Of a stretch of 64,000 bases of DNA, positions 1 to 64,000 are shown piece after piece (the first letter of the stretch is position 1; every line of letters begins with the position of its first letter). The stretch is from positions 1 through 64,000 of the forward strand of contig WFWZ01000004.1 of the NCBI GenBank assembly GCA_015490875.1. Reading direction: 5' to 3'. The position numbers and the translations under genes are program-made. The notes under the pieces are model-generated. The model was given only the letters and a program-made list of their open reading frames with translations. It was not told the origin of the DNA and searched no databases. The DNA comes from Planctomycetaceae bacterium. GTDB lineage: Bacteria > Planctomycetota > Planctomycetia > Pirellulales > Pirellulaceae.

Positions 1-2
1 CA

Positions 3-476
3 CTCGAACGCTATCTCTTCGACCATGGCCAGGCCGTCACCGTGCTCGACGGACAAAACCTCCGAAGCGGCGTCAGCCGCGATCTGGGGTTTACGGCGGC
101 GGATCGAGCGGAGAACATTCGGCGAGGCGCCGAAGTGGCCAAACTGATCAACGATGCAGGTCTCATCTGCATCTGTGCGTTCGTCGCACCTAGCGAAGAG
201 GTACGCCAGCGAGCCAAGTCGGTCGTGGGTGAGGACCGGTTCTTCGTGGTCTATCTTGATGCCCCCGAAGACGTGCGCCGCCGACGGGACACGGCCGGGC
301 TTTACACGCGAGCCGATCAAGGGGAGATTCCCAACTTCCCCGGTGTCTCTGCTCCGTATGACATGCCCCACGCGCCCGATCTCCACCTTCGCACGGACCA
401 ACTGGACGTCTCGCAGTGCGTGGCGAAGATCGTCGAGTTCCTCCAGCAGCGAGGCATCCTGGATAAGACGCTCTAG
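3..476 (+). CDS. cysC: Adenylylsulfate (APS) kinase domain, 3' part of a gene cut by the window edge
   Basis: APS kinase phosphorylates adenylylsulfate to PAPS in cytoplasmic sulfate activation. The frame is open from the first bases of the window, so the start and the P-loop lie upstream. Visible are LDGQNLRSGVSRDLGF, the A-x-D-R-x-E-N-I-R-R segment that follows it, the IC-AF-AP block and the YTRAD/GVSAPYD segment near the C-terminus, all typical of CysC. It could be a free CysC or the C-terminal half of a CysN-CysC fusion; the window cannot decide. Its TAG stop (474-476) overlaps the TAG stop of the convergent Rrf2 gene (473-475), so there is no spacer. The APS reductase and Rrf2 genes next door place it in a sulfate assimilation cluster. 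Confidence 0.9.
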   Translation, partial: LERYLFDHGQAVTVLDGQNLRSGVSRDLGFTAADRAENIRRGAEVAKLINDAGLICICAFVAPSEEVRQRAKSVVGEDRFFVVYLDAPEDVRRRRDTAGLYTRADQGEIPNFPGVSAPYDMPHAPDLHLRTDQLDVSQCVAKIVEFLQQRGILDKTL

Positions 477-904
477 ATGTAATACATCTCTGCCGGGGTC
501 GCCTCGAGTCGCTCCACGAGCGCCGCGAGCGTCACTTCGGCCAAGTACGACTGCTGAAGCGATCGAAGCTCTTCCCAAGTAGCCGCCAAGACGGCGGCTC
601 CCGCTGAGCTGCGACGAGCGTGAGAGACCGCACCTTCGGCAGGGCCTTCGATCGCCTCGACGATCTGCTGCAGCGTGATCGACTCGGGAGCCCGAGCCAG
701 CCGGTAGCCCCCCCCCGCCCCTCGGCTGCTGCGCACCAGACCGGCCGCCTTAAGTTGCAGTAAGATCTGGACCAGAAAACCGGCCGGCATCCCGTGCCGC
801 TGAGCCATCTCCCCGACCCGAGTCGCCTCGCCCGAAGCATATCGCTGGCCCAGATCGATCATTGCCAGGCAACCGTACTCGGTCTTCGCAGAGATTCCGG
901 CCAT
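473..904 (-). CDS. Rrf2 family transcriptional regulator
   Basis: Small winged-helix DNA-binding protein of the Rrf2/IscR/CymR family, 143 residues from the chosen start. The N-terminus (SAKTEYG followed by a run of small hydrophobic residues), the helix-turn-helix with P-A-G-F-L-V-Q-I-L-L-Q-L-K-A-A-G-L-V-R-S and the wing R-G-A-G-G-G-Y-R-L-A match the family. No cysteine triad of the IscR type is present, so an iron-sulfur cluster is unlikely and a CymR-like role in sulfur control is more plausible (inference). The ATG at 904 is preferred over the one at 961 because family homology begins there and a GAGG lies just upstream. It sits 87 bp downstream of cysH on the same strand and probably shares its transcript, which would make it autoregulated through the cysH promoter. 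Confidence 0.85.
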   Translation of the reverse strand: MAGISAKTEYGCLAMIDLGQRYASGEATRVGEMAQRHGMPAGFLVQILLQLKAAGLVRSSRGAGGGYRLARAPESITLQQIVEAIEGPAEGAVSHARRSSAGAAVLAATWEELRSLQQSYLAEVTLAALVERLEATPAEMYYI

Positions 905-991
905 CCACCTATCCTCGGCTACAGAAAGCCCGCAGCCTTTTTCCCAATCGCGAGACAGCAAGGACCATTGCCGCTCGCGTCGACACGCCCC

Positions 992-1780
992 TCAGTCCAA
1001 CGAGTGCAACCCGCACTCCGTCTTGGCGAAACCGCACCAGCGCCCGGCCCGTTCATCGTCACCAGGCATCACCGCTCGCGTACATGGGCGACAGCCAATG
1101 CTCGTGTACCCACGGTCATGCAAAGGATTATAGGGAACATCGTGGTCGACGATGAATTGCCACACCTGCGACTTGGTCCAGTTGGCCAAAGGACTCACCT
1201 TTACCAGCCCAAACTTGCGGTCCCACCCGACGATGGGAGCCTTGGCACGATCGGGCGACTGATCTCGCCGAATGGCACTTGCCCATGCGTGCATCCCCTC
1301 GATGGCTCGTGTCAACACGGCCAGCTTCCGATCGCGGCAGCACCGATCCGGGTCGGTGGCGTAGACGGGCCCGCCATGAGCGGCTTCGTAGTCGGCCACC
1401 GAGAGTTCCGGCCGCTTCAGCTCCACTTCGATCCCGTAACGCTCCCGCACGCGGTCCCGCATCTGTAACGTCTCGGGAAACTGGTAGCCCGTGTCCAGAT
1501 TGAAGATGGGCACGGGAGCTCCCATGTCGGCCAACATGTGAATCAGGCACATTCCTTCCGGGCCGAAGGCTGTGGCCATCGTGAATCGAGGTGCGAAGCG
1601 GCCGACCGCCCACGCGAGTATCTCCTGAGGCGTCGCCCCTTCGAGACGTAAGCTGGCCTCGGCCAACTCCTCAAGGAGCTCATCCGTCGGCTGCAACCCC
1701 TCTGGCGCCGACACGACGGCTAGCCGAGGTCCCACTCCGCTCTTCTCCGAATCCCCCCACCTAACGGGAACTGCGGCCAT
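992..1780 (-). CDS. cysH: Phosphoadenylylsulfate/adenylylsulfate reductase, iron-sulfur APS reductase type
   Basis: Reduces APS (or PAPS) to sulfite with thioredoxin or glutathione, in the cytoplasm. The 262-residue product has the PP-loop ATPase-like core, with the TMATAFGPEGMCLI segment (about 67-80) and FNLDTGYQFPET (93-104). It also has CC at 147-148, a C-x-x-C pair at 230/233 and the C-terminal ECGLH with Cys256. The CC plus CxxC pattern is the one that ligates a [4Fe-4S] cluster in assimilatory APS reductases, while PAPS-specific enzymes lack it, so APS is the likelier substrate. AGGAG lies 7 nt upstream of the ATG. The gene leads a minus-strand pair with the Rrf2 regulator and is preceded by an AT-rich block carrying a perfect 9-bp inverted repeat. 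Confidence 0.92.
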   Translation of the reverse strand: MAAVPVRWGDSEKSGVGPRLAVVSAPEGLQPTDELLEELAEASLRLEGATPQEILAWAVGRFAPRFTMATAFGPEGMCLIHMLADMGAPVPIFNLDTGYQFPETLQMRDRVRERYGIEVELKRPELSVADYEAAHGGPVYATDPDRCCRDRKLAVLTRAIEGMHAWASAIRRDQSPDRAKAPIVGWDRKFGLVKVSPLANWTKSQVWQFIVDHDVPYNPLHDRGYTSIGCRPCTRAVMPGDDERAGRWCGFAKTECGLHSLD

Positions 1781-1792
1781 GCGTCCACTCCT

Positions 1793-1851
1793 GATGGAAT
1801 ATTAGTTACCTAGTCATATTACTAACATTATAGCCTACCAGTTATTCCATC
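1793..1851 (-). promoter_or_regulatory. Candidate promoter/operator of cysH with 9-bp perfect inverted repeat
   Basis: GATGGAATA (1793-1801) and TATTCCATC (1843-1851) are exact reverse complements separated by 41 bp of AT-rich DNA, in a window that is otherwise GC-rich. Inside is a second, smaller dyad, TTAGT (about 1803) with ACTAA (about 1821). The block begins just upstream of the cysH ribosome binding site. An Rrf2-family regulator encoded in the same transcript is the natural candidate protein, but binding is inference. Confidence 0.5.
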
Positions 1852-1934
1852 GGTAAGGGAAGGAGGGATTCTTCAGTTTGGTGAGTTCGACCGGCGGAGC
1901 CGAGACGCGGAGCTACGGCGGTCGCCTCCCGGAG

Positions 1935-2200
1935 ACGCTGGGGAGCTTCTCGCAGAGGCACCGGGGAGTTTCTCGCGAAGTCGCGGAGAGCGCAGAGATT
2001 GTTTCTCGGGGAAGGACTGAGACAGAAGATCTAGTTGCACGATACGCGCTCGAAGGGGGGAACGAGGCCCGTCCGTTCGGCTCTACGTCCAAAACCCTTT
2101 CATTCCCCTCCGCGTTCTTTGCGCCTCCGCGAGAACCCCTTTCATCCCCCTCGGCGTTCTTTACGTCTCCGCGAGAGCCCCCTTCGCGTCCCTGCGAGAT
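1935..2200. repeat. Degenerate tandem repeats in the cysH/htrA intergenic space
   Basis: The gap 1852-2238 has no credible gene. From 2095 to 2177 there are two near-identical 41-42 bp units (2095-2135 and 2136-2177), each running CCCTTTCAT...GTTCTTT...CTCCGCGAGA, with a partial third unit to about 2200. Upstream, 1945-2005 carries looser CGCAGAGGCAC / CGCGGAGAGCGCAGAG motifs that look like the opposite strand of the same family. They resemble the GAGGCACAGAGG-type repeats at 14299-14330 and 35551-35580. Short ORFs predicted across this stretch are repeat-derived and were not accepted. Confidence 0.6.
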
Positions 2201-2238
2201 GCCGCCCGCGGCTCCGCGAGCCCCCCATCCACCGCGCT

Positions 2239-4542
2239 TCACTTGCCGCTGGGCGCACCACGCAACTGCTGTTCGAGTTGCCGCAGGCGGCGTTGGAGTC
2301 GCCGGATCTCCGCTTTCGTCTTGGCGATCTCTTTCCGAACTGCCTCGTCGTCCCGGCCGAAATCTTCCGGAGGCGGCAACTTGCCTGACTCGAGCTCCGT
2401 CAAGACAGGCTCGAGCCAGTCTGCCGGGACTGCATCCGTTTCCACGCGACCCACCCGGGCAATGTTGATGCCAATGATCTTCCCGTCCAAATCGACGAGC
2501 GGGCCTCCACAGGCGAGCGGCGGAATCTCGGCATCATGTTGGACGATTTGAGGGAAGCCGCTGCGACGCGAACTTCGAGCCCCGCTCATGCGGTTCATCT
2601 CTTCGAACCGTCGAGCCGTCATATTAGGCGGTGTCTTCAACGTCGCATGTAACGTTAGCTCCTCGCCGCTTCGACGGACATGAATCTCCACTTTCTCCCC
2701 GGGTGAGTGCTTGGCGATGGCGGCAAAAACATCTTCGACACTCTGGATCGCATCGTCGCCGATCTTCAGGAGGATATCGTTGACTCGGATACCGGCTTGG
2801 GCTGCAGCCGTCGAGGGAACAACCTGGACGATCATCACGCCATCAGGACGATCTTCGGTGGCGATCCCCAGAAAGGCTCGGGCGGACCGAGGCCGTCGAC
2901 TGGCCACGCTGACAACGCCGACCGCCAGCACGCGTCCCCGCCAATCGGGAGTGATGACAAGGGACCCGACCGGTTTGGGCTGGCGATTCCACCTCGCCGG
3001 CACCCCCCCGTGGCTTCCAGCGACGTCCGGTCGCAGCAGCGCCAAATCGGCTTGTTCATGCACACCCACGATACGGCATGGTTGAACCGTCCCATCCGGA
3101 TACCGGATTGACAAATCCCCATGCAGCTCGCTCGCTTTGGTTATCACGTCTCCTCGTCGATTGACGAGAGTCCCCAGTGCCAGAGGTTGACTGCCGTTCA
3201 AAACGGCCACCGTCGAGAGCGCGGCGCGTGCGGCCACGCTGCGAAAGGCTCCCAGCACCGAAGGGTGCTTCTTCTGGTACTTGCTCGGTTTCTCGTTGCC
3301 TCGACGCACTCCCGAGTTTTCGGCAAAATAGCTGGGAGGAAGCAAAGCGCTCAAGGGAATGCGTGTCGGCTTACCCTTGGTCGCCGTCTTCTTCTCAGAC
3401 TTTTCTTCCGAATTCTTCTGTGCGTCCGACTTTCCCTCTTCCGGCGACGGCCGCTCGGCTTCACTCATAGGATCCAGCAGTTCGTCCACTTCCGAGGGCA
3501 GATCCCAGTCCGCATGTTCCGTATCCGCCGATTCGCCGGGGCGCGGCCCGAGCTTGACCGAAATGGTCATCGCCTTCCCGTCGCGACGCAGTTCCATCTT
3601 CACAACGTCCCCTGCCAGACGCGCTGCAACCGATTCGACCAGGGAGTAAGTATTGCTCAACTGGTACCCGTCGAACGACACCAATATGTCACCTACGGCG
3701 ATCCCCGATTTTTCGGCCGATCCCCCCTTTTCGACCTCGACGACCTTCAGGCCTTTTCCATCGTCGAGCGGTTCGGCGACGACTCCGAGATAACCCGCGC
3801 CGGCGGGGATGAGCATCTGTGCCAGCTTGCCCCAGCGGCGCCCCTTGAGCATCACATCCCAGTCGCGATGGAAAACATCGATGGGGACATCCCGGTTTTG
3901 AGCCGTCGAGGCGGCGATCGAACTGTGAATGCCAACCACTTCGCCATGCACGTTGAACAGAGGACCGCCCGAGTCACCGCCGATGACGGTGCAGTCAGTG
4001 ATCAGCCCAAAGGGACCGTCGACGTTGCCGAGCAGCCGTCCCAAACGAACCGGCGGCGTGCGCCCCCGCTCGTAGCCACCCGGATGCCCCAAGGCAATGA
4101 CCCAATCACCCTCCTTGAGTTCACTCGAGCGACCCATCGGCACGTGAGGCCACGGCCCGGGCTCGTCGATCTTGAGGATCGCGGCATCCCGCGTGCGGTT
4201 GGCCCCGAGAGCGGTGGCATCAACCTGACGGCCGTCGCTGAGAATGAGCCGGACTTTGTCGTTGCGCGCTCCAGCACTCACGTGAGAGGCAGTCAAGACG
4301 TACCCATCTTCGCTGATAATCACGCCGCTTCCCGAACCCGGGGGATTCAGGACGCAGACGGTGGCAGGAATGGCTCGCTTGGCCACTTCCTGGACCTGCT
4401 TCTCCAGTTGTACCAGAGAATCGGACGCGGCCGCTGCGACGGTCGGCGCACTTCCGGCCAGGGTACTCAGTAGGATGCCCCACACCACCCAAGCGGCCAG
4501 GGTGAACCAGGCTCGCTCCCGATTGTCCTGCCACGTCTTCAT
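2239..4542 (-). CDS. HtrA/Deg-like serine protease with two PDZ domains and a second, degenerate protease domain
   Basis: Exported trypsin-like protease, 767 residues, probably periplasmic quality control. Residues 1-39 are a signal peptide. The first S1 domain (about 45-240) has an intact triad: His87 in VLTASHV, Asp119 in RDAAILK and Ser191 in GGDSGGPL. A PDZ domain follows (250-335), then an acidic/lysine-rich linker. A second protease-like half starts near 430: VITKASEL puts Glu472 where the His should be, Asp499 is kept in ADLALL, and after an inserted PDZ domain (about 555-635) the nucleophile region reads LACGGPL with Cys678 in place of Ser. The end (730-762) is a charged coiled coil. 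The second unit is therefore probably structural or regulatory. The gene is divergent from gdhA. Confidence 0.88.
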   Translation of the reverse strand: MKTWQDNRERAWFTLAAWVVWGILLSTLAGSAPTVAAAASDSLVQLEKQVQEVAKRAIPATVCVLNPPGSGSGVIISEDGYVLTASHVSAGARNDKVRLILSDGRQVDATALGANRTRDAAILKIDEPGPWPHVPMGRSSELKEGDWVIALGHPGGYERGRTPPVRLGRLLGNVDGPFGLITDCTVIGGDSGGPLFNVHGEVVGIHSSIAASTAQNRDVPIDVFHRDWDVMLKGRRWGKLAQMLIPAGAGYLGVVAEPLDDGKGLKVVEVEKGGSAEKSGIAVGDILVSFDGYQLSNTYSLVESVAARLAGDVVKMELRRDGKAMTISVKLGPRPGESADTEHADWDLPSEVDELLDPMSEAERPSPEEGKSDAQKNSEEKSEKKTATKGKPTRIPLSALLPPSYFAENSGVRRGNEKPSKYQKKHPSVLGAFRSVAARAALSTVAVLNGSQPLALGTLVNRRGDVITKASELHGDLSIRYPDGTVQPCRIVGVHEQADLALLRPDVAGSHGGVPARWNRQPKPVGSLVITPDWRGRVLAVGVVSVASRRPRSARAFLGIATEDRPDGVMIVQVVPSTAAAQAGIRVNDILLKIGDDAIQSVEDVFAAIAKHSPGEKVEIHVRRSGEELTLHATLKTPPNMTARRFEEMNRMSGARSSRRSGFPQIVQHDAEIPPLACGGPLVDLDGKIIGINIARVGRVETDAVPADWLEPVLTELESGKLPPPEDFGRDDEAVRKEIAKTKAEIRRLQRRLRQLEQQLRGAPSGK

Positions 4543-4653
4543 CGACCCGATTTCCTCTCACGCGAAAGTACCGCAATTCCTGTCTTCCGCCGCCTCCAGC
4601 AGTAGCGCTCACAGACGCCACCCCCGGCGGCTTACCCCACGTCCTACCATTTT

Positions 4654-4675
4654 ACCAGACATTGCTGTCTCTGGT
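4654..4675. repeat. Short inverted repeat in the htrA-gdhA divergent intergenic region
   Basis: ACCAGA (4654-4659) and TCTGGT (4670-4675) form a 6-bp dyad with a 10-nt spacer, within the 289-bp gap between divergent genes. It may be an operator or chance; nothing else in the gap stood out. Confidence 0.25.
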
Positions 4676-4831
4676 GGATACGCATTCACGCCGACCCGCG
4701 TTCTCTTCAACCCCCAAACCCCCGTTTTCAGACCGGCAACCAACAGCCATAATCGCCATCACCGAGCCGTTTGTTGTCGGCCGGCCGCTCCTCCTGCCCC
4801 ATCTTCGGCTTTCCCAGAGGAACCTGCGATT

Positions 4832-6130
4832 ATGTCGTCGATCATCGAGCCGTTCGATCAGCCGCTCGCCTCGACCACCGAGTGGGACTCCCCGATGTTC
4901 CGCCTGGCTCAGCAGCAATTCCTCCAGGCGGCCGAAATCATGCAACTCGACGAGAACATCCGCGATCGCCTCCTCTTCCCCCAGCGGACCCTGATGGTGA
5001 GCTTCCCCTGCCGCCGGGACGACTACCGCAATGTCGAAACCGTCTTCGGGTATCGAGTCCAGCACGTCTTGACGATGGGCCCGACCAAGGGAGGGATCCG
5101 CTATCACCAAGACGTCAACCTGGGCGAAGTCTCGGCGCTCGCGATGTGGATGACCTGGAAGTGCGCCCTGATGCACCTCCCCTTCGGCGGCGCCAAAGGG
5201 GGCGTGCGCATCGATCCCACGAAACTCTCCCGCACGGAAATCCAGAGGCTGACCCGCCGCTACACGATGGAAATCATCAGCATGATCGGGCCGGACAAGG
5301 ATATTCCGGCTCCCGACCTGGGCACAAACGCCCAAGTCATGGCCTGGATCATGGACACCTACAGCCAACAAGTCGGGTACTCGGTTCCCGAGATCGTCAC
5401 CGGCAAACCGGTCGTGCTCGGCGGATCGCTGGGACGCACCGAAGCGACCGGTCGAGGACTCGTCTATCTCATCGTCGAAGCGGCACAACACATCGGCCTG
5501 CGTCTCAAACAGTGTACGGCCGTCGTGCAAGGATTCGGAAACGTCGGCAGCAACGCGGCTCGTTTCCTGGCCGAACAGGGAGTCCGTTTGATCGGTGTGA
5601 GCGACGTCAGTGGCGGAATCTACAACCCCGAAGGACTCGACGTGAATGCACTGCATGACTACGTCGCTCAGCATGGCTCGCTGGCCGGCTATCCTCACGC
5701 CGAGTCGATCAGCAACAGTGACCTGCTGGAACTCGAGTGCGACATCCTCGTGCCGGCCGCGGTGCAGAATCAGATCACGCAGGAGAACGCACCGCGACTC
5801 CAGTGCAAAATCCTCGCCGAAGGTGCCAACGGCCCAACGACTCTCGAAGCCGACCGCATCTTGCAAGAACGAGGCATCTTCGTGCTGCCCGACGTGTTGG
5901 GTAACGCGGGCGGCGTGACCGTTTCTTACTTCGAGTGGGTCCAAGATACGCAGAATTTCACATGGACGCTCGAAGAAATCAACGACCGACTCCACAAGGT
6001 CATGGTCGGCGCCTTCCAACGCACGCTCCTACGCAGCCAACGCGACAAACTCGATATGCGCACCGCCGCTCTCATCGAAGGCATCGAACGCGTCGCCAGT
6101 GCCAAACTGCTGCGCGGCCTCTTTCCGTAG
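4832..6130 (+). CDS. gdhA: Glu/Leu/Phe/Val dehydrogenase (glutamate dehydrogenase)
   Basis: Catalyses the reversible NAD(P)-linked oxidative deamination of glutamate to 2-oxoglutarate and ammonia in the cytoplasm. The 432-residue product has the family core in order: the substrate-binding GPTKGGIRYH and W-K-C-A segments, the catalytic-lysine region PFGGAKGGVR and a Rossmann domain with GFGNVGSNAARF. The length matches hexameric bacterial enzymes of about 420-450 residues. The frame is open upstream to 4361, but family homology begins at MSSIIEPFD and AGAGGA lies 11 nt before the ATG at 4832, so that start is used. It is monocistronic, divergent from the HtrA-like gene and convergent with the acyl-CoA synthetase gene. 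Confidence 0.93.
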   Translation: MSSIIEPFDQPLASTTEWDSPMFRLAQQQFLQAAEIMQLDENIRDRLLFPQRTLMVSFPCRRDDYRNVETVFGYRVQHVLTMGPTKGGIRYHQDVNLGEVSALAMWMTWKCALMHLPFGGAKGGVRIDPTKLSRTEIQRLTRRYTMEIISMIGPDKDIPAPDLGTNAQVMAWIMDTYSQQVGYSVPEIVTGKPVVLGGSLGRTEATGRGLVYLIVEAAQHIGLRLKQCTAVVQGFGNVGSNAARFLAEQGVRLIGVSDVSGGIYNPEGLDVNALHDYVAQHGSLAGYPHAESISNSDLLELECDILVPAAVQNQITQENAPRLQCKILAEGANGPTTLEADRILQERGIFVLPDVLGNAGGVTVSYFEWVQDTQNFTWTLEEINDRLHKVMVGAFQRTLLRSQRDKLDMRTAALIEGIERVASAKLLRGLFP

Positions 6131-6205
6131 GATCAGACTCGAGCACCAACAGAAAAAGAGAGCACATCCCAACGGCAAGGTGGCGCATCTCGACAGCGCG
6201 AAAAC

Positions 6206-7858
6206 TCACCGATAGAGCGACTCGATCTCGTCGCGAAAGTGCTCTTCGATCACGCTGCGCCGCAAACTCAGCTTCGGAGTCATCTCGCCTTTTTCGATCG
6301 AAAACGGCCGAGGCAGCAGGGCGAATCGGCGCACCTGTTCATACTTCGACAGCGACGCCAATTGCCGCTCGACGATCTCCGCGTACCACTGGCGGACCTG
6401 TTCGTCTTCACACATCCCTTCGACACGATCGGGTCCCAGTTCCGACTCGACGCGCTGCCGAAGCAGCGTGAAGTTGGGTACCAGCAGAGCCGCAAGGTAT
6501 TTGCGACCGTCTCCGATCACGAGCGCCTGTTCGATGAGCGGATCCTGAGTCAATAGAGACTCCAACAAGACCGGTGCCATATTCTTGCCACCAGCCGTGA
6601 CGATGATTTCCTTCTTGCGACCAGTGATGTAGACAAACCCGTCTTCATCGACTCGGCCATAGTCGCCCGTGTAGAGCCATCCATCGCGGATCACCGAGGC
6701 CGTTGCCTCGTCGTCATGGTAGTACCCCATCATCACATGAGGGCCTCGCGTAAGGATTTCCCCGTCCTCAGCCACGCGAACCTCGACACCTTCGATCGGT
6801 TTCCCCGACGCACCTCGTCGCACGGCGTCCGGTCGCGATACGCTGATCACGGGTGACGATTCGGTCAATCCGTATCCGGGGAGCACGGGCACGTCCTGAC
6901 TTTGGTAATAGTCGAACAGGTACTCGGGGAGCCCGGCGCCTCCGCAACAACAGTACTCGATCTTGCCGCCGAACAGCCGGCGCACCGCCCCCCGTTCCTC
7001 CGCCTTTCCCTGTTCGCGCAAGATCCGATAACACTTGTCGAAGAAGTAAGGTACCGCGTTGAACCAGGAGGGCTGCAAGGCCTGACAATCCTCGAGTACC
7101 GTCTCGCGACTACGGGCAACCGCCAGACTCGTTCCCTGCACCAGCCACAAATACAAATCACACAGTCGCGCGAAAATGTGGCTCAACGGGAGCAAACACA
7201 ACCGCACTCCATCCTGGTCCCCGTTTGGATATGCGGCGGCGGTCGCCAGGGCGTTCGTCGCCAGGTTGTTCTGGCTCAGCATCACACCCTTCGGTTCGCC
7301 CGTCGTCCCGGATGTGTAGAGGATCGTCGCCAAGTCGTTGGACGCTACGCGGTCGACGACGGAACGACCCAGTTCTTCGGCCGCTCGAATATCCACTCCA
7401 GACGAACCAGTCTCCAGTTTTTCCCAAGGCGCACTTCCAATCGGTTCGAGGCTGAACCAATGCGTGCTTGTCGAGAGTTCGCCATAAGCCTCCTCAAGTC
7501 GAGCAGCCAATTCGGGGCCAGACACGATGACGGCAGACGCACCGCTATGGTCGATCTGATAGCGGGCCTGAGCTCCCGTCAACGGCGCATGGAGCGGGAC
7601 ATGCACGGCGGGGATGAGTTGGATGGCCAGGTCGATCACCAGCCATTCGTAACGGTTTTCGCTGTAGAAAGCGATGCGGTCCCCGGCCTTGAGTCCCACC
7701 CGCCGGAGACGCTCGGCGGTCGCCACGACTTCCTCGGCAAAGGCCCGCCAAGACAACGGCTGCCACGTACCTTCGGCATACCGGTATACCGCCCGTGCTT
7801 CGGGGGAAGCGTCGATGCGGTTCCAGAAGAGTTCAGGGATTGTCGCCATGCGACGCAT
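6206..7858 (-). CDS. AMP-dependent synthetase, long-chain acyl-CoA ligase family
   Basis: Activates a carboxylic acid, probably a long-chain fatty acid, to its acyl-CoA through an acyl-adenylate. At 550 residues it is of normal length. The AMP-binding motif ILYTSGTTGEPKG is at about 179-191, with the GYGLTE motif and a later YTGDYGRVDEDGF plus TGRKKEIIVTAGGKN, all diagnostic of the ANL superfamily and closest to FAA1-type synthetases. The first ATG (7858) overlaps a TATAAT-like hexamer; a second in-frame ATG three codons on (7849) is an equally good start. The substrate cannot be told from sequence. It is not in an obvious operon, since the next minus-strand gene begins 47 bp away and is unrelated. 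Confidence 0.9.
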   Translation of the reverse strand: MRRMATIPELFWNRIDASPEARAVYRYAEGTWQPLSWRAFAEEVVATAERLRRVGLKAGDRIAFYSENRYEWLVIDLAIQLIPAVHVPLHAPLTGAQARYQIDHSGASAVIVSGPELAARLEEAYGELSTSTHWFSLEPIGSAPWEKLETGSSGVDIRAAEELGRSVVDRVASNDLATILYTSGTTGEPKGVMLSQNNLATNALATAAAYPNGDQDGVRLCLLPLSHIFARLCDLYLWLVQGTSLAVARSRETVLEDCQALQPSWFNAVPYFFDKCYRILREQGKAEERGAVRRLFGGKIEYCCCGGAGLPEYLFDYYQSQDVPVLPGYGLTESSPVISVSRPDAVRRGASGKPIEGVEVRVAEDGEILTRGPHVMMGYYHDDEATASVIRDGWLYTGDYGRVDEDGFVYITGRKKEIIVTAGGKNMAPVLLESLLTQDPLIEQALVIGDGRKYLAALLVPNFTLLRQRVESELGPDRVEGMCEDEQVRQWYAEIVERQLASLSKYEQVRRFALLPRPFSIEKGEMTPKLSLRRSVIEEHFRDEIESLYR

Positions 7859-7904
7859 TATAGGAGACGGACTCGTCGCATTGGGATGCCAGGAGGGGCT
7901 GCCG

Positions 7905-8528
7905 TCAGTCGGGGCGTCGGGCGGTCGCCGCGGCGGCGCCCCCGCCCTGCTGCTCAGCCTGCGCGTAGAGCTGATTGAGCCGCTCCCATTCGCGAATCAT
8001 CTCGCCCGGCCTTTCGAAGGGGAAAAAGACGAGCTCGCCCTGCGGACTTTCGACCGCCATCCCGGTCACCGCCCATCGATGGTTGGCCTGTTTCTGCAAG
8101 ACCCAGACGACCTCGGCGGCATCGATGGTTCCGTTGGGACGAGGTTCCTTCCAGATACAGGCGACGTACGCTATCCCCGGCTTGTTTTTGGGGTATTCGA
8201 CCTGGGTGATCTCATACTGGCCGTCGGGTGACCCGAGAGGTTCCACCTTCAAGTGGTACTTGGGCATCTCGCGACGCGCGACCGGCGAAAGAAGCGATTC
8301 CACCGTTTCCCGGTCTCCTTTCTTGAGTGCCTCAAAGAGGTCAGTCACGATTTGCTTCGGAGTCCGGGCAGGAGCCTTCTCGTGCTCCGGTACGGCGTTT
8401 TCCGCGTTTTGCTGCGCTGGCGACGTCGATGAGTCCTTCTCGCCGCTCGGACGGAAACGGTCGAATGCGAACTTCGTCCCCACGAGGCTGACGACGACGA
8501 GGAGCACTAGGGGCGTGAGACTCTTCAT
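7905..8528 (-). CDS. Small exported or membrane-anchored protein with NTF2-like fold, function unknown
   Basis: Residues 1-22 of this 207-residue protein (MKSLTPLVLLVVVSLVGTKF) form one hydrophobic segment, either a signal anchor or uncleaved signal. A low-complexity Ser/Glu/Ala linker follows. From about 65 a compact domain starts with PKQIVTDLFEALKKGDRETVESLLSP, the helix pattern of NTF2-like/DUF4878-type domains, and runs to about 170. The C-terminus is a Gln/Ala-rich helix. The frame is open upstream to 8717, but the ATG at 8528 starts the hydrophobic segment directly. No enzymatic motif is seen. Confidence 0.7.
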   Translation of the reverse strand: MKSLTPLVLLVVVSLVGTKFAFDRFRPSGEKDSSTSPAQQNAENAVPEHEKAPARTPKQIVTDLFEALKKGDRETVESLLSPVARREMPKYHLKVEPLGSPDGQYEITQVEYPKNKPGIAYVACIWKEPRPNGTIDAAEVVWVLQKQANHRWAVTGMAVESPQGELVFFPFERPGEMIREWERLNQLYAQAEQQGGGAAAATARRPD

Positions 8529-8643
8529 GAGCGAAGACTCCGTTCTGCGCGTATTCCACCTTCCATGGGACTTGCCGGGTCCCTGGGGCCGCGAGCGGGT
8601 AGTTTCTGGAAAACGGGCCGACCTGTCAAGAGAAACGTTCGGG

Positions 8644-9564
8644 CTACATCCCAAACGCCTGTTGCAGACGCCGCGTGTAGCGCCGACACTCACTTCGCAC
8701 GTCGCCGGCTTCCTCATATTCCAGCACGATATAGCCTCGGTAGCCGGCGTCGGTCAGGATCTTCGCCAAAAGCTCGAAGTCGGTCTCCTGCCGCTTGCCC
8801 GCCATCGTCACTGCCACCTTGACCTGCACATTGATTGCAAAGGGCGCGGCTTTCGCCAAATCGGCGTAGACGTCGTCGCTGCGGAAGTTCCCGGTATCGA
8901 GGTTCACGCCGAACCACGGACTTTGAACATCTCGAACGATGGCTAGCAACCCGTCGACCGTCGCCGTCGGTCCGCCGTGGTTCTCCAACGCCAAGTGCAC
9001 CCCATGCTGGCCGGCATAGGCACAGCACTCTTCTAAGCCCTCGACCATCCAGCGGTGCGTCTGCTTCTCGGACTGCCCCTTCTTGAGATGACCGGCGAAA
9101 ACGCGAATGACGGGCGCTCCCATCAACTCCGCATAGTCGACCCACTGCTTGACCATGGCGATCTGCCGGTCGCGAGCCGGTCCCGGAGGATGCCCGAAGT
9201 CGTTTCCCACCGCCGTCCCTGAAATGTCCAGTCCCAGGAGGAACGCCCGGTGTTTGAGTTGCCGAAGGTATTCAGGGGTGACCGGTTTCGGGAAGTAATA
9301 CGATGTCAGCTCCGTACCGTCCAAGCCCATCGCCGCGCATTCGTCGATGAAGTCGAGCAGCGTCATCACCGGCTTTTTGCCACTGAGCAGTTTTCGATAG
9401 CTGTACGCCGCAAGACTCGACTTGAACTTCGCCTTCCCGTTGCGCTGAATCGGCTCGATCGCTCGCGCCACCCCACCGAGGCATCCCATGCCCATCCCCA
9501 TCGTCCCGGCAATCCACGCCCGACGTCCCATCAAATGGCCGCGTGTCATCGTATTCGTTTCCAA
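8644..9564 (-). CDS. Sugar phosphate isomerase/epimerase-like TIM-barrel protein with export signal
   Basis: 306 residues with an N-terminal GRRAWIAGTMGMGMG segment resembling a twin-arginine signal, so the protein is probably exported. The body has the xylose isomerase-like TIM-barrel (AP_endonuc_2) features: an LDFIDECAAMGLDGTEL start, VHLALENHGG in the middle, FGVNLDTGNF and a C-terminal YRGYIVLEYE strand. His/Glu/Asp residues in these strands are usual divalent metal ligands in the family. Such exported copies are abundant in planctomycetes and are thought to act on sugars from polysaccharide breakdown; the substrate is unknown. The start at 9564 is uncertain; the in-frame ATG at 9549 is possible. 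Confidence 0.85.
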   Translation of the reverse strand: METNTMTRGHLMGRRAWIAGTMGMGMGCLGGVARAIEPIQRNGKAKFKSSLAAYSYRKLLSGKKPVMTLLDFIDECAAMGLDGTELTSYYFPKPVTPEYLRQLKHRAFLLGLDISGTAVGNDFGHPPGPARDRQIAMVKQWVDYAELMGAPVIRVFAGHLKKGQSEKQTHRWMVEGLEECCAYAGQHGVHLALENHGGPTATVDGLLAIVRDVQSPWFGVNLDTGNFRSDDVYADLAKAAPFAINVQVKVAVTMAGKRQETDFELLAKILTDAGYRGYIVLEYEEAGDVRSECRRYTRRLQQAFGM

Positions 9565-9893
9565 ACTCTAAAGGTAAACCGAAGGCCGAACTGCCAACCG
9601 AACCCCGGAGACGCGGCAGCCAACGCCTGCAATGAACGAAGAATCCGTCGCCCGCCGCGCGTGGCCCGAACCGCCTTGAGAGCAGTGTACTCCCCTGACA
9701 CTCCCGTTGCCAGCTTGCACACAGTCGCTGCCGGTCGGCTTGCGAGCCGCCATCATCGTTACAGCCGCTACGATTTACCGACAATCCTTGCAAAGTCCAA
9801 GGGCCGGGCGGCAAAACTCGGCCCGATCGGGCAACTCGAGCTACACTTGCTCGGCCGCAGGATGTGTCGTTCGGCGATGGGAGAAACAGAAAC
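9565..9893. other. Divergent intergenic region, no gene seen
   Basis: This 329-bp gap between the sugar isomerase-like gene and the esterase gene must hold both promoters. Short ORFs crossing it have no homology by eye and no signal or start context. A GC dyad (GGGCCG near 9799, CGGCCC near 9817) is the only structure noticed. Confidence 0.4.
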
Positions 9894-11798
9894 ATGGCTG
9901 GGAATCCGCAGGACGCGGCGAGACCAACGAGGCGAGCCCACGGCCGTAGACTCGCGGCAGCCTACCTTCGTACGGTGTTCGCATGCCTCGTCTGGTCGAC
10001 TCCCCTCGGTCACGCTGCCAACTATGTCGTTTGGCACCCTCCCGAGTTCGCCAAGCCAAAGGCGGAATACCCAGCCGCCTATCCGCTCGACCAACTCCAG
10101 TGGCTGGCTGTGGGAGCTCCCGAGGAAGCCCGCCCCAAGGCCGTCTTGTGGGACCACACACTCCCGCCTTGGCCGACAGATGGACTGCAGCGAGCCGAAG
10201 TCGCCTACGCAGCCGGAGTGGAACTGGAGCAACTCCGTTCGCCTCGATGCCTCGAGTTCTACTATCTGGCGATCTGGAACGTCTGGCCTCATGTTCCTCC
10301 CGACCCGCGCTCGGCACCACCGCCGGCTTGCCGAGCATGGAATGTCTACCACTCCTCGGTCGCCCGGTTCCTCGAGCAGGCGCAGCGGCATGGCCGCTGG
10401 GACCCGGAGCAAGGTATCCGCCTGGCGACGCCCCTAGGCGCCGTTTGGGTGCAAACGCGACTGACCGGGTTCTTGTGGCAACGCAAGGATTTTCGGCAGA
10501 TCGAGTTGGTAGGCGAGTACGCCTCGCCCCCGCTACAGGTCCGTTACGCGACACCGGGCATCGGTGTTCCGCTCGTGGTGAAACGCCCAGGCACGCCGGA
10601 GGATCCCTTTCTCAGCCACGACGTCAAGTTTTCGGCGACTGCTTTGCTGATCCCGCATCGAGATGACATCATGGTGTCACCATCGGGAGACGGCAACGCG
10701 ACGCACATCGCTACGCTCGAACTCTTCGAACCGCGACGCACGACGCACGTCACGCTTGCCGCCGGACGCGTCCCCTTGGCTCGAGACATTTCCGCGAGCA
10801 TCGCGTGGGCGCTCAAAGAGTCGCAACAGTGCCGAATCGGCCGGGCCGGCGGAGCACTCGATCAACTTCAAGCGGCTTCTCAGTTGCAGCGGTTGACCCA
10901 AGTCCGCGCAAGACTCTGGATGCTCGAGCCTCACCGCCGAGGAAAGATCCCGGTCATTTTCGTGCACGGGCTCTTTTCGAACCGCCTCGCTTGGGCCAAC
11001 GTCGTCAATGAACTGGACGTGTTGCCCGACATCGAGCGCCACTTCGAGTTCTGGGTCTTCGAATATGACACGTCGAAAAACTTTCTCGTGACCGCGTCGC
11101 TATTGAGGCAGCAGCTGTACGAGATCACCAGTCGGCTCGACCCGCAAGGCTACGATCCAGGCTTGAACCGCCTGGTGCTGATCGGTCACAGCATGGGCGG
11201 CCTGATCAGCAAGCTGCAGGTGACCTCCAGCGGGGAGCGACTCTGGAACGTTGCCGCTCGCGTGCCCATCCAAACCGTGCAGATGGACGAAGAGACACGT
11301 CACGCGTTCGAGGAGGCGTTCTTTTTCGAGCCGGTTCCCTTCGTGCGGCGCGTCATCTACGTGGGAACGCCCCATCGCGGTTCGCCCTATGCTGGACGGA
11401 TTGCGAGCCTGTGCATTTCCGCCACGGATCGCCATTCGGAAGCCGCCAAAGAATACCGGCGCATCGTGGCGGCGAATCCGGGCGTCTTCAAAAAGGAATT
11501 CCGGCACCGGCCTCCCAACAGCATCGACATGCTGACTCCAAAGAGCTCCCTGCTGCAGGCGATCGAGCGTCTGCCGCGCAGTCCGCACGTGCGGTTCCAC
11601 TCGATCATCGGAACGGCACACTCCATTCCCGGCTACGGAGCCGGAGACGGAGTGGTTCCCGTTCTGAGTGCCCGGGTGCTCCCAGTCACAAGCGAATGCT
11701 ACGTCCCGGCACTCCACACGGAGCTCTTGTTGCCACGCCAAACCACGCAGGAAATCGCCCGCATCCTGCGTGAACATCTGCGCGAAGCCGGACTGTAG
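9894..11798 (+). CDS. Exported alpha/beta hydrolase (lipase/esterase-like)
   Basis: The 634-residue protein has an N-terminal signal peptide (about 1-38). A long N-terminal region without a recognised domain runs to about 330. An alpha/beta hydrolase domain follows: the oxyanion strand IPVIFVHGLFSNRLAWANV, then the nucleophile elbow LIGHSMGGL, GTPHRGSPY (also typical of lipases) and a late DGVVPVLSA block that should carry the acid residue, with His near the C-terminus in ALHTELL. This layout is like PGAP1/lipase class enzymes. GGGAGAAA upstream of the ATG at 9894 decides the start over the in-frame ATG at 9864. Substrate unknown. It stands alone, 68 bp before the OPT transporter gene. Confidence 0.82.
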   Translation: MAGNPQDAARPTRRAHGRRLAAAYLRTVFACLVWSTPLGHAANYVVWHPPEFAKPKAEYPAAYPLDQLQWLAVGAPEEARPKAVLWDHTLPPWPTDGLQRAEVAYAAGVELEQLRSPRCLEFYYLAIWNVWPHVPPDPRSAPPPACRAWNVYHSSVARFLEQAQRHGRWDPEQGIRLATPLGAVWVQTRLTGFLWQRKDFRQIELVGEYASPPLQVRYATPGIGVPLVVKRPGTPEDPFLSHDVKFSATALLIPHRDDIMVSPSGDGNATHIATLELFEPRRTTHVTLAAGRVPLARDISASIAWALKESQQCRIGRAGGALDQLQAASQLQRLTQVRARLWMLEPHRRGKIPVIFVHGLFSNRLAWANVVNELDVLPDIERHFEFWVFEYDTSKNFLVTASLLRQQLYEITSRLDPQGYDPGLNRLVLIGHSMGGLISKLQVTSSGERLWNVAARVPIQTVQMDEETRHAFEEAFFFEPVPFVRRVIYVGTPHRGSPYAGRIASLCISATDRHSEAAKEYRRIVAANPGVFKKEFRHRPPNSIDMLTPKSSLLQAIERLPRSPHVRFHSIIGTAHSIPGYGAGDGVVPVLSARVLPVTSECYVPALHTELLLPRQTTQEIARILREHLREAGL

Positions 11799-11866
11799 CA
11801 CGGCGCCCGTCGGCTTGCTATCATAGCGGTCTTGTTCAGGCCGATGGGGCGTCGACAGGTGAGCAG

Positions 11867-13663
11867 ATGACGAAGCTTGGCAACGACAAGCCGGCGACCA
11901 CTCCGGACGGACGCGTCATTCGTTATGGGGAGTACCCCGAGTTGACTTGGGCGGCCGTTCTTGTGGGCTGGCTGCTGGGGATCATGATCGCTGCCTCGAT
12001 CGCCTACGCCTCCCTGCTGCTGGGGTTCTCCATCGAAGGCTCGGAACTGGCGGCCATTCTCGGATGGGGACTTCTGCGAGGCGTTCTGCGGCGTACGAGC
12101 ATCATCGAGAACAACATCAATCAGACGATCGCCTCGGCGGTCAACGGAGCGTCCGCCGGCATGATGTTCTCGCTGGCCGCTCTCTTCATTCTGGCTTCTC
12201 AGGAAAAGCCGTTGCCAGGCGCTCAGCGGTTTACGCAGTTCGATCCGTTCATCGTAACGCTTGCGTGCATCGCCGGAGGCGCATTGGGACTCGTCTTTGT
12301 CATCCCGTTGCGCAAGCAAATGATCGACTTCGACCGGCTCGCATATCCCGGCGGCATCGCCGTGGCGGCGATTCTGCGGTCGCCGGGAGCAGGAATGCGC
12401 AAAGCCATGTTGCTGCTGGGAGGAGGGCTCTTTGCTGCCGCCCTGAAGCTCGTTTTTGATCGCGTCACGGGGAGCCACGATCCGGAGCTGCCAGTGGGTA
12501 AGTACCTTGGGTTTCCCCCTTACCTGAACATCACATTCTATCTTTCGATCATGACGATCGGTGTCGGATACCTTTCCGGGAAAGGAGGGTTCTGGTTCGG
12601 AGTCGGAGGATTCATCTGTTACTGGTTGCTGGCGCCGCTGTTGGCCATGTATGGCCAGGGCGAAATGGCACCGCTGTTGGGAGATGTAAGCAAGCTGCGA
12701 GGAGAGCTTTTCCGTCCTACGGGCATCGGGATGCTCGTCGGAGCAGCCATTGGCGGCATCATCGCTGCATTCCCTCTCATGCTCAGCGCAATCCAGTCGC
12801 TCCACGATGCCTCAAAGTCGGGCTCCGATGACAACTCCGACGAACTCCCGGCGTGGTCGCTCTACACCGGAATCGCACTCTCGGCCGTTGTGCTGGGATG
12901 TGCCTGTTGGGTCAGTGTTCCTTCGCTCTCGCCGATGCGTGTCGCCGTCATGACGCTCCTCGGGACACTCTGGGTTTGGATCGCCGGTGTGATCGTCTCG
13001 GAGTGCGTCGGCCGGACCAACTGGAATCCGCTTTCTGGTATGACGCTCATTGCGGTCACGTTGCTTCTCTTGATTGCCGTCCGAGGTACGACTACCGTGC
13101 CGGCGATCCTGGCGGCGGTCGTCTTGGGAACGGCGATCTGCGTGGCCATCGCTCAGGCAGGCGACATGATGCTCGATTTGAAGTCCGGCTATCTCGTCGG
13201 AGCCGTTCCTCGCCGACAACAGATCGCTCAATTCATCGGCGCGTGGCTCGGACCGGTCATCGTGATCTTCGTCATGTATGCGCTGCACGAGCAGTACGTT
13301 CTTGGTTCCAAGCAACTCCCCGCTCCCCAAGCGAGTGCACTGGCTACCGTACTGCGCGGCATTGCCGAGAACGATGCGCCCACGTTTCGGTATGTGGCGG
13401 GTACGGGCCTGGGAGCCGTTCTCGCATTCAGCGGGCTGGGGGGCATCGGCGTCCTGATCGGACTTGGATTCTACATGCCCTTCAGCATCGTTCTGACCTA
13501 TACCTTGGGCAACCTCCTGCGCATGGCGTCGGACCGATTCCTCGGTAAAGAGTTCGGCCATGAAACGGGGGTTCCGATCGCCGCCGGATTCATCGTAGGC
13601 GAGGCACTCGTGGGCGTGACCGTGGCACTCGTCGAAATTGGCAGCATGCTGGGCGGGAGCTGA
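11867..13663 (+). CDS. OPT superfamily oligopeptide/metal-chelate transporter
   Basis: Polytopic inner-membrane protein of 598 residues with roughly 14-16 hydrophobic segments. The N-terminal GEYPELTWAAVLVGWLLGIMIAA, the NNINQTIASA block after the third helix and the LVGAVPRRQQIAQFIGAWLG loop in the second half are OPT hallmarks. The family moves oligopeptides or metal-siderophore complexes with protons; the substrate cannot be assigned. A small membrane protein gene starts 20 bp downstream with a strong ribosome binding site, so the two form an operon. Confidence 0.9.
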   Translation: MTKLGNDKPATTPDGRVIRYGEYPELTWAAVLVGWLLGIMIAASIAYASLLLGFSIEGSELAAILGWGLLRGVLRRTSIIENNINQTIASAVNGASAGMMFSLAALFILASQEKPLPGAQRFTQFDPFIVTLACIAGGALGLVFVIPLRKQMIDFDRLAYPGGIAVAAILRSPGAGMRKAMLLLGGGLFAAALKLVFDRVTGSHDPELPVGKYLGFPPYLNITFYLSIMTIGVGYLSGKGGFWFGVGGFICYWLLAPLLAMYGQGEMAPLLGDVSKLRGELFRPTGIGMLVGAAIGGIIAAFPLMLSAIQSLHDASKSGSDDNSDELPAWSLYTGIALSAVVLGCACWVSVPSLSPMRVAVMTLLGTLWVWIAGVIVSECVGRTNWNPLSGMTLIAVTLLLLIAVRGTTTVPAILAAVVLGTAICVAIAQAGDMMLDLKSGYLVGAVPRRQQIAQFIGAWLGPVIVIFVMYALHEQYVLGSKQLPAPQASALATVLRGIAENDAPTFRYVAGTGLGAVLAFSGLGGIGVLIGLGFYMPFSIVLTYTLGNLLRMASDRFLGKEFGHETGVPIAAGFIVGEALVGVTVALVEIGSMLGGS

Positions 13664-13683
13664 AGCGTCCGAAGGAGAATACC

Positions 13684-14277
13684 ATGCGCATGGTCGGTCA
13701 TGTGTTGCTCTGGAGCGGCTTCCTGACAGCCGCATTCTTCACCGTTCGCCAGACAGAAATCAAGGCCGATCCGTGGTCCACGATCTCATGGACCGCGTAC
13801 ATCAATGCTCTGGGCGCCGCCGTGATCGGGGTCGTCATTCTGCGCGCGACTCGAGGTACGACCGGAGGCGGCCCCTCGCCCCTTGCCGGAACCATCGAAG
13901 AACAATATCGACATCTGAAAACGCTTGTCACCGAGCTTCAAGCTTATCTGGCGCGTTGGTATCCGGAACAAGTGTACGACGTGCACGAATGGATCGATCG
14001 ACGGCTGGCCAGTCACTTGACAGAGTTCGCCGATGGCCGACACGCGTTGATCCGAGAATTCGGCCTGCGCGCTTACGGGCAGATCATGTCCGACTTTGCC
14101 AGCGGAGAACGGATGATCAATCGAGCATGGTGTGCTTCGGCCGACGGATACGCCGATGAAGTCGAAACGTGCCTGCGCCGAGCCGCCGGTTTTCTCGAGG
14201 CCAGTGTCGCACGGATCCACAAGTTGGCCGGACACCTGGAAGGCGACGAAGCCGAGAGTCAGGAAGGTGGGCGTTAG
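13684..14277 (+). CDS. Small membrane protein co-transcribed with the OPT transporter, unknown function
   Basis: 197 residues with two predicted transmembrane helices (about 5-20 and 35-55) followed by a cytoplasmic or periplasmic helical domain rich in charged and aromatic residues (YRHLKTLVTELQAYLARWYPEQVYDVHEWID). I do not recognise the domain. AAGGAG lies 8 nt before the ATG. The 20-bp gap behind the OPT gene argues for co-expression, perhaps as an accessory subunit (inference). Its stop is followed by a repeat-bearing hairpin region between convergent genes. Confidence 0.75.
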   Translation: MRMVGHVLLWSGFLTAAFFTVRQTEIKADPWSTISWTAYINALGAAVIGVVILRATRGTTGGGPSPLAGTIEEQYRHLKTLVTELQAYLARWYPEQVYDVHEWIDRRLASHLTEFADGRHALIREFGLRAYGQIMSDFASGERMINRAWCASADGYADEVETCLRRAAGFLEASVARIHKLAGHLEGDEAESQEGGR

Positions 14278-14298
14278 CTTCGCAGTCGGGAGAATGGC

Positions 14299-14370
14299 AA
14301 CACAGAGGCACAGAGGTCACGGAGAGAGAGAAAGCTTCGTGACCAACTCTGTGTTTCATGTGCCTCATGA
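14299..14370. repeat. GAGGCACAGAGG-type repeat forming an inverted repeat between convergent genes
   Basis: AACACAGAG (14299-14307) is exactly complementary to CTCTGTGTT (14347-14355); GAGGCACA next to it also pairs with TGTGCCTC just beyond. The forward arm continues as CACAGAGGTCACGGAG, a motif also at 35551-35580. It lies in the 105-bp gap between convergent genes and may act as a bidirectional terminator or simply be a dispersed repeat. Confidence 0.55.
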
Positions 14371-14382
14371 GCGTGCTCGTGC

Positions 14383-15261
14383 TCATCGCAACGGCTCTGG
14401 TCGCGACGGCCGAAAGAGTTCGGGGGGGCGCTGGACCGGTGGAGGCGAAAAGCGTTTCGGCTCGCGACGATCCTTGCGATTGGGATCCGGAAAAGTCGGT
14501 TCCCACTTCGGCACCGGCGACGTGTTCTCAGGCTGCCACCCCAGACCACCGCCGGGCAGCTCGAGCCACGAAGGGAACGACAACATGTCGTCCTGCTCGT
14601 GACTGGGAGGGCTCTGCGACAGGTTCGAGGGTCGAGGCGCGGTCGCCGCTGGAATGTCGCGTTGGCTTCGTACTAGCGGGGGTTGCTTCGCAACCGGATC
14701 GATCCGCCGAGCCTTGGAACGCTTCGGAGGCGCCGCAGACTTCGGTGAGGCCTCAAACGAGGCTACCCGCACACGCGGAGGCACCGGCATGCGACGCAGC
14801 GCCGTCTGGCAATACTCGAGAATGTCGGCGGCCGCATCCGGCTTCGAAGGTGTCGGCCACTCCATGATTTTTCGCAAGAGCGACTCGGCCGCCCGACGAC
14901 CCTCGGGCGAAAAAGCGGGCGCCTGGCGAGCCAACTCGGCACTTAGCGCAAGCACGCCTCGAGTAGCCTCATCTGCCGGAGCATGTCGCCAGGTCGTCAG
15001 GAGTTCCTCCAGACTCTGCCAACTCGTCTGAACGACTTCGTCGGACGAACTCGTCAGGCCCGAAACGAGGACGGGAACTCCGTGGACTCCCACCGTTTGC
15101 GCTGCCAAAAGGCGGCGTCGGATCCGAGGCAAATCGCCGCGCGTCGACCGCCGAGCCACCATGCGGATGACCCAGGTGTCCCCTCCGAGCGAAAGAAAGC
15201 CGATCATGGCCACGCCGGCCAGCAATGCGACATTGCGTGCCACAGACGCCAATTTGCCCAT
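14383..15261 (-). CDS. Membrane-anchored HEAT-like conserved hypothetical protein
   Basis: 292 residues. One hydrophobic segment near the N-terminus (VARNVALLAGVAMIGFLSL) suggests a signal anchor. The middle (about 35-165) is all-helical with HEAT-like periodicity (VPVLVSGLTSSSDEVVQTSW). The C-terminal third is Pro/Arg/Ser-rich and probably disordered. No catalytic motif is seen. The start at 15261 is chosen because GGGAG lies 9 nt upstream and the hydrophobic segment follows directly; the longer frame to 15333 adds only charged residues. Confidence 0.6.
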   Translation of the reverse strand: MGKLASVARNVALLAGVAMIGFLSLGGDTWVIRMVARRSTRGDLPRIRRRLLAAQTVGVHGVPVLVSGLTSSSDEVVQTSWQSLEELLTTWRHAPADEATRGVLALSAELARQAPAFSPEGRRAAESLLRKIMEWPTPSKPDAAADILEYCQTALRRMPVPPRVRVASFEASPKSAAPPKRSKARRIDPVAKQPPLVRSQRDIPAATAPRPSNLSQSPPSHEQDDMLSFPSWLELPGGGLGWQPENTSPVPKWEPTFPDPNRKDRREPKRFSPPPVQRPPELFRPSRPEPLR

Positions 15262-15690
15262 CTTTGGCAACTCCCAGATACGCGCGCGGTCCGTGAACCT
15301 TCTCCCACCGAGCCGCGATTGTCCGGAAGTCACCGTGTCCCGGCAAGAGCAGAAGACAGGGGCGAGAAAGACAGAAAGACGGAAGAGACGGGCGGAAGTT
15401 CCCCCATGTCCCGTCAGTCGACTCGGTTGACTCTGTCCTCTTTCACTCGCTTTCGCCTACCTCCACTCGTTTGTCCATCCGAGCGCAATGTTTCCCATCG
15501 CCGCCTCTTTCCTAATCTTCCTTCGAGTGGACGACTCTACCGGTCCGGCAAAGAATAACTCATCGAGTCGTTGGCCGATGGCCGACGAACAATAGTGCAC
15601 GGGAGCCGACTGAGCGGCGCGAGGAGATTCCGCCAGGCATGGCCGCTGTTTCCGGGCGTAGGAGGCGGTTCCGGGGGGAACAGGATCGGT
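15262..15690. other. Divergent intergenic region with a purine-rich tract
   Basis: The 429-bp gap between divergent genes contains an almost pure A/G stretch at about 15350-15395 (GAGAAAGACAGAAAGACGG within it). No gene, promoter or dyad could be supported. Confidence 0.4.
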
Positions 15691-16539
15691 ATGAAGAGAT
15701 CGAGGTTCGCGAAGCGCGTCGGACGCCACGTGGCATGGGTACTTGGCTCGCTCCTGCTAGTGGGAAGTGGTCCGACCCTCGAGGCTCAACAGCGGCTTCC
15801 CGTGTTGGGGAAGGCTCGAGCGGCTCGGCACCAGGCGGAAAAAACGATCCCGTGGAATGAGCTGACGCCGGAGGCCACGGCCAAGTTGCGCCGCGTTCTT
15901 CAGGACACGACGGTCTTTCGTCGCATGCCCGAAGAGACGATCGAATGCGATCCCGATCTCTTCGTCTTTCTGGTACGCCATCCTGAGGTTGTCGTCAATA
16001 TATGGCAGCACATGGGCATCACCCGTTGCACGCTCAAGCGCACCAAGCCCTTCGAAATGGAAGCCTCCGATGGAGCCGGGACGAAAAGCCGCGTGGAACT
16101 GGTCTATGGGTCTCGGAATCTCCACGTTCTCTATGCCGAAGGAAGTTACTCGGGGACGCTTGTGACGAAACCCGTCAACGGTCAATGCGTCATGATCTTG
16201 CGTTCTCGCGTCCAACCCGGCCAACCCGCATCGCCCGCGCAAACACGGATTACAGGGACGATGGATGTCTTCTTGAAGATCGACCACGCCGGAGCCGAAG
16301 TGGTTGCCAAGGCTCTGAATCCCGTCGTCGGCCGCACCGTCGACAACAACTTCACGCAAACCATGAAGTTCGTCGAGCAGATCGCGAAAGTGGCTCGAGT
16401 CAACTCCGACGGCATGCAGCGTCTCGCCTTGCAACTCGACCAGCTCGACCGCAACGTTCGTGACCGCTTCGCCCTTCTCACAGCACGCATCGGCCGCAAT
16501 GAACCGGCCGGAGGCGCAGTCCAGTCGGCAACGAACTGA
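15691..16539 (+). CDS. Exported conserved hypothetical protein
   Basis: 282 residues with a signal peptide (about 1-31, cleavage near LEAQ). The body is predicted mixed alpha/beta, with conserved-looking blocks WQHMGITRCTL and ELVYGSRNLHVLYAEGSY, ending in a coiled-coil-like tail (RLALQLDQLDRNVRDRFALL). I do not recognise the family; composition and architecture are typical of planctomycete-specific exported proteins. The ATG at 15691 is preferred because the signal peptide begins there. It converges on the ABC transporter ATPase gene with an 18-bp gap. Confidence 0.65.
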   Translation: MKRSRFAKRVGRHVAWVLGSLLLVGSGPTLEAQQRLPVLGKARAARHQAEKTIPWNELTPEATAKLRRVLQDTTVFRRMPEETIECDPDLFVFLVRHPEVVVNIWQHMGITRCTLKRTKPFEMEASDGAGTKSRVELVYGSRNLHVLYAEGSYSGTLVTKPVNGQCVMILRSRVQPGQPASPAQTRITGTMDVFLKIDHAGAEVVAKALNPVVGRTVDNNFTQTMKFVEQIAKVARVNSDGMQRLALQLDQLDRNVRDRFALLTARIGRNEPAGGAVQSATN

Positions 16540-16557
16540 CGTGGCTTTGTCACTCGG

Positions 16558-18102
16558 TTAGGCCGTCGCCGAGCCCGCGTCGAAAGTCACACCGAGCGTC
16601 GCCAGTTCCATGATGCGTTCTTCGGTGGCTTCGTCTCGCGTCAGCTCACCGGTGAGTTTTCCTTCGCTGAGCACCAGGATGCGGTCGCAGTTCGTCAGGA
16701 GCTCGGGAAGCTCGCTCGACGTCAGAATGATGGCCATCCCATCTCGCCTCAGTCCATCCATGAGTCGATAGAGTTCCGCTTTTGCGCCGACATCGACGCC
16801 GCGCGTGGGGTCATCCAACAGCAGCACTTTCGGACGCGTCAAGAGCCAGCGGCCGATGATCGCCTTCTGCTGATTTCCTCCGCTGAGACTGTGAATAGGA
16901 GCTTCCAAACTGGACGTCTTGACCCTCAGACGCTCCACGATCGACTGAACCGAGCGAGATTCAAGAGACGAACGAATCCACCCCCACCGGGTCGCCTCGG
17001 ACAACGTGCAGATGCTGACGTTTTCGCGCACATTGAACTGAGGAAAGAGCCCCAGTCGCTTGCGATCCTCGGTCACCAACGCCACGCCCGCGCGCCGCGC
17101 ATCGAGGGGATGCCGAAAGCGCACGGGCTTACCCTCCAACCGAATCGTGCCCTGCGGTCGCTGCGGACTGGCTCCGAACAGAGCTTCCAACAGTTCGGTT
17201 CTCCCAGCCCCCATCAGACCAGCCACGCCCAGGATTTCGCCTCGATGGAGTCGAAACGAGATGTCTTCCAATCGCCAGCGGCGAGCGTGACCGGGGCGTG
17301 GGAGATAGAGGTGTTCGACTTCGAGCACGACATCGCTGCTCGGCGTATGGGCCTCCCGTTCCACCGACTCGATTTCCCGCCCCACCATCAAATGCGTGAC
17401 TTCCCGCGGGGAGGTCGCCTGGCGTTCCTTGGTCGCCACCCACTTGCCGTCGCGCAAGACGGTCACGCGATCGGCCAAACGAAAGACTTCGTCCATCTTG
17501 TGCGTGATGTACAGAATCGTCGTGCCTCGCTGGCGAAGCCGCTCGATAACACGATCGAGTCTCGCGACTTCCGCCTCGGTCAGGGCACTCGTCGGTTCGT
17601 CCATGATGACGATCCGAGCATCCAGTGACAGAGCCTTGGCGATCTCAACAAGCTGCTGGTCTCCGACCCGCAGAGAACCGACAGGAGCGCTCGAGGAAAA
17701 ATGGCATTCGAGCTGCTCGAGCAAACGATCCGCTTCCTCTTCCATCTGCCGTGTCTTGAGCCAGCCCCACCGAGTCCGCATCTCCCGCCCGAGAAAAATG
17801 TTCGCCGCTGCGGAAAGCTCTTCCACCAGATTGAGCTCCTGATGGATGATGCTGATCCCCACCGCCTCAGCATCCCGCGTGCCTCGAAAACGAACCGATC
17901 GGCCGTCGAGGCGGACTTCGCCTTCGTAGTCGGTGATGACTCCCGCGAGCACCTTCATCAGCGTACTCTTTCCCGCTCCGTTCTCTCCGCAAATCGCGTG
18001 CAACTCGCCTCGGCGCACTGAGAACGACACGCCGTCCAAGGCTCGGACTCCGGGGAATTGTTTCGTCAACCGATGGAACTCGATAATGTTCTCAGACGAC
18101 AT
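16558..18102 (-). CDS. Sugar ABC transporter ATP-binding protein, RbsA/MglA type
   Basis: Cytoplasmic ATPase subunit with two fused ABC domains, 514 residues. Domain 1 has Walker A GENGAGKST (39-47), signature LRVGDQQLVEIAKAL and Walker B IVIMDEPTSAL. Domain 2 has a divergent Walker A (GLMGAGRTELL, with Arg for Lys), signature LSGGNQQKAIIGRWL and VLLLDDPTRGVDVGAK. A non-canonical second P-loop is usual in RbsA/MglA/XylG proteins. The ATG at 18102 starts family homology; the frame to 18309 is spurious extension. The matching permease and binding-protein genes are on the same strand at 19387-22033, but an opposite-strand gene lies between. Confidence 0.93.
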   Translation of the reverse strand: MSSENIIEFHRLTKQFPGVRALDGVSFSVRRGELHAICGENGAGKSTLMKVLAGVITDYEGEVRLDGRSVRFRGTRDAEAVGISIIHQELNLVEELSAAANIFLGREMRTRWGWLKTRQMEEEADRLLEQLECHFSSSAPVGSLRVGDQQLVEIAKALSLDARIVIMDEPTSALTEAEVARLDRVIERLRQRGTTILYITHKMDEVFRLADRVTVLRDGKWVATKERQATSPREVTHLMVGREIESVEREAHTPSSDVVLEVEHLYLPRPGHARRWRLEDISFRLHRGEILGVAGLMGAGRTELLEALFGASPQRPQGTIRLEGKPVRFRHPLDARRAGVALVTEDRKRLGLFPQFNVRENVSICTLSEATRWGWIRSSLESRSVQSIVERLRVKTSSLEAPIHSLSGGNQQKAIIGRWLLTRPKVLLLDDPTRGVDVGAKAELYRLMDGLRRDGMAIILTSSELPELLTNCDRILVLSEGKLTGELTRDEATEERIMELATLGVTFDAGSATA

Positions 18103-18268
18103 GGACCACCACCGCTGGAAAACTCGGGAAGGAATCAAGAGCCGAACGGATCTTGCATCCAGTACAGCATAGTCGAGCTTCGACTGCTCGGATACATGGC
18201 TGTTTGAGGTGGCCACCTGCACCGCTGCCACCGCCGCACCGGCGTGATAAGATGGATACCGTGAGCCT

Positions 18269-19390
18269 GTGCAGTCGTCGTTCATGTTGCTCACGTCCGT
18301 CCACGACACTCCCTATCCCAAAGGCTGTTGGATGAGCGGCGTCGTCGGCCACTTGATGTATGCGATCCTCGGGGCGAAGGCGGCGCGCGCTCGAGGCGTG
18401 CGTGTCGACTTGATCGTGGATCGGCACCAAGACAGCTACCTGTGCGGCGCTTACTTGGGCTGCGACATTCAAACATTGCCCGAGGCGATTTGCATTGATA
18501 CCGGCGAGCCCGTTGGCTATGGCACCGTACCGCTGGAGCGCAGTCCGCTGACCGGAGGTCCCGTGCGCCCGTGGACGCTTGAACACGCCGGGCGATCCTA
18601 CCGGCCTCGAGACATCCACCGGCTTTTATATGGTCGAGCGCATCTCGTGTTCGGCTGGGCCGGCGCCGAACGCGTGCACACGGTGCCCTGGGAGCATCTG
18701 GCCGACTATGCCGCCGACGTCTTCCATGATGCCCTGCATCTTTATGCTCCCGGGGAACGGCAACTCGCCTACCTCTTCGGATGGCTCACTCATATCGTCG
18801 GCGACAGCCTCATCAAGTCCGTGCGTCCCGGAATCGACCTGAATCTGATCGATGGAAAGTACACCGCCAAGAATCGGCCGATCCAAGATCTCGTGACCTT
18901 TCATGAAATCGGACGCAAGGAACTCGGCCTGCGATGGGACGATCTCCTGGCAGACATGGCAGCGGCTCCCGTTGAGCCGATTCAACTGCACTACATGCGT
19001 GTTACGAAACCTCAAGGACGACTGGCGACATCGTTCTCCAACGCCTGGAATCCGGAATTGCAGTCGTTGGCCATGCGCGTCTGCGCGGAAAACCGTGCTT
19101 ATCAACGCATCCGCACAGCTAGGCTCCTCAAGAAATATCGCCTCGTGCAACGCAACGGCGAATGGCACTGCAGTAAAGAACTCAGCGCCGCGTCAGGAGG
19201 ACTCACTTACTCCGAGATGGTAAAGGCAGCCGAACGAGCCGGTTTTCGGCGAGCTCTGTGGCAAATGGGAGAAGCGGTCGCCAGACTGATGATCGATGTG
19301 GTCGAGCGCGTCCCTGAGTTGGCTGAGCGGCTGAGAGGAGCCTCCAACGTGTCCTGGGAGGAACTCGAGCGGCGCTGGAAGCGTCCTTAA
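18269..19390 (+). CDS. Alpha-helical protein resembling zinc-dependent phospholipase C, unknown function
   Basis: 373 residues without a clear signal peptide. It is rich in His/Asp within helices: DVFHDALHLYAPGERQLAY followed by LFGWLTHIVGDSLIKS, a spacing reminiscent of the metal-ligand helices of zinc-dependent phospholipase C/S1-P1 nucleases (G-W-x-x-H-x-x-x-D). An N-terminal region with TSVHDTPYPKG and LTGG motifs is not recognised. Assignment is tentative. The first ATG (18269) or the one at 18284 could start it. It is transcribed against the flanking ABC transporter genes, and its TAA overlaps the TTA stop of the permease. Confidence 0.5.
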   Translation: MQSSFMLLTSVHDTPYPKGCWMSGVVGHLMYAILGAKAARARGVRVDLIVDRHQDSYLCGAYLGCDIQTLPEAICIDTGEPVGYGTVPLERSPLTGGPVRPWTLEHAGRSYRPRDIHRLLYGRAHLVFGWAGAERVHTVPWEHLADYAADVFHDALHLYAPGERQLAYLFGWLTHIVGDSLIKSVRPGIDLNLIDGKYTAKNRPIQDLVTFHEIGRKELGLRWDDLLADMAAAPVEPIQLHYMRVTKPQGRLATSFSNAWNPELQSLAMRVCAENRAYQRIRTARLLKKYRLVQRNGEWHCSKELSAASGGLTYSEMVKAAERAGFRRALWQMGEAVARLMIDVVERVPELAERLRGASNVSWEELERRWKRP

Positions 19391-20628
19391 CCGGCTGCCC
19401 TCACCTTCTGCGGGCGCGCGAGCGATGACTGAAGGAGCTTCCCCGCTGCAAGGAGAACGAGCACCGTGGCTCCGGTCGCCGCCCCGGCGACGCGCCCGTC
19501 GAAGACATACGTGATCACGCCGATGAGTAGCGCAAGGATCGGGATCGTGCACCATCCCATGGCACCGGGAAAAAGTTCCTTGTGAGTTCCCTTCGGTTGT
19601 TGCCGCCATTCGTTGAATGCCACAGCCAACACGACGAGGAAACCGACAATGAGACCCTGGTAGTCGTCCGAACCGGCGCGGATGACTTTGGCCACCGAAT
19701 CGATGACGACTTGCAGAAAGAGGACGCCCAGCATCACACCGGGGATGAGCCCGACGCCTCCTTGCAGACTGCACCCTCCGACGACCGAAGCAGCGATCGC
19801 ATTGAGTTCGTAGCCGACTCCGAGCGTACTGGGGCCGGCGGCGCCGATCTTGGCCACGTAGAGCACTCCGGCGATCGAAGCCGTCACACTACTGATGGTG
19901 TAAGCCAGCCACTTCAGTTGATCGGTGCGGATTCCACATAGTTTGGCGGCCTGCTCGTTGCCTCCCATCGCATAGATGCGGCGGCCGACAACGGTTCGAT
20001 TCATCAGCAGCCAACAGAGGACCCCCAGCGTGAGAAAGACCGCCAAGGCGACTTTCCAGTCATCCAGAAGCCCGAACGTCATGTCATCGGCTCGCACCTT
20101 CGTTTGTTGATTCCCCAACTCGGCCGTCACAGCCTGGTTGACGATCTTGGCGATGCTCCGCAATCCGACGAGCGACGCAAGGGTGGCCACAAAGGGTGGC
20201 AATCGGATCACCGTGATCAGCCACGCATGCAACGTTCCCACCATGGCGCCAACGAGAACTGCCGCGACGATGGCGATAGCCACGACTGTGGCACCGACAT
20301 TGGTGGTGTCGGGAACACCGTACTCGTCGATCGGAGCCATCGCCGTCATGACCAGGGCACAGACTGACCCGGCAAGCGCGATCACCGAACCACTCGAAAG
20401 ATCGATGCCACCGGAAATGATGACGATGGCCGACCCGAGAGAGAAGATCCCCAGAAGCGCCGTCTGGTAGAGGATGTCTCGGCAGTTGCGCCCCGGATCG
20501 TAAAGGTAATCCTGATTGAATACCAGCGTGATGGCGATCACGACCACAATGGCGATCGCCAAACCGATCTCGTTCCGGAATGCACGGATCCAGGACCGCT
20601 CTTGCAGTTCGCGTGGAGAAGAGGCCAT
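19387..20628 (-). CDS. Sugar ABC transporter permease, RbsC type
   Basis: Inner-membrane permease of 413 residues with about ten hydrophobic segments. The hallmark of the family, SAIVIISGGIDLSSGSVIALAG, lies near residue 65, and the later GGNEQAAKLCGI segment matches the EAA-like coupling loop contacting the ATPase. The protein is longer than E. coli RbsC (about 320) because of an extended C-terminal hydrophobic tail with two further helices. It lies downstream of the binding-protein gene with a 283-bp spacer that contains an inverted REP pair. Confidence 0.92.
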   Translation of the reverse strand: MASSPRELQERSWIRAFRNEIGLAIAIVVVIAITLVFNQDYLYDPGRNCRDILYQTALLGIFSLGSAIVIISGGIDLSSGSVIALAGSVCALVMTAMAPIDEYGVPDTTNVGATVVAIAIVAAVLVGAMVGTLHAWLITVIRLPPFVATLASLVGLRSIAKIVNQAVTAELGNQQTKVRADDMTFGLLDDWKVALAVFLTLGVLCWLLMNRTVVGRRIYAMGGNEQAAKLCGIRTDQLKWLAYTISSVTASIAGVLYVAKIGAAGPSTLGVGYELNAIAASVVGGCSLQGGVGLIPGVMLGVLFLQVVIDSVAKVIRAGSDDYQGLIVGFLVVLAVAFNEWRQQPKGTHKELFPGAMGWCTIPILALLIGVITYVFDGRVAGAATGATVLVLLAAGKLLQSSLARPQKVRAAG

Positions 20629-20673
20629 TGAAAAAGCAGCCAGTCGTAGTATTCAGGAAAACTCTTTCTCGAA

Positions 20674-20848
20674 TTGGAAGGGCGAGGCTCCTGCCGAGCC
20701 GCAACGACTTCAGGGCGGACGATAGCAAACCCAGTCCAAGTCAGCATATAAGAAACGCACTACCCGTAATCCGTCGCATGAGTGCCGCGATGCTTCCTGT
20801 GACAACATTATGGCACATCGCGGCTCGGCAGGAGCCTCGCCCTCCCAA
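20674..20848. repeat. REPIN/MITE-like element: inverted pair of 29-bp palindromic repeats (copy 1)
   Basis: Arm A (20674-20702) and arm B (20820-20848) are reverse complements with one mismatch over 29 bp. The core GCGAGGCTCCTGCCGAGCC is itself partly palindromic (GGCT/AGCC). The 117-bp interior is not repeated exactly, but its right end (GTGACA...ATGGCA) resembles copy 2 at 25813-26027. It lies between the permease and binding-protein genes of a transporter operon. Confidence 0.8.
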
Positions 20849-20911
20849 CACATCGCATTGTCCTCGCCTTGCAGCATAAGCGAGTCCGACTCTCACAATG
20901 GCGCTCGGCGA

Positions 20912-22033
20912 TTAGGACCCCGTCAGTTTCCGCTCGGCCAACCATTTGCGAAACTCGGGGTAGACGAAAAAACGGGTGGTTGATTCGAACATGTCGGGTT
21001 TGAGTGGCGACGAGGCATCGGGCACGACGACTCGCAACTCCGTATTGAGGATGTCCCCGTTCTCCGACTGAAACTTGCGCGTCTGCGGATCGTAGTCCGG
21101 ATAGAGTTCGTGAACAGCCTCATGGTCGTCCTCGACCAGCGCCTTCATCAGCTTCGTCGCCAGGTAACCCATCTGGTAAGGATTTTGAACGACCATCGCG
21201 TCGATGTCGCCCGCTTTCATATCTGCCAGTGCCAGGGGAGCCGCATCGAAGACCACGACCTTCACCTTGTCCCGAACCTTGCGCTCGCGAACCACCTTCA
21301 CAATCGCGTGAGCATTGTAGGCCCAAATGCCCACAAGAAGATTCAAATCGGGATGGTTGTTGAGAGCGACTTTCACGTTCTCTTGAGCTCGATTCTCGTT
21401 GCCGTCATCACTGAGGTACTCGACGCGCACGAACTTCTCGCCGGCTCCTTCCTGGAACCCTTGAGTCCTTTCCTGAGCGTTGGCCACTTCTTTCACGCCG
21501 ACAAATGCTGCGTACTTGCCGCCGGACGGAAGAAGGCCTCGCGCGCATCGCCCTAACTCACGTCCACCAACGATATTGTCCGTTCCCAGGTACGCGAAAC
21601 GGGCATCCCGAAACCGTTCGCGGTTCAGGTCGGAATCGACGGTGATCACATGGACGCCCTTCTTGCGGAGTTCACGCATGGCATTGGCGATGCCACGGCT
21701 GTCTGCACTCAGCGGCGAGATCCCCACGGCCACGATGTCGCTTTGCGTCGCGTACTGCTTGAGCTTGTTGATCTGCATTTCCTCGCCGAAGTCGCCTTTG
21801 TCGAGGTAGACGCTCAAGCCGCTGTCTGCCAGCTTGAAATCCTCAGCCGCCTTTTCCATCCCCCGGCGCATGGCATCCCAAAACGGATCATCACCGTTGG
21901 TGAGGATGATGATTCGCTTGGCACCCGAGCCGCCAGTTCCGGGGCGGCCGTCGCGAGCTGCGGGACGGCAACCCAAAACCGGTCCGAAGACGACTGCCAG
22001 GATCCAGCACGCAATCAGCAAACGATTATTCAT
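20912..22033 (-). CDS. Sugar ABC transporter substrate-binding lipoprotein, RbsB type
   Basis: Periplasmic binding protein of 373 residues with a type II lipoprotein signal: hydrophobic stretch then VLGC with the lipid-accepting Cys at about 22. The fold starts with KRIIILTNGDDPFWDAMRRGMEKAAEDF, followed by DIVAVGISPLSAD, VHVITVDSDLN and FAYLGTDN, the usual RbsB-like strand order. The start at 22033 is chosen because the lipoprotein signal begins there. It is the first gene of the transporter set; an RbsB-type protein suggests a pentose or related sugar or polyol, not determined. Confidence 0.92.
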   Translation of the reverse strand: MNNRLLIACWILAVVFGPVLGCRPAARDGRPGTGGSGAKRIIILTNGDDPFWDAMRRGMEKAAEDFKLADSGLSVYLDKGDFGEEMQINKLKQYATQSDIVAVGISPLSADSRGIANAMRELRKKGVHVITVDSDLNRERFRDARFAYLGTDNIVGGRELGRCARGLLPSGGKYAAFVGVKEVANAQERTQGFQEGAGEKFVRVEYLSDDGNENRAQENVKVALNNHPDLNLLVGIWAYNAHAIVKVVRERKVRDKVKVVVFDAAPLALADMKAGDIDAMVVQNPYQMGYLATKLMKALVEDDHEAVHELYPDYDPQTRKFQSENGDILNTELRVVVPDASSPLKPDMFESTTRFFVYPEFRKWLAERKLTGS

Positions 22034-22359
22034 CGGTGCATCTGCCTCCCCGATAGGAACCATAATCGAAAGGACGCCACCGATTCTAATGTGGCTCAAG
22101 CAGCCTCGCAACCAAACGCGCACATCCCGAGGGGCGACCGCATAATCGCTACAACCACGCAATTCATCCGTCGCACCTCGCGACCCGTAATCGAAGCCCC
22201 ACTCGAGCCAGTTTCGCCGCGAAGCTCCCCCGAATTACGTGCTAGATAGTTGCTGAGCCGTGGTGCGGATCGCCAGGGGCAGGGTGGCCACTCGACTGCG
22301 GCGCGGGGGCGATCGAAGGAATCGGGGCGATCACTCGGGGCTCGAAGGATGCAGCATTC
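22034..22359. other. Divergent intergenic region, no gene seen
   Basis: This 326-bp gap must contain the promoters of the sugar transporter (minus) and the TPR operon (plus). No convincing promoter or operator dyad was recognised. Confidence 0.35.
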
Positions 22360-23694
22360 ATGAGGATTCGCAAGTGTTGGTGGGTCGTCGGTAGTCTTAG
22401 CCTATTGGGGATCGGGTGTGTCCTGAGTTTGATCCCCGTCCTTTCCGCTGCCAATGTCGAGTACCAAATCGCGCGTGCTGAAAAGGCGATGCGAGGCGGC
22501 CATCCCGACCGCGTCCGGTCGATCTGCATCCGCCTCTTGGCCAATTACGCCGACTCGCTCGACGCACAAGAGAAGTCGAACCTACGCCGTCTGGCAGCTC
22601 AAGCTGCCTTCGCACTGGGCGACCTCCCAGGAGGCCTCCAACTGATCCGACCGGAACTCCGCCGGCGGGACGCCACGACGCGCACTTGGCTCGTCGAACG
22701 GGCGAGTTGTTGGGCACAATCCGAAGGCCGACTCGCCGAGGCCGAAACGCTACTCGAAGCGGTACTTGAAGCCGACGGTGACAACATAGCGGCACTCGAA
22801 ATGCTTGCGGCACTGCAATTGGCTCGAGGCCGTTGGAACGCGGCGGCCCAGTCGATCCACCACCAACTCCGACTTGGCCAATCGCACCGGTCCGACCTTC
22901 TCTTCCTCGCCGACCCATCGGCCGCTCTGCCGTCTTATGCGAACGTGGAGTCGTTGCAAAAGCGGGCCCCATCCGATCCGCTCGTACGTTTCGCTCGCTT
23001 GCGAACAACGCCCGAAACCGATCCCCAAGCAAGACGAGCTGCGCTGGAGAAACTGGTGCGTCAGTCGCCCAACTGCATCGAACTCCAAGCTTATTGGGGA
23101 TGGACGTTGGCACAGTTGAACGACAGCTCGGCTTTTGAACATTGGAGAAATGAGCTGCCGGCGCAAGCATGGAAGCATCCGCGAGTCTGGTACGCGGCGG
23201 CCGTGCGACTCGAGAAAGCCGGCAAACGACGCAGTGCCATCCGATGCTGTTGGGAGTCCCTGAGACGACGCAGTGACCAACGCGACGTCTATCGCCTCGT
23301 CGTCACACTGCTGGAACAAGAGGAAGACCCGCGCGCCGCCGAATACCGAAAGCGGTCCGAAACTCTGGAGCAACTCGCCGCCACTGCCGCAGACCTCGCG
23401 AAGACCCCCGACCATCTTCATTCGCTTTGCCGGATGATGACACTCTGTCGAGACCTCGGTCGCTACTGGGAGGCCCGCGCGTGGGCCCAGCAAATGGCGA
23501 GGTGCGATGCCAACGATGTCACGATGCGGGAGTTGGAACGAGAGATTCGAGGCCACCTGGCCGACGATCTGCCGCCCGTCGTCGAATCCTTCGACCCGGT
23601 CGTCCGTTTCCGGCTCGATTCCTATCCGCTGCCGCACTGGACCACGCCGCTGGACAACACGGTCGCTCGCTCTTCCGCCATCGCCGCCCCGTAG
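22360..23694 (+). CDS. Membrane-anchored TPR protein, first gene of a three-gene operon
   Basis: 444 residues. An N-terminal hydrophobic segment (about 7-31) anchors it or acts as a signal. The rest is helical with repeated alanine/leucine-rich hairpins of TPR type (AEAETLLEAVLEADGDNIAALEMLAALQLARGRW). No catalytic motif is seen; a scaffold or binding role is likely. It ends 26 bp before the next gene, which in turn overlaps a DUF362 gene. AAGGA about 12 nt before the ATG supports the start. Confidence 0.75.
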   Translation: MRIRKCWWVVGSLSLLGIGCVLSLIPVLSAANVEYQIARAEKAMRGGHPDRVRSICIRLLANYADSLDAQEKSNLRRLAAQAAFALGDLPGGLQLIRPELRRRDATTRTWLVERASCWAQSEGRLAEAETLLEAVLEADGDNIAALEMLAALQLARGRWNAAAQSIHHQLRLGQSHRSDLLFLADPSAALPSYANVESLQKRAPSDPLVRFARLRTTPETDPQARRAALEKLVRQSPNCIELQAYWGWTLAQLNDSSAFEHWRNELPAQAWKHPRVWYAAAVRLEKAGKRRSAIRCCWESLRRRSDQRDVYRLVVTLLEQEEDPRAAEYRKRSETLEQLAATAADLAKTPDHLHSLCRMMTLCRDLGRYWEARAWAQQMARCDANDVTMRELEREIRGHLADDLPPVVESFDPVVRFRLDSYPLPHWTTPLDNTVARSSAIAAP

Positions 23695-23720
23695 CCGTCA
23701 GCCCCAAAGGACCCACAGCC

Positions 23721-24683
23721 ATGACTACCGACTGGCCGAAACGAGCACTGCAAATGCTGGAAGAGTCGCGCAGTCATCCCGGCTGGGGATACCGCGCGAA
23801 CGACATTCCTTACGTCGAGCCTTCGGTCGTCTGTGGGTTCGCCTTGAGAGCACGCTTCGGTACTGGCACACAGGAACCAAGTCGATCCCGTGAGATCGCG
23901 CAGTGGCTGAAGAGACTTTCGCAGCCGGACGGCTCGGTAGGGCTTTCCGCCGAGCTGCCCCGTCCCGCGTGGCCGACCGCCTGGGCCCTCTGGTATTGGC
24001 GCACCGCCGCCCACACTTCCGGAGAACCATGCCGGAAAGCCACCGAGTGGCTCCTCCGCCGCCGTGGCGAGACGTTTCCCACACCTCGAAACGTCGGCCA
24101 TGACACGACCATTCCCGGGTGGCCATGGGTGGAAGGAACGCACTCGTGGGTCGAACCAAGCGCCATCGCCATCCAAGCTCTCTGCCTCAGTGGCCTTGGA
24201 ACGCACCAACGCGTGCGCGACGGTGTGCGCCTGCTCCTCAACCGTCCCGTCCCAAGCGGCGGTTGGAACACGGGCAATCGGATCACCAAAGGGACACCCC
24301 TCCGCGCTCTGCCCGCACCGACCGGCATCAGCCTTATCGCTCTGGCCACGGCCCTTACCGCCACCGAACGAGCAGACCGCCACGTCCGCGAAATCGTGCA
24401 GCGGGCGATTAACTACTTGCTCGAGCAGCTTCCCCGCACGCGCGCACCCCAGTCGCTCGGATGGGGACTCTTGGGACTGGCTGCGTGGGGTGTCCACCCC
24501 GAGGAAGCCGAATGGTGGCTGTCGGAATCGGCCGAGCAGATGCTTGGGAGGCGAGCCGAACCTTTGCCGCTTGGAGTGCTTTTGCTGGCCGAACGGCCCG
24601 ACCGGAGTCTCCGGGCCATGGGCGTACCGGTCCGCCAACTCGATCCTCATCTCGAAGCTACCGGAGTGCTCGCCACACCATGA
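23721..24683 (+). CDS. Terpenoid cyclase/prenyltransferase-fold protein of unknown function
   Basis: 320 residues with repeated inner helices and G/W-rich turns typical of the alpha6-alpha6 barrel of squalene-hopene cyclases and prenyltransferases: GWGYRAN near the start, LSQPDGSVGL, VPSGGWNTGN and SLGWGLLGLAAWG. The catalytic DXDD of hopene cyclases is absent, as is any obvious export signal, so this is likely a non-cyclase barrel, possibly peptide- or isoprenoid-binding. The start at 23721 is set by homology; the upstream open frame overlaps the TPR gene and is rejected. The last codons overlap the DUF362 start as ATGA. Confidence 0.7.
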   Translation: MTTDWPKRALQMLEESRSHPGWGYRANDIPYVEPSVVCGFALRARFGTGTQEPSRSREIAQWLKRLSQPDGSVGLSAELPRPAWPTAWALWYWRTAAHTSGEPCRKATEWLLRRRGETFPTPRNVGHDTTIPGWPWVEGTHSWVEPSAIAIQALCLSGLGTHQRVRDGVRLLLNRPVPSGGWNTGNRITKGTPLRALPAPTGISLIALATALTATERADRHVREIVQRAINYLLEQLPRTRAPQSLGWGLLGLAAWGVHPEEAEWWLSESAEQMLGRRAEPLPLGVLLLAERPDRSLRAMGVPVRQLDPHLEATGVLATP

Positions 24684-25729
24684 CCCACCATCCCACCTCA
24701 CCAAAGAACACATCCCCGGGACGAGGTGTCTCCGGCCAAAGGGGAGTCAGTCGACGAGCCCTCCTTGCAGGAGCCGGAACGGCGGCTGCCGGAGTCGCGG
24801 GACTCGCCTGGTACGGTGGTAGCGAAGGAGGGTGGCGAGCCGAAACGGCGATTCTTCGAGCTCCTCGCTACGACGCATCGCTGCCTCGCCGACTGCGGGA
24901 AGGATTGACAACCTTGGGCATCGACCGGCAGGCCGTTCACCGAAAGCGCATTCTGCTCAAGCCCAACCTCGTCGAACCCTCCCGGGAAGCCCCCCATATC
25001 AACACGCATCCGCTGTTCGTGCGTTCCGTCGCCGAGGTCTTCTTGCAACTGGATGCTGCCGAAGTCATCGTCGCCGAAGGACAGGGGCACATCCGTGATT
25101 CCTGGTATGTCCTCGAGCAGAGCGGATTGCAAAGTCAACTCGATGACACCAAGTTGTCCTTCATCGACCTGAACGTCGACCGCGTGTTTACGGCCAAGAA
25201 TGCCGGAGGCCGCATGAAAGAGCGAAAGCTCTACCTGCCTCAGACGCTCCGACGCGTCGACTGGATCGTCTCCCTGCCGAAAATGAAGACGCACCACTGG
25301 GCAGGCGCGACACTTGCGATGAAGAACCTCTTCGGCGTCATGCCGGGAATCTGCTACGGCTGGCCGAAGAACGTTCTGCACTTCAATGGCATTCCCCAGT
25401 CGATCTACGACATCAATGCGACAGTTCGTCCCCACCTGGCGATCGTCGATGGGATTGTCGGCATGGAAGGAGATGGTCCCATCATGGGAACGCCCAAAGA
25501 GGCAGGCGTGATCGTCATGGGACGCAACTTCCCGGCGGTCGACGCGACCTGCTGCCGACTCATGCAGATCGATCCTCGCCGTGTCCCCTACTTGCGACTC
25601 TCCTCCGGCCGACTTGGGCCGATTCTCGAACGGCACATCGAGCAGCGAGGTGAAGCCATTGCCGCCTGCGCGACGCCGTTCGCCACACTGCCGGACAGCG
25701 GCCTCCTCCCGGAAACGTCGCCAATTTGA
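24680..25729 (+). CDS. DUF362 domain protein with twin-arginine-like signal
   Basis: 349 residues. An SRRALLAGAGTAAAGVAGLAW signal suggests export of a folded, possibly cofactor-bearing protein. The DUF362 body has ILLKPNLVEP near 80, then DWIVSLPKMKTHHWAGATLAMKNLFGVMPG in the centre and DGIVGMEGDGPIMGTP, the family signature. No ferredoxin-type CxxCxxC is visible. The ATG at 24680 overlaps the previous stop by four bases (ATGA), indicating translational coupling. Function of the family is not established; the neighbouring barrel protein and TPR protein suggest a joint pathway. Confidence 0.85.
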   Translation: MTHHPTSPKNTSPGRGVSGQRGVSRRALLAGAGTAAAGVAGLAWYGGSEGGWRAETAILRAPRYDASLPRRLREGLTTLGIDRQAVHRKRILLKPNLVEPSREAPHINTHPLFVRSVAEVFLQLDAAEVIVAEGQGHIRDSWYVLEQSGLQSQLDDTKLSFIDLNVDRVFTAKNAGGRMKERKLYLPQTLRRVDWIVSLPKMKTHHWAGATLAMKNLFGVMPGICYGWPKNVLHFNGIPQSIYDINATVRPHLAIVDGIVGMEGDGPIMGTPKEAGVIVMGRNFPAVDATCCRLMQIDPRRVPYLRLSSGRLGPILERHIEQRGEAIAACATPFATLPDSGLLPETSPI

Positions 25730-25812
25730 AGACCGATCGGGTCCACAGCCTGACTCAGCGCCGCAATGAAAGCGGCCCATCATGGTATTATTTTGGAACG
25801 GCGTTTTCCGAG

Positions 25813-26027
25813 TTGGGAGGGCGAGGCTCCTGCCGAGCCGCAAAAGGAGCCACTACGCCACTGTGACCTCGGACTTGCAGTTCACAGATGACCGGTGTTG
25901 AGACAGGCGATGTTGGGTTGGTACGGCATACAAGACGTGCGTTGGCAGAAACCGTTGCACGCATACCATGCCTCACCCGGTGACAGGCATATGGCATTTC
26001 GGCTCGGCAGGAGCCTCGCCCTCCCAA
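25813..26027. repeat. REPIN/MITE-like element: inverted pair of 28-bp palindromic repeats (copy 2)
   Basis: Arms 25813-25840 and 26000-26027 are perfect reverse complements over 28 bp and share their sequence with copy 1 (20674-20848). The interior is 159 bp. The gap 25730-26103 between convergent genes contains nothing else; ORFs here that read RLGRSLALP are artefacts of the repeat. Confidence 0.82.
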
Positions 26028-26103
26028 CCTATGGATTCATCCGCATTAGAGTCACCAACATGTGGCACAGGCGTGTCAGTGGCTCGCAGCAGCGCCCGGC
26101 GAT

Positions 26104-27411
26104 TCATCCGGTAAAGACTTCCTCCACGACCGAACCTTCGTCCGCGACTTTGATCGGTCGCCCGATATTGCTCATGTACTCGTGGTCGGCGTCGATCCCC
26201 AGGGCGTGATAAACGGTGCGGAAAAAATCGGAAACGCGAATGGGACGGTCCGTGATCTCAACACCGCCCGCATCCGTCGCTCCGATCACCTGACCACCTC
26301 GCACCCCACAGCCCGCCAGCACAGCGCTGTAGGCACGCGGGTAATGGTCGCGACCGCTTCGAGCATTGATGCGGGGGGTCCGTCCGAACTCGCCTGCCCA
26401 AATCACGAGCGTCCGGTCGAGCAGACCTCGGTCATCCAGATCGGCCAAGAGTGTAGCCATCGGCCGGTCCAGACGCTGGCAGAGCTGGCGCGTCCGGCTG
26501 AAGTTGTCGTCGTGCGTGTCCCAGTTGCCCACCGAAACCTCGACAAAGGGAACACCGGTTTCGACCAGACGCCGAGCAAGCAAGCAGGCCATAGCTGTTT
26601 CCCCGTCGCCATAGGCGTCCCGCATCGAACCTGGCTCCCGCTCAATGTCGAAAGCCTCCATTCGATCACTCAACACCATCTGCGAGGCTTGCCGGTACAC
26701 TTTGCGATGGCTTTCCACCAGCTCGCGGCCACCCTGCTCGGCAAACGTTCTTTCCAGATCGCCGGCCAACGCCAAACGCCTGCGAAACCGGTCCGGTGCC
26801 ACTCCCGCCTCCGTGTTATCCGGTTTCCGCGTCGCCGAACTGATGATGAACGGGTCATAGTCGACGCCCAGAAAACCACCTTTGGCGAGCCCAGGTGTGC
26901 TGCGACCGATACGCACGAAAGAGGGCAAGTCGAACTCGTCATCACTTAGATGATAGGCTACATGAGATCCAAGTGCCGGATATTTGACACTAGCCTGAGG
27001 CAAGTAGCCGGTGCGCATCAAGAATGTCGCTCGAGGATGACTCGCTTCTTTGCTCGTCATCGAACGGAGCACACAGAGCTTCGATGCATGACGAGCCACC
27101 TCCGGCAGGTTGTCGGCGATGCGGATGCCCGGCACATCGGTGGCAATCGCTTTCGTTTCGCCTCCGTTCGTGTGGCCCGGCTTGGGATCCCACGTCTCGA
27201 GTTGGCTGGGGCCACCCTGCATCCACAGCAAGATGCATGCCTTTCCCTGCCGCCGCAGCGTTCCGGCTCGCGCCGCAATCGTACGCGTCAGCCCACCGCA
27301 CCCCAGTGCCGAAGCGGCCAGGACCGAGGTCCGCAAGAAACGGCGGCGCGTGACACCATGGCGTCCCACGCTCACGTCCCACATCTCGTGCATTTCCTGT
27401 TCGCTTTTCAT
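26104..27411 (-). CDS. DUF1501 protein (exported, sulfatase-like fold)
   Basis: 435 residues with a twin-arginine-type leader (TRRRFLRTSVLAASALGCGG), so exported folded. The DUF1501 body has CILLWMQGGPSQLETWDPKPG, then LCVLRSMTSKEASHPRAT, LIWAGEFGRTPR and a C-terminal DFFRTVYHALGID. These proteins belong to the alkaline phosphatase/sulfatase superfamily fold but lack the formylglycine motif; their activity is unknown. AGGTGA upstream supports the ATG at 27411. It follows a DUF1549/DUF1553 gene by 20 bp, the standard planctomycete pairing. Confidence 0.92.
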   Translation of the reverse strand: MKSEQEMHEMWDVSVGRHGVTRRRFLRTSVLAASALGCGGLTRTIAARAGTLRRQGKACILLWMQGGPSQLETWDPKPGHTNGGETKAIATDVPGIRIADNLPEVARHASKLCVLRSMTSKEASHPRATFLMRTGYLPQASVKYPALGSHVAYHLSDDEFDLPSFVRIGRSTPGLAKGGFLGVDYDPFIISSATRKPDNTEAGVAPDRFRRRLALAGDLERTFAEQGGRELVESHRKVYRQASQMVLSDRMEAFDIEREPGSMRDAYGDGETAMACLLARRLVETGVPFVEVSVGNWDTHDDNFSRTRQLCQRLDRPMATLLADLDDRGLLDRTLVIWAGEFGRTPRINARSGRDHYPRAYSAVLAGCGVRGGQVIGATDAGGVEITDRPIRVSDFFRTVYHALGIDADHEYMSNIGRPIKVADEGSVVEEVFTG

Positions 27412-27431
27412 GAAGTCACCTCGCAAAGAAC

Positions 27432-29066
27432 CTAACGCCGAAAGCGGAACTCGGTACTGTTCAACAGCGCCCACTGGAGATCTTCGAATCCCTCGTCGCG
27501 ACGCTGAGACTGACGGATGTGCGTGAGCGCTCGAGTCACTTCCGCGTTTGTGGGAAACCGGGAAAGAACGCGCAGGTACAGAGCTTCGATGGCGTCCCCG
27601 TCATCGGAATTGGCCGCCAAGATCCTCGCCAGCGACGAACCGGGATAAGCTCGAGCCAGTCGAGCGACAGCCGGCGCATTCATCATGGCCAGTGCCTGCG
27701 AAATGGAATCCTGCACCTCCAGCCGTGGATCGCTGGGGTCGTAGCCGAATTGACTCCGGAACAAACGCCGAACGGCGTTGGCCCGCGGTCCCGGCAGACG
27801 CGTCCGCCCGACGGCCAACTGTTCGAGTGACGTATCGAGTGCCACGTTCAACGCTTGCAAAAGCACATCGGATCGCAGACGCTGCGGCGCGAGAATGGCC
27901 GGTGTGCAATCGTTGCAGCTCTTCACCGCAAGACTCGCCTGCCGGTAGGTGCGAGTTCGGAGGATCGTCTCCAACAGCCAGGCTACGTCATGGCCGCTGG
28001 CAACGAAGGCCTGGGAAAGGAACTCGAGTGTCTCGGGAGCGCGAGCCTCCCGTTCCGGCCCCATGTCGTCGATTGGTTCGTAAAACCCATGACCCACCAG
28101 CTCCGACCACATCCGATTGACGAAGGCCTTGGCGAACCACGGGTTGTCCGGCCCCGTCATGTATTCCGCAAGCGCCGAGCGCCGCTCGGCATCCCGAGTC
28201 CCGATGGGCACCGAACCATGATTGACAAAGAAGACCGGCTGCATCAGCGTCCCGGGCTCGTTCGGTTTCTGAAGATTGGGCATGCGATGTTCGAGCGTCC
28301 CGCGGAAGCGGTTGTTGTTCGGACGTCGCCGCCGAAAACGGAACTCGCGGTCGATCACGTTCACAACGAACGTCCGCTGCCCGTCGCGGTTGCCTGGCCG
28401 CACGGCGACTCGAGGAAAAAACGCGGCCAGTTGATGAAACTGCTCGCGAGTCCACCGATCGGTCGGATGGTCGTGACATTGGGCGCACTGAATCTGGATG
28501 CCGCAAAAGATGCGTGACAATTCGGCCACTGTCTCCTCGGGCTTGCCGGCTTGCGCCAGAATAATCGCCGTCGCGCCGTTTTCCTGGACATCCCCTTCGG
28601 CAGTGATGAAGTCCGTGGCGATCGATCGCCAACTTCGGTTCTCCTGAAAAGCCGTCGCCAGATACTCCTCGAGTGCAGGTTCGACGATGAAAGCCCGCTG
28701 TTCGGAACGACGTGCCATGATGACGTCGCGCCAGTACCGAGCCCAATTGCGGCCGTAGTCGGGATCTCGAAGAAGCGACTGGATTGTCCGAACGTACTTG
28801 TCCGGATCGTCGTCCACCAAGTACGCCAGGATGTCGTCGGGCGTGGGAGGTTGGCCGACGAGATCGAGGAAGATCCGGCGGAGCAGGATCGTCTCCTCCG
28901 CAGGCTCCGCCCAGCGATGCCCTGTCTCCTTGCCCAACAACTCGTCGACCCGACGAGCCGCCTCCTCCGGTGACAGCTTCTCCGCTGACAGCGGCGACTC
29001 TGCCCTTCCCTCGATGACCAGGCCCCACAAAAGCGCCAACAGACACCATCGGTACAGCCGGTTCAT
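27432..29066 (-). CDS. DUF1549/DUF1553 protein, short form without cytochrome domain
   Basis: 544 residues with a signal peptide (1-22). DUF1549 begins with EEAARRVDELL, contains ETILLRRIFLDLVGQPPTPDDI and the haem-like CAQCHDHPTDRW in the middle. DUF1553 follows with NPWFAKAFVNRMWSELVGHGFYEPIDDMGPE and ends with the usual LQWALLNSTEFRFRR. A CxxCH motif is present, so haem attachment is possible, but no dedicated PSCyt1 domain precedes it. The ATG at 29066 starts the signal peptide. First gene of an operon with the DUF1501 gene; role likely in an exported polymer-degrading or anchoring system (inference). Confidence 0.92.
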   Translation of the reverse strand: MNRLYRWCLLALLWGLVIEGRAESPLSAEKLSPEEAARRVDELLGKETGHRWAEPAEETILLRRIFLDLVGQPPTPDDILAYLVDDDPDKYVRTIQSLLRDPDYGRNWARYWRDVIMARRSEQRAFIVEPALEEYLATAFQENRSWRSIATDFITAEGDVQENGATAIILAQAGKPEETVAELSRIFCGIQIQCAQCHDHPTDRWTREQFHQLAAFFPRVAVRPGNRDGQRTFVVNVIDREFRFRRRRPNNNRFRGTLEHRMPNLQKPNEPGTLMQPVFFVNHGSVPIGTRDAERRSALAEYMTGPDNPWFAKAFVNRMWSELVGHGFYEPIDDMGPEREARAPETLEFLSQAFVASGHDVAWLLETILRTRTYRQASLAVKSCNDCTPAILAPQRLRSDVLLQALNVALDTSLEQLAVGRTRLPGPRANAVRRLFRSQFGYDPSDPRLEVQDSISQALAMMNAPAVARLARAYPGSSLARILAANSDDGDAIEALYLRVLSRFPTNAEVTRALTHIRQSQRRDEGFEDLQWALLNSTEFRFRR

Positions 29067-29219
29067 GACCTCTATCCCTTCTCTTCGAACCTCGTCTTGC
29101 TGCTCCCGATCATTCAACCCATCTCGCCTCGTCGAGTTTCGCCCGGAATGCGACTACAATCGAGTTTCGATGGAAATTCCCATCCGGAGACTCTTCGATC
29201 GCGAGCACACACGCCAGGT

Positions 29220-30401
29220 ATGGCCGCTGTAACACTTCTGACGAGCATCGACGCACTCGACCGACTCCGGCTTCGGTGGCACGCTCTGTGGCTCGAGACT
29301 CGGGATGCCGACCTCTTTCAAACGTATGGTTGGTTCCGAGCGGCGGTCGGTCGAGGGATCGACGGAGGCGCGCTGGTCGTCCGCGACGGACGGGACGTCT
29401 GCGGAGTCGTTCCCCTTCAGATCCAACGCCACCGCACGCCGCTGGGCGTCGCACGCATTCTTCGGTTCCCCATTCCCTCCTGGGTTCCCACGTTCGGCCC
29501 GGTCGGCCCCGAACCAACGCGAACCTGGCTCGCCGTTCTGGACTACCTCCGGCGACATGCGCACCAGTGGGATGCATGCGACTGGCGAGGCATCGACGTC
29601 GCGCACGTCGACCGACACCGCCTTGTCACAGCTTCCCGCTTTCGCGGCTTTCGGTTCACGGCAGTTCCCGAGTCGCATTGGCTGTGTCAGCCACTGGGCG
29701 AGACCGAACCGGCGCGTCAATGCGTGACGGGTGGCGAGTCGTGGGGGGCGCATGAATGTCAGGCTTTCCAGCGTGACCAATCCTCCTGTAGCGACTACAG
29801 GGTGGCCCGCGCAGGTCGCACCACGTGCTACGCCCTGCACCGGCCGAAGTTTCGCATCGAAACATCGGTGCCGCCACGACCAGCGATCGTCAATCCTTTG
29901 GATGCCACTTCCGCTGGAGAGCGAACGTGGGATGCAGCCGACGCGCCCACCGCAGAGACAGACGATGTCGTCTGGGGTTGTGCCACTGCCGAGGGAAAAT
30001 GGTCGCCGCTGCTACGTCGGGTCGGCGCGGCGACGGGGGACATCGTGCGTTACGGCGCTTGGCAAGGTAGCGTCCCGGTCGCCCAGTGGTGGGTTGTGCG
30101 CGGCGGGGAACACTGGTCCGTGATCGGCCGACAACGATGTGCCGGCGACTTAGGGGAAGCCGCGGAAGAGGAACTAGGCCACGAAGTACGGCACGATGCC
30201 CAGGCTGCCGGAAAGAAGCGCCTCTGGATCGTTGGCCACTGCGCACAATCTAAGCGACAGGCACCCGTCCGATACCTTGCGGCCAGCGGGCAATCCTGGA
30301 GCGGCCGGTGGTATGTTCTCCGCACTGCCAGGCGACTCAAGGCCGCCCGTCGATCGGCGGAAAAGGAAACACGGAACTGGGAACGTGTTCCCGTTCCATG
30401 A
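29220..30401 (+). CDS. FemAB/GNAT-like (BcsL/CelD-type) acyltransferase
   Basis: 393 residues, cytoplasmic by sequence. The N-terminal half (LRLRWHALWLETRDADLFQTYGWFRAA, later VVRDGRDVCGVVPLQ) and the C-terminal half (RYGAWQGSVPVAQWWVVRGGEHW) form the two GNAT-like lobes of CelD/FemAB proteins, which are found in exopolysaccharide and cellulose gene sets. Substrate unknown. The start at 29220 is where homology begins; the open frame upstream overlaps the divergent promoter region. The 3' end overlaps the convergent sulfatase gene by 65 bp (30337-30401). Confidence 0.75.
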   Translation: MAAVTLLTSIDALDRLRLRWHALWLETRDADLFQTYGWFRAAVGRGIDGGALVVRDGRDVCGVVPLQIQRHRTPLGVARILRFPIPSWVPTFGPVGPEPTRTWLAVLDYLRRHAHQWDACDWRGIDVAHVDRHRLVTASRFRGFRFTAVPESHWLCQPLGETEPARQCVTGGESWGAHECQAFQRDQSSCSDYRVARAGRTTCYALHRPKFRIETSVPPRPAIVNPLDATSAGERTWDAADAPTAETDDVVWGCATAEGKWSPLLRRVGAATGDIVRYGAWQGSVPVAQWWVVRGGEHWSVIGRQRCAGDLGEAAEEELGHEVRHDAQAAGKKRLWIVGHCAQSKRQAPVRYLAASGQSWSGRWYVLRTARRLKAARRSAEKETRNWERVPVP

Positions 30402-31911
30402 TCCTCCGGATCTTGGCGACGATCTCCGGATGCTCATCGGCCACATCGTGCTTTTCGCCGATGTCGGTGCGCAAGTTGTAGAGTTCGATCTTAAGCGGAT
30501 GGGGGTTGGATTTTGCCAGCATGCGCTGGCGGACTCCCTTCCAATCGCCCATGCGGACCGCTTGCTGTCCTCGGTAACTGGGAAACTCCCAATAGAGGAA
30601 CTCATGCTTGCGCTGGCGTTCGGGTTGTCCCAATAGCGTCGGCAAAAAGCTGATCCCGTCAATGCCCTCGGGCACCTGGCCGCCGGCTGCTTCCACGAGC
30701 GTCGGGAGGACGTCCCAAAAAGCGGAGATGTGGTCCGTTACCGTTCCTGGAGCGATCTTGCCAGGCCAACGCGCGATCATGGGCACGCGAATGCCGCCTT
30801 CGTAGAGGCTTCCCTTCAGCCCACGCAAAGGCCCGACGCTCGCGAAGAACGCCGCATCGACTTCCCGCGGCAAATGCGTCGTCCCATTGTCTGACGAAAA
30901 GAGCACCAATGTGTTCTCCTCCAAGCCAAGCTCGCGCAGCAAGGCGAGAATCATTCCCACCTCGCGATCGAGCCGGCTGATCATGGCCGCATAGGCCGCG
31001 CGCGGCGTTTGGTGCGGCGTGTATCCGTTGCCGGTAAACGGTGTCTCGGGCCACTGGCCAAGATAGGGCCGCAGCTCTTCGTCGGGGATGTGCAGGGCCA
31101 GATGCGGAATCGTGGACGGATAGTACAAGAAGAAAGGCTGGTCGCGATGGTTTCGAATGAACGCCAGCGCCTCGCGAATCATGTGGTCGGGAGCGTAGTC
31201 CTTTCCTTTGAAAGGAGCGTACGATGCGGGATCGTTAGGATCGGCACCTTTGGGAAGTCGTCCGTGACCCGGGATTGGTGGGTGGTTGTCCAGCAAGATC
31301 TTCTCATGGTTGCGCCACAGATGGCCTGGGTAATACGAATGAGCGTGCCCCTGGCAGTTGTAACCGAAGAAAAGATCGAATCCTTGCCGGTTCGGATCGC
31401 CCGTCGTTCCGATCTGGCCAAGCCCCCACTTGCCGATGGCCGCCGTTGCATAGCCCTGAGCTTTCAACAGTTCGGCAACGGTTACCGCCTCATCGGGGAT
31501 CGGTTCCTGACCTTGATACTCCAAGCCATAGCGCTCGAGGAACTCGCGACTGTGGGACGCGCGCCGGTTGCTGCGAATGTAGGCGTGCCCAGGATGGAAT
31601 CCGGTCATGAGGACACAGCGAGACGGAGCGCATACCGCGTTTCCGCAGTAGTGCTGCGTAAACCGCATCCCTTCGGCCGCCAGACGATCCAAGTTGGGCG
31701 TGCGAATCTTCTTCTGGCCATAACAGCCCAGTTCGCCATAGCCGAGGTCATCCGCCAGGATGTAGACAATGTTGGGAGGCCGCTTGTCAACGCCAGCTCC
31801 TTCGGCGCTCTGCGCGAGCGAGCCAACTCCCAACACACCGAGCCACCCGGCGCACCACAACAGGAGGTTAGACCACGAGATCGAGAAAGTCGAAACGGCA
31901 GGTTGTCGCAT
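30337..31911 (-). CDS. Type I sulfatase (arylsulfatase family)
   Basis: Exported sulfatase of 524 residues. Signal peptide 1-37, then the metal-binding PPNIVYILADDLGYGELGCYG and the maturation motif C94-A-P-S-R98, in which Cys is converted to formylglycine. TAAIGKWGLGQ supplies the second signature, and FSSDNGTTH plus GGIRVPMIARWPGKI are further active-site/structural blocks. It lacks its own maturation enzyme in this window. It starts 41 bp after the end of the candidate selenoprotein gene on the same strand, so the two may be co-transcribed. Likely role: desulfation of sulfated polysaccharides outside the cytoplasm. Confidence 0.94.
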   Translation of the reverse strand: MRQPAVSTFSISWSNLLLWCAGWLGVLGVGSLAQSAEGAGVDKRPPNIVYILADDLGYGELGCYGQKKIRTPNLDRLAAEGMRFTQHYCGNAVCAPSRCVLMTGFHPGHAYIRSNRRASHSREFLERYGLEYQGQEPIPDEAVTVAELLKAQGYATAAIGKWGLGQIGTTGDPNRQGFDLFFGYNCQGHAHSYYPGHLWRNHEKILLDNHPPIPGHGRLPKGADPNDPASYAPFKGKDYAPDHMIREALAFIRNHRDQPFFLYYPSTIPHLALHIPDEELRPYLGQWPETPFTGNGYTPHQTPRAAYAAMISRLDREVGMILALLRELGLEENTLVLFSSDNGTTHLPREVDAAFFASVGPLRGLKGSLYEGGIRVPMIARWPGKIAPGTVTDHISAFWDVLPTLVEAAGGQVPEGIDGISFLPTLLGQPERQRKHEFLYWEFPSYRGQQAVRMGDWKGVRQRMLAKSNPHPLKIELYNLRTDIGEKHDVADEHPEIVAKIRRIMEREHVPSSVFPFPPIDGRP

Positions 31912-31952
31912 TGTGGGGGAACTCCAGGCGGGAAGCGGAACAGGGAGGATGT

Positions 31953-33275
31953 TTACGGCGCGACGCCGAAGTAACCGGTATTCTCGACATAACGGCCGTT
32001 GCCGCCAGGCGGGATGCGGTCAGTGGGCGAATCGCCGGTGGCCAGCTCGAATGCGAAACCGAATGGACTGCGACCGGGGCGCTCCACGTACATGCTCTTG
32101 CCATTGGCGTCACCCCAGCGGCCCCAGATCTCACCCGGTGCCACGATATCGAATCGCGTAAACGCCTTCTTGGCTCGGTCGTACGCGAGCCGGCCGTACA
32201 ACGGCGTTTCGAATCCTAGACGCAGCGGACCATTGGGCGACGATGTCGCCTTAGATGCGTCGTAATCGCTTCCCCAATGGATGCGTCCCAACAGACGCAT
32301 GTGGATCATCTGCGGCGAGACATCGGTGACCACGAGCGATATCGACGCCTCTTGGACAAGCCGCCGCGGGACAATGCCGCCCTCGCTCGTCGTCGCTCGC
32401 CTCGGATTCAAATGAAACCGAGCCATCCGTTCGGCAATGGCCGGATCGACTTCCAACCGGGCACCTCGGATCGGATCTTTCGGAACCATGGCCCGCCACT
32501 CGTCGTGCGTGAGCCACATGTATTCTGTGTTCGGCTGCAGAAATTTCTGCCAGCGCCGGATGACGTCCGGCTTGTCACGCATCAGTGGGAAGTCGTCCGC
32601 CGTTGCCCGACGCAGCCGGCCGTTCCTTCCACGCGCAAGAAACCGAGCATGGACGCGCAGCACAAGTCCTCCCTTCGGTGGCGCGGGAATCACACGTTCA
32701 TCGGGCCGCAAGTCGCGAACGTGCACGGCGCCCGGAGCTCGTTCCGATTTCGGAAGCTTCTCGAAAGCCTCCAGCACTTTTGTGCTGGGGCGACGCCCAA
32801 GGAACTTGCCACTAGCCGAAATGCAACTCATGTAGCCGCTGGAGGTCACCCACTGTTTGTGGATACCGGCACTGCGGAGAAACTCGCCTTCGGGCGAGTC
32901 CGTACGGCAGACCCACGTGGGAACGCTGCACGCGACGAAGTGCTTCCGAATCAACTCAATCGTTTCATCATTCCAAAAGGTGACCTCACGGGTCACACCG
33001 CGTCCGGCCGTTCAGCAACCGGCAGCCGGCGCGCCGCCGCTGCCGGCCATCAAAAAGATCGGCTTGCCTTCGGCGGCCGCTTTCTTTCTCGCTTCCCACA
33101 CCGTCGGATACCAGTCGATTTCCATCCATCGCGACTCGCCGGGCTGTCGCTTGATCATCGCGTGGAGCGATTGGAACTCGGCATCGCTTATCGACCCCGG
33201 CTCACCGGCGCAAAGCGCCCCCGTCCACAAGGTCGCAATGACAGCCGACATAAAGCTGATCAGAAATCGCTGCAT
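31953..33275 (-). CDS. Exported thioredoxin-like protein, candidate selenoprotein with in-frame TGA at codon 88
   Basis: Read through the TGA at 33012-33014 this is a 440-residue protein. Residues 1-23 are a signal peptide and about 55-120 a thioredoxin-7-like segment (WEARKKAAAEGKPIFLMAG). The redox site is where Cys87 precedes the TGA (position 88), followed by VTREVTFWNDETIELIRKHFV. The C-terminal 300 residues have an unknown domain. The same frame stays open for 352 codons after the TGA, with coherent protein-like composition. A hairpin with a bulged U and G in its apical loop begins 13 nt downstream. Without selenocysteine this would be a nonsense mutant. The 3' part can start at a GTG (32996) but without a ribosome binding site. 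AAGGAACCGGAGA precedes the ATG at 33275. Confidence 0.65.
32979..32998 (-). promoter_or_regulatory. SECIS-like hairpin downstream of the in-frame TGA
   Basis: On the mRNA the stem GUGACC/GGUCAC (6 bp) closes a CGUGA loop, with a bulged U below it and one more G-C pair. The stem begins 13 nt, and the loop 21 nt, after the UGA, and the loop has G in second position. Bacterial SECIS elements have an apical loop about 16-37 nt downstream with G in the first two positions, and the fdhF element also has a bulged U. Fit is by eye, not folded computationally. Confidence 0.55.
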
Positions 33276-33364
33276 TCTCCGGTTCCTTTCGATCTTGGGT
33301 TGCCGATTTTCTTACGTTGTTTCTTGCTTGCTTCCAGGGTTCCAAGCGTGTTCGATACCGATCA

Positions 33365-34603
33365 TCACCGCCAGCTGGGCAGTCCCCGGCGCATCGCTCG
33401 CGTTGCTTCCTTCGGGTCGAAGGCTTCCGGGTCGAACGGCCCGCTCCACTCGAGAAACTCCTCGTGCCGCTCGTGGGACGGATCAGCGATCGCTTCCAGA
33501 TATTCGGCGTAGCCCCACACCCCACCGACATCTTCGGGAGGACAAGCCCGCTCGCCGTCGACACACCGTGGATACCTCTGGCCCTTCTCCCGAGGCACAT
33601 AACCTTCGAACAGCACTTCGTGCTCCCAGCAGTCGCCGAAATCGTACTCGTACAGAAAAGAGAATCGGCTGCCGTTGTAAGGAACGAAGTCGCTGAGGCG
33701 AGTGTCCGTCGAATCGATGTAATCAAAGTCGTCAAGTCCGTGCTCTAGCAATTCGGGGTCGCCGCAACGCTGGCCGTTGATCTCGAACTGGTGCAAGTGC
33801 GAGTTGGTCCAACCCATCGCCGTCTGGATGCACTCGTGCAACTCATCCAAGGTGCAATCGCGCACCTGGATCCGCCGCCAGATTTTCGGTTCGACACGCT
33901 GCAGCGTGATCCTGAATTGGTAGACCCGATCGGATCGCGCATCCGTGTCGAGCTGGTCGTCGCGAGCCGTCGTGCGCCGTTTCTTTTTCGCCTTGGTTGT
34001 CTTCTTCGCCTTGGCTGATTGGGTCGATCGCGCTTCGTTCGCCTCGATGGGAAGCACCGTCACGATTCCCTGCCGCTCCTTGGCACGACGGTAGCTGTCG
34101 TTGAGCATCCGCTTGATCCCGCCGCCGAACGAGAGGTTGAAATCGCTGAGCAGGCCGTCGTAGATGATCTTATCCTTAAACGGCAGCAACATTGTCTCTA
34201 CCATTCGAGGTAAGGCTGCCCCGATCAGGTCCTCAAACGGTTCGGTCAGCGCGACCACGCCGTACGCCACTGGCGGATCCGCAGACGAGAGGAACACCAT
34301 GTAATTCTTCAGTTGCCGGAAAATGTAAAACGTGCCAGCCACATGGTGGCGCCACGACGCGACGATCGCCAACTCATCTTCAGTTAGTTTTGCTGGATTC
34401 TTCTCAACAAACGCCTCGATCAGCTCGATCGGCTCATTCGTCAGAAACGCCTCGCGAACGGCAAGCCTGTCTTCCGGCGCGAGCGCCCCGAACGCTTCCG
34501 GATCACTGACGCCTGGGATCACCCCCAGCCGCTCATTGACAAAGCACATCAGAGAACGATGCAACCGAAAAAACAACTCGGCATCTTCCCATGACAGAAG
34601 CAT
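33365..34603 (-). CDS. Plasmid pRiA4b ORF-3-like domain protein with unknown N-terminal domain
   Basis: 412 residues. The C-terminal half (about 225-400) matches the pRiA4b ORF-3-like (IS1096 TnpR-associated) family: YQFRITLQRVEPKIWRRIQV, then LDELHECIQTAMGWTNSHLHQF, DFGDCWEHEVLFE and YPRCVDGERACPPEDVGG. Function of that family is unknown. The N-terminal 200 residues (LSWEDAELFFRLHRSLMCFVNERL) are a separate helical domain, and a Lys-rich linker joins them. AAGGAG about 9 nt before the ATG at 34603 decides the start. It lies beside decayed mobile/defence fragments, which fits horizontal origin. Confidence 0.8.
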   Translation of the reverse strand: MLLSWEDAELFFRLHRSLMCFVNERLGVIPGVSDPEAFGALAPEDRLAVREAFLTNEPIELIEAFVEKNPAKLTEDELAIVASWRHHVAGTFYIFRQLKNYMVFLSSADPPVAYGVVALTEPFEDLIGAALPRMVETMLLPFKDKIIYDGLLSDFNLSFGGGIKRMLNDSYRRAKERQGIVTVLPIEANEARSTQSAKAKKTTKAKKKRRTTARDDQLDTDARSDRVYQFRITLQRVEPKIWRRIQVRDCTLDELHECIQTAMGWTNSHLHQFEINGQRCGDPELLEHGLDDFDYIDSTDTRLSDFVPYNGSRFSFLYEYDFGDCWEHEVLFEGYVPREKGQRYPRCVDGERACPPEDVGGVWGYAEYLEAIADPSHERHEEFLEWSGPFDPEAFDPKEATRAMRRGLPSWR

Positions 34604-34734
34604 GCTTGAACTCCTTCGATGGCGAGTCGCCGGGCAATCCGGGGCAGGGCCAGCTTTGGGCCTCCACAAGCCCAATGAAGACGCCCCACACACACCGGCA
34701 TCTGCTCGTCCGTATTGTAACCGATCTGGAAGGC

Positions 34735-35140
34735 AAGGACGAATACCTGACTGAGAACATTTTCTGGGTCCCTCCCGAAGCTCGCTGGGATTTCTTGCAG
34801 AAGAACGCCAAGCGACCGGAGATCGGTAAGCTGGTCGAGATGATCGAACCCTACCAGGGCCGCGTCTTCGACCCGTGCTGCGGTTCCGGCGGCATATTCG
34901 TCGAAGCTCACGCCACAGGCAACGGCAACGCCAACTACACCTGGATTCTGCACTTCCTGCATCACCTGGCGCCGCACGGCACCGCCGGTTTCGTGCTGGC
35001 CAACGGGTCGCTCACCAGCAACACTTCGGTCGAAGGCAACACTCCCAAAGCGATCATCGAAGCCGACCTTTGTCGACTGCATCATCGCCTTGCCGGGCCG
35101 GTATGTCGGAGCCGAAGAAATCGAGGGCGACGGCGGGAAG
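34735..35140 (+). pseudogene. Decayed type I restriction-modification methylase (HsdM) remnant
   Basis: Recognisable HsdM blocks occur in the right order but with the intervening parts missing. DEYLTENIFWVPPEARW is followed by IGKL, then directly MIEPYQGRVFDPCCGSGGIFVEAH (SAM site). Next come GNANYTWILHFLHHLAPHGTAGFVLANGS and NTPKAIIEADL. The following VDCIIALPGR lies in a different frame after an extra base near 35070, then GRYVGAEEIEGDGG. Compared with intact HsdM (about 500 residues), several hundred residues are gone at three or more junctions, including the NPPF motif. It cannot encode a working methylase. Confidence 0.75.
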
Positions 35141-35311
35141 GCTCCTTGCTGTGGCGATGTGCAGCAGTTGATCGAAGAACGACTGGCGGAAATCGAAACG
35201 CGGATGAAAGAGCTTCGCCATGTTCAGCGAGTTCTCAAGACATCGTTGGCCAAGTGCAAGAAGAGCAATCCTCGAAAACGCTGTCATGTCCTTGCATCAT
35301 TGAAACGCTGA
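35141..35311 (+). pseudogene. C-terminal fragment of a MerR-type metalloregulator
   Basis: In the shifted frame after the HsdM remnant, APCCGDVQQLIEERLAEIETR and the later AKCKKSNPRKRCHVLASLK match the dimerisation helix and Cys-bearing metal-binding tail of MerR-family (mercury-type) regulators. The N-terminal helix-turn-helix is absent. It is a fragment joined to the HsdM remnant, evidence of past mobile-element or integron activity. Confidence 0.6.
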
Positions 35312-35671
35312 GCCCAGCAGCTTTCAAAACGTGACCAAAGCCGACATGGCCGATCCTCGCGTGCAGACAGCCTCTCATTCGTTTGCTGGATGCACCCCCC
35401 AAGCCTTTTATGCGCCGGGGCGTGAGACCGGGACATGGCAGAAAGCCCATCATCGGCGACTCGACGAGGCGGAATTCTCGTGCCGTAACAGTTTAGCCGA
35501 ATGGAGCCAGGTATTCGTGCAGGCGGGGAATGCTACGTATTACGAAACACGGAGGCACAGAGGGCACGGAGGAGCGAAGATCACGAGGGACACAAAAGCT
35601 GACAGAGGAATAGGCGAGTTATCGGCAGGTCACCTTTCCCTTTTCTTCTCAGCCTGCAGCCCCGAAGCAAG
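35312..35671. repeat. Intergenic remnant region with a GAGGCACAGAGG-type repeat
   Basis: No gene was recognised here. At 35551-35580 lies ACACGGAGGCACAGAGGGCACGG-type sequence similar to 14299-14330. The 116-residue ORF crossing the gap (from 35331) has no recognisable homology and includes the repeat, so it was not accepted. Confidence 0.45.
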
Positions 35672-35744
<73 letters not shown>

Positions 35745-35854
35745 AGCGCGCGGCTTTTCGCCGCGGAACGACCCCTGCGGGCACTTCGCTCGGCCACTCC
35801 GACTCTGCGGCATCGCCGTGCTGTGAAGCGCCTTCCAGTTGCCTCAGGGGAAAC

Positions 35855-36415
35855 CTAGCAGTGGCCCTTCCCAGTGTCAAGGACGACTGCCCGCACACGC
35901 TCCACAAACTCCCGCCGCCGCGTGGAGTCGGCGATTCCCTCCTCGTCCTCCACCGGCACTTCGGGCCACCCCCGCTGCAATTCCTCGGCGAAAAGCCCTC
36001 TCCCGCGAGCCGCCATGCTTCCGTCGAGCTCGACGACACGCACCCCTCGCAGGCCGCAACTGGGGGATCGCGACTTGAGAACAAACCCGGCCACTCCTTC
36101 GGCAAGCAGCGTCTCGATGCGAGCTCGGGCATACCCTCGCATCGGTGCCGTCCAATCGCGGCCACTCCGGCTTCCCAGCAGCCGGATGCCGCCTTCCGTC
36201 TCCGTCAACTCGATCGTTTCTCGAGGCACCCCCATCCCGAGTTCCACTTCTGGACAGAGAGCGACGATCCGAAACTCCGAAGCCAACGCCACGACCGGCG
36301 CCGACCGCCGGTCGCCTCCGTCATACCGGACCGCCTCCCCCAGAAGGCACGCGGAGACGGCAATGACTTTTCGTCCTCGCGTCTCGGAAACACCACCCGT
36401 CGAGCTACCGGTCAT
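35855..36415 (-). CDS. DUF523 domain protein
   Basis: 186 residues from the preferred start. It contains the DUF523 signatures: VSACLLGEAVRYDGG at the N-terminus, CPEVELGMGVPRE, LKSRSPSCG with conserved Cys, and GRGLFAEEL near the C-terminus. Conserved cysteines suggest metal or cluster binding, but the family has no established activity (some DUF523 relatives are linked to tRNA 2-thiolation, not shown here). The ATG at 36415 overlaps the end of the HerA-like gene by 11 bp, indicating translational coupling; a longer frame to 36463 overlaps more. Confidence 0.85.
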   Translation of the reverse strand: MTGSSTGGVSETRGRKVIAVSACLLGEAVRYDGGDRRSAPVVALASEFRIVALCPEVELGMGVPRETIELTETEGGIRLLGSRSGRDWTAPMRGYARARIETLLAEGVAGFVLKSRSPSCGLRGVRVVELDGSMAARGRGLFAEELQRGWPEVPVEDEEGIADSTRRREFVERVRAVVLDTGKGHC

Positions 36416-38897
36416 CGCCGAGCCACTCCGCTGCAAATGCCGGGTGCCAGTCTCCTTGCTCATCGGCGCGATACGGCAGCCAGATGATGCCGACTCGCTC
36501 CACCGCCAGATCCTTCTTGATTGACTTCAGGAGTAACGACTCCAGCGGCAGCGTATCGGCGTGATAGGTCCGGCGCACCTTTTCCAACTGTTGCTGGAGC
36601 TCCTGCGAGAGCGCTTCGAGTTTCTCACGCGCCTCCGCCAAAGCGGCTTTCGCACGCCGCACATCCGCCCACTCTTTGGCGGCGCGGCTTCCTTTGCGAG
36701 CCGACGAGGCGACACGGCTGACGTTCCGCCGGCTCGCCAGTTTGCGCCCGAACAGCGCTTCCAAGATGGCCGATCCAAGGGACACGGATGTATCTACCAC
36801 CTTGTCGGTCGCCTGGTGACGTTCGCGAGCCACACGCTGCTCGGCCTTGCGCACGCGTTCTCGGGCCGACTCGATGCGCTTGGCATAGCGTTCTCGCAAC
36901 GCCGCCAACTTCTGATCGCGCAGCTCCCTCGCCACCTGATCCGCTCGAAGTCGAAAGTCCTCTTCGGACTCTTCCGGGCGCGAATAGAGTTTCAGGGGCG
37001 GGCACTTCCAGACCACAAGCCGTTCGTTGCGATAAAACCAGTCCTTCAACTGGCGGCTCCAACGGCGATAGTGGTCCGCGTCGCGCAGAGCATCGGGCAG
37101 TTCGGCAAACGCGATATCCTCTTGAGGCTGCTTGAGCAACTCCGGGAGAGGCCTGCGCAGAACGTGAGCGCGACTCCATACGTCCTCGTCGCTCGGTTCG
37201 GAAATCATTACCACCGCGTGACGCTCCAGCCACGCGTCGACATCGTAGGTGGCTCGGACGAAATGAAGCTTGGCCGTCCCCAAGAGTGCCGGGTGATAAA
37301 CGAGTGCGCCGTTCGACGGGGGCGTACCGGAAACCGGCACGTAGCCGAGAGCGACTCCCCGGGGCAACCGAGGACGATCGTGGCTGCCTCCCGGTTCGGC
37401 CCGCACCGGCACAGGTGACGGAGACTTCTCCACCGACCGGGCTTTCGTTTCCGTCTCCCGGACACGCTTCCGATCGGCCATCAACGTCTTGATTTGTTCG
37501 CGTGACAGGGGGCCGCGCAGGTAGGAAAGCGCCCAGCGAGTCTGAAACAAAATCGGCCGGTCTTCGTGGACATTGTTTAGCAAGAATGTGCGCTTGCCGA
37601 GCCCCGAAAGGATTTGGTCGAGTTGCTGGCGGTCGATCGACTTGCCCGATTGGACAGAGGCCCCTTCGAGTCCGTCCAGGACGCGCTCCTTGTCCCGCTG
37701 CGTCTGGAGTCGTCCCAGAAACCACGTGCCGCAGTTGGACAGCCCGCGATAATCCAAGTCGACCGGGTTCTGAGTCGCCAGAACGATGCCCAGACCGTAG
37801 GCACGGGCTTGTTTGAGCAGCGTCAACATGGGGCGCTTTGTCGGCGGCTCGGCCACCGGCGGAAAGTAACCGAACACTTCGTCCATGTAGAAGAGGGCTC
37901 GCAACGACGGCGTCCCCGGTTGCGAACGCATCCACGCCAGGAGTCGGTTCAACAAGATCGTCACGAAGAATGTCCGTTCCCGTTCCGAAAGATGCGCCAC
38001 CGACAGAATGGAAATGCGGGGTTTGCCGCCGGGGCCGTAAAGAAGCCTGGCGACGTCGAGCGGTTCACCCTCGAGCCACCCTGCGAATGTAGGTGAAGCC
38101 AAGAGAGCGTTGAACGTCATCGCCAATTGCATGCGCGCTTTGGGTGGAAAGAACTGATCGACGTCGAGCACCCCGATGCGCGTAAAGGACGGCTGTTGAA
38201 CCTCGGCAATCAACCGAGCCAGGTCGACGTCCCGCCCCTGCTTCCATTCTTCCTCGAGTATCTTAGCGATCAGCACGAATTCGCGGCTGCTCACCGGATC
38301 GGCTTCGATGTCGAGCAAGGCGAGGAGGCCGGCGGTCGACGTGGCGATTTGCTCGCGAAAGGCGTCGGCGTCATCGCGAATGGCCGGAGACGGCGCCGCA
38401 AAGGAACTCAGGATCGATAGCGGCAGGCCGATCTGACTGCCCGGTGTGTAGATGGCCAGATCGACCGACTCGCGGAAACGACGAATCCGATCTCCATCCT
38501 GCCCCCACTCGGCCAGCCCCTTCTTCCACTTCTCCGCTTCGGCTGCCGCGTAGGAGTCAACCTCCATCCCCGCCTGCGCCGCGGCCGCCGGATCGACCCA
38601 GGGTCGAAAATCGTCGGGGAGCAGGTCGGGAAAGGTCAAAAGCAGATTGCCGAGGTCTCCCTTCGGATCGACGGCGATGGCGGGAATCCCGTCGATGCCG
38701 GCTTCCTCCAACAGGCTGAGACAGAGCCCCGTCTTGCCGCTACCAGTCATGCCGACGCAGAGGGCGTGCGTCGTGAGGTCTTGGCTGTCGTATAAGAGAT
38801 ACTCGCCGGCCCTGTCCGCCGGGCTACCTGGTTCAGAGCCGGGTGAGCCGACCGTCTTTCCCAAGTAGAACGCGCCGAGAAGTTCAAAAGGTTGCAT
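36405..38897 (-). CDS. HerA/DUF87-like ATPase, large form
   Basis: 830 residues, cytoplasmic. Walker A GMTGSGKT (49-56) and Walker B-like LRALFYMDEVFGYFPP, then LLKQARAYGLGIVLATQNPVDL (sensor/Arg-finger region), are those of HerA/VirB4-type hexameric DNA-pumping ATPases. The C-terminal half is a long charged helical region (LREKYAKRIESARERV-type coiled coil, about 660-800) that is not part of HerA itself. Unlike HerA repair operons there is no NurA nuclease next to it. It is followed by the DUF523 gene with overlapping ends. Confidence 0.82.
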   Translation of the reverse strand: MQPFELLGAFYLGKTVGSPGSEPGSPADRAGEYLLYDSQDLTTHALCVGMTGSGKTGLCLSLLEEAGIDGIPAIAVDPKGDLGNLLLTFPDLLPDDFRPWVDPAAAAQAGMEVDSYAAAEAEKWKKGLAEWGQDGDRIRRFRESVDLAIYTPGSQIGLPLSILSSFAAPSPAIRDDADAFREQIATSTAGLLALLDIEADPVSSREFVLIAKILEEEWKQGRDVDLARLIAEVQQPSFTRIGVLDVDQFFPPKARMQLAMTFNALLASPTFAGWLEGEPLDVARLLYGPGGKPRISILSVAHLSERERTFFVTILLNRLLAWMRSQPGTPSLRALFYMDEVFGYFPPVAEPPTKRPMLTLLKQARAYGLGIVLATQNPVDLDYRGLSNCGTWFLGRLQTQRDKERVLDGLEGASVQSGKSIDRQQLDQILSGLGKRTFLLNNVHEDRPILFQTRWALSYLRGPLSREQIKTLMADRKRVRETETKARSVEKSPSPVPVRAEPGGSHDRPRLPRGVALGYVPVSGTPPSNGALVYHPALLGTAKLHFVRATYDVDAWLERHAVVMISEPSDEDVWSRAHVLRRPLPELLKQPQEDIAFAELPDALRDADHYRRWSRQLKDWFYRNERLVVWKCPPLKLYSRPEESEEDFRLRADQVARELRDQKLAALRERYAKRIESARERVRKAEQRVARERHQATDKVVDTSVSLGSAILEALFGRKLASRRNVSRVASSARKGSRAAKEWADVRRAKAALAEAREKLEALSQELQQQLEKVRRTYHADTLPLESLLLKSIKKDLAVERVGIIWLPYRADEQGDWHPAFAAEWLGDDR

Positions 38898-39006
38898 ACG
38901 CCGTCCATGCTCGAGGAGTTGTCAACTCGATCCCGCGTGGATCCTATTGTGACAACCGCCGGCAGGTCGGACAACGAGGGGGGAGCGAACCGGCCTGGGA
39001 CCGGAG

Positions 39007-40011
39007 TTACTCGCGAGCCAGCGTCTTCTCACGATGACGGCGATCGGCCGTCCGGTCCGACTCAACCTTCAACTGCACGCGATAGATGCTCGTGGATGCT
39101 GTCACCGCTCGCCCTCGCGTCTGCGTCTTGCAGATGGAACCGTTCTTGCACGCACAGATGCTCGTCTGAAAGACTAGATCATCGTGATTGAATCGGTCGG
39201 CATCCCACAGTTGCACACCGATGGCCGTGCCCCGGCGGACGCGAAACAAGACAGCACCTCGCGTCCAGCGGTCTCCATCATTGAGCTTGCCGATGTCGAA
39301 CTTGCGACGCTGGCCATCCTCTGTCACGGCGACAAGGTAAACCCGGTCGCTCATCGCCATACTTTCGCTCTCGAGGCACTCAATCGATTCAAGCCGCACG
39401 ACGACGCGATCGTCCTCCTTCACTTTGCCGGCTTTCAAGAGCGGGCAACGCCGCCACGGATAAGGCAGGCTGTCCATGGACGTCAGTCGCTTGGGATTGC
39501 GCTCTGCCAGATCATCGAGCAGTCCTTCGACCTGGTAGTGGAAATGCGAGGGCGTAGCGAGGCCGGCGTAGCGAGCCAAGTCGATGGCAAAGGTGACACA
39601 ATCGTGAGCGCCCAAAACGTAAAGGTCGTCTCCGTACTGGCGACGCACGCGCAATTCGGCTTGAGCGAGACGTTTTGCATCAACGCGAAAGCGAACATAT
39701 CTTTCGATCTGCCATTCGATGCTGGTCGTATCGACCGCTCCATCGGCCAACACCTTGTACTTGAACTCGGGCCCAAAACCGACCCACCGAGGCTTGTGCC
39801 CTGGATACTCGAGTAGACAAGCGACGTGGGAAACGTCGGCCGATTCGTAGGCAATCGTCAAGTAGGCGTGAGGAGATTCAGCCGAGGCAGGAAGGGTCCA
39901 TGCCAGCAAGCAGACGGCAACGCTACTCCAACAACGTCTTGTCCATTTCGATCGGAAAACGGACACATCCGATGCGGCCTGGCCGGACAATCGCACACGC
40001 GCACCTCTCAT
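39007..40011 (-). CDS. Exported conserved hypothetical protein with NlpC/P60-like Cys-His features
   Basis: 334 residues. A charged start followed by a hydrophobic stretch and ASAESP suggests an export signal ending near residue 45. The segment VLGAHDCVTFAIDLARYAGL (about 150-170), with His two residues before Cys, recalls the active-site helix of papain-like NlpC/P60 or DUF4105-type enzymes. The C-terminal 140 residues are beta-rich and unrecognised. Peptidase function is speculative. Start chosen at the longest ORF; ATGs inside the signal are possible. Confidence 0.55.
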   Translation of the reverse strand: MRGARVRLSGQAASDVSVFRSKWTRRCWSSVAVCLLAWTLPASAESPHAYLTIAYESADVSHVACLLEYPGHKPRWVGFGPEFKYKVLADGAVDTTSIEWQIERYVRFRVDAKRLAQAELRVRRQYGDDLYVLGAHDCVTFAIDLARYAGLATPSHFHYQVEGLLDDLAERNPKRLTSMDSLPYPWRRCPLLKAGKVKEDDRVVVRLESIECLESESMAMSDRVYLVAVTEDGQRRKFDIGKLNDGDRWTRGAVLFRVRRGTAIGVQLWDADRFNHDDLVFQTSICACKNGSICKTQTRGRAVTASTSIYRVQLKVESDRTADRRHREKTLARE

Positions 40012-40172
40012 GTGCTGACTCCTCGCATCGACACGATCTCACGGTCCCAAAACGTCGGCTGTTATTGTAGCGCCTGTCCGACCGATGGCAAATCGGCGCC
40101 GCGCCGCGGTCGTGGCAATGTCTTGTGCGTCAACGAGTTCCCGACCTTTTGCGAATTCGTGGATCAGTCCGC

Positions 40173-40835
40173 CTACAGGACTCCATACTTGGCAAACGCA
40201 TCGGTAGCTTTCATCCCTTGCCGGATGGCATCGCGGACTTCGTTTTCTGCATGGATTTTTTCCCAGGCGCGTGCGAGTACTTCCGGCTCAACTTCGGGAG
40301 GCACGACGACGACGCCATCGGTGTCGGCCAGGACGAGTGCTCCCGGGGGGAACACGACCCCTCCGACTTCGACGGGCACATCGATGTCGACGACCCGCTG
40401 GCGGTGCAAGCTGTCGTAGGGTGAGGTGCCTCGAGCCCAACACGCAAAGCCCATCGTCGCCATTTTCGCGACGTCGCGGACGGCACCATCGACGAGCGCT
40501 CCGACGCAGCCTCGGTTCATTGCTGCTTGAGTCAGCAACTCGCCCCAGATGCCCGACCGCATCGAACCTGCGGCGGCGGCGATGATCACATCATCGGGAC
40601 GGCAACTATCGACGGCTTGCAACTCGAGTGCGTACGGCTGGGGGTCTTCGTGCGCCATGTCGACCCATAGCGTTGTTTTGCAGCGGCCGGCGAGCAGCTT
40701 CGAGCCCGTGACCTGCCGCCACGCAATGCGCGGCGACTGATGGCGATAACCAAGTTGGTCGAGCACGTCGCAAACAACAGCGACATAAAACGATTCACGG
40801 ATTTGCGCAAGCGATATCGATTCGGGAGTAGGCAT
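40173..40835 (-). CDS. RraA family protein (HMG/CHA aldolase-like)
   Basis: 220 residues. The RraA/MenG-like fold is recognisable from VVCDVLDQLGYRHQSPRI near the start, GSMRSGIWGELLTQAAMNRGCVGALVDGAVRD in the centre (substrate and metal site) and FPPGALVLADTDGVVVVPPE towards the end. Such proteins are 4-hydroxy-4-methyl-2-oxoglutarate aldolases or oxaloacetate decarboxylases. Homology starts at MPTPES (40835), so the longer frame is rejected. It is divergent from the M81-type gene (128-bp gap), which suggests joint regulation. Confidence 0.88.
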   Translation of the reverse strand: MPTPESISLAQIRESFYVAVVCDVLDQLGYRHQSPRIAWRQVTGSKLLAGRCKTTLWVDMAHEDPQPYALELQAVDSCRPDDVIIAAAAGSMRSGIWGELLTQAAMNRGCVGALVDGAVRDVAKMATMGFACWARGTSPYDSLHRQRVVDIDVPVEVGGVVFPPGALVLADTDGVVVVPPEVEPEVLARAWEKIHAENEVRDAIRQGMKATDAFAKYGVL

Positions 40836-40963
40836 CGTGCAAGCCTTGCAAGCAACAAGTTCCTCGGCCTTGGCCGTTGCGGGAGTACCCGTCTCCGGAC
40901 GGCGCTCATACAATAGTCGCTACGAGTCCGTTTCGTTACCCATGTGGAGCATCTGAGGAGGTC

Positions 40964-42478
40964 ATGGCTGGGCGGTATCGGGTTGGCATCATTGCCCTGC
41001 AACATGAGTCGAATACATTTCTGGATCGAACCACATCCCTGAGAGATTTCGAAGCCGACGTGCTAGCGAGGGGAGATCGTGTCGTCGAGGTCTTCCAAGC
41101 GACGCATCACGAGGTCGGCGGATTCCTGGAAGGATTGGCTGCCGAGTCGCTGGAAGCCGTGCCGCTACTCGCGGCGCGAGCTCTTCCCGGCGGAATCATC
41201 GAGACGGCTACGGCGCAGCGGCTACTGGAAGAGGTGGAGCGAGCCGCCGAGCAGGCTCGAGGACTTGACGGGCTACTCGTGGCTCCCCACGGCGCAGCGG
41301 TGAGCCAGATCGCCCCTGACTTCGATGGTGCGTGGCTTTCGCGACTTCGCGAGATGGTCGGAGCCGACATGCCCATCGTCGCGACGCTCGATTTGCACGC
41401 CAATCTTTCGGCTCGTATGGTCCGCTCGTGCCAGGCCATGATCGCGTACCACACCAACCCGCACCTTGATCAGCGGGCTCGTGGAATCGAAGCGGCCAAG
41501 CGTCTGGCCGAATCGCTTCGATCCGGGCGCCCCCTTACGCAAGTCGCCGCCCTCCTTCCGATGGCGGTGGGGCTGGCGAAACAGAACACCAGTGAAGAAC
41601 CGTGTCGTTCGCTCTTCTCGGCGGCGACCGCAGCTGAACGAGATGCCATCCTCTCGGTCAGTCCCCTGCTGGGTTTTCCTTACGCAGATGTCCCGGAAAT
41701 GGGCAGCAGCCTGATTGTCGTGGCCAACGACGACCGCACCGCAGCGCAAGGGACGTGCGAAGAGCTGGCTCGCTCGTGGTGGGAGCGCCGAGCCGAGTTC
41801 GACTCCCAGGGGTTGTCTCCGGAGGAAGCAGTGGAACGCGCGTCAACTCTGCCGGGGCCTGTCGGGCTGCTTGACATGGGGGACAACGTGGGAGGAGGCT
41901 CACCGGGCGATGGAACGATCATCGCTCGCGTGATCCTCGAGCGCGATGGCCCTCCGTCGGTCGTCTGCCTTTACGACCCCGAAGCGGTACAGGAAGTGGC
42001 GTCGATGGAGATCGGATCGCGGGTGGAAAACTGGATCGTCGGCGCCAAGTGCGATCGGCGGCACGGTGAACCTCTGTCGGTCTCAGGAACGCTGATCGCC
42101 AAGACCGATGGCACGTTTCAGGAAACCGAGGTGCGTCACGGAGGCAAATCAGATTATGACATGGGTCCTACGGTGGTGGTCAAATCCGACCGTGGCCTGA
42201 CGTTAGTTGTGCATTCGCATCGGACGCCTCCTTTCAGCGCCGGTCAGATCACGTCCACGGGACTGGATCCTAGCCAGTTTCAGATCATCATTTTGAAAGG
42301 CGTACAGGCACCTGTCGCCGCCTACACCCCCATCTGTCGCTCCTTCTTGCGCGTCAACACGCCGGGGGTGACGACGACCGACCTGCACCGACTCGAGTAC
42401 CGCCATCGGCGACACCCCTTGTATCCGCTCGAGGAGTCCGCGAGTTGGCACGATGTCGTATTCGTCGAAGGAGCGTAA
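40964..42478 (+). CDS. M81 family metallopeptidase (MlrC/DUF1485-like)
   Basis: 504 residues. IIALQHESNTF (N-terminal metal-binding His region), LVAPHGAAVSQ, ATLDLHANLS and the C-terminal half GDNVGGGSPGDGT match the M81/MlrC family, named for microcystin-degrading MlrC but found widely with unknown substrates. No export signal is seen. GAGGAGGTC directly upstream decides the ATG at 40964. It is divergent to the RraA-type gene; such pairs occur in catabolic loci for hydroxy or oxo acids (inference). Confidence 0.9.
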   Translation: MAGRYRVGIIALQHESNTFLDRTTSLRDFEADVLARGDRVVEVFQATHHEVGGFLEGLAAESLEAVPLLAARALPGGIIETATAQRLLEEVERAAEQARGLDGLLVAPHGAAVSQIAPDFDGAWLSRLREMVGADMPIVATLDLHANLSARMVRSCQAMIAYHTNPHLDQRARGIEAAKRLAESLRSGRPLTQVAALLPMAVGLAKQNTSEEPCRSLFSAATAAERDAILSVSPLLGFPYADVPEMGSSLIVVANDDRTAAQGTCEELARSWWERRAEFDSQGLSPEEAVERASTLPGPVGLLDMGDNVGGGSPGDGTIIARVILERDGPPSVVCLYDPEAVQEVASMEIGSRVENWIVGAKCDRRHGEPLSVSGTLIAKTDGTFQETEVRHGGKSDYDMGPTVVVKSDRGLTLVVHSHRTPPFSAGQITSTGLDPSQFQIIILKGVQAPVAAYTPICRSFLRVNTPGVTTTDLHRLEYRHRRHPLYPLEESASWHDVVFVEGA

Positions 42479-42679
42479 CCCTGCCGCTCACGATGACGAA
42501 CCTTGCAGCTACAATCCGCATAATCCTTCTTTTTTGCTCACCGCGCCCGGAAAGTAAGTCGGTGCGGCCACCGTCAAGGCACCAACGGCGAGCTACGTTT
42601 TCTTGACGTAAGTCACCGGTAGAATGGAGCCCGTGGGTGACATGTTGGGGGCAGTGGTTCGTAACCGAGGAGCCAAACC

Positions 42680-43201
42680 GTGGGGACGAAGGGCTTTTTC
42701 TTGTTTTCGCAGCGAGCATCCGAGATCGACGTGGCCGGTCGCCTGGCGCGTCTGGTCAACCTGACGACGCCCAACATGCTGTTAAACGGTGAAGAGCGGC
42801 GTTCTGACACCCGCGCTAACCGCTCCCTTCCCGTACTGCTCGCCCCATGGGAAAACGACGAGCCGGTCGTGGAGGAAACGACCGTTGCCATTACCAAGGA
42901 CCTGGGCGGCACGGGCGTCAGCGTGCTCCTGCGTCAGCCGCTTCGAATGGACGCGTTGGTACTCGGCTTCTGGATGCCAGACGAGCCGGGAAACCCGGTC
43001 GACGGTTCACCTCTTTTTGTCCGTGCCCACGTCGTGACGAACACGCCTTTGGGAGGTGGGTTTTGGCAATGCGGGTTGGAAGTAGACGAGATCCTCTTGG
43101 AAGCCGACTATCCGCAACTCGAAAAGCTGGCGCCTCGCATGCAACAGATGGCACCACCTCGCCGCGCACTCGACGCCGACGACAACCTTCCGGAAATCTG
43201 A
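42680..43201 (+). CDS. PilZ-like domain protein (tentative), GTG start
   Basis: 173 residues. ERRSDTRANRSLPVLLAPWE followed by ITKDLGGTGVSVLLRQPL has the RxxxR...(D/N)xxxxG layout of PilZ domains, which bind cyclic di-GMP and are often degenerate in planctomycetes. The family call is tentative. The start is GTG at 42680, supported by GAGGAG 8-9 nt upstream. No signal or membrane segment. Intergenic gaps on both sides make it monocistronic. Confidence 0.55.
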   Translation: MGTKGFFLFSQRASEIDVAGRLARLVNLTTPNMLLNGEERRSDTRANRSLPVLLAPWENDEPVVEETTVAITKDLGGTGVSVLLRQPLRMDALVLGFWMPDEPGNPVDGSPLFVRAHVVTNTPLGGGFWQCGLEVDEILLEADYPQLEKLAPRMQQMAPPRRALDADDNLPEI

Positions 43202-43245
43202 GCTGAATGTGAGCTATCGGAGCTACGCTGGCTCCCAGGCCTTCT

Positions 43246-44976
43246 TCAGTCCCACCACCACTGTTCCGGCGGCACTTTCTCGCGGCGCTCGGCATCCCGA
43301 TATCGTCCGGCCAACTCACCGTAGGGATCGGGTCGGAAGTCGTGGGCCTGCCGCCACTGCCGGCCGTTCACTTGCACGCCGCCGCTGACTGCCGTGATGA
43401 TACGGCCGTTGGGAAAGCGGCGATGGAGCACCACGGTTTGCACGGTCTTCGGTTCAGGGCCCCGTCGGATCGGGCAGCGCTGAGCATCGAGGAAAAAGTC
43501 TCCATTCCAGTCGATGCGTTCCGCCATGATTTCCTCGTGGCAGATGGCGGCCACGAGTGCCCACTGCATGACGTTGCGCAGGTCGGCATAGACCGGATAT
43601 CGCTTGGCGAGGCGATCGAGATAACGGGTGAAGTTCGCAGCGAACTGGACATTGTGCGGGTCGCGGCGCCCGACCGACTGGGGTTTGCCCGCCGCATCGA
43701 TGAGAGGATTTTCACTCTGGAGTTGCACCGGCTGGTCGGGCAATTGGAACGCCAGATTGTCTGCACTCACATGCACTGGCTTATCGGCCAGCGTGAACCA
43801 CCAGCGGAGCACCTGATTGGCAGAGGTTGTCTTTGAGGACGCCAGCAATTCGACATAGCTGGGCACGCCGAAAACCGACTCTTCGAGCCCCACACCGATC
43901 CGTTTCATGTGGTAGTCGGCTTCGAAGATGACGGAGGCCAGGCGAGACCGAGCGTCGATGCCTTGGACGACAAGGTCCTGTTCGCCCAACACTTGCTGCA
44001 GTCTCTCGGCCCATTGCCGACGGTCTCCGTCGATCCCATCCTTCCTCGCCCGCTTCAACCAGTCGGCTGCTCGGCGCAGGTTGGCCGGCCGAGGCTCGAT
44101 CGAACAATAGAACCCTTCCGAACTCGCCCAGGCATTACGCCACACTTCGATCCAGTCGTCCAACCACAACGTCGGTTCGCCAGTAGTGACACTAACGTGT
44201 CGTCCATCTTCCGAAAGTCGCCATCCATCGGCGGGACCGGCAATCACGACATCTCCCGTTTCCGGATAAAAGAACAAGTGGGTGATCCGATGAAGGCCGG
44301 CCATGTGGAGCATCGCGGGGGTGGGGGGCAACCCTTGAGCGACCCGGAGGGCCAAATGCCGTTCCAGACGCGTCAGAGAAACCTTTCGGAACGGGCTGCG
44401 CCGTCGGACATTTCGGTTGCCCGAATCAGCGAGTGCCGAGTGGCGCCGCTCCCCTAGACGCTCGAGCGAAACCGGGGGCGGCTGACGCAGTCGGAGTTTG
44501 CCCTTCCCGTTGATGTGTACCCCGAGAGGAAACGGGAACATGCGACCGGTGCCGTCTCCCGTCTCTTCCCAACTATCCGGATCGATGACCTCGCGAATCA
44601 GATCCATCAACGTTTGGAAGTCGGCGATGACGGCGCCTCCGCGACCGGCTGAAGCCGCCCCGACAGGGCCGAACCCGGCGGACGGGAAACGGCCGCCATA
44701 CTCGCCCAGTGTCCGCGCGGCTCCCGATGCGGCGCCTCCAGCCAACTGCGCTTGGAGCAATTGCCACCGCAGGGCGTCGCGCTGATCAGCTGGAGCTTGT
44801 TCGATCCGCTGCCGGGCCAACGAGAACTCGCCGTGGCTCAGGAGCTCGGCAAACGACGGTGCCGGAGGATCACCCGCCCAGAGAACCGGCACGATCGAAA
44901 ACGTGAGGACGACTGCCAGGACGCAGCCGATCTCGACGACATTTCGCCCCAACGTCTTCCGCGTTTCGCCCATCAT
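43246..44976 (-). CDS. DUF1598-like exported conserved hypothetical protein
   Basis: 576 residues with a signal peptide (about 1-34). The N-terminal part is Ala/Gly-rich and helical; from about 130 to the end is a large unknown domain: RLERHLALRVAQGLPPTPAMLHMAGLHRITHLFFYPETGDVVIAGPADGW, then LASVIFEADYHMKRIGVGLEESVFGVPSY, ending in VPPEQWWWD. The middle and C-terminal blocks look like DUF1598, a planctomycete family of unknown function; the match is by eye. No catalytic residues are proposed. Confidence 0.6.
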   Translation of the reverse strand: MMGETRKTLGRNVVEIGCVLAVVLTFSIVPVLWAGDPPAPSFAELLSHGEFSLARQRIEQAPADQRDALRWQLLQAQLAGGAASGAARTLGEYGGRFPSAGFGPVGAASAGRGGAVIADFQTLMDLIREVIDPDSWEETGDGTGRMFPFPLGVHINGKGKLRLRQPPPVSLERLGERRHSALADSGNRNVRRRSPFRKVSLTRLERHLALRVAQGLPPTPAMLHMAGLHRITHLFFYPETGDVVIAGPADGWRLSEDGRHVSVTTGEPTLWLDDWIEVWRNAWASSEGFYCSIEPRPANLRRAADWLKRARKDGIDGDRRQWAERLQQVLGEQDLVVQGIDARSRLASVIFEADYHMKRIGVGLEESVFGVPSYVELLASSKTTSANQVLRWWFTLADKPVHVSADNLAFQLPDQPVQLQSENPLIDAAGKPQSVGRRDPHNVQFAANFTRYLDRLAKRYPVYADLRNVMQWALVAAICHEEIMAERIDWNGDFFLDAQRCPIRRGPEPKTVQTVVLHRRFPNGRIITAVSGGVQVNGRQWRQAHDFRPDPYGELAGRYRDAERREKVPPEQWWWD

Positions 44977-45115
44977 CGCACACCTGAAATCGGGGCCAGA
45001 TCGGTCACGAGCCGGTTCCGGGAGGCCCGAAAGCCGGCTGTCTCCGCCCCTTAGCCTGACCGATTTCGGTGCAATTTGTCAAGAATTGCGGGGATGGGGT
45101 GGTCAGCAAGCCGCT

Positions 45116-45397
45116 TCAGTATCCGATGCTGGGCGGATTGTCGAGCAGGAAATCCCTGGGAGCTCGAGTCGTGTAGTAGGGATAGACGACTTGCGGCGCG
45201 GGAGGAGCTCCCTGCGGGTCGTAGAGATTCCGGTGGTAGCCGTGCGGAACCCGCGGGACTCGGTCAGCACGACGGGCTGCCGCATGGCTGTGGCCGCCGC
45301 CCTGGCAGTGCGGACAGCCGTTTTGCCGCACATTGTGGTGGCAACCGATCGAGGAGCACAGCATGGCGACCGCGATAAACAAGAGCCCGCGTTTCAT
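45116..45397 (-). CDS. Small His/Tyr-rich lipoprotein
   Basis: 93 residues. The N-terminus MKRGLLFIAVAMLCSSIGC is a lipoprotein signal with a lipobox (SSIGC), so the mature protein is a short lipid-anchored peptide rich in His, Gly, Pro and Tyr (CPHCQGGGHSHAAA). Planctomycetes carry many such small lipoproteins of unknown function. The ATG at 45397 starts the signal directly. Confidence 0.6.
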   Translation of the reverse strand: MKRGLLFIAVAMLCSSIGCHHNVRQNGCPHCQGGGHSHAAARRADRVPRVPHGYHRNLYDPQGAPPAPQVVYPYYTTRAPRDFLLDNPPSIGY

Positions 45398-45651
45398 GGT
45401 GATCGTTCCTTGCCAGGATGAGTGACGATGGCGAATGTCTCTGTCGGAAGCCGGTGCCAAGCCACCTTGTCGGTCCATACGGCTCGACGGACTCGAGTGA
45501 GCCAGCGACCGGCCAAGTCGCTAAACCGATCATCGTCCGACTCATCGCGAAAACTGAAACGATCCGCATAAGCCGACTCGAGCGGGCAGCACGGCGCCGG
45601 CAAAACCGCTAAACTCGACGTAGCTTTCCTTCGCCCCAGGGGTACTGGCCG

Positions 45652-45924
45652 ATGTCATCTCGCCCTGACGACGACCTCGACACGGTGCACAGTTCGGCGC
45701 CGGGCGTTCCCAAGGAAGTTCCGCCGCCCCAGTTCTCCCTAGGAATGCTCCTGCTCGTCATGGTGCTCGTTGCAGTTGGAGCCATGGCGGCCCGACAACT
45801 TCTCATCGCCGCCGAAGTTCCTCACCGACGAGCCATTTTCGTGGTAGTCGTCGTACCGTTGCCGCTTTTCTCAGCGCTCGTGGCAAGTTGGCTGGCCCGC
45901 GTCATGCGGCGCTGGATGTCGTGA
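45652..45924 (+). CDS. Small membrane protein, unknown function
   Basis: 90 residues with two hydrophobic segments (about 30-48 and 60-80) joined by a short basic loop. The N-terminal 25 residues are acidic and Pro-rich. Nothing is recognised by family. Kept because the hydrophobic pattern is coherent and the start has GGGG upstream; modest confidence only. Confidence 0.5.
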   Translation: MSSRPDDDLDTVHSSAPGVPKEVPPPQFSLGMLLLVMVLVAVGAMAARQLLIAAEVPHRRAIFVVVVVPLPLFSALVASWLARVMRRWMS

Positions 45925-46237
45925 AGGAACCGCCATGTGTGTTTGCGCTGGGACCGCTTCCTTCCGTCTTCAGTTTGCCTAATCCTCAACACCGGCGCCA
46001 CCCAACTTTTCCGATCACCGGCTTTGAGGAAGTTGCGGGAAATGGCCAAGCTGGTCAAGGCTGGCAAGGGAGCGCGACGATACCATGCGTGACGGCGACT
46101 TCACTGGGGTCGACGTCAGGGTGTCACCCGGTCGTTGTGGGCCGCTCTTGGCAACTGGCGAAGAGCCGACCGAGTGATTCATCCGTTGGTACGTGTGTAT
46201 CTATGAGCGTTTTCCAATTAGGAGCAGGAGCCCTCCC
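45925..46237. other. Intergenic region upstream of the Cys-rich repeat gene
   Basis: This 313-bp gap has no gene recognised. It should contain the promoter of the Cys-rich protein, but no clear -35/-10 pair was found. Confidence 0.3.
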
Positions 46238-46765
46238 ATGAAGATTCGAGCGATCACTCCAGCGGTCCTGGCGGCCGGCCTGATCTATGTCGCGAGCGCC
46301 AGTAATGCGTCCGCGTTCGGCCTGCTGGACCGAGTCATGTACGGCGGCGAGCCCGGGTGCTGTGCCGAGACCACCTGTGCGGTCGATCCCAAGTGCAGCT
46401 GGGAACCGACTTGTTGCGCCCCGCGCCGCCACCGTTGTCACCGGTTCCGCAACAACTGCTGCGAGCCCAAGTGCGCTGTCGAGCCAACTTGCTGCGGCCA
46501 TCGTCACCACCGGCGCTGGTTCGCCAAGGATTGCTGCGAGCCGAAGTGCGCTGTCGAGCCAACCTGCTGCGCTCCTCGCCGTCATCGTTGCCACCGGTTC
46601 CGCAACAACTGCTGCGAGCCGAAGTGCGCCGTGGAGCCGACCTGCTGCGCTCCCCGCCGCCATCGCTGCCATCGGTTCCGCAAGAGCTGCTGCGAGCCGA
46701 CCTGCGAAGTGAGCTGCGGCATCGTGATGGAGAAGGCTCCCGCTCAGCCGACTCCCGCCAAGTAA
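46238..46765 (+). CDS. Secreted Cys/His-rich tandem-repeat protein
   Basis: 175 residues with a clear signal peptide (about 1-26, AxA cleavage). The mature part holds 28 cysteines and many His/Arg. A 25-26 residue unit, CCEPKCAVEPTCC followed by an APRRHRCHRFR stretch, repeats with CC at 74-75, 99-100, 125-126 and 151-152, so about 3.5 copies. The spacing suggests many disulfides or metal ions. Unknown function; planctomycetes encode several secreted Cys-rich repeat proteins, possibly structural or metal-binding (inference). AGGAGCAGGAG lies before the ATG. The repeats are near-identical at DNA level (about 78 bp), so copy number may vary between strains. Confidence 0.85.
   Translation: MKIRAITPAVLAAGLIYVASASNASAFGLLDRVMYGGEPGCCAETTCAVDPKCSWEPTCCAPRRHRCHRFRNNCCEPKCAVEPTCCGHRHHRRWFAKDCCEPKCAVEPTCCAPRRHRCHRFRNNCCEPKCAVEPTCCAPRRHRCHRFRKSCCEPTCEVSCGIVMEKAPAQPTPAK
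46457..46712 (+). repeat. Tandem 75-78 bp coding repeats
   Basis: About 3.3 copies inside the Cys-rich protein gene, near-identical at DNA level, each encoding the CCEPKCAVEPTCC unit. Potential for slipped-strand copy-number change; not CRISPR, because no spacers vary between units. Confidence 0.75.
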
Positions 46766-46848
46766 ACGAAGGCGAACGGCGTCTCGAGCCGGCCAGTGTC
46801 CAACCCCCTCGGGCCGACTCCCGACCCAATGCTGGAACGCCAATCGTC

Positions 46849-46886
46849 GCGGCCTCCGGGCACCCCGCCTGGAGGCCGCGTTTTTT
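46849..46886 (+). terminator. Rho-independent terminator of the Cys-rich gene
   Basis: GCGGCCTCC (46849-46857) pairs with GGAGGCCGC (46871-46879), a 9-bp GC stem with a 13-nt loop, followed by a run of six T (46881-46886). Confidence 0.8.
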
Positions 46887-47314
46887 GTTGCGCCCCATGA
46901 CCTTGCTGCCGACCCAACCCCTTCGGACAACAAGTCTGGCAAAACCGGCAAAGAAACGCGAAGAGACAAGGCAGCTCGAGTCGATAAATGAGAGGGGATA
47001 GGTGGAAAGGGAAAAGTTCGGTGCAGTAGCCGTGTCGATCGAGTGATTGGGATGTCGCTTCGTCTCGCCATGGTACTTCGCGCCGCGTGGGCCTTCCCCG
47101 CCTTACCCCTGTGGGGAGAACCGAATTTGGTCGTCGCCGGGGCGGTGCGTTCGAACTGACACTTGACGAGGAGACCTTCGCCTCGTGACCTGCTGGGTGG
47201 TCGTCCAAGCTGCGCAGTCGAACCGCCGCACACCGGCGCGGCCGAGTCCCCCTCTGTCCCACGAACTCCCGGCGTTTGAAACCAGAGACTTCCAGCGGTC
47301 CAGAGCGAGTGCCG
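46887..47314. other. Intergenic region after the terminator
   Basis: The remainder of the 549-bp gap before the Nif3-like gene shows no gene, repeat or RNA that could be supported. Predicted ORFs on the minus strand here (for example one crossing 46744-47649) are antisense shadows. Confidence 0.4.
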
Positions 47315-48112
47315 ATGATGATGACCGTGCGCGACGTAACCCAATACCTGGAACACCTGGCTCCGGCCACACTGGCCGAATCCTGGGATAACGTCGGTCT
47401 CCTCCTGGGCGATTTCGACCAACCGGTACAGCGAGTGATGACCTGCCTCACCTTGACGGACGAAACCGCCGATGAAGCTCGCGAGAGGGAAGCGCAACTC
47501 GTCGTCACCCACCATCCCCTTCCCTTCCGCCCGATCAGCCAAGTCACCACACACACGCTTCCCGGAAGACTGGTCTGGAAGTTGGCATCCGGACGAGTGT
47601 CCGTCTTCAGTGCGCATACCGCCTTTGATTCGGCGGCGCAAGGCATCAACCACCGCCTGGCCGACGGTCTGGAGCTAACTGACGTTCGTCCATTGCGGCC
47701 GGCCGGTGATGAAGCGAACGCCGAACTCGGAAGCGGACGACTCGGCGTCTGCGATCCCCCTCAACCCCTTGGCGAACTCGCCCGGCGTCTCAAATCGTTC
47801 CTCGAACTCAAACACCTCGCCGTTGTCGGTCAACTCGACCAGATCGTGTCCCGAGTCGCCATTGCGTGCGGAGCCGCTGACGAATTCTTAAAGGACGCCG
47901 TGGAACAAGAATGTGACGCGTTCGTGCTAGGGGAAGCTCGATTCCATACCCTTTTGCACGCCCAAGCTCACAACGTCGGTCTCTTGCTTCCGGGCCACTT
48001 TGCCAGCGAACGCTTCGCCATGGAGCGACTGGCTTCCGAACTGGCGCTCGTCTTTCCCCAACTGGAAATCTGGTGCGCTGAACGGGAACGCGATCCCGTA
48101 AGTCTTGTTTGA
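47315..48112 (+). CDS. Nif3/YbgI-like dinuclear metal-centre protein
   Basis: 265 residues. It has the family markers ESWDNVGLLLGD near the N-terminus, VVTHHPLPF (metal-binding His pair) and SAHTAFDSAAQGINHRLA, and a C-terminal VLGEARFHTLLHAQ/LLPGHFASERF half. Members form hexamers with two metal ions and are often called GTP cyclohydrolase-like, but activity is unproven. Three consecutive ATG codons (47315, 47318, 47321) could each start it; the first is used. It converges on rph with a 13-bp gap. Confidence 0.88.
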   Translation: MMMTVRDVTQYLEHLAPATLAESWDNVGLLLGDFDQPVQRVMTCLTLTDETADEAREREAQLVVTHHPLPFRPISQVTTHTLPGRLVWKLASGRVSVFSAHTAFDSAAQGINHRLADGLELTDVRPLRPAGDEANAELGSGRLGVCDPPQPLGELARRLKSFLELKHLAVVGQLDQIVSRVAIACGAADEFLKDAVEQECDAFVLGEARFHTLLHAQAHNVGLLLPGHFASERFAMERLASELALVFPQLEIWCAERERDPVSLV

Positions 48113-48125
48113 CACCTTCGAAAAC

Positions 48126-48839
48126 TCAAAACGGCCACTTCTTCCCCAGTGCCTCCTTCTGGCGACGCGTCAACTGCGCGATGCCTTTTTTGGCGAGCGT
48201 CAACAGACGTTGCAGGTCGTCTTCGCCGAACGTCGCCTCCTCACCCGTTCCTTGAATCTCGACGTAGCGCCCCGAACCAGTCATGACGACGTTCATGTCG
48301 ACGTCGGCTGCCGCGTCGGCTTCATAATCGAGATCGAGCACCGTGCGACCTCCGACCAGCCCGACACTGACCGCGGCCACCGAATCGCGCAGGGGAAGCG
48401 AGTCCGAGGAAGGAAGCTCGCGGCGAATCGACCAGAGGGCGTCGACCAGGGCGATCCAGCCTCCGGTAATCGACGCGGTGCGCGTTCCTCCATCCGCTTC
48501 GAGTACGTCGCAGTCGACCGTAATGAGACGCGGGCCGAGGGCTTCCAGATCGACGACCGCTCGGAGCGACCGTCCGATCAACCGCTGAATCTCCGTCGTG
48601 CGCCCGTCCACTTTGCCACCTCGATCTCGTTTCTTGCGCGGCGACGTGCTCCCCGGTAGCATACTGTACTCGGCAGTCACCCACCCCTTCCCCGAATCAG
48701 CCAACCACGGAGGAACGTCCTCGCTGACGCTCGCCGTGCACAACACCGTCGTGCGCCCGGCCTGATAGAGCACGCTCCCCGGTGCGGTCTTGGTGAAACG
48801 GCGACGAATCTTGACCGGTCGCAACTGCGAGGCACTCAT
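48126..48839 (-). CDS. rph: Ribonuclease PH
   Basis: Phosphorolytic 3'-5' exoribonuclease that trims tRNA 3' ends. 237 residues, a normal length. The order is [52 protein letters not shown] (phosphate-binding Arg), [22 protein letters not shown] and [25 protein letters not shown] (here V-D-M-N), as in RNase PH. The start overlaps the stop of a small secreted-peptide ORF (TGATG), suggesting coupling. Confidence 0.93.
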
Positions 48840-48994
48840 CAGGGCATACTTCCTTTCTTTCGATGGTCATCAATGGCACCAGGTGGAACGGCCGCCGGTA
48901 CGGCCGAGACTGTCAGACATGCGGCCAGTGCGCCAACAAGCCAAACTGTGAGCCGGACCAGACGAGGCACGGAGAAAACGGTTTGTAACATCAT
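48839..48994 (-). CDS. 51-residue signal-peptide-like microprotein translationally coupled to rph
   Basis: [19 protein letters not shown] followed by an alanine/valine-rich hydrophobic stretch ending [17 protein letters not shown] looks like a complete export signal or a small membrane peptide. AAGGA lies about 8 nt upstream of the ATG at 48994. Its stop TGA overlaps the rph ATG as TGATG. Small size lowers confidence, but ribosome binding site, hydrophobicity and coupling agree. Function unknown. Confidence 0.45.
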
Positions 48995-49190
48995 CGGATG
49001 TTCCTTCGTCAACGTAACGTCGCAAGTCGCATCGAGTTCCTTTATCATAGAGATTCGAAACGGCCTGAGGAGCGACTGTGAGGCGAAATCGCGGTTTCGA
49101 TTGTGGGAAAGCACCGATCGGATGAAGCTTCAAAGGCGGCCGAGTTGACAGATAGGCGAAATGGCGCCGGAGGATAAAGGAGAATACCCA

Positions 49191-50720
49191 ATGCGACGAC
49201 TCCTACAGTTATGGACGAGTGTGGCCTGGTGCCTTGTGGCGGCAAGCAGCCTCTGGAGTGCCGAACGGCCGAACGTGATACTCGTCATGGCTGATGACCT
49301 GGGCATTGGCGATATCACGCCGACGAATCCCCAGTGCCGGATCCGAACGCCTCGCCTTGAGCAACTGGCTCGTGAAGGAATGACCTTCCTCGATGCCCAT
49401 ACGCCCAGCTCCGTTTGTACCCCCACGCGCTATGGCCTTTTGACCGGCCGCTACAACTGGCGGTCGCGGCTGGCGCACGGGGTGTTGAGCGGCCGGAGTG
49501 AACACTTGATTCCCGCGGACCGTCCAACCCTCGGGCACTTGATGCACCGAGCCGGTTACCACACGGCAATGATTGGCAAATGGCACCTCGGTTGGGACTG
49601 GCACAAGGAAAATGGCAAGATCGACTTCACCAGACCTGTCAGGAACGGCCCGGACATCAATGGCTTCGACTATTACTACGCGCATTGCGGGTCACTCGAT
49701 ATGCCGCCGTATGTGTGGGTCGACACCGGTCGCATCACCGCGCCTCCCGATCGCGAAGAAGGCGTGACTCGGAAAGAAGATCCGTATGGTTGGTATCGGC
49801 GAGGCCCGATCGGTGCGGACTTTCACATTCCCAAAGTGCTTCCGCATCTGTTCGATAAGGCGATGGCGTACGTGCAGGCACGAGCCGATGCGGCGAAGAA
49901 GGGTAAGCCGTTCTTCCTCTATCTCGCCTTGCCGGCTCCTCACACGCCGATCGTTCCTCTTCCTCCGTTTCGTGGTGCCAGCGGACTCAACCCCTATGCC
50001 GACTTCGTCATGCAAGTCGACCACCATATGGGACAACTCCTCGACACTTTGAAAGATGCAGGACTTGAAGAAAACACACTGGTGATCTTCACCAGTGACA
50101 ATGGCTGCTCACCGGTCGCCAACTTCGAATTGCTCAAGTCGAAAGGACACGACCCGAGTGCCGGCTTCCGAGGTCACAAGGCGGACATCTACGAAGGAGG
50201 GCACCGCGTGCCGCTGATCGTGCGCTGGCCTGGAAAGATCCGACCTGGTAGCAAGACCAAAGCGCTGGCCTGCCTCACGGACATTTACCCAACCCTGCGA
50301 GAGATCACCGGTCAGCCGCGCGAGGAAGTGGGCGGGGAAGACGGGTTCAGCCTGTGGGCGGTCCTGAAAGGAGCGCCTACGTCCAAACGCACCACTCTCG
50401 TCAGCCACTCGATCGAAGGCCGATTCGCCATCCGCCAAGGCCCCTGGAAACTGTGTCTGTGCCCCGGCAGCGGCGGGTGGAGTGCGCCTCGAGACAAAGA
50501 GGCCCTGAAGAAAGGCATGCCACCGATGCAACTGTTCCACTTGGGAGACGACCCGGGTGAACGCCGCAACCTGGTCGACGAGCATCCGGAAAAGGTGCGT
50601 GAACTCCTGCTGCTGCTCGACCAGCAAGTCCGGTGGGGCCGGTGCACCCCCGGAAAGCCACTCAAGAACGACCGCAAAATCGAGTTCCTCCCCAAGGGGG
50701 TCGCATTGCCGCGGTCGTAA
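49191..50720 (+). CDS. Type I sulfatase (second copy)
   Basis: Exported sulfatase of 509 residues, signal peptide about 1-24. RPNVILVMADDLGIGD begins the fold; the maturation motif is C76-T-P-T-R80, with MIGKWHLGWDW as second signature and FTSDNGCSP in the centre. GGHRVPLIVRWPGKIRPGSKT follows. AAGGAG before the ATG at 49191 decides the start. It precedes the giant PSCyt1 gene by 115 bp on the same strand. Substrate unknown; exported polysaccharide sulfate is likely. Confidence 0.94.
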   Translation: MRRLLQLWTSVAWCLVAASSLWSAERPNVILVMADDLGIGDITPTNPQCRIRTPRLEQLAREGMTFLDAHTPSSVCTPTRYGLLTGRYNWRSRLAHGVLSGRSEHLIPADRPTLGHLMHRAGYHTAMIGKWHLGWDWHKENGKIDFTRPVRNGPDINGFDYYYAHCGSLDMPPYVWVDTGRITAPPDREEGVTRKEDPYGWYRRGPIGADFHIPKVLPHLFDKAMAYVQARADAAKKGKPFFLYLALPAPHTPIVPLPPFRGASGLNPYADFVMQVDHHMGQLLDTLKDAGLEENTLVIFTSDNGCSPVANFELLKSKGHDPSAGFRGHKADIYEGGHRVPLIVRWPGKIRPGSKTKALACLTDIYPTLREITGQPREEVGGEDGFSLWAVLKGAPTSKRTTLVSHSIEGRFAIRQGPWKLCLCPGSGGWSAPRDKEALKKGMPPMQLFHLGDDPGERRNLVDEHPEKVRELLLLLDQQVRWGRCTPGKPLKNDRKIEFLPKGVALPRS

Positions 50721-50835
50721 ACGGGTGGTCGCTGCCTCGCGAAGCGCTACCTCCCTGGCTCGATTACGGTTATAATAATGTCCCCCCTCAGGAATCCCTC
50801 CTTTTGGACCCTTGGTGCGTTGGAGTCCCCATCCG

Positions 50836-53800
50836 ATGACTTTGTTGACCTGCCGAAGTGTTCTCCGTGCGGCGCTGCTGGGGTTGGCTGTGACCTCGTG
50901 GTCGCTGATCGTCACGGCCAGCAGCCAAGCTGATGAACCGAAGGATGCTGCCCAACGACCGATCAGCTTTCACCGCGAAATTCGGCCCATTCTCCAAGCC
51001 CACTGCCAAGGGTGCCACCAGCCGGCCAAGGCCGATGGCGACTATGTCATGACGCAGTTCGAGCGGCTGGTGCGGGGAGGAGAATCGGGATCTCCGGCCA
51101 TCGTGCCCGGCAAACCCGAAGAGAGTCACCTCGTCGAAATGATCACGCCGGTCGACGGCGAAGCGGCGATGCCCGAAGGTAGACCGCCTCTGGATGCCGA
51201 GTCGATCGCAAAGATCGTGCAATGGATTCGCCAGGGCGCCGTCGATGATACGCCTCAAAACGCCAAGATGCGTTACGATCTCGATCATCCTCCCGTCTAC
51301 GTGCGCCCACCGGTCGTCACGGCGCTCGACTACAGTCCCGATGGCAAGTGGCTGGCTGTCGCCGGGTTCCATGAGGTCCTCTTGCACCGAGCCGAAGGAG
51401 GACTGGCCGGGCGCTTGATCGGCTTGGCCGAACGGATCGAATCGGTGTCGTTCTCGCCTGATGGAAAACGTCTTGCCGTCACCGGCGGACTCCCCGGACG
51501 GGCCGGCGAGTTGCAAATCTGGGAGTTGCAAGAGAGCACCGCCGATGGCAAACCCGTGCTCTCTGGAGAGTTGGCACTTTCGATCCCCGTCACGCACGAC
51601 ACGGTCTACGCCGGCAAATGGTCGCCCGACGGCAAGTTGGTTGTTGTCGGTTGCGCCGACAACTCGGTGCGTGTCTTCGACGCGACAAGCGGCGAGCAGG
51701 TCTTGTTTCAGGGAGCCCACAACGACTGGGTGCTCGATGCCGTCTTTTCCGTAGACGGCAAGCATCTTATGTCGGTCGGCCGAGACATGTCCGCCAAGTT
51801 GATCGAGGTGGCGACCGAGCGTTTTGTCGATAACATCACCTCGATCACACCGGGAGCACTCAAGGGAGGCATCCAGTCGGTTGCTCGGCATCCCACGCGC
51901 AACGAGATCGTCATCGGCGGCGCCGACGGCGTCCCCAAAGTCTACCGCGTCTTCCGCGAAACACCTCGACGTATCGGCGACGATGCCAACCTCATTCGGC
52001 GGCTGCCTCCGTTGAAAGGACGCATCTTCGCCGTCGCCGTCTCGCAAGACGGCAAGCGCATCGCGTCGGCCAGTAGCTGGAACGGCCGAGGTCAGATCGC
52101 CATCGACGGCTATGAGTTCGACACGTCGCTGACCGACGAACTCAAAAAGATCATGTCCAAGGTGGTGACGACGCGAAGTCCGGAGGAAAAGAAGAAGCTG
52201 GAGGAATATCGCACTCGAGGTTTGAAGCGGTACGCCCTGATCGACGTGCCGGCCGGCGTCTTCGCAGTCGATTTCCATCCCGACGGAAAGACATTGGCGG
52301 CCTCGGGATTCGATGGGAAAGTGCGTCTGATCGACGTGGCAACAGGTAAAGTCCGCTCCACGTTCGATGCGGCTCGCGTCTCTCCTCGAGCCGACATCGC
52401 CAAGGCGTCGGTCATCGAGCGCGTCTGGCCGGACCAGGAAGAATCGTTGGCTGAGGAGTTTCCGGCCGGGAAGAAGGTCGCCAAACTGACGGCCAGCCCC
52501 GAACGCATCGACCTGCGTCATCCGTTCGACTATGTGCAACTCGTCGTCACCGCCGTCCTCGATTCCGGCGAGATGGTCGACGTAACCCGGATGGTCTCCT
52601 TCCAGCTCGACCAGGACATCGCCTATATCACTCGACGCGGACTCGTGTTGGCTAAAGCCGACGGTCAGGCGAAACTCCGCCTCGAATTGGCGGGCCGATC
52701 GTTGGATGTTCCCGTTGCGGTGACCGGTGTGTCGGCTCCGTTCGTCCCCGACTTTGTGCAACATGTCGGTCCCGTCATTTCGAAGCTCGGGTGCAATCAA
52801 GGAACCTGTCACGGAGCGGCCAAGGGGAAGAACGGCTTCAAGTTGTCGTTGCGGGGTTACGATCCGATTTTCGACGTGCGAGCCTTCACAGATGATCACG
52901 CGTCTCGGCGTGCCAATATTGCGTCACCCGACGACAGTTTGATGCTCTTGAAGGCGACCGCCGCCGTCCCGCACATGGGCGGCCAGCTGATGCGCCCCGG
53001 GGACGACGCCTACCGGATGATTCGCGACTGGATCGCCGCAGGAGCCGAATTGAATCGCGAATCGCCTCGAGTCGCCAAGATTGAGATTCTGCCTGATAAA
53101 CCCGTCATTGAGACGATCGGATCACGTCAACAGTTTCGAGTCGTGGCGACCTACACCGACGGAACACGACGCGATGTGACGCAGCAAGCATTCTTGACCA
53201 GCGGCGACAGTGAGATCGCCAAAGAAGACGCTGCCGGGCTGCTGCTCAGTCTTCGTCGCGGAGAAGCGCCGGTGCTGGCTCGGTACGAAGGAGCGTACGC
53301 CGCGACGACGTTGACCGTTATGGGAAACCGGGAGGGCTTCACCTGGCAAGAACCACCAAAGGCGAGTCGCATTGACGAGCTAGTCGCGTCGAAATGGAAA
53401 CGCATGAAGATCCTCCCGTCGCCACTTTGCGACGATGCCACCTTCCTGCGCCGTGTCTATCTCGATCTGACAGGACTACCCCCTGCCGCCGAAGAGGTCC
53501 GCAAGTTCTTGGACGATGATCGCCCCACGGAAGTCAAACGCCAGGAGGTAATCGATCGGTTGATCGGAAGTCCGGAATATGTGGACTACTGGACGAACAA
53601 GTGGGCCGACCTCTTGATGGTCAATCGAAAATACTTGGGAACCGAGGGGGCGGTGGCGTTTCGTAACTGGATTCGCACGCAGATCGCCGAGAACACTCCC
53701 TACGATGAGTTCGCTCGGCGCATCGTCACCGCGTCGGGGTCGAACCGCGAGAATCCTCCGGCGTCGTACTTCAAGATCCTGCGCACTCCCGAGGCCGTCA

Positions 53801-55980
53801 TGGAAACGACGACACAGTTGTTCCTCGCCATCCGCTTCAACTGCAACAAATGCCACGACCATCCGTTTGAGCGTTGGACGCAGGATCAGTACTACCACAC
53901 CGCGGCCTTCTTCGCCCAGTTCGAACTCCGTCCCGATCCCGCGTCGAAAGGCCGGAAGATCGGTGGTACGGCCGTCGAAGGTGCCAAGCCCCTGTTCGAA
54001 ATCGTGCAGGACAAGAAAGAAGGGGAGATGATGCACCTCCGGACAGGCGAGGTGGCCGCGCCGGAGTTTCCGTTCGAGTGTAACTATGCGGTTCCCAAGG
54101 GAGCAACACGCCGTCAGGAGTTCGCCGCCTGGCTGACGTCGCCCGACAACCCCTATTTCGCACGCAGCTACGTCAATCGTATTTGGGGATACCTCACCGG
54201 GCGGGGCTTGATCGAACCTTTGGATGACATCCGCGCCGGCAATCCTCCCACCAACCCCGAGTTGCTGGAGTATTTAACTCGCGAGTTCATCGACAGCGGA
54301 ATGGACACGCGGTATCTGATGCGTCTGATTTGCAGCTCGAGGACCTATCAACTGGCGCTGACGACCAACCGCTGGAATGAGGATGACCGAACCAATTACT
54401 CGCATGCCTTGGCTCGGCGCCTCCCCGCCGAAACGATCTTCGACGCCCTCTACTTCGTCACTGGTTCGACACCCAAACTTCCCGGAGTTCCACCGGGGAC
54501 GCGTGCTGCGCAGCTACCCGATGTCGGCGTGAAACTGCCCAGCGGATTCCTCGATACGTTGGGCCGCCCGCCTCGCCAAAGTGCCTGCGAGTGCGAACGC
54601 GTTAATGACGTGCAATTGGGCGTCGTGATGGCACTCATCAACGGCCCGGTCGTCGCCGATGCCATCGGCCAACCCAACAACGCTCTCGCCAAGTTGGCAG
54701 CACGCCATGCCGACGACGAAGAACTCATCCGCGAAGTCTTCCTCCGTATCGTCAATCGCCTTCCCGACGAAGAAGAAATCGCTCTGGCACGCCAGGTCTT
54801 CGACGAAATCGCCGACGATCATGCTAAGCTGACACAGCAACTCAAGGAACGCGAAGCGTGGTGGGCGAAGAAGAAAGTCGAGTTGGAAAAGGAACGCGTG
54901 GCGGCACTGGCTCAAGCTAAGAAGGAATTGGCAGAGTACCGTAAGAAGATCGAACCGGAGGTGACCCGAGCTCAGAAGGAACGAGAACAAAAGATCGCAG
55001 CCGCGGAGAAGGCATTGAAGGAATACGAGTCGAAACTTCCGCAGTTGGCGCAAGCGCATCTGAAAAAGCGAGCTGCCGGCGTGGAATGGCATCCGCTGGC
55101 CGCGACGGCGATCCAAGGAGGCAAGGGCGCCACATTCGTGCAACAGGAAGATCGATCGATCCTGGCCACCGGCAAGGCCGACAAAATGGTCTATACCGTG
55201 ACCTATAAAACTCGTTTGCCTCGCATCACGGCGATTCGACTCGAGGCGCTCCCGCATGATCGTTCCCCGGCCGGAGGCCCGGGACTGTCCGACAACGGGA
55301 ATTTCGTGATCACCGAGTTCGAAGTCCTTGCGGCGACGAACGGTCAGGCCAAACCGGCTCCCGTATCCGTTGCCAAGGCCCACGCCGATTTTACGCAGGC
55401 CGGTTTCGCGCCGGCTCAAATGATCGATGGGAAACTGCGCGACCAGCGAGGCTGGGCCGTCCATCCGGCCGGAGGTGTCGAACATTGGGCGACCTTCCAG
55501 TTGGCCAAGCCGATCGAGTCGAACCAAGGAATCACGCTGGTCATCAAGATCCATCAATTCCATAACGCCAAGGATCACCGGCTTGGCCGATTCCGCATCT
55601 CGGTGGCCAGTGAGAGCAAGCCGGTCGGTCCGAGTCTTTCCGAGGCGCTCGAGGCAGTCCGCCGGACTCCCGAAAAGCTTCGCACCAAGAAACAACAAGT
55701 GTCCCTAGTGAACTATTTCCGCAAGACTGACAAGGGTTATCGAGACCGGCAGACGCAGCTGGCCGAGGCGCGCAAGCCACTCCCCAAGGATCCGGGACTG
55801 GCTCAGCGCGAAGCTCGCGTCGCCGAACTCGAAAAACCGATTCCCGATGACCGGCAGTTGGTGCAGTTGCGAAAAGATGTCGAGGCGAGTCGCCGGCAGC
55901 TCGCCAATCGCCGTTTGACCGCCGTCCAGGATCTTGCGTGGGCCCTGATCAATAGTCCCGCGTTCCTGTTCAATCATTGA
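50836..55980 (+). CDS. Giant exported PSCyt1-WD40-DUF1549-DUF1553 protein
   Basis: 1714 residues, signal peptide about 1-33. An N-terminal PSCyt1 domain has CQGCH (57-61). WD40-like blades follow to about 520 (YSPDGKWLAVAG, FSPDGKRLAVTG, WSPDGKLVVVGC, FHPDGKTLAASG). Next come a Big_2-like domain, a second PSCyt1-like motif CNQGTCHG (about 654) and DUF1549 with FNCNKCHDHPFERW (about 1002). DUF1553 is NPYFARSYVNRIWGYLTGRGLIEPLDDIR. A coiled coil (about 1325-1400) and a discoidin-like beta domain are inserted before the family's usual end, DLAWALINSPAFLFNH. Haem attachment is suggested by CxxCH, not shown. First gene of a pair with the DUF1501 gene. Confidence 0.9.
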   Translation: MTLLTCRSVLRAALLGLAVTSWSLIVTASSQADEPKDAAQRPISFHREIRPILQAHCQGCHQPAKADGDYVMTQFERLVRGGESGSPAIVPGKPEESHLVEMITPVDGEAAMPEGRPPLDAESIAKIVQWIRQGAVDDTPQNAKMRYDLDHPPVYVRPPVVTALDYSPDGKWLAVAGFHEVLLHRAEGGLAGRLIGLAERIESVSFSPDGKRLAVTGGLPGRAGELQIWELQESTADGKPVLSGELALSIPVTHDTVYAGKWSPDGKLVVVGCADNSVRVFDATSGEQVLFQGAHNDWVLDAVFSVDGKHLMSVGRDMSAKLIEVATERFVDNITSITPGALKGGIQSVARHPTRNEIVIGGADGVPKVYRVFRETPRRIGDDANLIRRLPPLKGRIFAVAVSQDGKRIASASSWNGRGQIAIDGYEFDTSLTDELKKIMSKVVTTRSPEEKKKLEEYRTRGLKRYALIDVPAGVFAVDFHPDGKTLAASGFDGKVRLIDVATGKVRSTFDAARVSPRADIAKASVIERVWPDQEESLAEEFPAGKKVAKLTASPERIDLRHPFDYVQLVVTAVLDSGEMVDVTRMVSFQLDQDIAYITRRGLVLAKADGQAKLRLELAGRSLDVPVAVTGVSAPFVPDFVQHVGPVISKLGCNQGTCHGAAKGKNGFKLSLRGYDPIFDVRAFTDDHASRRANIASPDDSLMLLKATAAVPHMGGQLMRPGDDAYRMIRDWIAAGAELNRESPRVAKIEILPDKPVIETIGSRQQFRVVATYTDGTRRDVTQQAFLTSGDSEIAKEDAAGLLLSLRRGEAPVLARYEGAYAATTLTVMGNREGFTWQEPPKASRIDELVASKWKRMKILPSPLCDDATFLRRVYLDLTGLPPAAEEVRKFLDDDRPTEVKRQEVIDRLIGSPEYVDYWTNKWADLLMVNRKYLGTEGAVAFRNWIRTQIAENTPYDEFARRIVTASGSNRENPPASYFKILRTPEAVMETTTQLFLAIRFNCNKCHDHPFERWTQDQYYHTAAFFAQFELRPDPASKGRKIGGTAVEGAKPLFEIVQDKKEGEMMHLRTGEVAAPEFPFECNYAVPKGATRRQEFAAWLTSPDNPYFARSYVNRIWGYLTGRGLIEPLDDIRAGNPPTNPELLEYLTREFIDSGMDTRYLMRLICSSRTYQLALTTNRWNEDDRTNYSHALARRLPAETIFDALYFVTGSTPKLPGVPPGTRAAQLPDVGVKLPSGFLDTLGRPPRQSACECERVNDVQLGVVMALINGPVVADAIGQPNNALAKLAARHADDEELIREVFLRIVNRLPDEEEIALARQVFDEIADDHAKLTQQLKEREAWWAKKKVELEKERVAALAQAKKELAEYRKKIEPEVTRAQKEREQKIAAAEKALKEYESKLPQLAQAHLKKRAAGVEWHPLAATAIQGGKGATFVQQEDRSILATGKADKMVYTVTYKTRLPRITAIRLEALPHDRSPAGGPGLSDNGNFVITEFEVLAATNGQAKPAPVSVAKAHADFTQAGFAPAQMIDGKLRDQRGWAVHPAGGVEHWATFQLAKPIESNQGITLVIKIHQFHNAKDHRLGRFRISVASESKPVGPSLSEALEAVRRTPEKLRTKKQQVSLVNYFRKTDKGYRDRQTQLAEARKPLPKDPGLAQREARVAELEKPIPDDRQLVQLRKDVEASRRQLANRRLTAVQDLAWALINSPAFLFNH

Positions 55981-56048
55981 AACCGACGAGCAACGACGGC
56001 CGCTACCGACGTGGAACGGCCGGTGACCAGGAGTGAGGAGCCCCAACG

Positions 56049-57509
56049 ATGTGGAGAATCCAAGGACCTCGTGGCAAAGACCTGTGCGATGCCCATTTGA
56101 CGCCAACCAGACGCGACGTGTTGCGCGTGGGCGGAGCGGGCATGTTGGGACTTTCGCTCGGAAGTATGCTCCAGCTGCGCGCTCACGCCAAGAGCAGCAA
56201 CGCTCCGGGCTGGGGAAAAGCGAAGAGCATCATCATGTGCTACTTGCAGGGCGGCCCGAGTCATCTCGACTTGTGGGATCCCAAACCCGACGCTCCGGAA
56301 AAGGTGCGCAGCGTCTTCCAACCGATCTCCACGAAAATTCCCGGCGTGCAGTTCACGGAGATCCTGCCGAGACTGGCGCAGTTGAATGATCGCTTCACGC
56401 TGATTCGGTCGATGAGCTACACACCGGTCGGCCTGTTCAATCATACGGCCGCCATCTATCAGATGATGACCGGATACACGACGGACAAAGTCAGTCCGTC
56501 GGGGCAACTCGAGCCGCCGTCGCCGAAAGATTTTCCAAACTTCGGGTCTCAGATCATCCGTCTGCGTCCGGCAACCGAGCCGATGCTCCCGTTCGTCATG
56601 CTGCCGCGTCCACTCCAGGAAAGCAACGTCGTGAACAAGGGAGGGACGGCCGGTTTCCTCGGGAAGGCATACGACCCGTACTATCTCTTCCCGCCGGGCG
56701 ACGACATGAACATGAATAAACTCGACAACATCCGTGTCGATGATTTGAAACTCAATCCGGAAGTCTTCTCGCTCAGGTTGCAGCGTCGGGCCCGACTGCG
56801 CGCTCAACTCGATGCCCGCATGAAAGACCTCGAGAAAGCCGTCGCCGACAAGAAATTGGGAGAATACTACGAGCAGGCGTTGCAGTTGATCGTCTCGGGA
56901 CGGGCGCGCGAAGCGTTTCGATTGGAAGATGAACCGGCGGCACTCCGCGATCGCTATGGACGCAACACGTTCGGCCAAAGTTGCCTGCTCGCTCGGCGGC
57001 TCGTCGAAGCGGGTACCCGAGTCGTCGAAGTGATCTGGCCGAAGGTCGCCAATTCGGACAACCACTCATGGGACCACCACGTCGGTCTGACCAAGCGAAT
57101 GAAGACCCAGTCCGGGCCCATGTTCGATCAGGGGCTTTCAAGCCTCATTGAAGATCTCGATGACCGGGGGTTGCTCGATGAGACGCTGGTGGTGGCCGTG
57201 GGTGAGTTCGGACGAAGTCCGCAAAAGGGAGTCAGCACGTCTGGCAACGGAAACAGTGCCGACGGCCGGGACCACTGGCCCTATTGCTACACCGCCTTGA
57301 TCGCGGGTGCGGGAATCAAGCGTGGCTACGTGCACGGCAAGTCGGACAAGACGGGGTCGGCGCCGTTGGAAGATCCCGTTCATCCGGGTGAGCTACTGGC
57401 GTCGATCTACCATTCCTTTGGAATCGACCCGACCACGATCGTTTACAACCATTTGAAACAGCCACGCGAACTGGTGAAGGCTGAAGCGGTCACGGCATTG
57501 TTCGGTTGA
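56049..57509 (+). CDS. DUF1501 protein (partner of the giant PSCyt1 gene)
   Basis: 486 residues with a twin-arginine-like leader ([18 protein letters not shown]). Core DUF1501 blocks: [63 protein letters not shown] and [10 protein letters not shown], ending in [13 protein letters not shown]. Same sulfatase-like fold without formylglycine as the 26104-27411 copy. GAGGAG upstream supports the ATG at 56049. 68 bp after the PSCyt1 gene, so co-transcribed. Confidence 0.92.
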
Positions 57510-57613
57510 TGATCGTAGAATCGTCCTCTGGTTGCGTGTCTCGAATACGAGCACGAGCACAATGATCAGAGCGATGCTGTCTCGAAGATCCTCTTCTCCT
57601 GGGATCGTGCACG

Positions 57614-58744
57614 CTAACGCAGGAAACTCGGCCAGAGGGCGTCGCTGATGAGGATTCCCTCTTCGGTGAGTCTCAGGCGACCGCGCTCCTCGACCAGCCA
57701 CCCTTGACTCACATACTCGTCCACGGCCGGACCCGCCAACGCGTCGATCGTATATCCGGTTTCTTCTGCAAAGCGGGTCACGTCGATCCCCTCTAGCATC
57801 CGCAGTCCAAAAATAAGCCGTTCCCGCGCGGCCAACTCGCGGTCGATCGTCTCGCGCTCGGCCACGGGCGAGACTCCTGCCAAGACTCGGCGCATCCACG
57901 TCGTCGTGCTGCGATGGTTGGTCTCGCGCACCCCGCCCACATACCGAGCGGCTCCGGGTCCGACCGCGTAGTACTCCTCGCACTGCCAGTAGATCTCATT
58001 GTGCCGGCAGCGATGTCCCGGTCGCGCATAGTTGGAAATCTCGTAGTGTTCGAATCCCGCCTCGCACAGCCGCCGCCGGGAGAGGCGGTAGAGTTCGGCT
58101 TGCTCGGTCTCTCCGGGCATCGTGAGCGTCCCTTTGTGTTGGCGAGACCAGAACGAAGTTCCTTTTTCGACGGTCAGCGTGTACGTCGACACGTGGTCGA
58201 TGGGATGTTCCAGAAGTCGGCTCAAGTCGGCTTCCCAGTCGCCGACGGACTCGCCGGGGACCGCGAAGATCAGGTCGACTGCCAAGGAGGTGGCATGACG
58301 TCGGCAGATTTCGAGGGCTCGATCGATCTGCTCGTCGATCGCCGGCCGCTCGAGTAGCCTGCGCTTCCATCTGAGGAACGATTGGACTCCCAGACTCCAT
58401 CGAGTGACGCCCAGCTCGGTCGCCCTTTCGACGCGTTCACTGTCGATGTCTTCGGGATTGGCTTCGATCGTCCATTCGCCTCGAGGCGCAAGGGGAAACC
58501 AGTGTTGCACGAGCTCGAGCAGACGAGTGAAGAAAGGCAGAGGCAATCGGGTCGGTGTTCCGCCTCCGATGAAGATCGTCTGTACGGGACGTGGCGTCTG
58601 GAGCTGTTTAAGTTCCAACTCCAGAGCGCGCAGATAGTCCGCCATGAGGTCTTCTCGCCCGGCCACGACCGTGAAGTTGCAGTAGCCGCAGCGGTGGCGG
58701 CAGAACGGAACGTGGATGTAGGCGGCCTGAGGAGTTCCACTCAC
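57614..58744 (-). CDS. HemW-like radical SAM protein (coproporphyrinogen III oxidase family)
   Basis: 376 residues from the chosen start. The radical SAM cluster motif is C-R-H-R-C-G-Y-C near the N-terminus, preceded by AAYIHVPF; IFIGGGTPTRL, EANPEDID, GVQSF and LIFAVPGES follow, then HYEISNYARPGHRCRHNEIYW, the HemW haem-binding HNxxYW signature. The C-terminal HemN domain is complete. HemW is a haem chaperone rather than a true oxidase. A GTG at 58744 overlaps the stop of the MBL gene by four bases (GTGA) and is preferred over the ATG at 58798. Confidence 0.9.
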   Translation of the reverse strand: MSGTPQAAYIHVPFCRHRCGYCNFTVVAGREDLMADYLRALELELKQLQTPRPVQTIFIGGGTPTRLPLPFFTRLLELVQHWFPLAPRGEWTIEANPEDIDSERVERATELGVTRWSLGVQSFLRWKRRLLERPAIDEQIDRALEICRRHATSLAVDLIFAVPGESVGDWEADLSRLLEHPIDHVSTYTLTVEKGTSFWSRQHKGTLTMPGETEQAELYRLSRRRLCEAGFEHYEISNYARPGHRCRHNEIYWQCEEYYAVGPGAARYVGGVRETNHRSTTTWMRRVLAGVSPVAERETIDRELAARERLIFGLRMLEGIDVTRFAEETGYTIDALAGPAVDEYVSQGWLVEERGRLRLTEEGILISDALWPSFLR

Positions 58745-59580
58745 AACCACAGCTCGAGTCTTCCGTCGAGGCGGTCCGGAAGTTTCTGATCGACCCACTG
58801 CCGAATCTGCTTGGCGTGGTACCGCGTGCTGAAATGTGCCGCGATGATCTTTTCGTTTTCGAACCGGTCGGCCCGTTCGACCAGATCATCCAAGTGCATA
58901 TGCCCGTGCTTGTGGATCTTTTCCTTGCGGTGTCCCGGCGCGAGGAAAGTCATTTCGGCGATCAAGATCTTGGCTCGGTACAGGTCGGGGTTGCGATCGA
59001 GTCCGGCAGGGGAGCTGTCACCGAGGTAGCCGACCAATGGGACTCGCTGTTCGGTCGTAACTTCAGTGCCCGCCAGTCGCAAGTCGCGGATCTGGTCACC
59101 GCTGAGTGACTGGTACTCGGCCTTGAGTTTCTTCCGGCGCTGCCAGACGATGAAGCAACAGGTCGGCACGGTGTGCGTCACGGATCCGACGGTGACCACC
59201 AGTTCTCTCGAGAGGATCCACTCGTCCCCTGGGTGGATACCGATCAATTCGCAGGGCATGCGGCTGCGATCGAGCCGGCTGAAGGCACGGAGAATCTGCC
59301 GAATCGGGGCGATCGCCGGTTCGGGAAGATAGATGGTGGGTGGATCCATCTTCATCATGCGACGGCGGGAGATATAGACGGGAAGGGCGGCGATGTGGTC
59401 GAGGTGGGTATGGGAGACGAACCAGTTGGGCGTACCCATGAAGTCCCACGGTTGAGCGCCGAGGTCAAAACCGAGTTTGAGTTCGGGGATGCGCCAGTAG
59501 GTTTGCACGGCAGCGCGTGAATAGCCTTCGACGGTGAGACCGGCGTGGGCGAGTCGTTTGACGGGCAAGTTTTGAACCAT
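58741..59580 (-). CDS. MBL-fold hydrolase, RNase Z-like
   Basis: 279 residues. The metal site SHTHLDHIAALP (H-x-H-x-D-H) and a late AEMTFLAP/AAHFSTRYHA pair of metal-ligand strands match the RNase Z/ElaC-like MBL family, though the exosite arm of RNase Z is not seen. Possible tRNA 3' processing or another nuclease/hydrolase. It ends exactly at the start of the HemW-like gene (GTGA), forming an operon. Start at 59580 is the longest; internal ATGs are far into the fold. Confidence 0.8.
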   Translation of the reverse strand: MVQNLPVKRLAHAGLTVEGYSRAAVQTYWRIPELKLGFDLGAQPWDFMGTPNWFVSHTHLDHIAALPVYISRRRMMKMDPPTIYLPEPAIAPIRQILRAFSRLDRSRMPCELIGIHPGDEWILSRELVVTVGSVTHTVPTCCFIVWQRRKKLKAEYQSLSGDQIRDLRLAGTEVTTEQRVPLVGYLGDSSPAGLDRNPDLYRAKILIAEMTFLAPGHRKEKIHKHGHMHLDDLVERADRFENEKIIAAHFSTRYHAKQIRQWVDQKLPDRLDGRLELWL

Positions 59581-59652
59581 GGTGTCATCAAGTCCGGGAA
59601 AGCCATAGGCGCCGAAGGCCAGACGGCAGGTCGGCAGGGATATCCAAGAGGA

Positions 59653-62163
59653 TCAGGCCGACTGGAGGGCTCGAGTCAGTTGGCGTCGCACGGCGGCTCG
59701 CGTCAGGGGCTGGTATCCGACACTGTTGCGAAAAGCCGAGTCGAACTGCGGCCGGACATGTTCGCGTGTCACTTCGAGAACCTCTTCTTCCAGAGCGACG
59801 AGCCATCCGGGGAGTTCCCAGCCAGCGCCGCTACGCAGCTTCATGAAGTGATCGACCTCCTCGCGCACGATCTGAAACGATTTCGGCTCTTCACCCCGAA
59901 CGCGCTCCTCGATGGCCGGTTTGACGGCGGCCCGCATGCGGTCGACCGAAAGGGACCGGACGAACCGCTCGCCGAGCCGGTCCATGACCGACGGCATGCG
60001 CATCGCGTGGGTCTGCTGCAAGATGGCCAGTTTGCGAAGCAGGTTGCGGGCCTGGCGCTGCGTTCGCTGCTTGGTGGCCTGGCGCCACATCGAGGCGACA
60101 TCTTCGTGTCCGCGCCGCACGAGGATTTCATGAGCCAAAATCACGGGTGTCAACTTCCAGAGAATGCGGTCGTATTCGGTGCGCAGTCGGATGAAGTCGA
60201 GAAGCGTATAGAGCATCTCGCCTCGGTCCGACTGCGTCGTCAATTGGTTGTAATCGCAATACTCGGCGTAGTTCTCGACAACGGCTTCCAGAATCGTCTC
60301 GAGATAGTCGACAGCATCCAGGTGAGCGATTTCGACGTCGAGTTCTTGGCAGAGGCGATAATGTTCGGCATCGTCTGACGCGCAGAGTTGATCGAGCCAC
60401 TCCGAGACACCTTGGTGGAGGATCGCCCTAAGATTGCGAATATTGAGAAACTGCTGGGTAAAGAGATCGCCTCCATACCGCTGGATGAACCACACCAGGC
60501 GGTTCCAGTAATGCTGCGGAAGCCGCTCGAGTACCGAAAGACGCAGCGTCCGGCTATGGGCGAGCCAACTACGGAGCAGCAACTCGGTGAACTGCTCCAG
60601 TAGCAAGATAAACTGCTCGTCGTGGATGTGTCCTTCCTCGGACCATGATTCGGCGGAGCAGACGAGTGCTTCGACGAGCGCCCGATAGCCGTGGCGAAAG
60701 ACTTCGTCGAACTCGGTCACCGCCCCCGGCCCCACCGGATGGGCTCGTTCGGTGACACGTGCCAACTCGATCAACTGGCAAGTTTCCGCCAACAGTCCGA
60801 CTCGAGGCATCCACGCGAGCAGGTTCTCGATCGTGCGCTGCCGCATCTTTGCTTGCACGATGTCATGCGGATTCCCGCCTCGAGCGACGGGGACGTACAG
60901 GAGCGGGCGAGTCTCGAGGCTTTCCACGAGACGCGGCCAGCGCCGGCGCACCGCTCGGATGTCCCGCTCCAGGAGCGAGGCAAAGAGTTTGATGGTTTCT
61001 TGATCATCCGCGGCAAGTGGAACTTCCGAGAGGGCATCGGCCGGCGGAATCGACGTGAACGCGATCGCCCCCGCAGCAAGGAACTGAACCGCTTCGGAAG
61101 CCTCGATGGCCACGGTGATGACAGTATCAAGCAGTGAGTTGCGGAGCATGTTCCGCCGGTCATATTCCAGGAGCGAGACGGGGTCGAGGTTATCGAGACT
61201 CACTTCCAACGAATGGATATCGTCGATCAAGTCGCGCAGCGGCTCGAGGTTGGCCGCCGCCTCCTGCACCCAATGCCGCACGGCTTCGGCCACTTCTTCT
61301 TCGGGGCCATCGAGCAGTTCGGGGGTGACCGCTGCCAACTTCCAGAGTCGGGCCATCGTGTTGGTGAACATGAGCCGGTGTTCGATCCGCTCGGTTTCCT
61401 TCACGAGTCCCGTCAGGTCGGCCGATCCCTCCGGATCGCTGTCGTGCAGCGAACTATCGACGCCGTCATCGGTACTATCCTTGTAGACGACATCTTCATA
61501 GGCGGCGCGAAACAGCTCCTCTTCTTCGTCCCAAGTCTCCTCCTCGTCCGAATCCTGCGAGGCCGTCGACTCGACAGGCTCGGGGCGACCCGTCCAGACG
61601 CTCTGGTCGAACCGAGGGGGCCGCCAATAGCTTTCGGCGTTGGCTTCAAGATAATCGAAGAGTCTTCGGACATGGGGCCACGCTTCGATCTTGCCGGCCA
61701 GTGCTGATTCTCGCAATTGCAACAGCCACTGCTCGACCCAGGTGAAGAAGGAGTATTCGTCCCGCTGCAAACCAACACGGTCAGCCTGGCTAAGCCAGTG
61801 CATCAGCAGTCCCATCGACGCGACGAAGTCATCTCGTTCCAAGAGGGCTTCGACGACTAATGCATAAGCCTGCGGCGAATCGAACATGGCGGCGTGGGGA
61901 GCCCAGAAGGCGACGTCCCCGGTAGCCGCTCCGCCTTTGTGCCACAACTCAAGCGCCGATGCTACGTGCTCGGCCGCGCGGTACGCTTCCAGCGGATCGA
62001 CCGCATCGACTGCATCGACTTCGTGTGCCGCGTACTGCCGCCACCAATCGACCGTCTCGCGAAACTGATCGGCCACCGCTTCGCACAACTCCGTGTTGTG
62101 TCGAGCCGCCGCCTCGCTCCAAATGCGAGAATGCAACCCCAACAGGCGGTGAATGAGTGACAC
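59653..62163 (-). CDS. Large helical conserved hypothetical, C-terminal part of a frameshifted gene
   Basis: 836 residues from the first ATG, but the same frame is open further upstream and continues the coding of the gene at 62164-63620 after a one-base shift. The sequence is almost all helical, rich in Leu/Glu/Arg (VEALLERDDFVASMGLLMHWLSQADRVG; WKLTPVILAHEILVRRG near 700), with a very acidic stretch around 200-240. No recognisable domain, signal or catalytic motif. Ends in QLTRALQSA. Likely a planctomycete-specific cytoplasmic protein. Read together with the next entry as one gene of about 1320 codons. Confidence 0.7.
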   Translation of the reverse strand: MSLIHRLLGLHSRIWSEAAARHNTELCEAVADQFRETVDWWRQYAAHEVDAVDAVDPLEAYRAAEHVASALELWHKGGAATGDVAFWAPHAAMFDSPQAYALVVEALLERDDFVASMGLLMHWLSQADRVGLQRDEYSFFTWVEQWLLQLRESALAGKIEAWPHVRRLFDYLEANAESYWRPPRFDQSVWTGRPEPVESTASQDSDEEETWDEEEELFRAAYEDVVYKDSTDDGVDSSLHDSDPEGSADLTGLVKETERIEHRLMFTNTMARLWKLAAVTPELLDGPEEEVAEAVRHWVQEAAANLEPLRDLIDDIHSLEVSLDNLDPVSLLEYDRRNMLRNSLLDTVITVAIEASEAVQFLAAGAIAFTSIPPADALSEVPLAADDQETIKLFASLLERDIRAVRRRWPRLVESLETRPLLYVPVARGGNPHDIVQAKMRQRTIENLLAWMPRVGLLAETCQLIELARVTERAHPVGPGAVTEFDEVFRHGYRALVEALVCSAESWSEEGHIHDEQFILLLEQFTELLLRSWLAHSRTLRLSVLERLPQHYWNRLVWFIQRYGGDLFTQQFLNIRNLRAILHQGVSEWLDQLCASDDAEHYRLCQELDVEIAHLDAVDYLETILEAVVENYAEYCDYNQLTTQSDRGEMLYTLLDFIRLRTEYDRILWKLTPVILAHEILVRRGHEDVASMWRQATKQRTQRQARNLLRKLAILQQTHAMRMPSVMDRLGERFVRSLSVDRMRAAVKPAIEERVRGEEPKSFQIVREEVDHFMKLRSGAGWELPGWLVALEEEVLEVTREHVRPQFDSAFRNSVGYQPLTRAAVRRQLTRALQSA

Positions 62164-63620
62164 AAGTTCGTCTGCCCGTTCGTCGTGGACGCTGTCCTCG
62201 GGGCGGGGAAAGAGTGGAAAGCGGGCGTCAAGTCCGAGGATGTTCCAGGGATCGATGATCGCGCCGCAAGCGATGCCCCGTTCAAGCAGGTCCCGGATGA
62301 GCGGCAGGTAGGTGGCCGCGTCGTCGACCTCTCCCTGGTCGACAGCCGAATGAGCGGCGGTGAGCCAGCATCGAGCTGGCAGAGGATGCGGGCCGAAGGA
62401 GCCGGCACGCGCACCGCTTCTTCGCGCGCGGCGGCGAAGAAGCCCATACGGGCGTAGAGCCGTGCGACATGGGTGTGTTCCCGCTGGGCCGCTCGGAGCC
62501 GTCCCAGTTGTGCATTGAGGTGCTGGCGAGCGCCTCCGAAGGGCTGCTGGAGCCGCTCGGCTTCGGTCCGGAGCCGCTCGGCGCGGGCTCCCTTCACTCG
62601 AGCCAGCAACTGTTCGTAGAACTGATCTCGATAGCGGGCGATCCGCTGGACGATCTGCCCGAGTGTCACTTCCGAGCCATAGGCCCCAGGCCCCCAGCCA
62701 CTCGTGCCCGCTCCCATCAGGATCGTTCCGGCCAGAACGGCGGCGGCGTCGAAGAGGAGTTCCTCGCGAGGCAGCCCCTGCTGCGAATCAACCCGCTCCA
62801 TCATGGCTCGAAGCGTCACTTCCCGTACGACAAACCGGTCGTAACGGCCTCGCAGGTCGACGCGATCGGGGTCCCATTCGCCGAACTGGTAATTGGGACG
62901 CCGGTTGACGGGGTGGTCGAAATCGAAGGCTCGAGGATCAACGGCCAGCTCACGGAGGGAATCGAGCGAGAAACAGGCTTCTTCCAGAAGATCAGGATCG
63001 GTCTCTTGCAGCAACTTCAATGCTCGAGTGACCAGTTCCCGATACGGCCCTTCGGCGACACCCACGTCCTGCAAGTAAACCGGCACCACGCCGACACGCT
63101 CGTGGGGGTACGGCTCAGTCTTCTGCTTCTCCAACACGGCCAGCGGACGGTATCCGACGTAGTCGTTCAGTTGGGCAAGCGTTCCATTGACGATGCGCCG
63201 AGTCTCGTCCCATGGGCCTCCCTGGCGCAAAACCAGCTCCATCGTGCGAGCCAGAAAAAACGGGCTGAAGAGGCGGTCTTCGACTTGGTGAAACAAGAGG
63301 TCGGAGTGGAAATCGAGATAGGAGGGAAGGACTTCTTGCTCGACAAGATCGAGCACGGCCATCGCTTGGGAGATGTCGCCAAAAGTGCCGGATTCGTCGT
63401 TCCGAAGCGACTCCCACTCGGCGCGGAGATGTCTGGTGGCTCGCTTCCACAGGGGTAGATCCTCGTCGGAACCGCGGTCCTCCTCCGCAAGGGCCGCAAA
63501 GACCGAGTTGAGCGCCGCATAACTCTGGGGGTCCGACTTGCCCGAGGAAAAATTGAGATAACCCAGGAGCGTCCGGGCCGCGGCATGCCAGTCCGGTCTG
63601 TTCGACTTCCCGTGTTCCAT
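61962..63620 (-). CDS. N-terminal part of the same large hypothetical gene; frame shifts near 62410
   Basis: The first about 400 residues (to about 62420) read as a sound helical protein: MEHGKSNRPDWHAAARTLLG, LLFHQVEDRLFSPFFLARTMELVLRQGG and ITLGQIVQRIARYRDQ-type helices (here EVTLGQ). From about 62410 to 61962 this frame turns into Ser/Arg/Thr-rich noise, while the -1 frame reads TAAHSAVDQGEVDDAATYLPLI and joins the downstream part. So the last about 150 residues given by this ORF are false. Either a one-base assembly error, a true mutation or a -1 frameshift; no slippery heptamer was seen. Confidence 0.65.
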   Translation of the reverse strand: MEHGKSNRPDWHAAARTLLGYLNFSSGKSDPQSYAALNSVFAALAEEDRGSDEDLPLWKRATRHLRAEWESLRNDESGTFGDISQAMAVLDLVEQEVLPSYLDFHSDLLFHQVEDRLFSPFFLARTMELVLRQGGPWDETRRIVNGTLAQLNDYVGYRPLAVLEKQKTEPYPHERVGVVPVYLQDVGVAEGPYRELVTRALKLLQETDPDLLEEACFSLDSLRELAVDPRAFDFDHPVNRRPNYQFGEWDPDRVDLRGRYDRFVVREVTLRAMMERVDSQQGLPREELLFDAAAVLAGTILMGAGTSGWGPGAYGSEVTLGQIVQRIARYRDQFYEQLLARVKGARAERLRTEAERLQQPFGGARQHLNAQLGRLRAAQREHTHVARLYARMGFFAAAREEAVRVPAPSARILCQLDAGSPPLIRLSTRERSTTRPPTCRSSGTCLNGASLAARSSIPGTSSDLTPAFHSFPAPRTASTTNGQTNLCHSFTACWGCILAFGARRRLDTTRSCAKRWPISFARRSIGGGSTRHTKSMQSMRSIRWKRTARPST

Positions 63621-63930
63621 CGTGGTTTCGACCCACCCTGGGTTGATCGGCCCCTGCCTCCTCTCCCCCCAATGGGGAAGTCATTGAGTTCGCATGGGCA
63701 TATCTGTCAACTGGAGTCATGGTAGGGCCCATGGACGGACCGGTCCAGGACGGCAACTTGGCTTCCAAGTCGTGCTTTTCGCGCGAGAAGTGATTATGAT
63801 GGGAGGTGTGTTGGAGCGGGACATGGGGAGAGGAACCGGGGGAGATGCATCTGGTACCCCCTAGGAACGCTCCGGCGAGTCTCCGAGTTGATTCGCCATT
63901 TCCTTCGAACCAGGTGGGGATGTTTTGGGT
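63621..63930. other. Divergent intergenic region
   Basis: 310 bp between the large hypothetical gene and the partial gene at the right edge. It contains a 10-bp perfect palindrome GGACCGGTCC (63737-63746). No gene or clear promoter was identified. Confidence 0.35.
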
Positions 63931-64000
63931 ATGAAGACACGTCTGCTGCGTCGATGGGCTTGCGTCGCTGCGTCGGTGGCTGCGCTGGGCGCGTGGGTTG
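63931..64000 (+). CDS. Start of an exported protein, cut by the window edge
   Basis: 23 codons are visible: a basic start (MKTRLLRRW) followed by an Ala/Val-rich hydrophobic stretch, i.e. a signal peptide. A G-rich stretch (AGGTGGGG) lies 10-20 nt before the ATG. The product cannot be named from this piece. Confidence 0.5.
   Translation, partial: MKTRLLRRWACVAASVAALGAWV

Follow-up and report, generated by a model that had tools for sequence, protein, structure and literature searches.

A new, apparently uncatalogued family of probable selenoproteins with a Cys-Sec thioredoxin-like domain in Planctomycetota and three other phyla

The window, i.e. the whole 64,000 nt stretch of Planctomycetaceae bacterium contig WFWZ01000004.1 analyzed here, carries on its minus strand a gene with an in-frame TGA at codon 88. 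Comparison with its homologues makes it very probable that this codon is read as selenocysteine (Sec) and that the gene belongs to a large family of selenoproteins, which is new and apparently uncatalogued. A likely reading is a nearly obligate-Sec family, present in four phyla (Planctomycetota, Verrucomicrobiota, Chloroflexota and Armatimonadota) and made up of exported redox proteins with two domains, in which Sec is not simply exchangeable for Cys, the genes are amplified, members tend to escape searches for Sec/Cys pairs, and the C-terminal domain represents a new fold. As part of the same reading, the loss of Sec would usually lead to Ser, Asp or Pro and be accompanied by the loss of the partner Cys. 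The features of the locus are as follows.

31953..33275, minus strand: putative selenoprotein gene, 441 codons including the stop; 440 residues if the TGA encodes Sec
33207..33275, minus strand: N-terminal hydrophobic stretch of about residues 1-23, a probable signal peptide, from the translation read by eye
32736..33143, minus strand: thioredoxin-like domain, covering about residues 45-180 and holding Cys87-Sec88, from AlphaFold, Foldseek and profiles
33012..33014, minus strand: in-frame TGA, codon 88, predicted Sec88 right after Cys87, in the same column as the TGAs of homologues
32980..32996, minus strand: SECIS-type hairpin GUGACC-CGUGA-GGUCAC, with a 6-bp stem, a 5-nt loop and a conserved GU
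32986..32990, minus strand: apical loop CGUGA, containing CGU, the codon of Arg96
31956..32693, minus strand: C-terminal beta-rich domain (about residues 195-440), AlphaFold pLDDT 92.3
30337..31911, minus strand: neighboring sulfatase gene, probably unrelated, whose stop is an ordinary TGA

The frame runs from an ATG at 33275 to a TAA at 31953, and the TGA of codon 88 (33014-33012), immediately preceded by TGC (Cys87), is its sole internal stop codon, exactly as the earlier note had described. The 352 codons beyond the TGA had been called protein-like, and this description held: the alternative frames in this part contain 9 and 11 stops, pN was 0.18-0.30 against pS of 0.60-0.70 in comparisons with close relatives, and dN was well below dS. 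These values point to purifying selection on the sequence past the TGA.

We searched 297 genomes of the order, 25 of which had matches, and nearly all full-length matches contained exactly one TGA. About a hundred further matches were obtained by a profile search of 392 genomes of the phylum, and scanning named genomes contributed another 80 loci, which belong to Planctomycetota, Verrucomicrobiota, Chloroflexota and Armatimonadota. The TGA occupies one column in 143 of the 154 aligned homologue sequences, a set that contains a few duplicate entries of a gene. In this column, six of the other sequences have Ser, two have Asp, and Pro and Cys occur once each; one sequence is unassigned. The earlier note had proposed to look for Cys or Sec in homologues at position 88. 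The Sec column was retained, but the Cys versions on which such a test usually relies were nearly absent (1/154), the replacements being mostly Ser or Asp. The demand for Cys-containing homologues is a habit of detection methods and not a defining feature of selenoproteins. Among the TGA-free matches, six were examined as possible hidden Cys versions; they turned out to be contig-end fragments, frame-broken or Sec-containing.

Two main motifs were found around the TGA, GGAPAAGCU in the clade of the window protein and GHPLGCTU. In a quick tree, the former clade forms one branch with full support, while its main sister clade has Cys-x-Sec instead of the vicinal Cys-Sec. The non-Sec copies are nested in Sec clades, requiring six changes, and in most of them the adjacent Cys is gone too. 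These six changes from Sec, mostly to Ser or Asp and not to Cys and some of them in genomes without selA, provide a natural test of the need for selenium. A divergent subfamily (L030, L034 and L040) carries the motif DERCU or DARCU, and L030 has in addition a long C-terminal extension.

Standard gene calling splits the window gene into an 87-aa ORF and a 347-aa ORF, and a GTG at 32996, six codons past the TGA, is a possible start of the latter. In databases, family genes are probably annotated as truncated fragments. Such calls agree with the TGA being a real stop, whether in a pseudogene, through a sequencing error or between two separate proteins of 87 aa and 347 aa. We regard this explanation as highly improbable, because the identical TGA is present in the 143 sequences, purifying selection acts on either side of it, the thioredoxin fold bridges it, the homologues without TGA have a single unbroken frame, and the presence of the gene follows that of selA. 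The occurrence of the TGA in well over a hundred genomes independently means that it is not a read error.

If the TGA is decoded as Sec, a SECIS element is expected downstream. The hairpin was reported to start 13 nt after the UGA, which is correct when the pair below the bulged U is included; otherwise the distance is 15 nt. The loop sits 21 nt after the UGA. In the Escherichia coli fdhF SECIS, the bulged U is at nt 17 and the GU at nt 23-24. The window hairpin resembles this element in being a stem-loop right after the UGA with GU in the apical loop, and in the homologue L014 both the bulged U (nt 17) and the GU (nt 23-24) are placed as in E. coli. Unlike in fdhF, the upper stem of the window hairpin is longer (6 bp) and its loop is one codon further downstream, and another clade uses a shifted register with the loop at nt 26-30. 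In this second register (L016, L018, L067, L071, L073, L075, L076 and L078-L081), the loop reads R-GU-CY and the Arg codon has changed from CGT to CGR or AGR, which forms the stem. The family thus shows two SECIS registers tied to codon choice. The published limits for bacterial SECIS elements are a loop of 3-9 nt, a stem of 4-16 bp, a G at loop position 1 or 2, a distance of 16-37 nt from the UGA and an energy of <= -7.5 kcal/mol (PMC13188914). The window hairpin lies within all of them, with its CGUGA loop, 6 bp, 21 nt and -7.5 to -8.3 kcal/mol.

The fold of the hairpin region as a single sequence did not surpass that of dinucleotide shuffles (z = -0.07), so the hairpin is unconvincing and only suggestive when judged from one sequence. 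The global folding energy was only weakly shifted relative to synonymous recoding (mean z -0.65; 8/56 at p <= 0.05), and we therefore tested a specific motif and its covariation instead. The motif, consisting of four stem pairs and a GU loop in either of the two registers, was compared with controls in which the same peptides were recoded with synonymous codons. It was present in 43 of 56 Sec genes (recoded control: mean 1.4, max 5), the set on which it had been defined after inspection, and in 60 of 71 Sec genes of a nearly independent hold-out sharing <90% identity with the first set (recoded control: mean 1.3, max 5). None of nine homologues without TGA contained it. The earlier note had suggested a covariance-model fold, and all four core pairs indeed covary across homologues: in the 24 type-1 hairpins, two-sided changes were found at all four pairs (25 cells), pairing is kept in 96.9% of cells, and covariation scored 0.80 versus 0.25 in shuffles (0/500 shuffles), although kin sequences are not independent events. 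In slid controls that keep this kinship, the score dropped to 0.18 or less.

Codon usage in the loop follows the same pattern. An invariant Arg lies some seven to eight codons past Sec, and its codon is CGT in 36/56 Sec genes as compared with a background of 10.7% in the remainder of these genes (p = 1e-21), in 60/71 genes of the second Sec set (the codon corresponding to Arg96) and in 0/9 non-Sec genes. The apical loop C-GU-GA is built from the CGU of this codon, and the loop is imperfect (CGGGG) in a few members, among them the close relative L012. Across homologues, the hairpin shows the behavior expected of a bacterial SECIS element.

All of selA, selB, selC and selD, which the earlier note had named as the genes to look for, are present in the genome of the window (5.68 Mb, 429 contigs, 94.7% complete). 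The selA match scored 569.6 bits, well above the NCBIfam cut-off, and selB reached about 358 bits, above its cut-off once the pieces were joined. The tRNA-Sec gene (selC) scored 66.3 bits, above the Rfam gathering score, with the anticodon TCA assigned by ARAGORN, and two selD genes above the cut-off contain one internal TGA each (G000:C223:35886-36806 and G000:C216:2894-3820). Among the genomes of the order, selA exceeded the cut-off in 16 of the 17 with a TGA copy versus 82 among all 297 (Fisher p = 5e-9). In the wider phylum sample, selA was matched in every genome with a TGA copy, although a contig end cuts the match short in a few cases. No selA was found in the genomes with only a Ser or Pro version (G393, G468 and G588) or in that of the sole Cys version. 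Searches for selA were also negative in two genomes with a TGA copy, G026 (92% complete) and G683, the Chloroflexi MAG holding L148, which is possibly incomplete or contaminated. The presence of the gene tracks selA.

An open frame across a TGA alone does not prove Sec, as the codon might be reassigned to Trp or read through with a standard amino acid under stimulation by the hairpin. This is still less probable than a genuine stop. Ordinary TGA stops terminate neighboring genes of the window, among them the sulfatase gene and the upstream gene, so TGA is not reassigned, and several homologues also end in TGA. The residues replacing it are Ser, Asp, Pro and Cys but never Trp, the hairpin has the layout of a bacterial SECIS with a GU loop, and selA is found in all but two of the TGA-copy genomes tested. 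For Sec insertion, we propose that SelB with Sec-tRNA(UCA) would bind the hairpin just past UGA-88 and insert selenocysteine, so that the ribosome would make the 440-residue protein.

The N-terminus suggests that the protein is probably exported. AlphaFold modeling with 69 family members gave a mean pLDDT of 89.8 and a thioredoxin-like fold spanning codon 88, in line with the thioredoxin-like context that had been noticed around the TGA; Sec88 is placed in the loop following the first strand of this domain. In a Foldseek search of the thioredoxin-like domain against the PDB, the top hit and closest structural match was AGR3 (3ph9; probability 0.95 but E 0.019), which differs in being eukaryotic and lacking both Sec and the C-terminal domain. 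The C-terminal domain gave no PDB match at E <= 0.001 in Foldseek, also when modeled alone (pLDDT 92.3). Wherever this domain was detected, the frame encoding it almost always had the length expected of a family member. Trp254, Glu259, Arg283, Arg286, His288 and Glu298 are invariant or nearly invariant in this domain, and they likely mark a ligand-binding or active site, as judged from their conservation.

On the basis of the modeled fold and the Cys-Sec pair, we consider a redox mechanism quite likely. The vicinal Cys87-Sec88 would cycle between the selenol/thiol and selenenylsulfide states and reduce or oxidize some substrate outside the cytoplasm, while the conserved C-terminal domain may bind the substrate or a partner. 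The neighboring Cys is missing in some Sec members, which have FVU, VVU or AGU instead. This, together with a sulfatase gene starting (ATG at 31911) 41 bp downstream, a spacing that was reproduced, would fit a selenoprotein that does not engage in thiol/selenol exchange, e.g. one binding a metal or selenium with the sulfatase as its operon partner. We think this unlikely: adjacent Cys and Sec residues in a thioredoxin fold favor redox chemistry, and Cys is lost along with Sec in most non-Sec copies. The functional link to the sulfatase hinted at earlier did not hold up either. A sulfatase homologue was found at only a few loci of close relatives, and we rejected an operon because the pairing is not conserved in most of them; the sulfatase is probably a chance neighbor.

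We compared the family with known thioredoxin-like families. One of them is VPGUxxT (NF041382/NF041383), which also occurs in Planctomycetota and carries Sec in the same loop region; its thioredoxin domain is related to that of the family according to hhalign (probability 85%, E 5.6e-6). However, Sec88 aligns to the second Cys of VPG(U/C)xxC and not to its Sec, and the C-terminal domains do not align. Membership in VPGUxxT was rejected, as these models gave no match for the window protein and only sub-threshold matches far below the cut-offs among the 69 members, and the VPGU motif is absent from the family, which has GGAPAAGCU or GHPLGCTU. Two in-frame TGAs are seen in some planctomycete VPGUxxT (NF041383) genes (L188, L194, L195, L198 and L200). 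Thioredox_DsbH/DUF255 (PF03190, e.g. 3ira; 17.6 bits against a Pfam gathering score of 27) and Thioredoxin_7 (PF13899, below its gathering score) match the thioredoxin-like domain weakly, but their CxxC is replaced by CU or CxU in the family and the C-terminal domain differs. The Trx7/PDZ family (NF041199) likewise has a Thioredoxin_7-type domain with Sec, but its motif is CxxU and it carries a PDZ domain; it did not match the window protein, and a divergent member scored 16.9 bits against a cut-off of 300.

Searches of the 69 members against Pfam and NCBIfam (June 2026) gave sub-threshold matches only. An inventory from 2026 comprises 119 prokaryotic selenoprotein families and subfamilies (PMC13188914), and no entry in it has the motif of this family. 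The earlier remark that this is not a classical selenoprotein family thus agrees with the absence of any Pfam or NCBIfam model or inventory entry describing it. We found no description of the family in the literature searched, where a prior partial listing is possible (PMC4807772 table S9; Haft and Tolstoy, 2025). Planctomycetes of Porphyra were reported in 2016 to have selenoproteins (PMC4807772), and some family members may already be listed in the supplement of that paper. The new selenoproteins found by deep-Sep are all reported to have Cys homologues (PMC12013277), while this family has almost none, which marks a blind spot. It would enlarge the list of 119 families substantially, in phyla barely discussed in the papers on selenoproteins consulted.

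Three features of the family are unusual: Cys versions are nearly absent, its SECIS elements come in two registers, and its genes are locally amplified. An array of seven family genes side by side on one strand occurs in a MAG of Gemmataceae (SHZY01000147.1; L115:3199-12723); each has its own in-frame TGA, and the seventh is cut by the contig end. In two genomes (L092:4607-12756 and L093:1204-8403), a family gene is located by a CDP-alcohol phosphatidyltransferase gene and a cluster of a Pyr_redox/SelD fusion, SelA and SelB. In a group of Verrucomicrobiota genomes (L157, L162, L170, L172, L173 and L175), the gene lying almost immediately after the family gene encodes a terpene-cyclase-like repeat protein that contains a CFSCHH motif.
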